From an uncultured bacterium (GTDB lineage Bacteria; Spirochaetota; Leptospiria; Turneriellales; Turneriellaceae), in assembly GCA_938038265.1 (NCBI GenBank), contig CALHRC010000055.1, positions 1-33,768 on the forward strand: a stretch of DNA of 33,768 nt, in the 5' to 3' direction. Below are positions 1-33,768 of this stretch, one piece after another. The position numbers and the translations under genes were made by a program. The first letter of the stretch is position 1; every line of letters starts with the position of its first letter. Below the pieces are notes generated by a model. That model was not told where the DNA came from. It ran no database searches and saw nothing but the letters and a program-made list of their open reading frames with translations.

Positions 1-1503
1 GAAGGCCCCATGCCGCAGACACGTTTTGTATTGAAAAAAGCGCTTGAGCTCGGTCACAAGATCATTTTGGTGATCAATAAGATTGATAAGCCCAACTGTG
101 TTCCTTCTCAGGTGATTGATAAAACGTTTGAACTCTTCGTGGAATTACGCGCTTCAGACGAACAGATAGATTTTCCGGTAGTCTATGCTAGTGCCAAAAA
201 TGGTTATGCGGTTTATGATCCCAGCGATGAAAAGAAAGATATTGCTCCTCTATTAGAGACAATTCTGCAATATGCGCCCGATGCCAAGGGCGACCCCAAT
301 GGGAACTTTCAATTTCAGGTCACCAACCTTGATTACAATGAATACTTAGGGCGAATTTGTATTGGGCGGATTTTTAATGGCAACGTAAAAGTGGGCGATA
401 GTGTGGTGTTGTTGGGTGTCAATGATAAACATGAAACCGTGTACAGCAAGCATCGCATCACTAAGCTATTTACGTTTCTGGGGCTTAAGCGTATTGAAAC
501 AAACGAAGGGCGTTGTGGTGACATTGTTGCTATTGCCGGTATTCCTGAAATGACGATTGGTGATACTCTGTGTGGTGAGGCTAACCCCGTAGCCTTACCC
601 CGCATTGAAATTGAACCGCCAACGGTTTCTATGATGTTCATGGTCAATGATTCTCCCTTTGCCGGAAAAGAGGGTAAATGGGTGACTTCACGCAATATTC
701 GTGAACGTTTAGAAAACGAGATTAAAACTAATTTGTCATTACAAATTGAAGATTTCGGTGATTCATTTAAGGTAGCCGGGCGCGGTGAGCTGCAGCTTGC
801 TATCCTCATTGAAAACATGCGTCGCGAAGGTTTTGAGCTTGGCGTTTCAAAACCCGAAGTAATTTTCAAAATTGAAGATGGTATTAAAAAAGAACCCTAT
901 GAAGAGCTGGTAATGGATTTGCCAGAACGTTTTTCCGGGGCGGTGATACAAGAGCTTAACCGTCGCAAAGGTATTATGACCTTTCTGGAAAATCTATCAG
1001 AGACTCATATTCGCGTGAAGTATGAAATTCCCACGCGGGGCATCATCGGCTTTCGCAGCTTCTTTATGACAGAGACAAGGGGTGAGGGTACTCTTTCGAG
1101 TATCTTTCTCGAATACCGCCCTTATGCCGGGGATATATCGGGGCGTACCCGAGGTGCGATTATCAGCATGGAAAATGGCCAGGCCAATACCTATGCTCTG
1201 TTCAACATACAGGATCGGGGGGATCTCTTTATTGCTCCCCAGACTCCGGTGTATGTCGGCATGATCATTGGGTTGCATAGTAAAGATAATGATCTCGATG
1301 TAAATCCGATCCGCGAGAAGAAACTGACCAACGTGCGAGCCTCAGGTTCGGATGACGCGATGAAACTGACTCCGCCGAAAAAAATGTCTCTCGAACAGTG
1401 TCTTGATTTTCTCGAAGAAGATGAAATTCTCGAGGTAACCCCGACATCGCTACGTCTGCGCAAAAAAATTCTCAACCCTTCAATGCGTAAACGTAAGGGG
1501 TAG
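1..1503 (+). CDS. typA: Translational GTPase TypA/BipA, 3' part
   Basis: This is the C-terminal part of the ribosome-associated GTPase TypA (BipA), an EF-G relative that acts on ribosome assembly and stress adaptation. The frame is open from base 1, so the true start lies upstream. The first visible residues, EGPMPQTRFVLKKALELG, are the end of the G3/switch II region of the family. NKID (G4) follows near codon 25 and SAKNG (G5) near codon 64. After the G domain come the EF-Tu-like beta barrel (about residues 95-190), the EF-G III/V-type domains, and the TypA-specific C-terminal domain ending in the characteristic LRKKILNPSMRKRKG tail. Only the first part of the G domain is missing. The identification is secure from family motifs along the whole length. 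The downstream gene is convergent. Confidence 0.97.
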   Translation, partial: EGPMPQTRFVLKKALELGHKIILVINKIDKPNCVPSQVIDKTFELFVELRASDEQIDFPVVYASAKNGYAVYDPSDEKKDIAPLLETILQYAPDAKGDPNGNFQFQVTNLDYNEYLGRICIGRIFNGNVKVGDSVVLLGVNDKHETVYSKHRITKLFTFLGLKRIETNEGRCGDIVAIAGIPEMTIGDTLCGEANPVALPRIEIEPPTVSMMFMVNDSPFAGKEGKWVTSRNIRERLENEIKTNLSLQIEDFGDSFKVAGRGELQLAILIENMRREGFELGVSKPEVIFKIEDGIKKEPYEELVMDLPERFSGAVIQELNRRKGIMTFLENLSETHIRVKYEIPTRGIIGFRSFFMTETRGEGTLSSIFLEYRPYAGDISGRTRGAIISMENGQANTYALFNIQDRGDLFIAPQTPVYVGMIIGLHSKDNDLDVNPIREKKLTNVRASGSDDAMKLTPPKKMSLEQCLDFLEEDEILEVTPTSLRLRKKILNPSMRKRKG

Positions 1504-1561
1504 TCTTTATGTTTCGGTTAATATCGAAAAATAATGTCATCTAGATATGCAAGCATAAAGA
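1504..1561. other. Nested inverted repeats after typA
   Basis: Directly after the typA stop, TCTTTATG (1504-1511) is matched by CATAAAGA (1554-1561). Inside this pair, TTTCG (1512-1516) is matched by CGAAA (1525-1529). The arms could form a branched hairpin at the end of the typA transcript. There is no clear run of T after the outer stem, so it is not a textbook intrinsic terminator. It may still define the end of typA against the convergent gene. Confidence 0.3.
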
Positions 1562-1593
1562 TTTAAAATGTATTCAGGCGTTTACCCAAAAAA

Positions 1594-2130
1594 TCAAGTC
1601 GGGTTCTGTAGCCATGAAATTAGGCCCGGCAGGTATTTGCTGTCAGCATAGCGGTTTTTAAAAAGATTCGTCAGATATTGTACATTGCTGTCCACCTTAT
1701 TCCCTGCTTTTGCATAGAATGCTTTGATCAATAGCAGGTGGGATTGTTGGGAAAGGTCTTTATCACTCTTTTCGGCAAAGGCAGATTTGCGCAGATAAAT
1801 AATGGCTTCTTCATAGCGTCCCATCTCCAGATAACCATTACCTCGCAGATGATTGAGTTGTTGCTCCTGTTTCTGATTTAGACCGGAAAGTTGAAGACCT
1901 TGGGCGGCGCTCCACACTGTTTCTGCTAGGCGACCAGCTAACAGGGCGCGTGAAGAAAATTCTATGTAGCTCTCCGCCGGACATTTGGGTGTCTGCCGCA
2001 GTTGACGGTAAGACTCCGCCAGATTGGTTTTTTTATTCCAGTCATTTGGGCAGGTATAAAGAGAATTACCGAGGCTAAATAAAGCAGTCATTATAACGCT
2101 CAGCAATGCTCTTGAGGTAATGCCCCCCAT
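1594..2130 (-). CDS. Exported TPR-like protein of unknown function
   Basis: This 178-residue protein begins with a hydrophobic segment (about residues 7-24, ALLSVIMTALFSLGNSLY) that looks like a signal peptide or a single membrane anchor. A cysteine follows soon after it, but there is no convincing lipobox. The central part (about residues 55-130) is helical with tetratricopeptide-type spacing. The clearest unit is LRGNGYLEMGRYEEAIIYLRKSA, shown here by its key residues G-Y-L, G-R-Y-E-E-A and L-R-K-A. TPR proteins usually hold partner proteins, so a periplasmic scaffold or assembly role is possible, but this is inference. It runs convergently to typA and divergently from the peptidase gene, so it is a single-gene unit. 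No specific family was recognised. Confidence 0.7.
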   Translation of the reverse strand: MGGITSRALLSVIMTALFSLGNSLYTCPNDWNKKTNLAESYRQLRQTPKCPAESYIEFSSRALLAGRLAETVWSAAQGLQLSGLNQKQEQQLNHLRGNGYLEMGRYEEAIIYLRKSAFAEKSDKDLSQQSHLLLIKAFYAKAGNKVDSNVQYLTNLFKNRYADSKYLPGLISWLQNPT

Positions 2131-2227
2131 ACTTTAACTTCGGGCGACTGTCCGCTAAACTTGAGGTGAGGGGCTGTCATACGTATTTGCTGTTGACCCA
2201 CTGAAGCGGGATGTGGTGCCTGTCGCC

Positions 2228-3901
2228 ATGCACTTTACTGAGATGAAATATGAACGACCTGATTTCTCCGCACTCGAAAAAGAGATGAAAAATTATCTTC
2301 AGGCATTTCGCAACGCGGGGGATATTTATGCTGCTGAAGAAGCTATGAATCAGGTGAATAGAATTCGCAATTATATCAGTACTATGAGTTCTCTAACTCA
2401 TGTTCGCTTTACCATGAATACTGCGGATTCTTTCTATGCCGCAGAACAGGATTATTTTGATGAGCACTCTGCCAAGCTTGAAGAGTTGACTAACAATTGG
2501 TACCGGGAATTATTACAGTCAAAATTTGCCGGGCAGTTAAAAAATAAATATGGGCAACAGCTCTTTGCTCTTGCTGAAGTCACGGTTAAGACCTATACAT
2601 CCGCCATTGCTGAAGATATAAACGAAGAAAGCCGATTGCGCACCAAATACACCAAATTGTTGTCAGGTGCCAGAATTCAATTTGATGGCAAAGAGTTGTC
2701 GCTCTCACAACTAGCGCCCTATGCCAGCCATGTCGATCGTGAGGTAAGACGGGGTGCGCTGGAAGCCAAGTATGATTATTTCGCGACCCATGGCGCCGAG
2801 TTGGATGAAATTTATGACGCAATGGTGAAGGTGCGCACCCGCATGGCCCGTACTTTAGGTTATGCCAACTTCATACAGTTAGGTTACGATCGTCTGGGAC
2901 GTACTGGCTATGGCCCGGCGGACGTCGCACAGTTTCGTCAGAATATTTTTGAAAATTTCGTGCTGTTGGCACAGAAATTCATTGCAGCCCAGAAAGACAG
3001 ACTGCAGTTAGCCGAGCTGCTCTATTATGATGAGCCTTTGAAATTCAAAGATGGTAACCCCGTGCCGAAAGGTAAAGAAGAAGAACTGGTAACGGCCGCG
3101 CGCCAAATGTACACAGACATGTCACCCGAAACTGCAGAGTTTATCGCCATTTTGTTTGACCGAGGACTTACGGATCTGACCGCCAGAAAAGATAAAGCAG
3201 GGGGTGGATATTGTACTTTTTTTCCTGATTACCGCTTACCATTTATCTTCGCCAACTTTAATGGTACCCAACACGATGTGGAAGTATTAACGCATGAAAT
3301 AGGCCATGCTTTCCAGATGTATATGAGCCGCAGTTTTGATATCCCCGAATACTGGTACCCCACCCTGGAAGCCTGCGAAATACATTCGATGTCGATGGAG
3401 TTTCTCACCTATCCCTATATGGATCTCTTTTTTAAAGAAGATACCGAAAAATTTCGCCAGTCGCATTTGGCTGACGCAATTATTTTTCTGCCTTATGCCG
3501 CTCTGGTAGATGAATTCCAGCATGAGGTCTATGCTTTGCCTGAACTCTCGCCTAAAGAACGGCGGCAAATGTTCCGGCAGTGTGAAAAAAAATACCTGCC
3601 CCACCGGAATTATGCTGGTAATGACTTTCTGGAGCAGGGCGGTTATTGGCAGCAGCAGTCACATATCTATGGCACTCCATTTTATTATATTGACTATGCG
3701 TTAGCCCAAATCTGCGCCCTGCAATTTTATTTCAAATCGCGCCGCGACAGTGACGATGCCTGGCAATGTTACCTGAAACTGTGTCGGGCGGGTGGTTCGC
3801 TATCTTTTCCCGAATTGGTGGCGCTATCCGGGCTATTTTTGCCGTTTGACCCTGCCGGAAGTCGAAAAGTCGCTGCTGAGGTGCGTGAACTGGCAAAATA
3901 G
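2228..3901 (+). CDS. M3-family oligoendopeptidase (PepF-like)
   Basis: This is a cytoplasmic zinc metallopeptidase of family M3 that trims short peptides. The gluzincin motif HEIGH is at residues 356-360 (zinc ligands H356 and H360, catalytic E357). The third ligand is expected in ACEIHSMSMEF, at E384. The length of 557 residues matches the PepF/M3B group. The frame is open from a GTG at 2213, but I chose the ATG at 2228. The resulting start, MHFTEMKYERPD, matches the usual N-terminus of this family (M-x-F-x-E-x-x-YERPD). No strong ribosome binding site is visible. The next gene begins on the base after the stop codon, so the two are probably translated together. The exact substrate cannot be told from sequence. 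Confidence 0.93.
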   Translation: MHFTEMKYERPDFSALEKEMKNYLQAFRNAGDIYAAEEAMNQVNRIRNYISTMSSLTHVRFTMNTADSFYAAEQDYFDEHSAKLEELTNNWYRELLQSKFAGQLKNKYGQQLFALAEVTVKTYTSAIAEDINEESRLRTKYTKLLSGARIQFDGKELSLSQLAPYASHVDREVRRGALEAKYDYFATHGAELDEIYDAMVKVRTRMARTLGYANFIQLGYDRLGRTGYGPADVAQFRQNIFENFVLLAQKFIAAQKDRLQLAELLYYDEPLKFKDGNPVPKGKEEELVTAARQMYTDMSPETAEFIAILFDRGLTDLTARKDKAGGGYCTFFPDYRLPFIFANFNGTQHDVEVLTHEIGHAFQMYMSRSFDIPEYWYPTLEACEIHSMSMEFLTYPYMDLFFKEDTEKFRQSHLADAIIFLPYAALVDEFQHEVYALPELSPKERRQMFRQCEKKYLPHRNYAGNDFLEQGGYWQQQSHIYGTPFYYIDYALAQICALQFYFKSRRDSDDAWQCYLKLCRAGGSLSFPELVALSGLFLPFDPAGSRKVAAEVRELAK

Positions 3902-4633
3902 ATGTTACCACCATTGTCTGAATTCTTACAACAGATAAGAGAAGAGCAGCATTCTCAGTCTGATTTTTTTGCCGCATTGGTGAAGATCATTCGTTATGCG
4001 GGACCGGGTCGTCTGTTGCCGGCTTTTTTCCCGGAGGCTGCTACCATTTGGGCTAATACCTGTTATGCTGCGTCTGAACCGGGCTGGAAAGGTAGTTACA
4101 AAAATATCTCAACGCGACTTGAAAAAAAAGAGGGGGGATGGCATATTACCGGCAGCAAAGATTTTGTCCCTCAAGCAGAAAACATTATATGTCTGGCGAA
4201 ATATCAGGCAAAGCCCGTTTTAATTCTACTGCCCTTTTCTTCACTAAAGAATCTCAAACCGTTGACCAGCCAGGGAATGCCCTGGCCAACCCGCCAGGGT
4301 CTGTTTAGGCACTACCGGGCAACGCTGGATAGTCAGGTGCCTGAAGAGTTTGTCAGATTTCCACGCCAGCGGGATTTTCTTCTCTTAAGCGCCAAAATTC
4401 CGGTGACGGAATTTATTGGTTTTGTGTGGTTATTGCTCATCAGTGAAACACTGGCAGATGCCGAGGCGCTTGAAAAATTTTCTGAAGTTCTGGGCCAGCC
4501 AGAGAAAATTATTTTGGCAACCGCGAGAGAAATGTTCCGGGAAAAGCGCCGGCAGAATTCTCTGCCCGCAGAAATTTTGCCGCATTTAGAGCCACTATGG
4601 GCGCTGTATGATCGTACCGGGGGTCCTGGGTAG
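3902..4633 (+). CDS. Acyl-CoA-dehydrogenase-like protein, short and divergent
   Basis: This 243-residue protein resembles the middle part of acyl-CoA dehydrogenases. Around residues 57-100 it carries ASEPGWKGS, then GGWHITGSKDFV and an alternating hydrophobic strand. This is laid out like the family segment TEPGAGSD ... GDGWVLNGEKTFI. The usual N-terminal helices are reduced and the C-terminal helical domain with the catalytic base is absent or unrecognisable. The full family is about 380 residues, so this is a truncated or strongly diverged relative that probably lacks dehydrogenase activity. Its ATG follows the peptidase stop with no gap (TAGATG), which implies translational coupling. It could be an adaptor or a decaying gene. 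The frame is intact, which argues for function. The family assignment is tentative. Confidence 0.6.
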   Translation: MLPPLSEFLQQIREEQHSQSDFFAALVKIIRYAGPGRLLPAFFPEAATIWANTCYAASEPGWKGSYKNISTRLEKKEGGWHITGSKDFVPQAENIICLAKYQAKPVLILLPFSSLKNLKPLTSQGMPWPTRQGLFRHYRATLDSQVPEEFVRFPRQRDFLLLSAKIPVTEFIGFVWLLLISETLADAEALEKFSEVLGQPEKIILATAREMFREKRRQNSLPAEILPHLEPLWALYDRTGGPG

Positions 4634-4653
4634 CTATGGAATTCCTTACCAGT

Positions 4654-4673
4654 GTTCTTAGGATTCTAAGAAC
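4654..4673. other. Perfect 8-bp hairpin
   Basis: GTTCTTAG (4654-4661) and CTAAGAAC (4666-4673) form a perfect stem with a four-base loop, 20 bases after the stop of the acyl-CoA-dehydrogenase-like gene. No T tract follows. A second AT-rich hairpin, TTTTTAGTTACTAAAAA, lies at 4709-4725. Confidence 0.45.
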
Positions 4674-4794
4674 TAAAGTAGCTGCGGTGCGCCCGCTTTA
4701 CCCTTAGGTTTTTAGTTACTAAAAACTTGCATTATGTCGCCTGACGGATGGTTTTTAGGTGGGGAATTCCCTATTAAGCTTATGGAATTTGATA

Positions 4795-4826
4795 CTCTGT
4801 TACGGAATTCCTGAACAGAGTTTTTT
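4795..4826 (+). terminator. Intrinsic terminator built around GGAATTCC
   Basis: CTCTGTT (4795-4801) pairs with AACAGAG (4814-4820). The loop region contains the self-complementary GGAATTCC (4804-4811), separated from the outer stem by AC/TG mismatches. Six T follow at 4821-4826. The hairpin plus T run is a good rho-independent terminator for the plus-strand peptidase transcript, although it sits about 160 bases after the last stop codon. Confidence 0.65.
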
Positions 4827-4876
4827 CCTGTAGTAATAAATTTCATATTCCGGCGTGTCTTACATAAAGCAAAGCC

Positions 4877-4902
4877 GGGGGCGGGAGCCCCCTTTACTTT
4901 TT
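4877..4902 (+). terminator. GC-rich terminator-like hairpin
   Basis: GGGGGC (4877-4882) and GCCCCC (4887-4892) form a six-bp GC stem with a GGGA loop, followed by TTTACTTTTT. This is a second terminator candidate about 50 bases after the first, reading in the plus direction. Confidence 0.55.
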
Positions 4903-5135
4903 GGTGGGCAATTTCCTATCTTAATGTTCTGGAATTCCTGAACAAAAAAGAGGTGCGGATGCTGCTGCCGTTCCAGTTAGCCCCTGTGGCCATCAAACAG
5001 CAGGCAGCGGTAGTAGTTGGGGAGCAAAGCCAGAGCGGCGCAGAAGGAGCAGGATAGTCAGAAGGGATATTTTCATATCTCAAGGCAGACTATGAAACGA
5101 AAAGGCAAGCTGCACCGTCAATTTGTCTGAATGTA

Positions 5136-5154
5136 CCCGGCGTTGCCCGCCGGG
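5136..5154. other. GC-rich hairpin downstream of hsp20
   Basis: CCCGGCG (5136-5142) pairs perfectly with CGCCGGG (5148-5154) over a five-base loop. It lies immediately 3' of the hsp20 stop on the minus strand. No T run follows in either direction, so it may stabilise the 3' end rather than terminate alone. Confidence 0.4.
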
Positions 5155-5160
5155 GATGGA

Positions 5161-5676
5161 TCAGCCTTCCTTGACTTCAATTTTTTTGGCGTTTTGTTGC
5201 GCTTGTTGGGTTTTCGGCAGTACGACAGTAAGCACACCATTTTTGAAAGTGGCATCTATCTTGCCGAAGTCAATTTCCTGGGGGAGGGCGATTACCCGAC
5301 GGAAGCTGCCGTAAGAGCTTTCTAACAAATGAACTTTTTCTTTTTCTTCTTTTTTTTCATATTTTTTTTCACCTTCAATGACCAGGGCATTGTCGGTGTG
5401 GGTAATCGAAATGTCTTTTTTGTCAAGACCGGGCATCTCGGCAGTTATCGTTATTTCTTTATCGGTTTCTTTGATATTGACAGTAGGGATGAATTGTCGC
5501 AGGTATTTTTCTGTGTCGGTTAGAAAAGGACGCATACTCTGCAGACCGGAGTCCCAGCGGGTTACGGCATCGCCGAAGATGCGGTTCATATCGTTCTGTA
5601 AGCTGTTTATGCGAGCAATCATGTCGTTCCACAACTGCTCACGGTTTTCTTTAGAAAAAGGGGTCATCTCAAACAT
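5161..5676 (-). CDS. Small heat shock protein (Hsp20/alpha-crystallin)
   Basis: This is an ATP-independent holdase chaperone that binds unfolding proteins in the cytoplasm. It has 171 residues. An N-terminal helical arm (about 1-60) is followed by the alpha-crystallin domain (about 62-155), with the family signatures ITAEMPGLDKKDI, GSFRRVIALP and FKNGVLTVVLPK. A charged KKYEKKEEKEK loop lies within the domain. The C-terminal tail ends KKIEVKEG and lacks an obvious IxI/V motif. The start is well set by AAGGAG on the minus strand (5688-5683), seven bases before the ATG. A plausible promoter with a CIRCE-like half-site lies upstream. It is transcribed divergently from the next gene and appears monocistronic. 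Confidence 0.95.
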   Translation of the reverse strand: MFEMTPFSKENREQLWNDMIARINSLQNDMNRIFGDAVTRWDSGLQSMRPFLTDTEKYLRQFIPTVNIKETDKEITITAEMPGLDKKDISITHTDNALVIEGEKKYEKKEEKEKVHLLESSYGSFRRVIALPQEIDFGKIDATFKNGVLTVVLPKTQQAQQNAKKIEVKEG

Positions 5677-5713
5677 AGTATTCTCCTTGGAGTGAAATGT
5701 TTATTTCGTGTAA

Positions 5714-5740
5714 ATTCTACAAGAGTGCTGACTTTGACAA
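5714..5740 (-). promoter_or_regulatory. Candidate hsp20 promoter with CIRCE-like half-site
   Basis: On the minus strand, TTGTCA (5740-5735) and TAGAAT (5719-5714) are separated by 15 bases. Between them lies TCAGCACTC (5731-5723), one mismatch from the left half of the HrcA operator CIRCE (TTAGCACTC). The expected right half, GAGTGCTAA, is not present. Heat-shock control is therefore only suggested. Confidence 0.4.
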
Positions 5741-5797
5741 TCCATTTTTTTATCGACCCCTCCCAGGCAATGCCGATTATGTCCCGTGACGGGTGCA

Positions 5798-6466
5798 ATG
5801 AGCAGATTTCTGATTTTTTTTCTTATGGTTGGATTGACCGGCCTTGCTGGTTTAGCGGCGCGCGGGTCGGTTATTGATATGCCGCGCAAATCGCCTGAAG
5901 AAGCTGCCGAGCAGGTTAAATTGTCGCTTAAGAAAATTGGTGCGGCTTATAAAGAAAATGATGAGACCAATGGTTTCAGCTACCGTTATGACACCCTTTG
6001 GTATTCGCCGTATTCATTCAGCGTGTATGTCGGTTCTTTTCAAGAAGGCAAAACCGTGGTTAGGGTAGATTCATCCGCTAATATGGAAAAAGCAATTGCG
6101 GATGTCATTTACCAGGACGCTGAACTGGGCACCTTTGAGAAAACGTATGGTGGCAAGAGCTGGCTTTTAGGCGATACTCTGACGATTATTTCTCCTTTTT
6201 TTGGTTATCTGTATGGTAACATAGATTCGCCGTTTGCCGCGCGTAATTATGGGTTCAAAAGTCTTTTGTACTTGGGAATAGATGCTTTTTTATTGTGGGT
6301 GGGTGGCAAGACTTTCTTCACTCATGGGTTTGATCCGTTTGATCGCGGTTTGTTGTGGACGGGGATTCTCATGGGAAGTTATCGCTTGGTGGTATTGCCT
6401 GGTTTTCACATGGGTTATGTGGCGCAAGATCGTCTGGTGAATCTTAAATATACCTTTCGTTTTTGA
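5798..6466 (+). CDS. Predicted exported/membrane protein, unknown function
   Basis: This 222-residue protein starts with a typical signal sequence (MSRFLIFFLMVGLTGLAGLAARG). Residues about 30-110 form a soluble part with mixed charge (YRYDTLWYSPYSFSVYVGSF). The second half has two or three hydrophobic stretches (about 130-145, 160-178 and 187-205) and ends in the aromatic NLKYTFRF. That end fits either an outer-membrane strand or a membrane-embedded tail. The frame is open from a GTG at 5786, but the ATG at 5798 gives the natural signal peptide. The 5' region is shared divergently with hsp20. The next gene starts ten bases after the stop, so the two may form an operon. No family was recognised. 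Confidence 0.7.
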   Translation: MSRFLIFFLMVGLTGLAGLAARGSVIDMPRKSPEEAAEQVKLSLKKIGAAYKENDETNGFSYRYDTLWYSPYSFSVYVGSFQEGKTVVRVDSSANMEKAIADVIYQDAELGTFEKTYGGKSWLLGDTLTIISPFFGYLYGNIDSPFAARNYGFKSLLYLGIDAFLLWVGGKTFFTHGFDPFDRGLLWTGILMGSYRLVVLPGFHMGYVAQDRLVNLKYTFRF

Positions 6467-6475
6467 ACAGCTACA

Positions 6476-7339
6476 ATGAACAAAACGCAAGATTACCTTA
6501 GGGCGCTTGCCGAACCTTTGCGGCTGCGTATTCTCTATTTACTTCGCCAAACCCCGCTTTCTGTGAGTGAGCTAACCCAAGTGCTTGCGGTATCGCAACC
6601 TAATGTCAGCCATCATCTTAAAGCCTTGCGTGGGTTACAATTAGTTGACTCTACCCGCCAGGGGACAGTGACATATTATTTTTCACCGGCTGAAGCCCCT
6701 TTGCCGGAGCAGGTACAATCTTTTTTTGGGCCGCTTTGGTTAAACCTACCAACTGTCGCATTGGAGCTTGAAGAGGTCCACTCTGACCGGGAGCGTTTAG
6801 CGCTGGTACTGAGCAAGCGCGGCGCCGAAGCCGATCATAAGGTGTGGGAGTTATGGCGTTCATTGCAGCCAGACATCCCATTTACTCGGGAAGTTTTGTT
6901 AAACGGCTTACCGCGCGCTGCATTGGCGGTGGATATCGGTTGCGGTGACGGCAATTTTCTTAATTTACTGCGTGATAGTCACCATACGGTAATTGGTTTA
7001 GACATTTCTTCTAAACAGCTGGCTCTGGCGCAGCAGAGCCATCCTGCTCTGCTGTTGCAGGCAGACGCAGTCAAGCTGCCGTTGCGTGATGGGGTTGCTA
7101 CTTCAGTTTATTTGCGTATGACCTTACAGTTTATTCCAGATGGCACAGCGGCTTTGCGGGAAGCCTGGCGTTTGGTGGCTGTTGGCGGCTGTCTTTCGGT
7201 GATCGATTCAGCGCGGGTAGGATTGCTTTCAAGCACTCCTAATGCTGCCGAGGTAGGGCGGCTTTTTTCAGGGGGTCACTTGCGCCATTACCGCCGGGAA
7301 GGGTCGTTATTTCTGCTGTCGGTGGAACGCAGGCAATGA
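6476..7339 (+). CDS. ArsR-type winged helix fused to SAM methyltransferase
   Basis: This 287-residue protein has two domains. Residues 1-75 are an ArsR-family winged helix: ALAEPLRLRILYLLRQ, then SVSELTQVLAVSQPNVSHHLKALRG as recognition helix region, then the beta wing. The classical cysteine metal site (ELCVCDL) is replaced by SVSELTQV, so metal sensing by that site is unlikely. Residues about 145-250 are a class I methyltransferase. Motif I is DIGCGDGNF, an acidic residue ends strand 2 (GLDIS), and ADAVKLPLRDG is motif II-like. Such fusions are known in bacteria and are often annotated as ArsR family/methyltransferase. The substrate is unknown. It could be a regulator controlled by SAM or a small substrate. 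It is ten bases downstream of the preceding gene. Confidence 0.88.
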   Translation: MNKTQDYLRALAEPLRLRILYLLRQTPLSVSELTQVLAVSQPNVSHHLKALRGLQLVDSTRQGTVTYYFSPAEAPLPEQVQSFFGPLWLNLPTVALELEEVHSDRERLALVLSKRGAEADHKVWELWRSLQPDIPFTREVLLNGLPRAALAVDIGCGDGNFLNLLRDSHHTVIGLDISSKQLALAQQSHPALLLQADAVKLPLRDGVATSVYLRMTLQFIPDGTAALREAWRLVAVGGCLSVIDSARVGLLSSTPNAAEVGRLFSGGHLRHYRREGSLFLLSVERRQ

Positions 7340-7350
7340 GTGATTTTGCT

Positions 7351-8211
7351 TTAATTGACGCTGGCTTTGCGGTTGCGCGGGTTTAGTTGTTGCTCAAACT
7401 CCATAGCTGATTCCATATAATCTTTAAACAGTGGCAGGAACATTTCCGGGTCAAGCACAATGCCCAAAGAACGCACTTCAAAATGCAGGTGCGGCCCGGT
7501 GCTGCGGCCGGTATTTCCGGAAAGTCCAATGACCTGGCCTTTGCGCACTTTATCCCCTTTTTTGACAAAGGCTACGGAAAGATGGCCATACCGGCTTACC
7601 GTGGTTTCATCATGGTTGAGTACCACCGAGATGCCATAGGCGCCTTCATTGCCAGCGTAAGTGACGGTGCCATCCACGGCAGCTACCACCATGGTTCCAA
7701 TTCCTACCGCAATATCAATGCCATCATGATGGCGTCCCCAGCGGTTGCCGGGACGGCTGGTAATGCGGGATCCTTGAACTGGCCAGAGATATTCTGCTTT
7801 GCGGCTGACAAAGCGAAAGCGTGAAATACCAGCTTCCTTAAGCGATGTTAGGTAATGTTGCGAGAAAGGAATAAAAAAGTAAGTCCCCCTGCTGAAATAA
7901 ACGGCGGTACTCGCCAGGTCGTTTATTGCCCGGATCTCATCTTCAGACACGCCATATTTTTCTGCATACTTGCGGATGGCTTCACCGCCAACGTTAAGCC
8001 ACAGACCCTCGCGGTCGCGGTAGCTATGGATAAACTGGTTATCTACCATGACTTCTTCTTCAAGCGATAATTCGTGAATCTGCCCCATGGTCTGCTGCCA
8101 GGTCTGGGCTAAGGGTTCAGACGATAGTCGGGCGCTGTAAACGGTCAACAGCCCCGCGCACAACAGACCCAAGGTCTTTTTTTTGTCGCGAACTGCCATT
8201 TGTGCAAGCAT
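7351..8211 (-). CDS. M23-family peptidoglycan endopeptidase, LysM-like N-terminal part
   Basis: This is a secreted zinc endopeptidase (lysostaphin/LytM type) that cuts peptide cross-links in peptidoglycan. The catalytic domain lies in the last half, with zinc ligands in HHDGID (HxxxD), YGH and HLHFEV (HxH). All are intact, so it should be an active enzyme rather than a LytM activator. Upstream is a LysM-like segment (IRKYAEKYGVSEDEIRAIN), which would bind glycan. A signal peptide follows the basic RDKKK near the N-terminus. The frame is open from a TTG at 8220. The ATGs at 8211 and 8199 are both plausible and neither has a Shine-Dalgarno sequence. It is convergent with the methyltransferase gene, with an 11-base gap. 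Confidence 0.92.
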   Translation of the reverse strand: MLAQMAVRDKKKTLGLLCAGLLTVYSARLSSEPLAQTWQQTMGQIHELSLEEEVMVDNQFIHSYRDREGLWLNVGGEAIRKYAEKYGVSEDEIRAINDLASTAVYFSRGTYFFIPFSQHYLTSLKEAGISRFRFVSRKAEYLWPVQGSRITSRPGNRWGRHHDGIDIAVGIGTMVVAAVDGTVTYAGNEGAYGISVVLNHDETTVSRYGHLSVAFVKKGDKVRKGQVIGLSGNTGRSTGPHLHFEVRSLGIVLDPEMFLPLFKDYMESAMEFEQQLNPRNRKASVN

Positions 8212-8219
8212 GGGGCGCA

Positions 8220-8246
8220 AAAATATTTTGTGAGGCAGGATGTCAA
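8220..8246 (-). promoter_or_regulatory. Candidate promoter of the M23 peptidase gene
   Basis: On the minus strand, a consensus TTGACA (8246-8241) is followed after 15 bases by TATTTT (8225-8220). Transcription would begin close to the ATG at 8211. The mRNA would then be leaderless or have a very short leader, in line with the missing Shine-Dalgarno sequence. Confidence 0.4.
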
Positions 8247-8272
8247 CTTGGTTTCAGTCTCTTTATTTTTCG

Positions 8273-8306
8273 TTGACGATAGGTGTTAAATTTAATTATT
8301 TATAAT
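8273..8306 (+). promoter_or_regulatory. Candidate promoter of the cys leader and operon
   Basis: TATAAT at 8301-8306 is a perfect -10 box located four bases before the ATG of the upstream ORF. TTGACG at 8273-8278 is a good -35 but is 22 bases away from it. With normal 17-base spacing the TTGACG would pair with TTATTT (8296-8301). In either reading the transcript starts at or within a few bases of the leader ATG, which suggests a leaderless uORF. Confidence 0.4.
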
Positions 8307-8310
8307 AGTA

Positions 8311-8406
8311 ATGAAAAAGCCGAACCTTATACCGGTGTTTTTGTCGCAGAACAATTGCTTTCTTTCTGTACATAGCAGCTCTTCTTTTTGTTCCTGTTGT
8401 TGTTAA
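8311..8406 (+). CDS. Cysteine-rich leader peptide of the cys operon
   Basis: This 31-codon ORF starts with ATG at 8311 and ends with TAA at 8404. The peptide begins MKKPNLIPVF, has one Cys at position 16, a run of four Ser (22-25), and ends FCSCCC. Four of the last five codons are TGT (codons 27, 29, 30 and 31), only 44 bases before the cysK start. Chance placement of four Cys codons at the end of a short ORF directly upstream of cysteine biosynthesis genes is improbable. The reading is a leader peptide whose translation senses charged tRNA-Cys, comparable in idea to amino-acid attenuator leaders and to the Cys-rich uORFs known from actinobacterial cys genes. No Shine-Dalgarno precedes it and the -10 box abuts the ATG, so it may be translated from a leaderless mRNA. 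It is too short for normal gene calling. Confidence 0.75.
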   Translation: MKKPNLIPVFLSQNNCFLSVHSSSSFCSCCC

Positions 8407-8445
8407 CCTTTTAAACTACAAATTTCCCTCTTTTGTATAGGAGTA
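8389..8445 (+). promoter_or_regulatory. Predicted translational attenuator: Cys codons pair with cysK RBS
   Basis: The leader-peptide codons 27-29 (UGUUCCUGU, 8389-8397) can pair without mismatch with AUAGGAGUA (8437-8445), which contains the cysK ribosome binding site. The helix has nine bp, three of them G-U, and encloses a 39-base loop. A ribosome stalled on the Cys codons would hold the first strand and leave the cysK site free. A ribosome that finishes and leaves would let the helix form and block initiation. A competing pairing exists between CAGAACA (8347-8353) and UGUUCCUG (8389-8396, one bulge). No T-run terminator is present in the leader, so control at translation fits better than transcription termination. 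Confidence 0.6.
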
Positions 8446-8450
8446 CCATT

Positions 8451-9386
8451 ATGAAAATTAAAACTATATTAGATTATATTGGCAACACGCCTCATATGAG
8501 AGTCAATCGCATTTTTGGCAGTGATTATGAAGTGTGGGTAAAATTAGAGCGGCAAAATCCCGGCGGCAGTATTAAAGATCGCATTGCCCTTGCCATGATT
8601 GAAGATGCTGAGCGCAGTGGTAAGTTAAAACCAGGTGGGGTTATTATTGAACCCACTTCTGGCAATACAGGGGTAGGTCTAGCTTTAGTAGCTGCAGTGA
8701 AGGGGTATAGGGTGATTTTGGTTATGCCCGAGTCGATGTCAATTGAGCGGCGCAAGATCATGGCTGCTTATGGCGCTGAATTTGACCTGACCCCTAAAGA
8801 AAAAGGTATGAAGGGTGCTATTGAGCGCGCCAACGAATTGCTCACAGCCATCCCCGGTAGTTGGATGCCGCAGCAGTTTGAAAACGAAGCTAATGTAGAG
8901 GTACACCGCCGCACTACCGCGCAAGAGATCCTCAATGATTTTCCAGATGGTTTAGATGCCATCATTACAGGGGTAGGCACGGGAGGCCATATTTCGGGGG
9001 TGGCAGAAATCCTCAAACAAAAATGGCCATCGCTGAAGGTATTTGCGGTAGAGCCTGAGGCCTCTCCCGTACTAAGTGGTGGCAAACCAGGTCCCCATCC
9101 CATCCAAGGTATTGGGGCGGGCTTTGTGCCGGCCATTTTACGAACAGGCTTATTGGATGGTATTATTCAAGTTTCAAAAGAAGAAGCCTTTACCTATGCC
9201 CGTCGGGCTGCTCGGGAAGAAGGGCTTTTTATGGGTATTTCCAGTGGGGCTTCTTTTGCGGCCGTGGCTAAAAAATTGCCTGATTTAGCTAAAGGTAGCC
9301 GGATATTGACCTTTAACTATGATACGGGTGAGCGCTACCTTTCAATTGAAAATTTATTTAGCGATCCACCCCTTGTGGCCCAATAA
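8451..9386 (+). CDS. cysK: Cysteine synthase (O-acetylserine sulfhydrylase)
   Basis: This is a PLP enzyme that makes cysteine from O-acetylserine and sulfide, the last step of the pathway encoded here. It has 311 residues, the normal length. The Schiff-base lysine is K42 in [11 protein letters not shown]. The substrate/PLP loop TSGNTG is at 69-74. [10 protein letters not shown] is the phosphate-binding loop and GISSGAS lies near the C-terminus. The frame is open from a TTG at 8433, but TAGGAG (8438-8443) sets the start at the ATG 8451, seven bases downstream. The N-terminal motif reads NTPHMRV instead of the common NTPLVRL. A cystathionine beta-synthase-like activity cannot be excluded by sequence alone, but the context favours CysK. 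It is the first main gene behind the Cys-rich leader, and its stop overlaps the next start (TAATG). Confidence 0.94.
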
Positions 9387-9664
9387 TGAGTGAACAGAGT
9401 TTAACTTCATCTCGCCCGAAAGCGGGTGGCGTTGTTGTGGAGAAACATTGGCGGAGCCTGCTTAAAACCATTTCTTGGCGGCTATTAGGGACCCTTGATA
9501 CCATTGTGCTCTCGTTTATCATTACGGGTAGTTTGAAAATGGCCGCCTCTATTGGCGGGGTGGAGTTAATTACAAAGATGGTGCTCTACTATTTGCATGA
9601 GCGAGTCTGGAGTAAGCTTAATATAGGTAAAGAAATTATCCAAAATCCCGATTATGAAATTTGA
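9386..9664 (+). CDS. DUF2061 small membrane protein
   Basis: This 92-residue protein matches the DUF2061 pattern: a basic entry (KHWRSLLKTISWRLLGTLDT), a hydrophobic helix (IVLSFIITGSL), a second segment, and the conserved close ELITKMVLYYLHERVW. Two membrane passes are likely, at about residues 38-55 and 58-78. The molecular function of DUF2061 is not established. Relatives occur next to or fused with sulfate-activation genes, and here it is locked inside the cys operon. It overlaps cysK by one base (TAATG) and cysH by 11 bases. A role in sulfate or sulfite handling at the membrane is a fair inference, since the operon carries no recognisable permease. Confidence 0.88.
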   Translation: MSEQSLTSSRPKAGGVVVEKHWRSLLKTISWRLLGTLDTIVLSFIITGSLKMAASIGGVELITKMVLYYLHERVWSKLNIGKEIIQNPDYEI

Positions 9665-10400
9665 AATTCAACCTACTATACCAGATAAGCTGCAACCGTT
9701 AGTTTATCGCCTATTGCCGTTCATTGCAGAGAAAAAACCGCAAGAGGCAATTCGTGAGTGCGTACAAGAATTTCCCCAGGCAGTAAAATTTTCTACGAGT
9801 TTAGGGATGGAAGACCAAGTACTAACTGATATGCTCTCTAAAATGCAGGTTATGCAGCAGGTGGATGTCTTTACCTTAGATACAGGCCGGCTTTTTGAAG
9901 AGACCCAATACCTGTTACATTTAACCATAAAACGTTATGGAACAATTAAAGTATATTTCCCTGACTATGAAAAAGTAGAAGCGCTGGTAAATGAAAAGGG
10001 ATCTTATAGTTTTTACAATTCAGTCGAAGATCGCAAAGAATGCTGCTATATCCGCAAGGTATTGCCTTTACAGAGGGCTTTAGCTGGTGGTCAGGTGTGG
10101 CTTACGGGTATTCGGGCGGCGCAATCGGTTAGTCGCGAGGCCATGCCGGCAGTTGAGTGGGATAGCAGTTACCAAATCTTAAAAGTGCATCCCTTATTTT
10201 ATTTTTCGGATTCTGAAATAGAAGCTTATGTAAAAGACAATTCAGTGCTTGTCAATGAGCTGCACGCCAAAGGGTATCCCAGCATTGGTTGTGCGCCTTG
10301 TACCCGCGCGATAAAACCAGGCGAAGATATTCGCGCTGGCCGCTGGTGGTGGGAGCAAGAAGGCGCTAAAGAATGTGGCTTACATGTCAAGAAAACATAG
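9654..10400 (+). CDS. cysH: Adenylyl-sulfate (APS) reductase, iron-sulfur type
   Basis: This enzyme reduces activated sulfate to sulfite with thioredoxin as electron donor. It has 248 residues and a PP-loop-type N-terminal fold (SLGMEDQVLTDML, then TLDTGRLFEETQ). The CC...CxxC signature of the 4Fe-4S class is complete: C130-C131 in KECCYIRKV and C213/C216 in GCAPCTR. The catalytic Cys is C241 in KECGLH near the C-terminus. Known enzymes with this cluster usually take APS, whereas the cluster-free type takes PAPS. That agrees with the lack of an APS kinase in the operon. It starts 11 bases inside the DUF2061 gene, so its translation is probably coupled. Confidence 0.94.
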   Translation: MKFEIQPTIPDKLQPLVYRLLPFIAEKKPQEAIRECVQEFPQAVKFSTSLGMEDQVLTDMLSKMQVMQQVDVFTLDTGRLFEETQYLLHLTIKRYGTIKVYFPDYEKVEALVNEKGSYSFYNSVEDRKECCYIRKVLPLQRALAGGQVWLTGIRAAQSVSREAMPAVEWDSSYQILKVHPLFYFSDSEIEAYVKDNSVLVNELHAKGYPSIGCAPCTRAIKPGEDIRAGRWWWEQEGAKECGLHVKKT

Positions 10401-10421
10401 TTGATAACTTAAAGGTAGAAT

Positions 10422-11327
10422 ATGAGTTCTTATCATATCAATTATTTAGATGCATTAGAAGCTGAGGCCATCTATATTTTACGGGAAACAGCGGCACAGT
10501 TTGAAAATCCCGCTTTGCTTTTTTCGGGTGGCAAAGATTCTATTGTATTAGTTCATCTGGCCCTGAAAGCTTTTCGCCCGGCAAAATTTCCTTTTCCTTT
10601 GTTACATATTGATACTGGCCACAATTTTCCCGAAACTTTGCAGTTTAGAGATAATTTAATTTCTAAAATTAAAGAGCGGCTTATTGTGCGCTATGTGCAA
10701 GATAGCATTGATAAAGGGCGGGTGAAAGAAGAGACGGGCAAATATGCCAGCCGCAACGCCCTGCAGACAGTTACCTTGCTTGATGCAATTTCTGAGTTAC
10801 AGTTAGATGCCTGCATTGGAGGGGCACGCCGTGATGAAGAAAAAGCCCGGGCTAAAGAGCGGATTTTTTCGGTGCGTGATGAATTTGGCCAGTGGGAGCC
10901 GCGTATGCAGCGCCCCGAGCTTTGGAACTTATATAATGGTAAAATTCGTAAAGGAGAAAATGTGCGGGTCTTCCCCATTAGTAATTTTACAGAGCTGGAT
11001 GTCTGGCGCTATATTGAGCGCGAGGGGATTGAACTGCCCTCTTTATACTTTACTCATGAACGCGATGTCTTTGAGCGCGATGGTCTGTGGTATCCCGATT
11101 CTCCTTATATCCACCGCGAACCGCAAGAAACAGTGGTGCGTAAAAAAGTCCGCTTTCGCACCATTGGCGATATGACTTGCACAGCGGCAGTGCTCTCCCA
11201 AGCGGACAATGTCGCTGCCATTATTGAAGAGCTTATCAAGGCAGAAACTACCGAGCGCGGCTCACGCTTAGATGACAAACGTTCCGAAGCGGCAATGGAA
11301 GAGCGTAAACGAGGGGGCTATTTCTAA
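10422..11327 (+). CDS. cysD: Sulfate adenylyltransferase subunit 2
   Basis: This is the catalytic ATP sulfurylase subunit, which forms APS from sulfate and ATP in complex with the GTPase CysN. It has 301 residues. The PP-loop SGGKDS is at residues 35-40, followed by HIDTGHNFPETL. GGARRDEEKARAKERIFS and the C-terminal RFRTIGDMTCTAAV are diagnostic of CysD. An AAAGGTAG ribosome site precedes the ATG in the 21-base gap after cysH. This is the only real gap in the operon. The stop overlaps the cysN start (TAATG), so equal synthesis of the two subunits is expected. Confidence 0.97.
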   Translation: MSSYHINYLDALEAEAIYILRETAAQFENPALLFSGGKDSIVLVHLALKAFRPAKFPFPLLHIDTGHNFPETLQFRDNLISKIKERLIVRYVQDSIDKGRVKEETGKYASRNALQTVTLLDAISELQLDACIGGARRDEEKARAKERIFSVRDEFGQWEPRMQRPELWNLYNGKIRKGENVRVFPISNFTELDVWRYIEREGIELPSLYFTHERDVFERDGLWYPDSPYIHREPQETVVRKKVRFRTIGDMTCTAAVLSQADNVAAIIEELIKAETTERGSRLDDKRSEAAMEERKRGGYF

Positions 11328-12571
11328 TGGAATTACTACGTTTTTTAACTGCCGGCAGTGTGGATGATGGCAAAAGTACTTTAATTGGCCGCCTACTCTA
11401 TGATTCGCGTAGCTTACTGCGCGATCAACTTGAGGCCATTGAAAAAAGTAGCCGAAAAAAGGGGGATGATTTTTTAAATTTAGCCTTAGCTACCGATGGC
11501 CTCAAAGCTGAGAGAGAGCAGGGAATTACCATTGATGTGGCCTATAAGTATTTTTCTACCCCCAAAAGAAAATTTATTATCGCTGATACCCCCGGCCATA
11601 TTCAATATACCCGCAATATGGTCACCGGCGCTTCCACCGCCAACCTAATGGTTGTTTTAGTGGATGCCCGCAATGGCGTCACAGAACAAACGCGGCGGCA
11701 TTCCATTATTGCCTCCCTGTTAGCCATCCCCCATCTGGTGGTCTGCATTAATAAGATGGATTTAGTGGGTTTCTCGCAAGAAAGGTTTGAGCAAATTAAA
11801 GAAGAGTTTTTACAATTTTCAGGCAAACTCAATATTAAAGACATTACTTTTATTCCCATCAGTGCCTTACAAGGAGATAACGTCGTAAACCTTTCAGATA
11901 ATATGCCTTGGTATGAAGGGCGTTCTCTGTTGCACTACTTAGAAGAAGTCTATATTGAAAGCGATAGAAATTTACAAAACCCACGTTTCCCTGTGCAATA
12001 TGTCATCCGGCCAGAAACCGCCGAATACCCCGACTACCGCGCTTATGCGGGCATGGTGGCCAGTGGCATTTTTAAGCAGGGGGATGCCATTCTTGTGTTA
12101 CCAGCTGGTTTTACAACGACTATTACCAGTATTGATTTTTATGGTAAACAACTTCCCGAAGCGTTTGCTCCCCAATCGGTTGCCATCCGCTTAAGTGACA
12201 ATCTTGATATTGCCCGGGGGGATGTTTTTGTCGATGCGGTCAATCCCCCCCGAATTGGCCAAGATATTTTAGCAAATGTCTGTTGGATGAGTTCAGACGA
12301 ATTGCGCCCCGGTACTGTGTTAATCTTACAACAAAACACTCGCCGGGTAAAAGCTAAAATTACAGAAATAGTTTACAAAATAGAAATCAATACTTTAGAT
12401 GAGATTGTCGGTGTTGGCGCTCTCAAAATGAATGACATTGCTTTAGTTAAAATTCGCACGGCTGCGCCCGTTTTGTTAGATGATTATAAGTTTAATCGCG
12501 CTACAGGTTCTTTTATTTTAATTGATGAGAACACCAACCTAACTGCAGCAGCGGGGGTGATTCGAGGCTAA
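11327..12571 (+). CDS. cysN: Sulfate adenylyltransferase subunit 1 (GTPase)
   Basis: This GTPase subunit drives the unfavourable ATP sulfurylase reaction by GTP hydrolysis. The P-loop is GSVDDGKST (10-18), the G3 motif DTPGH and the G4 motif NKMD, followed by EF-Tu-like beta-barrel domains. It has 414 residues, somewhat shorter than the roughly 475 of Escherichia coli CysN. There is no fused CysC (APS kinase) domain, as found in CysNC proteins, so PAPS is not expected to be made here. The start codon overlaps the cysD stop by one base, and the next gene begins after a one-base gap. Confidence 0.96.
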   Translation: MELLRFLTAGSVDDGKSTLIGRLLYDSRSLLRDQLEAIEKSSRKKGDDFLNLALATDGLKAEREQGITIDVAYKYFSTPKRKFIIADTPGHIQYTRNMVTGASTANLMVVLVDARNGVTEQTRRHSIIASLLAIPHLVVCINKMDLVGFSQERFEQIKEEFLQFSGKLNIKDITFIPISALQGDNVVNLSDNMPWYEGRSLLHYLEEVYIESDRNLQNPRFPVQYVIRPETAEYPDYRAYAGMVASGIFKQGDAILVLPAGFTTTITSIDFYGKQLPEAFAPQSVAIRLSDNLDIARGDVFVDAVNPPRIGQDILANVCWMSSDELRPGTVLILQQNTRRVKAKITEIVYKIEINTLDEIVGVGALKMNDIALVKIRTAAPVLLDDYKFNRATGSFILIDENTNLTAAAGVIRG

Positions 12572-12572
12572 A

Positions 12573-13337
12573 ATGCAACCAGTGGTTTTTATTGGCGCAG
12601 GGCCCGGCAATGCGGAGCTTTTAACCTTAAAAGGCGCCCGTCTATTACAAACAGCTGAAGTGTGTCTTTATGATGCCCTCATTGAGTTTGAGAGTTTTGA
12701 CACCCTGTTACCCCAAGATTGCTTGCGTATTCCGGTGGGCAAGCGCTGTGGTGCACATTCTAAAACCCAGGACGAAATTTGTGAGCTCATCATCCATTAT
12801 GCGCTTTCGGGAAAAAAAACCATTCGACTTAAAGGAGGCGATCCTGCTTTATTTGGTAGGTTAGGGGAGGAGCTATTGGCCCTACATCGTGCAGGCATTC
12901 CCTGGGAAATCATACCGGGAGTCTCTTCGATGAATGCAGCGGCAGCTGATTTTTCGCTACCCCTTACTTTAAGGGGGGTGTCAGATTGTATCTGTCTTAT
13001 AAGCGGGCATGATTTAGTGCGTAAACCTGCAGAGACCTTAGAAAAATTAGCTCACTACCCCGGTACAATTGTTATTTTTATGGGAGCTAAACGCCGGCGG
13101 GAAATTTGCCAAACCCTATTAGCCTATGGTGCCGATGGCAATAAACCAGTGCGCCTTATTGAAAATGCAGGGCGTAAAACCGCGCGCAGTACCTTATGGA
13201 CGCTCGGCGAGGCAGCAGTTGATGAAAGTCTATTAGAAAGTGATGCGCCAGCCTTACTTTTAATTGGCAACTCCCTACTCAATGAATGGGATGCCTTACT
13301 AAAATCGACCCCTACGGAACTTTCCTTTGTCCACTGA
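12573..13337 (+). CDS. cobA: Uroporphyrinogen-III C-methyltransferase
   Basis: This SAM-dependent enzyme makes precorrin-2 from uroporphyrinogen III, the branch step to siroheme. It has 254 residues, the length of single-domain SUMT enzymes. Visible motifs are GAGPGNAELLTLKGARLL at the N-terminus, RLKGGDPALFGR, and PGVSSMNAAAA, all typical of the family. Siroheme is the cofactor of the CysI sulfite reductase encoded next door, which explains its place in the operon. The gene starts one base after cysN and its end overlaps the following gene by 11 bases. In enteric bacteria this activity is the C-terminal half of CysG; here it is a separate gene. Confidence 0.93.
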   Translation: MQPVVFIGAGPGNAELLTLKGARLLQTAEVCLYDALIEFESFDTLLPQDCLRIPVGKRCGAHSKTQDEICELIIHYALSGKKTIRLKGGDPALFGRLGEELLALHRAGIPWEIIPGVSSMNAAAADFSLPLTLRGVSDCICLISGHDLVRKPAETLEKLAHYPGTIVIFMGAKRRREICQTLLAYGADGNKPVRLIENAGRKTARSTLWTLGEAAVDESLLESDAPALLLIGNSLLNEWDALLKSTPTELSFVH

Positions 13338-13914
13338 AACTGAACTGTTACCTATTTTTTTAAAGCTCAACCAAAAAAACGTTTTAGTTGTCGGGGGGGG
13401 GAGTGTAGCACGAGAAAAAATTAAAACCCTATTGACTACCGGCGCCAATATCACCGTAATCTCTCCGCAAACGAAACCAGAAATTGATGCTTGGGAACAG
13501 GCGGGTTGTTTGGTTGTCTTGCGTCGTGAGGTGAGGGAAAGTGATCTTGATGGTAAGTTTTTGGTCTATGTGGCCACAGGAGTGCCTGAAGTTAACCAGC
13601 GTCTCTGGGAATATGCTAAGCAACATAATATTTTGCTGAATACGGTGGATAATCCACCCCTATGTGATTTTTACTCTGCTGCTGTGGTAAAACGCGGCCC
13701 ATGGCGCGTTGCTATCTCAACCCAGGGGAATTTTGCCGGTCTTGCCCAAGCCCTGCAGCAGGTTTTATCTGCCATTATACCAGAAGAGAGTTTAGCCGAT
13801 TGGGACGAATTGCTATCCTGGCGCAAAAAATTAGCCACCTACCTCAAAACCCAACCACAACGTACAGCTTACTTACGAAAACTTTTACGAAAGATTAAAA
13901 AAAAAGTACTGTAA
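13327..13914 (+). CDS. Precorrin-2 dehydrogenase / sirohydrochlorin ferrochelatase (Met8-like)
   Basis: This enzyme oxidises precorrin-2 with NAD and probably inserts iron to give siroheme, matching yeast Met8p and the N-terminal half of CysG. It has 195 residues. The nucleotide-binding loop VLVVGGGSVAREK lies near residues 19-31. NTVDNPPLCDFYSAAVVKRG is the conserved segment with the catalytic aspartate region, shown here by its key residues D-N-P-C-D-F. The C-terminus is very basic (RKLLRKIKKKVL). The start is a TTG at 13327; no ATG occurs in frame near the start, and the TTG overlaps the cobA stop. It is the last gene of the plus-strand cys operon and ends 14 bases before the convergent cysI. 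Confidence 0.92.
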   Translation: MSTETELLPIFLKLNQKNVLVVGGGSVAREKIKTLLTTGANITVISPQTKPEIDAWEQAGCLVVLRREVRESDLDGKFLVYVATGVPEVNQRLWEYAKQHNILLNTVDNPPLCDFYSAAVVKRGPWRVAISTQGNFAGLAQALQQVLSAIIPEESLADWDELLSWRKKLATYLKTQPQRTAYLRKLLRKIKKKVL

Positions 13915-13928
13915 AAATCTTATGGTGC

Positions 13929-15599
13929 TTAATTGCCTGAGCGGATAAGGCCGCTGCGCACACAGAAGTCGCCAAAACTTTCGGTTTTAAGCCGTTCTCT
14001 GGCAAAGCGAGCTAATAAGGTATCTAATTCCTGTAAAATAGCTGCTTCATCTAAATTTTCGCGGTATTTTACATTGAGCCGGGTGCCATTGGCATCAGCG
14101 CCTAAGTGTAAATTATAACGACCATAGGCATAGCCAATAAGACCAATTTCAGAGTTATAAGGCCGGGCACAACCATTAGGACAACCCGTCATGCGCAAGG
14201 TAATTGGTTCCTCTTGCAAGGAATACTTAGCCATAATCGTATCAATTTTATCAATTAAAAGAGGAAGATAGCGCTGTCCCTCGGCAATAGCTAAAGGGCA
14301 AGTGTTAAGTGCCACACAAGCCATTGAATTTTTACGTAAGCGTGAGGTAGTTTCATTATGGTCGTAAAGATTATGTTGCTTGAGAATCTCTTCAATGAGC
14401 GGTACATCCGCTGCTTTAATGTCAGCTAAAATAACATTTTGGTTGCAAGTAAAACGAAAAGCAACCCGCCGGGTCTTAGCTGCCGCTAACAGACCTGTTT
14501 TCAACTGCCGTGGGCCTTGGTCGCTAATAACCCCATTTTCAACAAATAACGTATAATGCCACAGCCCCTTGCTGTCTTGCGCCCAACCATATTGGTCTTC
14601 GCGGGTAGTGAAGGCATAAGGGCGCAGTGATTCAAAACGCACCCCAGAGCGCTTTTCGACCTCTTGCTTAAAATTCTCTAAGCCCATTCTGTCAATCGTG
14701 TATTTCAAACGTGCTAATTTACGGTCTTCCCGGTTGCCAAAATCCCGCTGGGTAGTGACAATCTCATAGACAACCGGCATCACTTTATCTTTAGGCACAT
14801 AACCTAACAGAGAGCCCAAACGGGGGTAGGTCTGCTCATTGCCGTGGGTTGTGCCTAAACCACCACCTGCCGCTACATTATAGCCGATGACTTTACCGCC
14901 TTCGATAATGGCAATTAAACCAATGTCATTGGTAAAAATATCCACATCATTGCGCGGGGGGATGGCAATCCCAATCTTAAATTTACGTGGCAAATAGACA
15001 TCCCGATAGAGCGGATCTTCTTCTGTTTTTTCAGCAATTTTCTCTTCTCCCAGCCAAATTTCATAGTAAGCACGACTTTTCGGTAACAACATGGCGCTAA
15101 TTTGTTTGGCCAAAGCGTTAATTTCGTCGTGGTGCTCTGAATGAGCGGGGTTGGCAGTTGTCGTGACGTTGCGGTTAATATCGCCACAGGTGGCAATCGA
15201 ATCGAGAAATACTTCATTAAAAGATTTTATGGTTGGCTTTAAATTTGATTTTAATATACCATGCAGTTGGATGGTTTGCCGACTCGTGATCTTAATGGTG
15301 CCGGTAGAATATTTACCCGCTACGTGTTGTGCCTGCTCATAATGTACCGGACCAATCATCCCCCCCGGAATGCGTAAGCGGATCATAAAGGACCAGGCCT
15401 TATCCAGCTTGCGCTCTTCACGCTCAAGACGACGGTCGCGATCGTCTTGTTGGTAAATACCGTGGAATTTAATGATGTTTTGGTCGGCCTCACGTAATGA
15501 ACCCGTATGCTCATCCGCTAAACTTTCTCTTAAGGTGCCACGCAGGCCATTACTTTCGCGTTTTATTTTCTCAACGGGCGACTCTTTCGGTGTTGCCAT
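13929..15599 (-). CDS. cysI: Sulfite reductase hemoprotein (beta subunit)
   Basis: This is the siroheme and 4Fe-4S subunit that performs the six-electron reduction of sulfite to sulfide. It has 556 residues, close to the 570 of Escherichia coli CysI. The four cluster/siroheme cysteines are C428, C434, C473 and C477, in CVALNTCPLA and MTGCPNGCARPY. The N-terminal half carries the parallel ferredoxin-like repeat with FMIRLRIPGGM and TSRQTIQLHG, whose basic residues bind sulfite and siroheme. The gene starts three bases after the cysJ stop, so the two form one transcript. It runs convergently to the plus-strand cys operon with almost no spacer and no clear terminator between them. Confidence 0.97.
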   Translation of the reverse strand: MATPKESPVEKIKRESNGLRGTLRESLADEHTGSLREADQNIIKFHGIYQQDDRDRRLEREERKLDKAWSFMIRLRIPGGMIGPVHYEQAQHVAGKYSTGTIKITSRQTIQLHGILKSNLKPTIKSFNEVFLDSIATCGDINRNVTTTANPAHSEHHDEINALAKQISAMLLPKSRAYYEIWLGEEKIAEKTEEDPLYRDVYLPRKFKIGIAIPPRNDVDIFTNDIGLIAIIEGGKVIGYNVAAGGGLGTTHGNEQTYPRLGSLLGYVPKDKVMPVVYEIVTTQRDFGNREDRKLARLKYTIDRMGLENFKQEVEKRSGVRFESLRPYAFTTREDQYGWAQDSKGLWHYTLFVENGVISDQGPRQLKTGLLAAAKTRRVAFRFTCNQNVILADIKAADVPLIEEILKQHNLYDHNETTSRLRKNSMACVALNTCPLAIAEGQRYLPLLIDKIDTIMAKYSLQEEPITLRMTGCPNGCARPYNSEIGLIGYAYGRYNLHLGADANGTRLNVKYRENLDEAAILQELDTLLARFARERLKTESFGDFCVRSGLIRSGN

Positions 15600-15602
15600 A
15601 AC

Positions 15603-17474
15603 TCAATAGACATCCTTCTTGTAACGCCCCGTTTCCATGAGAGTATTGAAATATTCTTCAGCATCTTTGCGGCCATTGCGCCGCTCTTTTTCGATAATAC
15701 GAAACAGGGCTTCATCCACATCTTTACTCATGGGATATTTGGAACCACAGACATAGACATAAGCACCGTTGTCAATCCAATCATAAATTTCTTTAGAATT
15801 TGCCAGCATACGGTGCTGCACATATATTTTGTGATCATTATCGCGAGAAAAAGCTGTGTTGATTTTAGTTAACAGCCCCGAATCAAAAAGCGCCAATAGT
15901 TCCGTTTGGTACAGAAAATCATAGGCAAAATTCCGGTTACCAAAGAAAAGCCAGTTTCTGCCAGTATGCCCTAAAGCTTCGCGTTCATACAAAAACGAAC
16001 GGAAAGGCGCAATCCCCGTACCGGGCCCAATCATAATGATGTCTTTATCACTTTCTGGTAAACGAAAATTATCATTTTTTTGAATTTTAAAAGGGATTTC
16101 TTCTCCTTCCGCACAACTAAACAAGTGACCACTGCAAAGCCCCTTGTAGGTGCGCCGCCAGGCCTCAACCTGTACATCTGCTACAGTGAGGTGCACTTCA
16201 TTGCGGCCATGGTAAGCAGGGGAAGAAGCAATGGAATAGTAACGTGGCGTAATGGGTTCTAAAATTTTAATAATGTTAGTTTTGTCAATGGCCTCGTTCG
16301 GTGGGAAATACTGCAAAATATCAATTAAATCCATCCTTACTTCAGGCAATTTTTTTAAAGTTAAATTTTCATACTGCTTCATGACCCGCGCCGGTAAATA
16401 GCGAATGGAAATGCGGTTTTGCAATAGCTCTTTTAAGGAAGCTGTAATCCCCCGCCAGGTAATTTCTTGGTGGGGATCTAACCGCAAGGCGCGCAAGACA
16501 TCCGCTACAGCAGCAGGGTCATTACAAGGCACCACCGCCACACTATCCCCCGGTAGGTAATCAATAGGTGTTTGGCATTCTATTTCAATATGGCGGATCT
16601 CTTTGCTTGCCCGGGCATCCGTTAAGGCATAGTTGCAGCGAATGGTGCCACTGTACCCCCCCTGTGGCGTTACTGCTACCCGCGAAGGAGCGACCATCAC
16701 CGCTGCTGCAGAAGGGCTGCCATTGGAATATGCTGCCATAGCTAACGACGAAGAAACCGTCGCTTTTGCCGTTTCAAGCGGCTGGCTGTTTTTACCCGCG
16801 GTGACTACCGCTAAAAGCTCATTGCCCCAAGCTTCGGCCGTAGCAGCATAATCGACATCACAAGTACCTACCGGCAATAACCGCCTGGCACCTAACCTCT
16901 CAAAAAATACATCAATATCCTTACCCGTCTGGCAAAATAAAGGGTAGGATGAATCTCCTAATGCTAAAACTGCATAATACTGCGAGTTCATAGCAGCCGT
17001 GGCGTTTTTTAAGGCATTATAAAAGGCCAGCGCCGCTGCCGGTGGCTCGCCATCCCCATGAGTACTACAGACAATTACAATGAGCTCAGCTTTGTAAAGT
17101 TCGTCAAGTTTTACCATGCTGGTGGAAACTAACTTTGTTTTCAGGCCGGCATTCTTCAGCTTTTGGTTAATCCCCGTTGCGACTTTTTGGGAGTTGCCAG
17201 TCTCGGTGCCATAAATTACCAAAGCGCTGCTAAAATTTGCTGAAGAGTTAACGTCTGGTGGTAGAGTAGCCCTATCTGGCACAACAGGACCACTGACAGA
17301 CATGACCCTATCCGGCGTCTCAACGGGTAGCTCGCTTTTGTTTGACTGAACCACCGGTAGAGCCTGTTGCCGTACATCCTGCAGCGCTTCGAGATAGCCC
17401 TGCATCCAGGCTAAATCTTCTCCCCCTGCGTTTTTGAGCAATTCTTTAAATTGGCTTCTCATCTTGATATCCAT
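15603..17474 (-). CDS. cysJ: Sulfite reductase flavoprotein (alpha subunit)
   Basis: This subunit passes electrons from NADPH through FAD and FMN to CysI. It has 623 residues. After a helical N-terminus and a low-complexity linker comes the flavodoxin domain (FMN loop YGTETGNS, about residues 88-95). The FAD domain follows (PRYYSIASSP), then the NADP domain (GPGTGIAPFRSFLYER and YVCGSKYPMSKDV). The protein ends GRYKKDVY with the terminal aromatic residue usual in this reductase family. The ATG at 17474 has AAAGGG close upstream. The linker and the N-terminal extension before the flavodoxin domain are of ordinary size. It heads a two-gene operon with its own upstream region. Confidence 0.97.
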   Translation of the reverse strand: MDIKMRSQFKELLKNAGGEDLAWMQGYLEALQDVRQQALPVVQSNKSELPVETPDRVMSVSGPVVPDRATLPPDVNSSANFSSALVIYGTETGNSQKVATGINQKLKNAGLKTKLVSTSMVKLDELYKAELIVIVCSTHGDGEPPAAALAFYNALKNATAAMNSQYYAVLALGDSSYPLFCQTGKDIDVFFERLGARRLLPVGTCDVDYAATAEAWGNELLAVVTAGKNSQPLETAKATVSSSLAMAAYSNGSPSAAAVMVAPSRVAVTPQGGYSGTIRCNYALTDARASKEIRHIEIECQTPIDYLPGDSVAVVPCNDPAAVADVLRALRLDPHQEITWRGITASLKELLQNRISIRYLPARVMKQYENLTLKKLPEVRMDLIDILQYFPPNEAIDKTNIIKILEPITPRYYSIASSPAYHGRNEVHLTVADVQVEAWRRTYKGLCSGHLFSCAEGEEIPFKIQKNDNFRLPESDKDIIMIGPGTGIAPFRSFLYEREALGHTGRNWLFFGNRNFAYDFLYQTELLALFDSGLLTKINTAFSRDNDHKIYVQHRMLANSKEIYDWIDNGAYVYVCGSKYPMSKDVDEALFRIIEKERRNGRKDAEEYFNTLMETGRYKKDVY

Positions 17475-17781
17475 GACCCTTTATGTGTGCATCGGCAAGT
17501 TAGGTTTAATGTTTAAACTGTTTTTAACATATCGCCTGAGAATTTCTAAGAATATTAAGGATTTCTTTTGGATAAAGTATTATGGAAAGTAATTATCTGC
17601 CAATTTTACGTTTTGCTTTGTACAGGCAATTCTTCTTAAAGCTATGGGGGATATTCTTATAGTTTGGCAAGCAGCCCCCCGGGGTAAGCAGGTGTCTTTA
17701 GGTTGGTCGTAGCAGGCAACAGGCGCACCAGCCATCTGATGCGCTAATTGCTGTTTGTTTGTTAAAACGCGTCAACCGGTT
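17475..17781. other. Spacer upstream of cysJ
   Basis: These 307 bases hold the cysJI promoter region and the 3' flank of the WDH-repeat gene. On the minus strand a possible promoter is TTGCCT followed after 15 bases by TAAAAT (about 17626-17600). I searched for a Cys-rich leader like that of cysK. The short frames starting with ATG on the minus strand end within a few codons and contain no Cys. No clear terminator or riboswitch was seen. Confidence 0.5.
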
Positions 17782-18213
17782 TTAGGTTGTTGGGCCGCCG
17801 GGGTTAGTGTTACTGAGTTTTCGCAAGGCCTCTACTAAATTACCCAGATAAGTTCTAGTCTCATCGGTTAGGTTGACCCCGCTGCTCTTGATATCCGCCA
17901 ATAATTTTTCCCAGGCACTGTGATCCCAGCCATTTTTATTGGCTTGCACAAATTCAATGGCCTGCTCTTTGATGGTATTGAGTACTTTGCTGACGCCTTC
18001 CGTTTGGCTTGCTTGGTGGTAGATACCTTTCATGCCTTCAAGTACTTCGCCAAAACGATGTTTTGCCTCGTCACTGAGTTCTAAACCTTTCTTTTGTAGG
18101 TCATTTAATAGTTGGTTCCATTGCAGGTGATCCCATTGGCCCTTTTGCTCTTCAACAAATTTACGAGCCTTATCTAACATATCGTTGATTGGTTTGAAAT
18201 TGTCGGTTGCCAT
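17782..18213 (-). CDS. Small helical protein with two WDH repeats
   Basis: This 143-residue soluble protein is built from two copies of a roughly 50-residue unit. Unit 1 (about residues 14-65) and unit 2 (about 83-137) share the pattern FV-x-x-x-K-x-x-WDH-x-x-W-x-x-LL-x-D-(6)-L-(S/T)-DE-(5)-G-x-x-(V/L)-E. In detail, WDHLQWNQLLNDLQKKG aligns with WDHSAWEKLLADIKSSG. Both are predicted to be helical. There is no signal peptide and no cysteine. The ribosome site GGAGG (18223-18219) is excellent, seven bases before the ATG, suggesting strong expression. I do not recognise a named family. It follows a set of envelope genes on the same strand but is separated from them by a 195-base repeat-rich spacer. 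Confidence 0.75.
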   Translation of the reverse strand: MATDNFKPINDMLDKARKFVEEQKGQWDHLQWNQLLNDLQKKGLELSDEAKHRFGEVLEGMKGIYHQASQTEGVSKVLNTIKEQAIEFVQANKNGWDHSAWEKLLADIKSSGVNLTDETRTYLGNLVEALRKLSNTNPGGPTT

Positions 18214-18251
18214 ACATTCCTCCGGTGTTTATTAGTTTACCAGTTTAAAGT

Positions 18252-18292
18252 AAACAACATTAGGCACAGAATACACCGGCCTAATGTTGTTT
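18252..18292. repeat. Perfect 14-bp inverted repeat
   Basis: AAACAACATTAGGC (18252-18265) and GCCTAATGTTGTTT (18279-18292) are exact reverse complements around a 13-base loop. The element lies about 40 bases upstream of the WDH-repeat gene and downstream of the small lipoprotein gene. It may be a terminator for the latter or an operator/leader structure for the former. The bases after the stem are only moderately T-rich in either direction. Confidence 0.7.
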
Positions 18293-18381
18293 GTGTTTGT
18301 TCACCAAACATTAGGTTCACCTACAAGGAGTCAGGCACATAATGTAAAGCTTTTTTTAAGAAGGTTGGCTAATGTATTAGG
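18258..18381. repeat. Array of CATTAGGC-type motifs
   Basis: The core of the inverted repeat recurs nearby: CATTAGGC at 18258-18265, GCCTAATG at 18279-18286, AAACATTAGG at 18306-18315, a related GGCACATAATGT around 18334-18345, and GCTAATGTATTAGGC at about 18368-18382. AGGCACA also occurs twice (in the loop region and again near 18333). The density of one motif in about 125 bases points to repeated binding sites or a decayed palindromic element. Confidence 0.5.
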
Positions 18382-18408
18382 CAGGGTTTTGTCGTTGCTT
18401 AAGAGCAT

Positions 18409-18813
18409 TCAACGAAATTCCACTTTTTTGCGGATTTGCGGCAATTCCACAACGGAGACCTGGTTATTACTGTCAAAATAAGCAATGCCCTTTACACTGC
18501 CATCTTCATGAAATACAGTACTTGAGGCGGGGGCCCCTTGAAAGTAGTTAATCTTTTGTTTTAAGCTGCCATTGGGGTTAAAATAGCGGATTTCTTGCAG
18601 TTGGTCATTTTCTACCCGAAAAATTTTTTCGGCAATGCCATCCCCATCTTTATCTTCAATAAAATCATAGCTATTTTCACCCGTGCGGACAATTTTGCCA
18701 ATTAGTTCATTGTTCTGGCGCCATTCTTTTTGCCCGCCTAACTCCAGCTCTTGCGAGCTGGAGCAAAACAGAAGGGCTAAGGCGACACTGCAAAGAGCAA
18801 TGGTCTGTTTCAT
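18409..18813 (-). CDS. Small predicted lipoprotein with MORN-like strands
   Basis: This 134-residue protein starts MKQTIALCSVALALLFCSSS, a signal peptide followed by a cysteine in a loose lipobox (LLFC). Such relaxed lipoboxes are accepted in spirochaetes. The mature part contains DKDGDGIAEK, which looks like a calcium-binding loop. It then has repeated short strands of the type YFNPNGSLKQKINYF and FHEDGSVKGIAYFD, the pattern of MORN-variant or toxin-immunity-like beta repeats. It is encoded five bases after the kelch-like lipoprotein gene, so both come from one transcript. Its role is unknown. A surface or periplasmic partner of the neighbouring envelope proteins is a reasonable guess. Confidence 0.7.
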   Translation of the reverse strand: MKQTIALCSVALALLFCSSSQELELGGQKEWRQNNELIGKIVRTGENSYDFIEDKDGDGIAEKIFRVENDQLQEIRYFNPNGSLKQKINYFQGAPASSTVFHEDGSVKGIAYFDSNNQVSVVELPQIRKKVEFR

Positions 18814-18818
18814 ATAAC

Positions 18819-20117
18819 TTACTCTACAGTAACTGCTCCATGCCCCCAGCGTGCTTCGGGCATGGTTGGAATATTGGTTGTAGTAAAGGGAATTTTATTG
18901 AGCCAGAAGGGTAGCTCTACATCGGCAGCATATACGTTATTGGTGGGCGTAGGGTTAGCTATTGCTCCTGCAGCACTATTGCCGCCAAAGTAATACATGG
19001 TTTTCCCCTTAACAGCAGCAGCTCCATGGCTACGGGCGGCAGGTAAGTTGGTACCAGCCACCGCTGCACTTTGGTAGGGCGAGTAATAGAAAAAAGTATC
19101 TTGGCGGGCCACGCTAGCACCTGTATTGTAAAAGATAGAAATGGCTGTTGTGTTTCCCGTAAGATTAGCGCCCCCTAAGCCACCAATAGAGATAATACGC
19201 GCGGGTATGTCAGCTGTTGCCGGAAGCCACAGGCAGCTCGCCCCCACCCGCAAAACTGCTGGCGCTTGGAAGGTGATATTGCCATAGGCGCCGGCAAAGA
19301 CATTATAGGCAGCAAAAGAGGCCACAGCTCCTAAGGTAGCGGCAGCTGTCTTACCATTTATTTTGTAAAGAGAGAAGCCATCACTGACCATGCAGGCCTC
19401 GGTGCTGGCGGTTGCGTTAGCAGGGGCTGCTGGAGCAGCACCTGCGGCAATACTACCCCAGCTATTGCTGCTCATATCATAGCGCATGATGATATTGCCA
19501 GCATTGTTTATGGTAAAAGCATTGGCATTAGCAGTAGAGCCTGCGTGAACGTAAATATAGTTCTTCTGCTGCGCACAGGAAGCGGCACTGACGGCTAAAG
19601 GCATATTGCTGCCCGTACTCCAGCTGTTGTTTTCAATGTCATAGATCTGCACTAAGTTGGTGGGGGCAGAGCTATTAAAGGTATTATTTTCCTGCAAGCC
19701 ACCTACCACATAGATTTTGCCATTATAGCCGGCATAACAAGCCATCAGCACGGGCGTGTAAGTACCTGAGTAGCACTCAACCCCTTCACTACCACAGCCG
19801 CTATAAGCAGGATCATAGACAGTGCCCCAGTTATTCTCTTGCGGGTCATAGTAGTCAAGTCGTTTGCTAAAAGCACCTTCTGCTACCGCGTAAGCAGGTT
19901 CGATGGCTGCAGGTCCCGTGGCTTTGCTGCCACCTACTAACCAAATGCTGCGTTTCTTTTTAGCTAACAGCGCGGCCGCGCTATCCGTAGCATCACTACC
20001 AGCAGTAGTAGTCACTGGAGGTTTAAGTGTCGCTTTCGCTAACTGGAAAGTTTCCGGATCGCTCGTACAACTTGCCAGAAAAATAGTGCTAAAGAAAAAG
20101 TAAAATAAACGTTTCAT
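18819..20117 (-). CDS. Kelch-like lipoprotein
   Basis: This 432-residue protein begins with a signal peptide ending in the lipobox LASC (C17), so it is very likely lipid-anchored. The rest resembles a kelch-type beta propeller. Repeated units contain IYVVGG, YDIENNSWSTGSNMP, YYFGGN and similar GG-W-P elements, about five or six times between residues 55 and 425. The middle is rich in alanine, asparagine and threonine. Propellers of this kind usually bind proteins or carbohydrates. The ribosome site AGGAGGTAAC on the minus strand is strong. It lies 17 bases downstream of the predicted outer-membrane protein gene and five bases upstream of the small lipoprotein gene, forming one operon. A specific ligand cannot be inferred. 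Confidence 0.8.
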   Translation of the reverse strand: MKRLFYFFFSTIFLASCTSDPETFQLAKATLKPPVTTTAGSDATDSAAALLAKKKRSIWLVGGSKATGPAAIEPAYAVAEGAFSKRLDYYDPQENNWGTVYDPAYSGCGSEGVECYSGTYTPVLMACYAGYNGKIYVVGGLQENNTFNSSAPTNLVQIYDIENNSWSTGSNMPLAVSAASCAQQKNYIYVHAGSTANANAFTINNAGNIIMRYDMSSNSWGSIAAGAAPAAPANATASTEACMVSDGFSLYKINGKTAAATLGAVASFAAYNVFAGAYGNITFQAPAVLRVGASCLWLPATADIPARIISIGGLGGANLTGNTTAISIFYNTGASVARQDTFFYYSPYQSAAVAGTNLPAARSHGAAAVKGKTMYYFGGNSAAGAIANPTPTNNVYAADVELPFWLNKIPFTTTNIPTMPEARWGHGAVTVE

Positions 20118-20134
20118 TTGTTACCTCCTGATAA

Positions 20135-21085
20135 TTATATCCGATAGCCCACAGCTAAATAATTGCCCCAGTGGTTTAAGGTTGCCTGGGGTTGGTAAAT
20201 ACCATACCATTGCCCCCCAATACGCAAGCTAATTTGGGATGTCAAGTGGTAGCGAATCGCCAATTCACTGCCATAAGAAGGGTCTAAAGAGACTTTTTCT
20301 GTATTGCTGGTAATAACTCGGGTAATGTTACCACCGCCAAGCAAACCTAGTGAGAGATCCAAACGAGTGCGTGGCACCGGGTAAATCACATCAAAAATTA
20401 CCGTCGTTGGAATAAGATCAATTCGGGTATTGGCTTTTTTACCAACATTGCTAATATAGCCGCTCTGCACTCCCAATTGCAGGTTAAGCTTTGCCGGTGC
20501 AATAAACCAGTGCGGTAAACTGAGTTGCCCCAAGGCAAAGAAACCGGGTTTAAGGGTATTTTCAAATGTTGCTGTTTGGTAATAGTGTGAGCCTCCCTTA
20601 AGGGCTACTTCAAAACCAGCTTTGCGGGATTTTTCTATTTCTTTTAACTTAACTTGGTCGGCATCGATATAACGCATGGAGACAATATTATTTGTTCTAA
20701 TGCTTACCTCAGAGCCCCCCGTTTGGATATAGGTATTTTCCCCTTCGGTGCGGCTTATCTGGCCAACAAGCACCCATTTATCTTTTAACGTAATTTCAGC
20801 TAACCGCGGCTTATTGGCATCGGGATTTAAGTTGACATTACGACTAACTCGCTCTACTTTTTTAGCGTCAACCTGCACATTGGCCCCCTGTACTTCCATG
20901 ATGAGGCGCTGGCTATCCATATCTTTAATATGCCCCATCAGTTTACTGCCATCGTTTAAATAAACAATATCGACCAATTCGTCATTGTTAGCGGCAGTGT
21001 CACGTATGGTTACTGGTTGTGACCACAGCGGCGGGATCGCAAGCCAAAAACCTAATAGAGAGAGAATCCATTTTTTTTGTTTCAT
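20135..21085 (-). CDS. Predicted outer-membrane protein with paired N-terminal Sm-like strands
   Basis: This 316-residue protein has a clear signal peptide (MKQKKWILSLLGFWLAIPPLWS, cleavage after about residue 22). Residues about 38-85 and 92-140 look like two related small beta units: VYLNDGSKLMGHIKDMDSQRL and ITLKDKWVLVGQISRTEGENT, shown by their key residues D-G/K-G-I. From about residue 150 onward, alternating amphipathic strands (FEVALKGGSHYYQ, LNLQLGVQSGYIS, LSLRIGGQWYGIYQ type) end with the aromatic NYLAVGYRI, as in outer-membrane barrels. The ribosome site CAGGAG lies before the ATG. It is the first gene of a minus-strand envelope operon. No named family was recognised. Confidence 0.72.
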   Translation of the reverse strand: MKQKKWILSLLGFWLAIPPLWSQPVTIRDTAANNDELVDIVYLNDGSKLMGHIKDMDSQRLIMEVQGANVQVDAKKVERVSRNVNLNPDANKPRLAEITLKDKWVLVGQISRTEGENTYIQTGGSEVSIRTNNIVSMRYIDADQVKLKEIEKSRKAGFEVALKGGSHYYQTATFENTLKPGFFALGQLSLPHWFIAPAKLNLQLGVQSGYISNVGKKANTRIDLIPTTVIFDVIYPVPRTRLDLSLGLLGGGNITRVITSNTEKVSLDPSYGSELAIRYHLTSQISLRIGGQWYGIYQPQATLNHWGNYLAVGYRI

Positions 21086-21212
21086 TATTAACTCCTGTAT
21101 ATGAGTAAGTATAATTTTTTAAGGTTACTACCTTTTGACGTTTTTTATTTTTATTTTTCGACAAGTAAGTAACAAAAACTTAAATAACCTTAAATAGCCT
21201 TTTCTAAATAAT

Positions 21213-21232
21213 AATGATATATTATTATCATT
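21213..21232. promoter_or_regulatory. Zur/Fur-like palindrome upstream of the DUF1826 gene
   Basis: AATGATA and TATCATT flank a six-base TATTAT centre (core TGATA-N6-TATCA at 21215-21230), 35 bases before the DUF1826 ATG. A second copy of the same layout lies upstream of the COG0523 gene, and ATAATGATATAT is identical in both. Fur-family repressors bind AT-rich palindromes of this form. Control by zinc is inferred from the downstream genes. Confidence 0.55.
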
Positions 21233-21266
21233 TACAAAGCATCTGCGGTACGTATAGAGGTTAACT

Positions 21267-21902
21267 ATGGTAACGATTGACTATCCAGCCATTTTATTTT
21301 GTCGTAATTGGGAGGATCTCACTGCTATTTTAGAGCCCAACGTGAATATGGTTATCTATAGCCGCCCGGCAAATCCTGCCTGGGCAGCCGTCAGGGCGGC
21401 CATGCGTGGCCAATGGCGGGCCACCCTTAGCGCCGCTGAAGTACCGAGGCAACTGCAAACGTTTTTACAACAATTCTCTCTTGCTAAAAATGATATCGCC
21501 ATGGTACTTTCAGAAATCCAACCGCTTTTCGAGTTCATGCTCCTGCTCAGCCAGCAAGATACAGCACAGGTGGTCTTCAGTCACATCCAAAATAACCATT
21601 GTCGGCTCTTTCACGCCGATCACAACTACTTACGCTTAGTATGTACTTTTATTGGCAAGGGCACAGAATTTTTACTCAATGAGGATGTCAACCGAGAAGG
21701 GCTTGGCAAAGGCACCAACGAGGGGCATATACCAGGTAGGCCAATCCAGAGCTTGCGTGCCGGTGAGATTGCTATTATGAAAGGCAATTTATATCCTGGC
21801 AATGAAGGCTTAGGGGCGGTTCACCGCTCACCACCCTTATTGGCCACAGATACAGGCCGCTTATTTTTAGCAATAGATTCTATAGCAGCGCCTATTACCT
21901 AA
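21267..21902 (+). CDS. DUF1826 family protein
   Basis: This 211-residue soluble protein has the DUF1826 signature, in particular FHADHNYLRLVCTFIGKGTEFL (key residues H-x-D, R-L, C-T-F, G-x-G-T-E) in the second half and IPGRPIQSLRAGEIAIMKG after it. The biochemical role of the family is not established. Its genes repeatedly occur next to COG0523 GTPases in zinc-responsive clusters, and here the COG0523 gene lies 0.5 kb away. The H-x-D and later H residues could bind metal. A ribosome site AGAGG lies before the ATG, and a Zur/Fur-like palindrome overlaps the likely promoter. It is convergent with the His-rich lipoprotein gene. Confidence 0.82.
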   Translation: MVTIDYPAILFCRNWEDLTAILEPNVNMVIYSRPANPAWAAVRAAMRGQWRATLSAAEVPRQLQTFLQQFSLAKNDIAMVLSEIQPLFEFMLLLSQQDTAQVVFSHIQNNHCRLFHADHNYLRLVCTFIGKGTEFLLNEDVNREGLGKGTNEGHIPGRPIQSLRAGEIAIMKGNLYPGNEGLGAVHRSPPLLATDTGRLFLAIDSIAAPIT

Positions 21903-21907
21903 CCCAT

Positions 21908-21927
21908 CTTGCGGCTTAAACCGCAAG
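21908..21927. other. Hairpin between convergent genes
   Basis: CTTGCGG (21908-21914) and CCGCAAG (21921-21927) form a seven-bp stem over CTTAAA, just after the DUF1826 stop. There is no immediate T run, but its position between convergent genes suggests a shared transcript end. Confidence 0.4.
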
Positions 21928-21943
21928 GCAATATGGAAAAGTT

Positions 21944-22378
21944 TTATTGTAAGGACTGCAATTCAGAGAAAATCTTGTCATGCTCTGCCATCATCTGCTG
22001 GTGCTCTTTTTTGATAGTTTCATGTTCAGCTAAGATGCGCTGGTGGTCACGTTCAATTTGGGCGCGATCTTTACCTGCAGCATGTTGTACTTCTAATTGA
22101 GCATGCTCTTGGTTCAGCTCTCTATGTCGCTGCATAACTTGTTGGTGCTGTTTTTTTATCTCGGCATAGCGCTTGAGTATTGCGGCATACTCTTTCTTAT
22201 GTGAAAGGTGAGCTAACTTTTTTTCCAGCTCTTCATGCTCGGCAGCTCTTTTTTTGTGTTCTGCTTGCATTTGCGCAAACTCAGCTTCAAGACGGGCGTG
22301 CTCGGCATTTAATTTTTCGTGAAATTTGTCGCTACAAGCCACTACCAGTAAAGTAACTAAAAAATATTTTATTTTCAT
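21944..22378 (-). CDS. Histidine-heptad coiled-coil lipoprotein, candidate metal binder
   Basis: This 144-residue protein has a signal peptide ending in the lipobox VVAC (C15). The whole mature part is a charged coiled coil. Fourteen histidines are placed almost strictly every seven residues: 20, 27, 41, 48; then 78, 85, 92, 99; then 112, 119, 126, 133, plus 57 and 60. Most are preceded by Glu or Asp (EH or DH). Each block therefore lines one face of the helix with EH pairs, a geometry suited to bind zinc or similar metals between helices. The gene follows the COG0523 GTPase gene by 31 bases on the same strand, with a good AGGAGAAG ribosome site, and should share its promoter and Zur-like operator. 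I do not recognise a named family. A periplasmic or outer-membrane zinc buffer is an inference from composition and context. Confidence 0.75.
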   Translation of the reverse strand: MKIKYFLVTLLVVACSDKFHEKLNAEHARLEAEFAQMQAEHKKRAAEHEELEKKLAHLSHKKEYAAILKRYAEIKKQHQQVMQRHRELNQEHAQLEVQHAAGKDRAQIERDHQRILAEHETIKKEHQQMMAEHDKIFSELQSLQ

Positions 22379-22409
22379 TTATACTTCTCCTATACTTTGG
22401 TTTATTCTT

Positions 22410-23627
22410 TTAAGAGGCTGTCTGTTCTGTTAGTTCATCCGCCGGAAAAGGATCAGGCCATGAGCGGATGGTTTCATCGTCAAACTGCTGTAATTCCTCA
22501 TCGGTAATGAGGCAACGATTTAGCTCATGAGTTATCCCAGCGGGGTTCATGCCACGGCCAATGATGACAATCTCTTGCCGCGCATCGCCCCACGGCTCTT
22601 GCCAGTTTTTTTCAATTGCTTTTAACGTCTCTCTGTCGGTAGGCCAGTGGTCTTTATGGATGGCTTTCCACCAATAGCCTGCCATTTCGATATTCGATAA
22701 CTTGCCTGCATGGGACCATAGCCAGGCAATTTCGGGGCGGGTTGCAATAAAAAAATAGCCTTTAGAGCGTATTACATTAGGAAAACCATTTTGCAGATAG
22801 TCATGAAATCTTTGGGGATGGAAGGGCCGCCGTGCCCGATAGACAAAACTATCAATACCATACTCTTCGGTTTCGGGAGTATGCTCACCACGCAATTCTT
22901 TAAGCCAACCGGGATTTTGTGCAGCCTCAGCAAAAGAAAATTTTTTTGTGGAGAGTACTTTTTCAAGGGGCACCCGTGCTTTTTGGGTAGCAATAATTTC
23001 TGCCGTAGGATTGAGTTTCAAAAGAATACCATAAATAGTTTTTAATTCTTCGGCAGAGACCAAATCTGTTTTATTCAGTAAAATGACATTGGCAAATTCA
23101 ATTTGATCTACCAGTAAATTGACCACATCACGTTCATCCTCATCGTTTAGTTCCATGCGGCGATCTTTCAACGAGTCATAACTGTTGTAATCAGCAAGAA
23201 AATTTACTGCATCTACGACAGTTACCATAGTGTCTAATTGGGCGATGTCGTTTAAACTTACGCCATTTTCATTTTCAAAGGTAAAGGTCTCAGCTACCGG
23301 CAAGGGTTCTGAAATACCTGTGGATTCAATGACAATATTGTCAAAACGCCCTTCTTGGGCTAAACGGGAGACCTCTACAAGTAAATCTTCACGCAGGGTA
23401 CAGCAAATACAGCCATTGGACATTTCAACCAATTTCTCTTCAGTACGCTTAAAGCCACCTTGCTCTACAATAGCAGCATCAATATTCACTTCCGACATGT
23501 CGTTGACAATGACCGCAATACGACGGCCTTCTTTATTGGCTAACAGGTGGTTTAAGAGCGTGGTTTTACCAGCGCCTAAAAAACCCGAGATAACTGTTAC
23601 CGGTAACTTGTTCTTTTGCTTTGCCAT
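22410..23627 (-). CDS. COG0523-family GTPase (CobW/ZNG1-like metallochaperone)
   Basis: This is a GTP-dependent metal chaperone of the G3E family, thought to deliver zinc to client enzymes under limitation. It has 405 residues from the chosen ATG. Walker A is GFLGAGKTT (15-23), and the metal site GCICC (C73, C75, C76) gives the CxCC motif. ESTGISEP is switch II-like and NKTD the G4 motif. The C-terminal CobW_C domain carries [10 protein letters not shown]. The frame is open from a GTG at 23654, but [20 protein letters not shown] is the normal start of the family. No Shine-Dalgarno is visible before this ATG, and a candidate promoter places the transcript start next to it. The His-rich lipoprotein follows in the same transcript. 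Confidence 0.93.
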
Positions 23628-23634
23628 AAGGCTA

Positions 23635-23661
23635 CAATAACCAATGCCCCTCACCTGTCAA
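23635..23661 (-). promoter_or_regulatory. Candidate promoter of the COG0523 gene
   Basis: On the minus strand TTGACA (23661-23656) is followed after 15 bases by TTATTG (23640-23635). Transcription would start near 23628, at the ATG. The Zur/Fur-like palindrome at 23669-23684 ends eight bases upstream of the -35 box. Confidence 0.35.
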
Positions 23662-23668
23662 GAATTAA

Positions 23669-23684
23669 TGATAATGATATATCA
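23669..23684. promoter_or_regulatory. Zur/Fur-like palindrome upstream of the COG0523 gene
   Basis: TGATAATGATATATCA is symmetrical at 13 of its 16 positions. It has the same TGATA-N6-TATCA layout as the site before the DUF1826 gene. ATAATGATATAT (23671-23682) is identical to 21211-21222. It is the best candidate for a zinc-responsive operator of the GTPase and lipoprotein genes. Confidence 0.55.
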
Positions 23685-23790
23685 ATAGCGAATCGCAGAA
23701 AAAGAAATCCGCCTGCCCTAACCATTAGACCCGGCGCCACGACTCAACGACCTATGGCCAGCACTTGGGGGATGGCCCTCCCTACAATTC

Positions 23791-23901
23791 TCACCCTTTA
23801 GGGAATGCCAGCGGTTTTTCTGTCTGCCGGTACTCCATCTCGAGGGCTAGCGCCTTGGGGATATCGCCAGCTTTGGGCTTACTCATATTGCGAAAGCGCA
23901 T
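23791..23901 (-). CDS. Possible small ORF, 36 codons
   Basis: From ATG 23901 the minus strand encodes MRFRNMSKPKAGDIPKALAL and further residues ending EKPLAFPKG. The composition (balanced charge, Lys/Glu/Pro/Leu) is like a real small protein and unlike the overlapping plus-strand frame. The frame is open a further 15 codons upstream to a TAG. An in-frame ATG at 23886 is an alternative start. No good ribosome site is visible. It may be a fragment of a decayed gene. I recognise no family. Confidence 0.25.
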   Translation of the reverse strand: MRFRNMSKPKAGDIPKALALEMEYRQTEKPLAFPKG

Positions 23902-24120
23902 TTTGCTATATATCGCCTTGAAATCGCCCGGCCAAATATTTCCGATCTACTGTAATTATACCGGTGGAGATGAGCATAGAGCGGTAATCAAGGGCCGGCG
24001 AATTTTTTGTAAGGGCTTACCGGTGATCGTGCGGCAATTGTATTGGCACCGTCTGCGCAGAACGGATTGTCATATTCGTGTTTGTGGATCTAGTTCTAGG
24101 CAAGTTTCATTCAGCTTTTT

Positions 24121-24151
24121 AGTGACCCCTTTGGTGGATTTGGGGGTCACT
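24121..24151 (+). other. Hairpin in the yqeK leader
   Basis: AGTGACCCC (24121-24129) and GGGGTCACT (24143-24151) are exact reverse complements with a 13-base loop, ending 11 bases before the GTG start of yqeK. T-rich sequence lies before rather than after the stem, so it is unlikely to be a terminator. It may affect translation or be a protein-binding site. Confidence 0.45.
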
Positions 24152-24162
24152 CCCCGGGTTAG

Positions 24163-24813
24163 GTGAAAAGCAGGTTGACAGAAGGTATTCATAGGCAAAT
24201 CCGCACTATCGGTATGGCGCATGCGATAGATGAAGAGGTTCGCGATTTAGCCGGGCCTGAAATGGCAGAAGTGGTGGATTACCTAAGTGCAAACCTGTCA
24301 GAATACCGCCAGCAGCATATTGGCCGGGTAATGCGCTATTCATGGCATCTGGCAACCCGCTGCTTGGCCGGTGATGCTGTCAGCCGCCGGAAAGCGGTGG
24401 TTGCTGCTCTGATACATGATATTACTAAAGAAGAGAAAAAAGAATTTCATTTCGACCTCTTTCGCCGCCATGGCATGCCCGAAGAATATTTCTCCATCCC
24501 GGCTCCGGTACTGCATTCTAAGAGTGCGCCCTTACTGGCCAAAGAAAGGTTTCACATTGACGATCCGCAGGTTGCCGAAGCAGCAGCTTACCATACTACC
24601 GGTCATCCCGATATGGGGCCGGTGGCTCGCGTAGTCTTTGCCGCGGATATGCTCGGGTCGCTACCTGAAGAAGAGGCCGATAGCCTGCTCAGTGAAGATC
24701 TGCAGGCCTTATGCCTTATGAAAGTTAAACGTTCCTTGGTGCATGTCATTGAGAAAAACGGTACCATCCACCCCGATACACTTCTGTATTACGACTATTT
24801 AGTGCGCAGATGA
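24163..24813 (+). CDS. yqeK: HD-domain hydrolase YqeK (Ap4A hydrolase type)
   Basis: This is a metal-dependent HD-domain phosphohydrolase; studied YqeK proteins split diadenosine tetraphosphate symmetrically. It has up to 216 residues. The first metal histidine is H52 (QQHIGRVMRYSWHLA), the HD pair is H85-D86 (LIHDITKE), and later ligands lie in VLHSKSAPLLAKE and YHTTGHPDMGPVARVVFAADMLG. The N-terminus from the GTG at 24163 is about 35 residues longer than usual, so the ATG at 24214 is a serious alternative. The stop overlaps the start of the LytR-like gene by four bases (ATGA). Together with rsfS this makes a three-gene operon of a conserved type. Confidence 0.9.
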   Translation: MKSRLTEGIHRQIRTIGMAHAIDEEVRDLAGPEMAEVVDYLSANLSEYRQQHIGRVMRYSWHLATRCLAGDAVSRRKAVVAALIHDITKEEKKEFHFDLFRRHGMPEEYFSIPAPVLHSKSAPLLAKERFHIDDPQVAEAAAYHTTGHPDMGPVARVVFAADMLGSLPEEEADSLLSEDLQALCLMKVKRSLVHVIEKNGTIHPDTLLYYDYLVRR

Positions 24814-25979
24814 TGTACCGTGGCCCAGTGCAGACGCCGGCAAGGTGGAAGTCGATTGTCATTTTGGTGGCTGCGCTGGCTGTCATCATCGCTCTGGCGT
24901 CCCTTATGGGGGTATTGATCTATAAATATATCAACCGTAGCCAGGTTGAAAAATATTTTGCCGACGAGCAACCTTTCGGTGTGCTGGTAACTGGCGTTTA
25001 TGAGGGCCAAAAAACCCGTAGTGTCCGTTTTTTGTCTATTGCGAGTGTCTATCCCCAGACAGGCCGTATTGGCTTTATATCTTTTTTCCCACAGACCAGA
25101 TTAGAGGAGGGCAAACCGACACTGGCTGAGGCGATCTTAACTGATGGTCACGAGAAAACGGCCAATACGCTTGCTACAGTTTTGGGGATTGAAATCCCTT
25201 TTCATTTTTCTGTTTCAGTGGATGATATGGTGCGCCTGGTAGATCTCATGGAAGGTTTACCGTTCTACCTGCAACCTTCTGATCGGTTAGCGGGCGAGGA
25301 ATTGCCGGTGGGCGAGTTTATTTTGGATGGACTGCTTACCCGTCGTCTGCTGGCCGTTCCTGAAGGTAAAAATGAGTATTCCCCCGCCTTCCAGTTATTC
25401 CGGCATTACAGTCTGCTGCTGAATTTGTGGAAACAGCGCCGTTCGAAATGGGAGTTGTTGCGTGTAGTTTTGTCGCGTGCCACCGCCGGAGTCAGTACAG
25501 ATCTCGCCATGAAAGAGATGATGTTTCTCGGTGACACACTTTTTGCTGGCAAGGGATGGTTGCCGATGCTCATGGAAATTCCGGTAAAGCGAGTAAAGGA
25601 TGATTTTGTAATCGACACTGAGGCTACAGCCCTCTATCTGAAAAATTACCGTCGGCAGCTTACCCAGAAAGATAACCCGTACCTGGAAGAAGCGCCTAAA
25701 ATGGAAGTCAAGAATGGTACGATGGTGCCAAACCTGGCCCGCGAACTGCGTGCCAGGCTGTCACGCAAGGGAATCCAGATTCTGGAGTTTGCCAATGCGG
25801 ATCGTCATGACTACCCTAACACAATTCTGCTTGATACCAACGGGAATGTATTTTATCTGGAATCAGTCAGTCGAATGCTTGGAATAGAAAAAGCCTATCA
25901 TGCGGTGAACCGTGCTCATTTCACCGATGCGATCCTTATTCTCGGAGCGGATTACAAAAAATTAAATCTGGAGAATTGA
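24810..25979 (+). CDS. LytR-family protein with C-terminal LytR_C domain
   Basis: This 389-residue membrane-anchored protein has a short cytoplasmic head with basic residues and one transmembrane helix (about residues 15-40, IVILVAALAVIIALASLMGVLI). A LytR/CpsA/Psr-like extracytoplasmic region follows (about 55-290), starting FGVLVTGVYEGQKTRSVRFL. The C-terminal domain (about 295-385) matches LytR_C: VEVKNGT-type MEVKNGTMVPNLARELRARL and FANADRHDYPNTILL. LCP proteins transfer polymers to peptidoglycan. The catalytic arginines of the classical LCP fold are hard to assign here, so activity is uncertain. It overlaps yqeK by four bases and rsfS by one base. Confidence 0.82.
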   Translation: MMYRGPVQTPARWKSIVILVAALAVIIALASLMGVLIYKYINRSQVEKYFADEQPFGVLVTGVYEGQKTRSVRFLSIASVYPQTGRIGFISFFPQTRLEEGKPTLAEAILTDGHEKTANTLATVLGIEIPFHFSVSVDDMVRLVDLMEGLPFYLQPSDRLAGEELPVGEFILDGLLTRRLLAVPEGKNEYSPAFQLFRHYSLLLNLWKQRRSKWELLRVVLSRATAGVSTDLAMKEMMFLGDTLFAGKGWLPMLMEIPVKRVKDDFVIDTEATALYLKNYRRQLTQKDNPYLEEAPKMEVKNGTMVPNLARELRARLSRKGIQILEFANADRHDYPNTILLDTNGNVFYLESVSRMLGIEKAYHAVNRAHFTDAILILGADYKKLNLEN

Positions 25980-26713
25980 TGCCAGTGCGTAAAAAGATTA
26001 CGACGAATACCCTAAAAGAAAAGCCGACAAGAGTTCCGGTAAAGCCACCGAAAGGCGCTGGCAAGATAGATAAACTGCCCAAAGCTGGCGCAGTAAAACA
26101 GGCCCCGCAAGAGCCGCCTAAAGCTGAAAAAAAATCAGCTGCCAAGACAGAAAAAAAGAAAAGCAGCGAGACAAAAAAAGCATCGCAAAAGTCCCATAGC
26201 CGAACAACCGTTACACCCCAGCGCAGCGTTCCCAAAGGCGAAAAACAACACAAAACAGCGACAGCCGGCAAGGTACGTAAATCGACGTTGAAGACAGAAA
26301 AAAAGACCATAGCAAAGAAAGATGCAGGGCTGGCTAAAACAACTAAAGGCGCGGCTAAGCTCAATGCTGAAGAGCCGGCTGCCGTTAAGCTGCTAAAACA
26401 GCTCAGGGAGACTCTCGACAGCCGCAAAGCTGAAGACATTGTGATTCTCGATCTGCGGGAAGTTTCAGGTTACCTCGATTATTTTTTGCTGGCAACTGCC
26501 CTTTCGCCGCTGCATGTCAAAAACCTGGCCAATGAAACTGCCGATCTTATGCGCTCTGCCGGATACCGGCCATTAAATAACATTTCAGCAGAAATTGAAT
26601 CTGGTTGGCAGATCCTCGATTACGGTGAAATTGTTGTGCACCTTTTTACTGCTGAAAAACGGGCGTTTTATGACCTTGAGAAACTCTGGGAAAAAGCAGG
26701 CAGAGTCCCCTAA
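25979..26713 (+). CDS. rsfS: Ribosome silencing factor RsfS with long basic N-terminal tail
   Basis: RsfS binds ribosomal protein uL14 and blocks subunit joining when nutrients are low. The conserved domain is at about residues 132-240 of 244: KAEDIVILDLREVSGYLDYF, then SPLHVKNLA, then WQILDYGEIVVHLF and YDLEKLWEKA. Before it lies an unusual stretch of about 130 residues, dominated by Lys, Ala, Thr and Pro (KKSAAKTEKKKSSETKKA and similar), resembling histone H1-like tails. Typical RsfS proteins have only about 110-130 residues in total. I place the start at the ATG 25979, overlapping the upstream stop (TGATG), rather than the TTG at 25976. The end overlaps the convergent OmpA-domain gene by four bases. 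Confidence 0.92.
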   Translation: MPVRKKITTNTLKEKPTRVPVKPPKGAGKIDKLPKAGAVKQAPQEPPKAEKKSAAKTEKKKSSETKKASQKSHSRTTVTPQRSVPKGEKQHKTATAGKVRKSTLKTEKKTIAKKDAGLAKTTKGAAKLNAEEPAAVKLLKQLRETLDSRKAEDIVILDLREVSGYLDYFLLATALSPLHVKNLANETADLMRSAGYRPLNNISAEIESGWQILDYGEIVVHLFTAEKRAFYDLEKLWEKAGRVP

Positions 26714-29466
26714 CGAATCAGAATAAATTCTACCCGACGGTTGCGGCTGCGGTTGTACCAGTTGGTATTTGGCAGCAGAGGATGTACTTCCCCCATCCCC
26801 TGAAAGGACAGACGGGTCGGTTCAATCCCTTCCTGTATTAAATGGTTCATGACGGCGCGGGCTCGGTCTTCGGATAATTTCAAGTTAAATTCTTCGGCGC
26901 CGACATTATCGGTGTGACCTTCAATTTTGATGCGGTAAGCCGGATAGCGCTGCAAGGTGCGGGCGAGTTTCGTTAGCAGAGGGTAGGTTTTCTTTTTAAT
27001 TGTCGCTTTGCCGGTATCAAATTCAATGGCGGACAGGCGAATTTTGAGACCGCGTTCAGTCTGGATAACCAGAATATCCGTTTCAAAGCGGCCTGGAGCC
27101 GTTACTGATAGATTACCGTAAGCGTCCATTGCGGTAAGCTCATACTCATACCAGGTCGCGCTTTCCACCAGGTTACCGCTATCGCTCTTGCCGTCCCAGT
27201 AGATCTTGGTGGGATAGGAGCCGATACCGGAAAATACCTTAAATGGGATACGGGATTTCTTGTCGTTTTCATCGTACTGGATCTCATAGATATTCAGCCG
27301 ATATTCTGCTAGCTCAGAGGCATCCTGTATGTCCAAACGAAAGACCTGTTCTTCGTCCATACCATCCCCATCGGGAGAAAAAACCGGCAGGTCTGACTCA
27401 ACTGCAGTTATGGGTGGAGTATTGTCAACAATGACCGGATGCACCCGCGATGTCGGGCGGTTGCCTGAATCATAGGTGGCCCGCATGGCAATATAGTAAA
27501 TTCCGTCAGCGACTAATCGGGCAGCGCCATCTCGGCCATCCCAAATAATTTCTTTCGGGATGGATTCACCCGTAACGCCATTCCATTCTACAATGAGATC
27601 GGGCTTAGGGCGATCGGGTTCGGGGTGCTTGCGCGTCACGACAATTTCCCAGTACTCCAAGCCGGATTTTTCAGGAATCACAGGTCTAATAGTCAGGGTG
27701 TCGTGGCGGCCATCCCCGTTGGGTGAAAAGCCGGTATTAGACAACTGCAGCTCCACGATATCCACCCGGCGGACCAGGGTAATGCCTGCAATCTTGATGT
27801 GGGCGCTGTTGCCTGCTGCGTCAGTGCCGGTAATTCGGAGCGTGTAAAGCCCTTCAGGCGCCTCGTTGCCGTAGTCATCATTGCCGTCCCATACAAAACG
27901 GGGTGGGGCAGCTAGACCGGTAAACGCTGTTGATTTCACCATGACGCCGCGGCTGTCTTCAATGCTAATTAGATAATTGTCATCTTTCATCCCAGTAAAT
28001 TGCAAGTCAACTTTCAGTTCATCCTGTATGCCATCGCCATTTGGCGAGAACACTTTATCTTCGACATGCACTTTCATTTTCGGTGGGGATGTATCGAGCA
28101 TGAGCGAGCCAGTTACCTGCCGCGATGGATTGCCGTGGATGTCGGTGGCCGTCATGGTATAGGAATATTCCCCATCTGGCAGAATGGATTTCGGTCGCTC
28201 TTGGCCTTCTTCTTTTGTGGCCTGCTCTATACTTATGGCGTCGCCAGTGCCATCCCAGCGGATGCGCCGCGGCACAATAAGCGCTTCGCGTCCAGTGAAG
28301 AAATGACTGAAGAAGTCTTTTATGCCGAATTTGCTTTCTACCTGCCGTCGGTCATTCTCAAAGACGCGAACGGGAATACCCGCTGAATTTCTGATTTCAA
28401 GGCGCCAGTCGCGGATTGCGCTGCGGTCGCTGACTTTGATGTCAAAGTGCACATAGTCGTTACTACCATTGGCGTCAGGTGAAAAGGCTGTGACATCGGT
28501 TTTGAGGTCAATCACAGGGCCTTCACGATCTATAGAGCCGAAGCTGCCATAGGCTGAGACAAAGTGAACCATTTCTTTTCGTTCGCGAAAAGGAGGTAAC
28601 AGTGCATAGTGCAGGGCGACATTTCCCTGCTCAAAGGGGATGTCCATGCCGCCGCCGAGGGAGACCCCTCGGTGTAGCTGGTTTTCTGATGTGTACATCC
28701 CCCCGATGCGGAAAAACAGGTACCAGTATTGCAGGCTCAACCCACCAAGTACTGGAAAGGTATCAAAGCGATTAATACCATAGGTCTCAGCGTACCAGTT
28801 GGCTTGCCATAGGCCGGAGCGGAAAAAACCACTCTGCAGGCCAACATGCAGGGCGGGGCGTGGGGCAATATCGCTGTTACCGAAGTTCAGCGACAGATTG
28901 CGCGGTTGAAAATAAAATGAAAAGTTATAGAAGCCGAAGTTTTGGATGAGCGACAGATTGCTTTGGGTATTATACAGCAGGGATGGTTCCAGGCCAAGGC
29001 CTAAAAAGCTTCCGCCATCGCCGCTGCCATAAGCGGGCTTGAGATAAAAACCAAAAGAAAGTCGATCTGTTAGGTTACGGGCATAACCAAAGGGGAGCGC
29101 AACGTAGAGATCCAGATCTCCCGGTACGCTGTCACGAATGATAAGGGGGGATATCCCCAAGACACCGAGGCTGCTGGGCAGAAAAAACATACCCTGGAAG
29201 GCAAACAGGTTGTCGGCAAAGCCAAAGTTCAACCCGCCGCCAGTGCGTTCTAAGGGACCGAGGTTGGCCGGGTTAAACGCCGCACCTTCTGCAGGTTGAA
29301 AGACAGTTGTACCAATGCCGCCCTGGCCAGCAGCGACCGGATTTATGGTTCCTTCGGCAAGGTCACGGCTGTAGGCCTGCAAGGAAAGGTGCCCCGCCGC
29401 CAAGGCCAGCGCCAGCAGTGCAGCAGTTTGGGTCAGCAGGCGTGCGGGGGTTTTTATTTCAGCCAT
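26710..29466 (-). CDS. Outer-membrane protein with FSPNGDG modules and OmpA domain
   Basis: This 918-residue protein has a signal peptide (about 1-31), then a porin-like N-terminal region (about 35-310) with FGFYLKPAYGSGDGG, FYNFSFYFQP and other aromatic alternating strands. Next are four beta-sandwich modules, each opening with an FSP(N/D) calcium-type loop at about residues 327 (AFSPDANGSND), 470 (VFSPNGDGIQD), 577 (GFSPNGDGRHD) and 694 (VFSPDGDGMDE), and containing W-D-G turns like FlgD/gliding-type Ig repeats. The C-terminal OmpA domain (about 805-918) carries IEFDTGKATI, IEGHTDNVGAEEFN and LSEDRARAV, which bind peptidoglycan. This layout is common in spirochaetes. It appears to connect an outer-membrane barrel with the cell wall. 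An inverted repeat lies directly before the start. Confidence 0.9.
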   Translation of the reverse strand: MAEIKTPARLLTQTAALLALALAAGHLSLQAYSRDLAEGTINPVAAGQGGIGTTVFQPAEGAAFNPANLGPLERTGGGLNFGFADNLFAFQGMFFLPSSLGVLGISPLIIRDSVPGDLDLYVALPFGYARNLTDRLSFGFYLKPAYGSGDGGSFLGLGLEPSLLYNTQSNLSLIQNFGFYNFSFYFQPRNLSLNFGNSDIAPRPALHVGLQSGFFRSGLWQANWYAETYGINRFDTFPVLGGLSLQYWYLFFRIGGMYTSENQLHRGVSLGGGMDIPFEQGNVALHYALLPPFRERKEMVHFVSAYGSFGSIDREGPVIDLKTDVTAFSPDANGSNDYVHFDIKVSDRSAIRDWRLEIRNSAGIPVRVFENDRRQVESKFGIKDFFSHFFTGREALIVPRRIRWDGTGDAISIEQATKEEGQERPKSILPDGEYSYTMTATDIHGNPSRQVTGSLMLDTSPPKMKVHVEDKVFSPNGDGIQDELKVDLQFTGMKDDNYLISIEDSRGVMVKSTAFTGLAAPPRFVWDGNDDYGNEAPEGLYTLRITGTDAAGNSAHIKIAGITLVRRVDIVELQLSNTGFSPNGDGRHDTLTIRPVIPEKSGLEYWEIVVTRKHPEPDRPKPDLIVEWNGVTGESIPKEIIWDGRDGAARLVADGIYYIAMRATYDSGNRPTSRVHPVIVDNTPPITAVESDLPVFSPDGDGMDEEQVFRLDIQDASELAEYRLNIYEIQYDENDKKSRIPFKVFSGIGSYPTKIYWDGKSDSGNLVESATWYEYELTAMDAYGNLSVTAPGRFETDILVIQTERGLKIRLSAIEFDTGKATIKKKTYPLLTKLARTLQRYPAYRIKIEGHTDNVGAEEFNLKLSEDRARAVMNHLIQEGIEPTRLSFQGMGEVHPLLPNTNWYNRSRNRRVEFILIR

Positions 29467-29469
29467 GGA

Positions 29470-29491
29470 TTGACAGGTGGTAAACTGTCAA
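29470..29491. repeat. Inverted repeat at the OmpA-domain gene start
   Basis: TTGACAG (29470-29476) and CTGTCAA (29485-29491) are exact reverse complements around eight bases. The element ends four bases before the ATG on the minus strand, where the ribosome site should be, and no other Shine-Dalgarno is seen there. It may be an operator or a hairpin limiting translation. Confidence 0.5.
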
Positions 29492-29508
29492 ATGTCCCGT
29501 AAACCTTT

Positions 29509-29679
29509 TCAGGCCAGCAGATTGACGGCATTGGCCCGGTTTGCTTGCAGGATGGCTTCGACTTTATTGGTTATGGCCATATCCAGCATTCTCTGCGAAT
29601 GCGTCTGCTGCATCTGCGCAATTTTCATTGGCAGTGACAGTAGTTGGTAACTAACCATAGTGTCAGGTCGGATGTCCAT
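29509..29679 (-). CDS. Small protein resembling YjfB-type motility proteins
   Basis: This gene of 56 codons starts MDIRPDTMVSYQLLSLPM and ends ANRANAVNLLA. The middle (KIAQMQQTHSQRMLDMAI) is an amphipathic helix rich in Met and Gln. The start MDI followed by spaced Ser/Met residues and the short helical build match the putative motility protein family YjfB, which is about this long. The ribosome site AAGGAGGGAG is excellent, and a promoter candidate lies 30-55 bases upstream. It sits 42 bases before the OmpA-domain gene on the same strand, so it may be the first gene of that transcript. The family call is tentative but the coding call is good. Confidence 0.65.
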   Translation of the reverse strand: MDIRPDTMVSYQLLSLPMKIAQMQQTHSQRMLDMAITNKVEAILQANRANAVNLLA

Positions 29680-29707
29680 ACTCCCTCCTTGGAATCATGG
29701 TAGATCC

Positions 29708-29735
29708 ACTATAAATATCGTCTGGTAGTTGTCTA
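29708..29735 (-). promoter_or_regulatory. Candidate promoter of the small motility-like gene
   Basis: On the minus strand TAGACA (29735-29730) and TATAGT (29713-29708) are separated by 16 bases. The predicted start of transcription is about 22 bases before the ATG, leaving room for the strong ribosome site. Confidence 0.45.
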
Positions 29736-29822
29736 AAAATTAACCCCTTGCCGCTATTTTTATGCTTTCTTAAAACTCGGCTAAGCCGCCGGGGAGTGGT
29801 ACATTTGTCGCGTTATCTTTCC

Positions 29823-30719
29823 TCAGGCTGGAGCAGGTGGGTTCAATTGGGCGTTGAGTTGGTCAATCATAGCACTCATCTCATCATAGAGATCCTTGGC
29901 CATATCAATAATGACAGAAGGTTTGCTCTTGCTGGCTTTTCCGCTGCCGTAGAGTTTTGACAAATAGCGTTTGGTGACATCGAGCAATGCGAGCTTCTTT
30001 TGGGGGTCAGGTGCTAACTGGTCGATATATTTTTTGGTGAGGTAGGAATTGAGGTAAGTAACTCCATCATAGGCCCAGTTATTGTCCAGGTCAGGGCCTA
30101 ACATACTGGCGGCGGCATCGATTGGTTCGCCGCCGGTTTGCATCAGCTCAAGCACTTTGCGGTAGAGCTTGGCTGCTTCCATATAGTAGAAGTCGCGCGC
30201 CTTGTCGTAAGGCCGGTAAGGGGCATCTTGGAAGAGGTCATCGAGAAACCAGGCGGCTCTGATGGCAGAGATTGCCTTTTTGGGGGTTGGGGCGACATCC
30301 GCTACCCGCAGGTGGTAGCAATCAACTGCTAAAATAAAAGACGCGCAGCCTGAAAGCAGGTTGCGGTTCTCATTGAAATCCAATTTGCCAAACAGGGTCA
30401 TAATCAGGTTTTGCCGGTGGGCCATTGAGGCTTTGAGGCCGGGTAACTCTGCTGGGGTGACACTTTCAAAATCCTTGGGGTATGCCGAGTAAAGGCACCT
30501 GGGGCAGGTCTGTACGGCGTAGTCGAGGGGGTTAACCCGTCCCCATTTCTTGTTATGTTCATAAAGTCGGCGTAGTTCTGGGGTGAGTTTACCGGCAATC
30601 AGACGTCCACTGCCCGAAAGCATTTCTTCTTTAAAATGTTTCTGGCCGCAGACCGGGCAGGTGGTAGGCTTGGTCGCACGGAAAGAAATTTTCTTTTGGT
30701 TTACTGAAGGCAGGGCCAT
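29823..30719 (-). CDS. DUF2225 zinc-ribbon protein
   Basis: This 298-residue cytoplasmic protein carries a split zinc site near its N-terminus, CPVCG (C21, C24) and CPRC (C72, C75). The connecting segment LSGSGRLIAGKLTPELRRLYE and the following helix-rich region are typical of DUF2225, a family frequent in spirochaetes and Firmicutes. The C-terminal two thirds is probably a TPR-like helical repeat (for example RDFYYMEAAKLYRKVLELM). Its function is unknown. The last residues are NPPAPA. No ribosome site is clear before the ATG. It is transcribed divergently from the methylisocitrate lyase gene. Confidence 0.88.
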   Translation of the reverse strand: MALPSVNQKKISFRATKPTTCPVCGQKHFKEEMLSGSGRLIAGKLTPELRRLYEHNKKWGRVNPLDYAVQTCPRCLYSAYPKDFESVTPAELPGLKASMAHRQNLIMTLFGKLDFNENRNLLSGCASFILAVDCYHLRVADVAPTPKKAISAIRAAWFLDDLFQDAPYRPYDKARDFYYMEAAKLYRKVLELMQTGGEPIDAAASMLGPDLDNNWAYDGVTYLNSYLTKKYIDQLAPDPQKKLALLDVTKRYLSKLYGSGKASKSKPSVIIDMAKDLYDEMSAMIDQLNAQLNPPAPA

Positions 30720-30821
30720 GGCGGGAAGTAAGATTAGCTCAAGGTTCGCTGTAAAGGATTTTTCCCTTTTTAACTCTTTTTCCTTGTCGCACTGTCTTGC
30801 CGAAAAATACTTTCCACAGTT

Positions 30822-31715
30822 ATGGCATGGATGTTGGAACGACGTACCTATGATGCCCCGCAGCGGCTAAAAAAATTGTTGGCCCAGCCTGGGATCCTCC
30901 AGACACCCGGTGCTCATGATGCCCTGACTGGTCGGGCAGCTAAGAAAGCCGGCTTTGAAGCGCTCTATGTTTCCGGTGCTGCTTTTTCTGCCAGCCGGGC
31001 TATGCCCGACCTAGGCTATTTTACGGTTACCGAGTTAGCTGACTATGTCAGAAATTTGTTCCGCGCAACAGATCTGCCAATCATAGTGGATGTCGATACT
31101 GGGTTTGGTGAAGTACTCCATGTGCCGCGTACTACCTATGAATTAGAAGAAGCTGGCGCTGCTGCCATCCAAATGGAAGACCAGAAGTTGCCGAAAAAAT
31201 GCGGTCACCTTGAGGGTAAAGAACTGGTCAGTAGTGAGGATATGTGCCGTAAAATCGAAGCTTTTGTAAAGACCAGAAAAGATCTGCTGATGGTTGCCCG
31301 TACCGACGCCCACGCAATCTTCGGGATTGAAGAAGCTATCAGGCGCGCTAAACAGTATGTCAATGCCGGCGCGGATATTATCTTTCCCGAGGCGCTGAAA
31401 ACTGAAGAGGAGTTTCGTTACTTTGCTGCCGAGGTGAAAGTGCCCTTGCTGGCTAACATGACGGAATTTGGTAAAACGCCCTATTATACCGCAAAACAGT
31501 TTGCAGAGTGGGGCTATAAAATTGTCATCTATCCGGTGACGTCCCTGCGGGTTGCCATGAAAGCAGTAGAAGAAGTCTTTCTTATGATTAAAAACGAAGG
31601 CTCGCAGGTCAGGATGGTTGACCGAATGCAGACCCGCCAGGAGCTCTATGAGCTGCTCGATTATGCAGGTTATGGCCAGTTTGATGAAGGTGTTGCCCAA
31701 AGCCGCTTTATTTAA
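30822..31715 (+). CDS. prpB: Methylisocitrate lyase (PEP mutase/isocitrate lyase superfamily)
   Basis: This enzyme splits 2-methylisocitrate to pyruvate and succinate in propionate breakdown. It has 297 residues, the PrpB length, much shorter than isocitrate lyase. The signatures are VDVDTGFG (metal and substrate loop), QMEDQKLPKKCGH with the catalytic cysteine C127 in KKCGH, and ARTDAH. The end TRQELYELLDYAGYGQFD is typical of PrpB. The start may be the ATG at 30822 or at 30831. The neighbouring citrate-synthase-type gene supports a methylcitrate cycle, though no methylcitrate dehydratase (prpD) is in view. A related carboxyvinyl phosphonate mutase role is less likely. Confidence 0.9.
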   Translation: MAWMLERRTYDAPQRLKKLLAQPGILQTPGAHDALTGRAAKKAGFEALYVSGAAFSASRAMPDLGYFTVTELADYVRNLFRATDLPIIVDVDTGFGEVLHVPRTTYELEEAGAAAIQMEDQKLPKKCGHLEGKELVSSEDMCRKIEAFVKTRKDLLMVARTDAHAIFGIEEAIRRAKQYVNAGADIIFPEALKTEEEFRYFAAEVKVPLLANMTEFGKTPYYTAKQFAEWGYKIVIYPVTSLRVAMKAVEEVFLMIKNEGSQVRMVDRMQTRQELYELLDYAGYGQFDEGVAQSRFI

Positions 31716-31759
31716 ATATGGAAATACTACATTTTAAAAATTAACCTGAAGGAGAAAAC

Positions 31760-32890
31760 ATGAGCAATCCAAATTACAAACCGGGACTCGAAGGGGTGAT
31801 CGCGGCGATCACTAAACTTTCGTATCTCGATACAGAAGAAGAGCAGATCATAGTTCGCGGGTATGATCTGATCGAGCTGATCCAGAAGACATCTTACATA
31901 CAGGTAGCACACCTGTTGGTTTATGACAAGCTACCTTCTAAAGAAGAAGCGCGTGAGTTTGAAAAGAAGCTCATGGCCATGGCTGACATCCCCGAGGATA
32001 TGTATAAAATGTTCCAACTGATGCCAGCCACTACCCAGGCAATGGATGCCCTGCGTACCGGTATTTCTTTCCTTGCTGGCTATGAAGATCCTGATTATTT
32101 GATGGATACCTCTACTAAAACCAATGAAGAGAAGGCGCTTAAAATTCTTGCAAAAGCTCCTACGATTGCAGTGAACAGCTTTCGCGCGATCCACAAAATG
32201 CCTTTTGTGAAACCCGATAAGTCTCTAGGCTATGCTGAAAACTTCATCTATATGATTAAAGGTAGTAAGCCGTCTGACGTGGAAACGGATACGCTGGATA
32301 AAATCCTCACTGCTTATATTGAGCATGAGATGCCTAACTCAACTTTCGCAGTGCGGGTAGTCGCTTCGACCTTGTCAGACATCTATGGCTCGGTAGCTTC
32401 TGCCGTGGCGTCACTGAAAGGCCCGCTGCATGGTGGCGCTAACGAAGCGGCTATGAAGATGTTCCTTGAAGTGATGGAAAAAGGTGGCCCCCGGGTTGCT
32501 GAAAGCTACATTATGGACAAATTGGCGCGCAAAGATAAGATCATGGGTTTTGGCCACCGCGTGTATATGAAGAAGTATGACCCACGGGCTTACCTGCTGA
32601 AAGATTACATTCCCCAACTGGCACACCTCAAGCCAGAAGGAAAAGATTTGGCAGAAATCTACACCACTATCGCCAACGTGATGGAGCGGGAGAAGGGCTT
32701 GTTCCCCAATGCGGACTATCCTATTGCGCTGCTGTACTACCTCATCAATGTACCTATCGATCTGTACACGCCGATCTTCCTGTGTTCTCGCACGGCCGGT
32801 TTGGTTGCCCACCACATGGAACAGCAAGAGAACAACCGCTTATTCCGCCCCCGGGTGATCTACGAAGGACCTCGCGGCCTGCACCCTTGA
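31760..32890 (+). CDS. prpC: Citrate/2-methylcitrate synthase
   Basis: This enzyme condenses oxaloacetate with propionyl-CoA or acetyl-CoA. It has 376 residues, as in the short, dimeric (type I/methylcitrate) citrate synthases. The catalytic triad can be placed at H224 (PLHGGANEAAM), H266 (GFGHRVYMKKYDPRA) and D319 (NADYP). The ribosome site GAAGGAG lies 7-8 bases before the ATG. It follows prpB by 44 bases, so both are probably one operon, and a bidirectional terminator closes it. Next to a methylisocitrate lyase the methylcitrate role is favoured, but the enzyme could also be the main citrate synthase of the cell. Confidence 0.92.
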   Translation: MSNPNYKPGLEGVIAAITKLSYLDTEEEQIIVRGYDLIELIQKTSYIQVAHLLVYDKLPSKEEAREFEKKLMAMADIPEDMYKMFQLMPATTQAMDALRTGISFLAGYEDPDYLMDTSTKTNEEKALKILAKAPTIAVNSFRAIHKMPFVKPDKSLGYAENFIYMIKGSKPSDVETDTLDKILTAYIEHEMPNSTFAVRVVASTLSDIYGSVASAVASLKGPLHGGANEAAMKMFLEVMEKGGPRVAESYIMDKLARKDKIMGFGHRVYMKKYDPRAYLLKDYIPQLAHLKPEGKDLAEIYTTIANVMEREKGLFPNADYPIALLYYLINVPIDLYTPIFLCSRTAGLVAHHMEQQENNRLFRPRVIYEGPRGLHP

Positions 32891-32908
32891 GAACTGAAAG
32901 TTAAGGGA

Positions 32909-32939
32909 ACAAAAAAGCCGCTTAAGGTGGCTTTTTTGT
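32909..32939. terminator. Bidirectional intrinsic terminator
   Basis: ACAAAAAAGCC (32909-32919) and GGCTTTTTTGT (32929-32939) are exact reverse complements over a nine-base loop, giving T runs on both strands. It lies between the convergent prpC and START-like genes and can end both transcripts. Its last base is also the last base of the minus-strand gene's stop codon. Confidence 0.85.
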
Positions 32940-33439
32940 CATGTTGGGGGGATATCTGCTGCAAACTTCAGTAGCATATCCCGGTCTTCATCCGACCTCT
33001 TGCTGAATTCAGAGACCAGCACTTTTTCAATCATGTTCCCAAATAGTGGAACATTTGCTGCGGTTTCAATCTGCAGGTCGCGCCGGCAGGATTGCGGGCT
33101 GGTACTGTGGTAACGCCCTGTCTGGCGAAAGATGATCTTACCGTCAAAGAGATTCATATAGGCCTCAGTACGGATTTCTTGAGCTGCTATATGGTAGATC
33201 ACCAGTTCGGTAACAGACAGGGTTTCTAGGTTCATGACTTTGCGCACTGCTGCCGGCAGGGTATTTTTCAGCCGGATGCCTCTCTCGATCGTAAGCTGTT
33301 GCTCCTGCTGCTCGCGGCGCAATTCCTTGAGCTCTTCGACTTCAGGCCACAGTTCCAGTTTTTGGTAGCGCACCTCTCTTGCCTGCGCGAGCAGCGGTAG
33401 GGGAATTTCAAAGGTATGAGAGATTTGTTTTTTGAGCAT
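32939..33439 (-). CDS. START/SRPBCC-like protein (DUF2505-like)
   Basis: This 166-residue protein has the layout of a START-like lipid-binding or cyclase fold. An N-terminal strand (ISHTFEIPLPLLAQA) leads into helical and charged segments (EELKELRREQQEQQ). Middle strands follow (KIIFRQTGRYHS, CRRDLQIETAANVPLFG), then a long C-terminal helix (IEKVLVSEFSKRSDEDRDMLLKF). Polyketide-cyclase-like DUF2505 proteins show the same strand pattern, with a conserved vPlfG-x-x-iEk turn. The ligand is unknown. The stop overlaps the terminator stem by one base. It is divergent from the membrane gene at the window end. Confidence in the fold is moderate and in the function low. Confidence 0.6.
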   Translation of the reverse strand: MLKKQISHTFEIPLPLLAQAREVRYQKLELWPEVEELKELRREQQEQQLTIERGIRLKNTLPAAVRKVMNLETLSVTELVIYHIAAQEIRTEAYMNLFDGKIIFRQTGRYHSTSPQSCRRDLQIETAANVPLFGNMIEKVLVSEFSKRSDEDRDMLLKFAADIPPT

Positions 33440-33571
33440 GCAGCCAGGGCGGGTTAAAGTTTTCAGTCTGTCAATTCATGTAACGAGTGTTAACACAAGG
33501 GGATAGCCCAATCGCCCCTCGCTTAGGCTGTATCGGAGTTGACCGAATGAGCTGAAATTATACTTTGCTGC

Positions 33572-33591
33572 AACAACCTTTTAACAACCTT
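33572..33591. repeat. Short tandem repeat in the last promoter region
   Basis: AACAACCTT occurs at 33572-33580 and again at 33583-33591, an 11-base period close to one helical turn. It lies just before the AAGGAG ribosome site of the final gene. It could be a regulator site or chance. Confidence 0.3.
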
Positions 33592-33606
33592 ATTTAAGGA
33601 GAGGCC

Positions 33607-33768
33607 ATGACCGCAATCAGCATAGCCATTTTCGCCGTTTTGTTCCTTACAGCCCACGTGCTGGCAATTTCTACCATCTTGAAATATTGGCAATATGCCC
33701 ACCTCGGGACTGCTCTAGAAATTAAGTCTTCTTTGGTACAACGGATTAAGAATGTTGTTGTCAATGTT
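33607..33768 (+). CDS. Membrane protein, 5' part only
   Basis: The last 54 codons begin MTAISIAIFAVLFLTAHVLA, a single strong hydrophobic segment near the N-terminus, and continue with a mixed region to NVVVNV at the window end. The ribosome site AAGGAG is seven bases before the ATG, so the start is well supported. A membrane-anchored protein is clear. The family cannot be told from this fragment. Confidence 0.65.
   Translation, partial: MTAISIAIFAVLFLTAHVLAISTILKYWQYAHLGTALEIKSSLVQRIKNVVVNV

Follow-up and report, generated by a model that had tools for sequence, protein, structure and literature searches.

A probable cysteine-sensing leader ORF upstream of the cysK sulfate-reduction operon in a spirochaete-like bacterium

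The short open reading frame (ORF) directly upstream of cysK in the window, i.e. the whole 33,768-nt stretch of DNA analysed here, is very probably a cysteine-sensing leader, whatever the mechanism of its output. Its assignment as a translational attenuator of the cysK operon goes one step further and appears probable. Support comes from the ORF itself, from its Cys tail, which is the sole feature conserved among the leaders of four genomes, from its position ahead of the operon, and from a predicted RNA structure in one relative (G015) that behaves as such an attenuator should. On this basis we infer that the leader is transcribed and translated and that it responds to Cys-tRNA; for the masking strand in the window itself, folding models offer a weakly predicted candidate.

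According to the proposed mechanism, transcription would begin at 8311 or a few bases 5' of it, and a ribosome would read the short ORF. When Cys-tRNA is plentiful, this ribosome would read codons 27-31, reach the stop codon (8404-8406) and leave, whereupon the RNA would fold over the cysK Shine-Dalgarno sequence (8439-8443) and the operon would be poorly translated. When Cys-tRNA is scarce, the ribosome would wait in the Cys tract with its footprint over the 3' end of the ORF and the start of the spacer; this would keep the RNA from folding over the Shine-Dalgarno sequence, and cysK would be translated.

The leader ORF and the operon behind it

The genome carrying the window (G000) is a 2.6 Mb draft, 83% complete, from a GTDB order that is sampled by 18 genomes. 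The positions of the leader, its promoter-like elements and the downstream genes are collected in Table 1. As the original prediction had stated, the ORF comprises 31 codons and closes with Cys-Ser-Cys-Cys-Cys (TGT TCC TGT TGT TGT TAA), a TATAAT hexamer lies four bases before its ATG, and no Shine-Dalgarno sequence precedes that ATG in the window. No Pfam family matches the leader peptide, and 44 nt separate the end of the ORF from the cysK ATG at 8451. The absence of a T-run terminator, riboswitch or T-box was likewise borne out: the terminator scan and the fold gave no terminator-like site or T-run hairpin in the window leader, and the window holds no Rfam 15 match to a riboswitch, T-box or other leader RNA at gathering thresholds.

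Four nucleotides make a short discriminator for a promoter with TATAAT, thus the exact transcript start is uncertain. In the closest relative, G003, a TATACT lies 17 nt 3' of the TTGACG, with 9 nt between it and the leader ATG; the TTGACG keeps the same distance from the ATG in both genomes (32 nt); this common spacing supports a putative transcript start at the ATG or a few bases off. With a -10 box 4-9 nt 5' of the ATG in G000 and G003, leaderless initiation, which had been suggested for the window, is plausible in these two genomes. It is not general to the group, since the upstream ORFs (uORFs) of two further relatives, G014 and G015, have purine-rich, Shine-Dalgarno-like sequences before their ATG.

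The cysK gene heads seven same-strand genes that form a sulfate-reduction operon, on which cysI and cysJ converge. In the window a DUF2061 gene stands between cysK and cysH; in G003 cysH follows directly after cysK and leaves no room for it. A possible Cys leader before cysJ (17475-18818, minus strand) was rejected, its Cys codons being merely scattered and without conservation in G003.

Table 1. Features of the cysK leader region and the downstream operon (window coordinates)
Feature	Position	Strand	Evidence or remark
-35-like hexamer TTGACG	8273..8278	+	exactly 32 nt 5' of the leader ATG; same spacing in G003
-10-like hexamer TATAAT	8301..8306	+	sequence; ends 4 nt before the leader ATG
Leader ORF, 31 codons, MKKPNLIPVFLSQNNCFLSVHSSSSFCSCCC*	8311..8406	+	sequence, shuffle test, small-ORF scan; Cys tail conserved in G003, G015 and G014
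Cys-Ser-Cys-Cys-Cys, codons 27-31, proposed sensing codons	8389..8403	+	sequence; TGYTGYTGYTRA survey of G000
5' strand of weak predicted hairpin (8408-8413, 8417-8422), pairing with 8432-8443	8408..8422	+	covers the cysK Shine-Dalgarno; pair probabilities 0.45-0.59; not better than shuffles
AGGAG, cysK Shine-Dalgarno	8439..8443	+	sequence; predicted all-open probability 0.014
cysK, cysteine synthase A, first structural gene	8451..9386	+	TIGR01139, 407 bits vs cut-off 351
DUF2061 small membrane protein	9386..9664	+	PF09834
cysH, (P)APS reductase	9654..10400	+	NF002537
cysD, sulfate adenylyltransferase small subunit	10422..11327	+	TIGR02039
cysN, sulfate adenylyltransferase large subunit	11327..12571	+	TIGR02034
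Uroporphyrinogen-III C-methyltransferase (siroheme)	12573..13337	+	TIGR01469
Siroheme synthase N-terminal-domain protein (CysG N-terminal type)	13327..13914	+	TIGR01470

Specificity and conservation of the Cys tail

The Cys tail exceeds what chance would give: when the intergenic region of the window (230 bases) was shuffled 20,000 times with dinucleotides preserved, an ORF with at least four Cys codons among its last six arose in 4 shuffles. Cys accounts for 53 of the 5386 codons of 14 window genes. In G003, where six terminal Cys are observed, none of 10,000 shuffles reached even four. A scan for small ORFs (ATG start, 10-50 codons, outside long ORFs, before a gene) in 22 sulfur-gene neighbourhoods (~290 kb) returned 125 ORFs; a Cys tail was present in three, all of which precede the sulfate-reduction operons described here, and the fourth Cys-tailed leader, that of G003, was hidden from the scan because the long cysK frame extends upstream over it. 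Genome-wide, a pattern search with TGYTGYTGYTRA gave 14 occurrences in G000 and 20 in G003. Outside long ORFs the pattern occurs in G000 in the cysK leader only, the rest lying in or opposite long ORFs, and in G003 in the cysK leader and at one other place (L207) with no recognised sulfur gene nearby.

The same leader architecture is present in three relatives from the GTDB order, which together with G000 represent two families. G003 belongs to another genus; its cysK is 88% identical and is followed by cysH, cysD, cysN and then two siroheme-type genes. Its leader, MEINFSVSEKSAKSSQILHSAYIDHISAEFCTSICCCCCC, ends 52 nt before cysK. Hereby, the upstream neighbour differs, being a helicase-like gene in the same direction in G003 and a divergent M23 peptidase gene in the window, and the leader thus belongs with cysK. 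G015 and G014, members of the other family, were found by a class-wide CysH search; their leaders (MIEKYKNEFSLNIFLAVPKSCNCLCRCCC and MHKRNDALKTKNTMSPFIISSCFCQICC, respectively) both stand before a cysH-sulfite reductase-cysD-cysN operon. The four leader peptides, 28 to 40 residues in length, have nothing but the Cys tail in common, the spacing of which varies as well (CSCCC, CCCCCC, CNCLCRCCC, CFCQICC), and in all four genomes the leader precedes the first gene of the sulfate-reduction operon. The earlier proposal of a Cys-sensing leader is strongly supported by this conservation of the Cys tail alone across four genomes and two families.

Relatives lacking the leader, which the original prediction had named as evidence against it where the cys operon is intact, count against it only loosely, their loci being organised differently and several of them carrying a transcription-factor gene by cysK. 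In the Turneriella-like genus (g6, family f4) the leader is absent, cysK is separate from cysHDN, and none of the cysH operons examined is preceded by a Cys-tailed uORF; in several of these genomes cysK adjoins a gene for a regulator of XRE type that carries a cupin-like tail (an assignment from sequence, not by family search). In G016 and G017 a gene for an Rrf2-type regulator adjoins cysK (by family search for G016). Elsewhere in the class, the cysK and cysH loci examined yielded no Cys-tailed leader. G000 itself has a distant homologue of the XRE-type regulator, which adjoins an ammonium-transporter-like gene. The leader form and a transcription-factor form, with an XRE-type or Rrf2 gene beside cysK, appear to replace each other inside a single small order.

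Predicted RNA structure and competing mechanisms

The structural prediction is strongest in G015, where the initiation region of cysH is predicted to base-pair with codons 18-23 of the uORF (AAAUCCUGUAAU with AUUGCAGGAUUU), with a dG of -16.2 and a probability of 0.99. The shuffle p of this pairing is 0.007, or ~0.03 after correction for the four leaders tested. The masking strand is a stretch of Ser-Cys codons which contains the first Cys codon, and the Shine-Dalgarno sequence is predicted to be more closed than in 100 of 100 shuffles. A ribosome placed at Cys27-29 is predicted to open it ~10^4-fold, an effect reached by 1 of 100 shuffles. The design advanced in the original prediction, in which the codon stretch serves as the anti-Shine-Dalgarno strand, may therefore be sound for the group, being strongly predicted in G015. 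With its 12-bp pairing between the uORF and the cysH Shine-Dalgarno, the G015 leader (L263, 1307-1470) has the clearest attenuator structure of the group and would make a good experimental model.

In the window, folding of the whole leader is no better than that of shuffles (z -0.03). The Shine-Dalgarno sequence is predicted to pair mainly with the spacer at 8408-8413, just 3' of the leader stop, with probabilities of ~0.5 (0.5-0.75 for any spacer pairing). With a ribosome placed at Cys30, the predicted open fraction goes from 0.014 up to 0.06, and 43% of the shuffles do equally well. The switch test in G003 gave a similar picture, masking and its relief by a stalled ribosome being no better than in shuffles, and in G014 no pairing of the leader with the cysH Shine-Dalgarno was found. 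A pairing of uORF codons 8-14 with the cysK start region of G000 (dG -12.6) was not counted, its shuffle p being 0.09. The masking strand is hence not conserved among the four leaders; drift of this strand beside a constant Cys tail is what a sensor made up of the codons would lead one to expect.

The foremost alternative to translational attenuation is Rho-dependent termination, which we consider unlikely. Hereby, the leader would equally sense Cys-tRNA and the output would be transcription: once the ribosome ends at the uORF stop, Rho would act on the C-rich, weakly structured RNA and cause termination before or within cysK, and a stalled ribosome would block Rho. Such a process fits the window leader, which has no intrinsic terminator, the lack of a conserved masking helix, and the excess of C over G in the uORF end and spacer of all four leaders; mycobacterial cys leaders are also devoid of terminators, and Rho-dependent termination was proposed for them for the same reason (Seliverstov et al. 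2005, PMC1262725). However, the spacers of G000 and G003 are short (44-52 nt), and the strong masking of the Shine-Dalgarno predicted in G015 speaks against it as well. Later work in M. smegmatis by Canestrari et al. in 2020 is, moreover, said to have favoured control at the ribosome binding site.

Translational attenuation in the exact form first proposed for G000, in which the RNA of codons 27-29 closes the cysK Shine-Dalgarno, is improbable. The nine pairs between 8389-8397 and 8437-8445 can indeed be written, three of them being G-U, and a Ser-Cys codon stretch is the predicted anti-Shine-Dalgarno strand in G015. The helix is nevertheless no more than expected by chance: its ensemble probability is 0.001-0.005, the MFE fold does not contain it, and 37% of the shuffles equal it in duplex energy. 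Moreover, its C-C core derives from the Ser28 codon (UCC), which is a Cys codon in G003, and the pairing is lost there.

Two readings that dispense with codon sensing altogether fare worse still. That the Cys-rich peptide itself is the effector, through thiol, metal or redox binding or nascent-chain arrest, rather than a counter of Cys-tRNA, is very improbable: metal binding or a reaction with oxidants would be conceivable for a cluster of Cys at the C-terminus, but only the Cys residues are conserved among the four peptides, at varying spacing and peptide length. It is equally hard to credit that a TTG/TGT triplet repeat gave rise to the Cys codons by chance in an ORF without function, since, although the tracts of G000 and G003 are partly TGT repeats that can expand by slippage and the extra TGYTGYTGYTRA match of G003 lies away from recognised sulfur genes, the tails of G014 and G015 are not simple repeats (TGT AAT TGC CTT TGT CGT TGC TGT TGT; TGT TTC TGT CAA ATC TGT TGC) and all four tails are in the Cys frame, end at the stop codon and have the same pathway downstream.

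Relation to known attenuators and other Cys-rich frames before cysK

Most descriptions of cysteine control in bacteria concern transcription factors (CysB, CymR, CysR) and riboswitches. Control in which the ribosome itself senses cysteine has been elucidated in mycobacteria, and for cysS in Rhodobacterales it has been predicted. In M. smegmatis, contiguous Cys codons in leaderless small ORFs control the translation of the downstream genes through cysteine-dependent attenuation, according to PMC9031893 and PMC13236596; both, and likewise PMC9094748, cite Canestrari et al. 2020 (Mol Microbiol 114:93). Like these polycysteine small ORFs, the leaders described here have a run of Cys codons near the stop, stand before a cys operon and have no intrinsic terminator; those of G000 and G003 may be leaderless as well, and a stalled ribosome is proposed to expose the ribosome binding site. 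They differ in phylum (probably Spirochaetota), share no sequence similarity other than Cys, and appear to have a Shine-Dalgarno before the uORF in G014 and G015. The uORFC-8-2 motif before cysS in Rhodobacterales (PMC8632094) likewise places tandem Cys codons in a uORF and has been proposed as a sensor of Cys-tRNA; it combines two Cys codons with two stems and an intrinsic terminator, and its target is cysteinyl-tRNA synthetase, whereas the window leader has none of these features. With the classical trp and his attenuators the window leader shares a peptide rich in the codon of the product of the pathway. Unlike them, it has no terminator, T-run or antiterminator, and its Cys codons abut the stop instead of preceding it by ~12-15 codons.

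Attenuation by a Cys-codon leader is thus of a known kind and, in this lineage, apparently undescribed: a literature search, in which subscription journals were thinly covered, found no paper on Cys-codon leaders in spirochaetes or their relatives. The same logic in an unrelated and unstudied lineage, with the Cys tail kept and both peptide and masking strand drifting, suggests that it evolves easily and repeatedly. The four leaders moreover offer clean comparative material on what must be conserved in a translational attenuator.

Further Cys-rich frames were seen upstream of cysK in other phyla. Six Ignavibacteriales genomes (L226 (=L066), L227, L228, L230, L232, L250) have a uORF with CCC, e.g. 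MKTKNINIIKNSNVTCCCLSSFKLWWKGTI, followed by a strong intrinsic terminator. Two Bacteroidota genomes (L073 (=L190) and L191, from the order of a Prolixibacteraceae bacterium) show the same design (MKILMPNTAVCCCCDFQKPQMEG, MTLNLNISCCCCCNVSHKNGSNDCVKM), with an ATGGAAG in the uORF facing a CTTCCAT of the terminator. In most of these eight loci a G-rich segment lies 20-23 nt after the Cys tract, and a terminator of the AAGCCCTTCC...GAAGGGCTTTTTT type ends the arrangement 25-82 nt before cysK. Antiterminator pairing, clearly above shuffles in two of the eight (p 0.007 and 0.003), is only suggestive as a prediction. None of the three loci tested matches Rfam, and no paper was found on terminator-type Cys attenuators before cysK in Ignavibacteriales or Bacteroidota; the loci are candidate classical Cys transcription attenuators, apparently undescribed. 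Taken with the probable translational form of the spirochaete-like order, in which the Cys tract stands at the stop, this candidate terminator form before cysK makes it reasonably likely that Cys-codon attenuation of cysteine synthesis arose independently in several phyla, as a general convergent device and not an actinobacterial peculiarity.

Other Cys-containing frames also lie upstream of cysK. In Pyxidicoccus fallax (L028), an in-frame ...TTTGAQCCCCCRVACACC lies ~110-250 nt upstream of cysK; this genome is GC-rich and full of such runs, and chance is harder to exclude. Similar short frames before the second cysK of G008 and G007 (L097 with ..DIHSLVGNCCRLSA.. and L098 with ..DFSSLACCCCTCPL..) fall in a divergent promoter region by an XRE-type regulator gene, where repeats that are possible or likely operators also lie, and may or may not be leaders. 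In Comamonadaceae and other Burkholderiales (L012, L027, L031, L038, L056 and others), a common repeat-like stretch upstream of cysK reads ..PTWYCCA*/WCCCA* in one frame and ..YLVLLRVEIARFTR..RLCCSDPHL.. in others, and is perhaps a conserved RNA or repeat.
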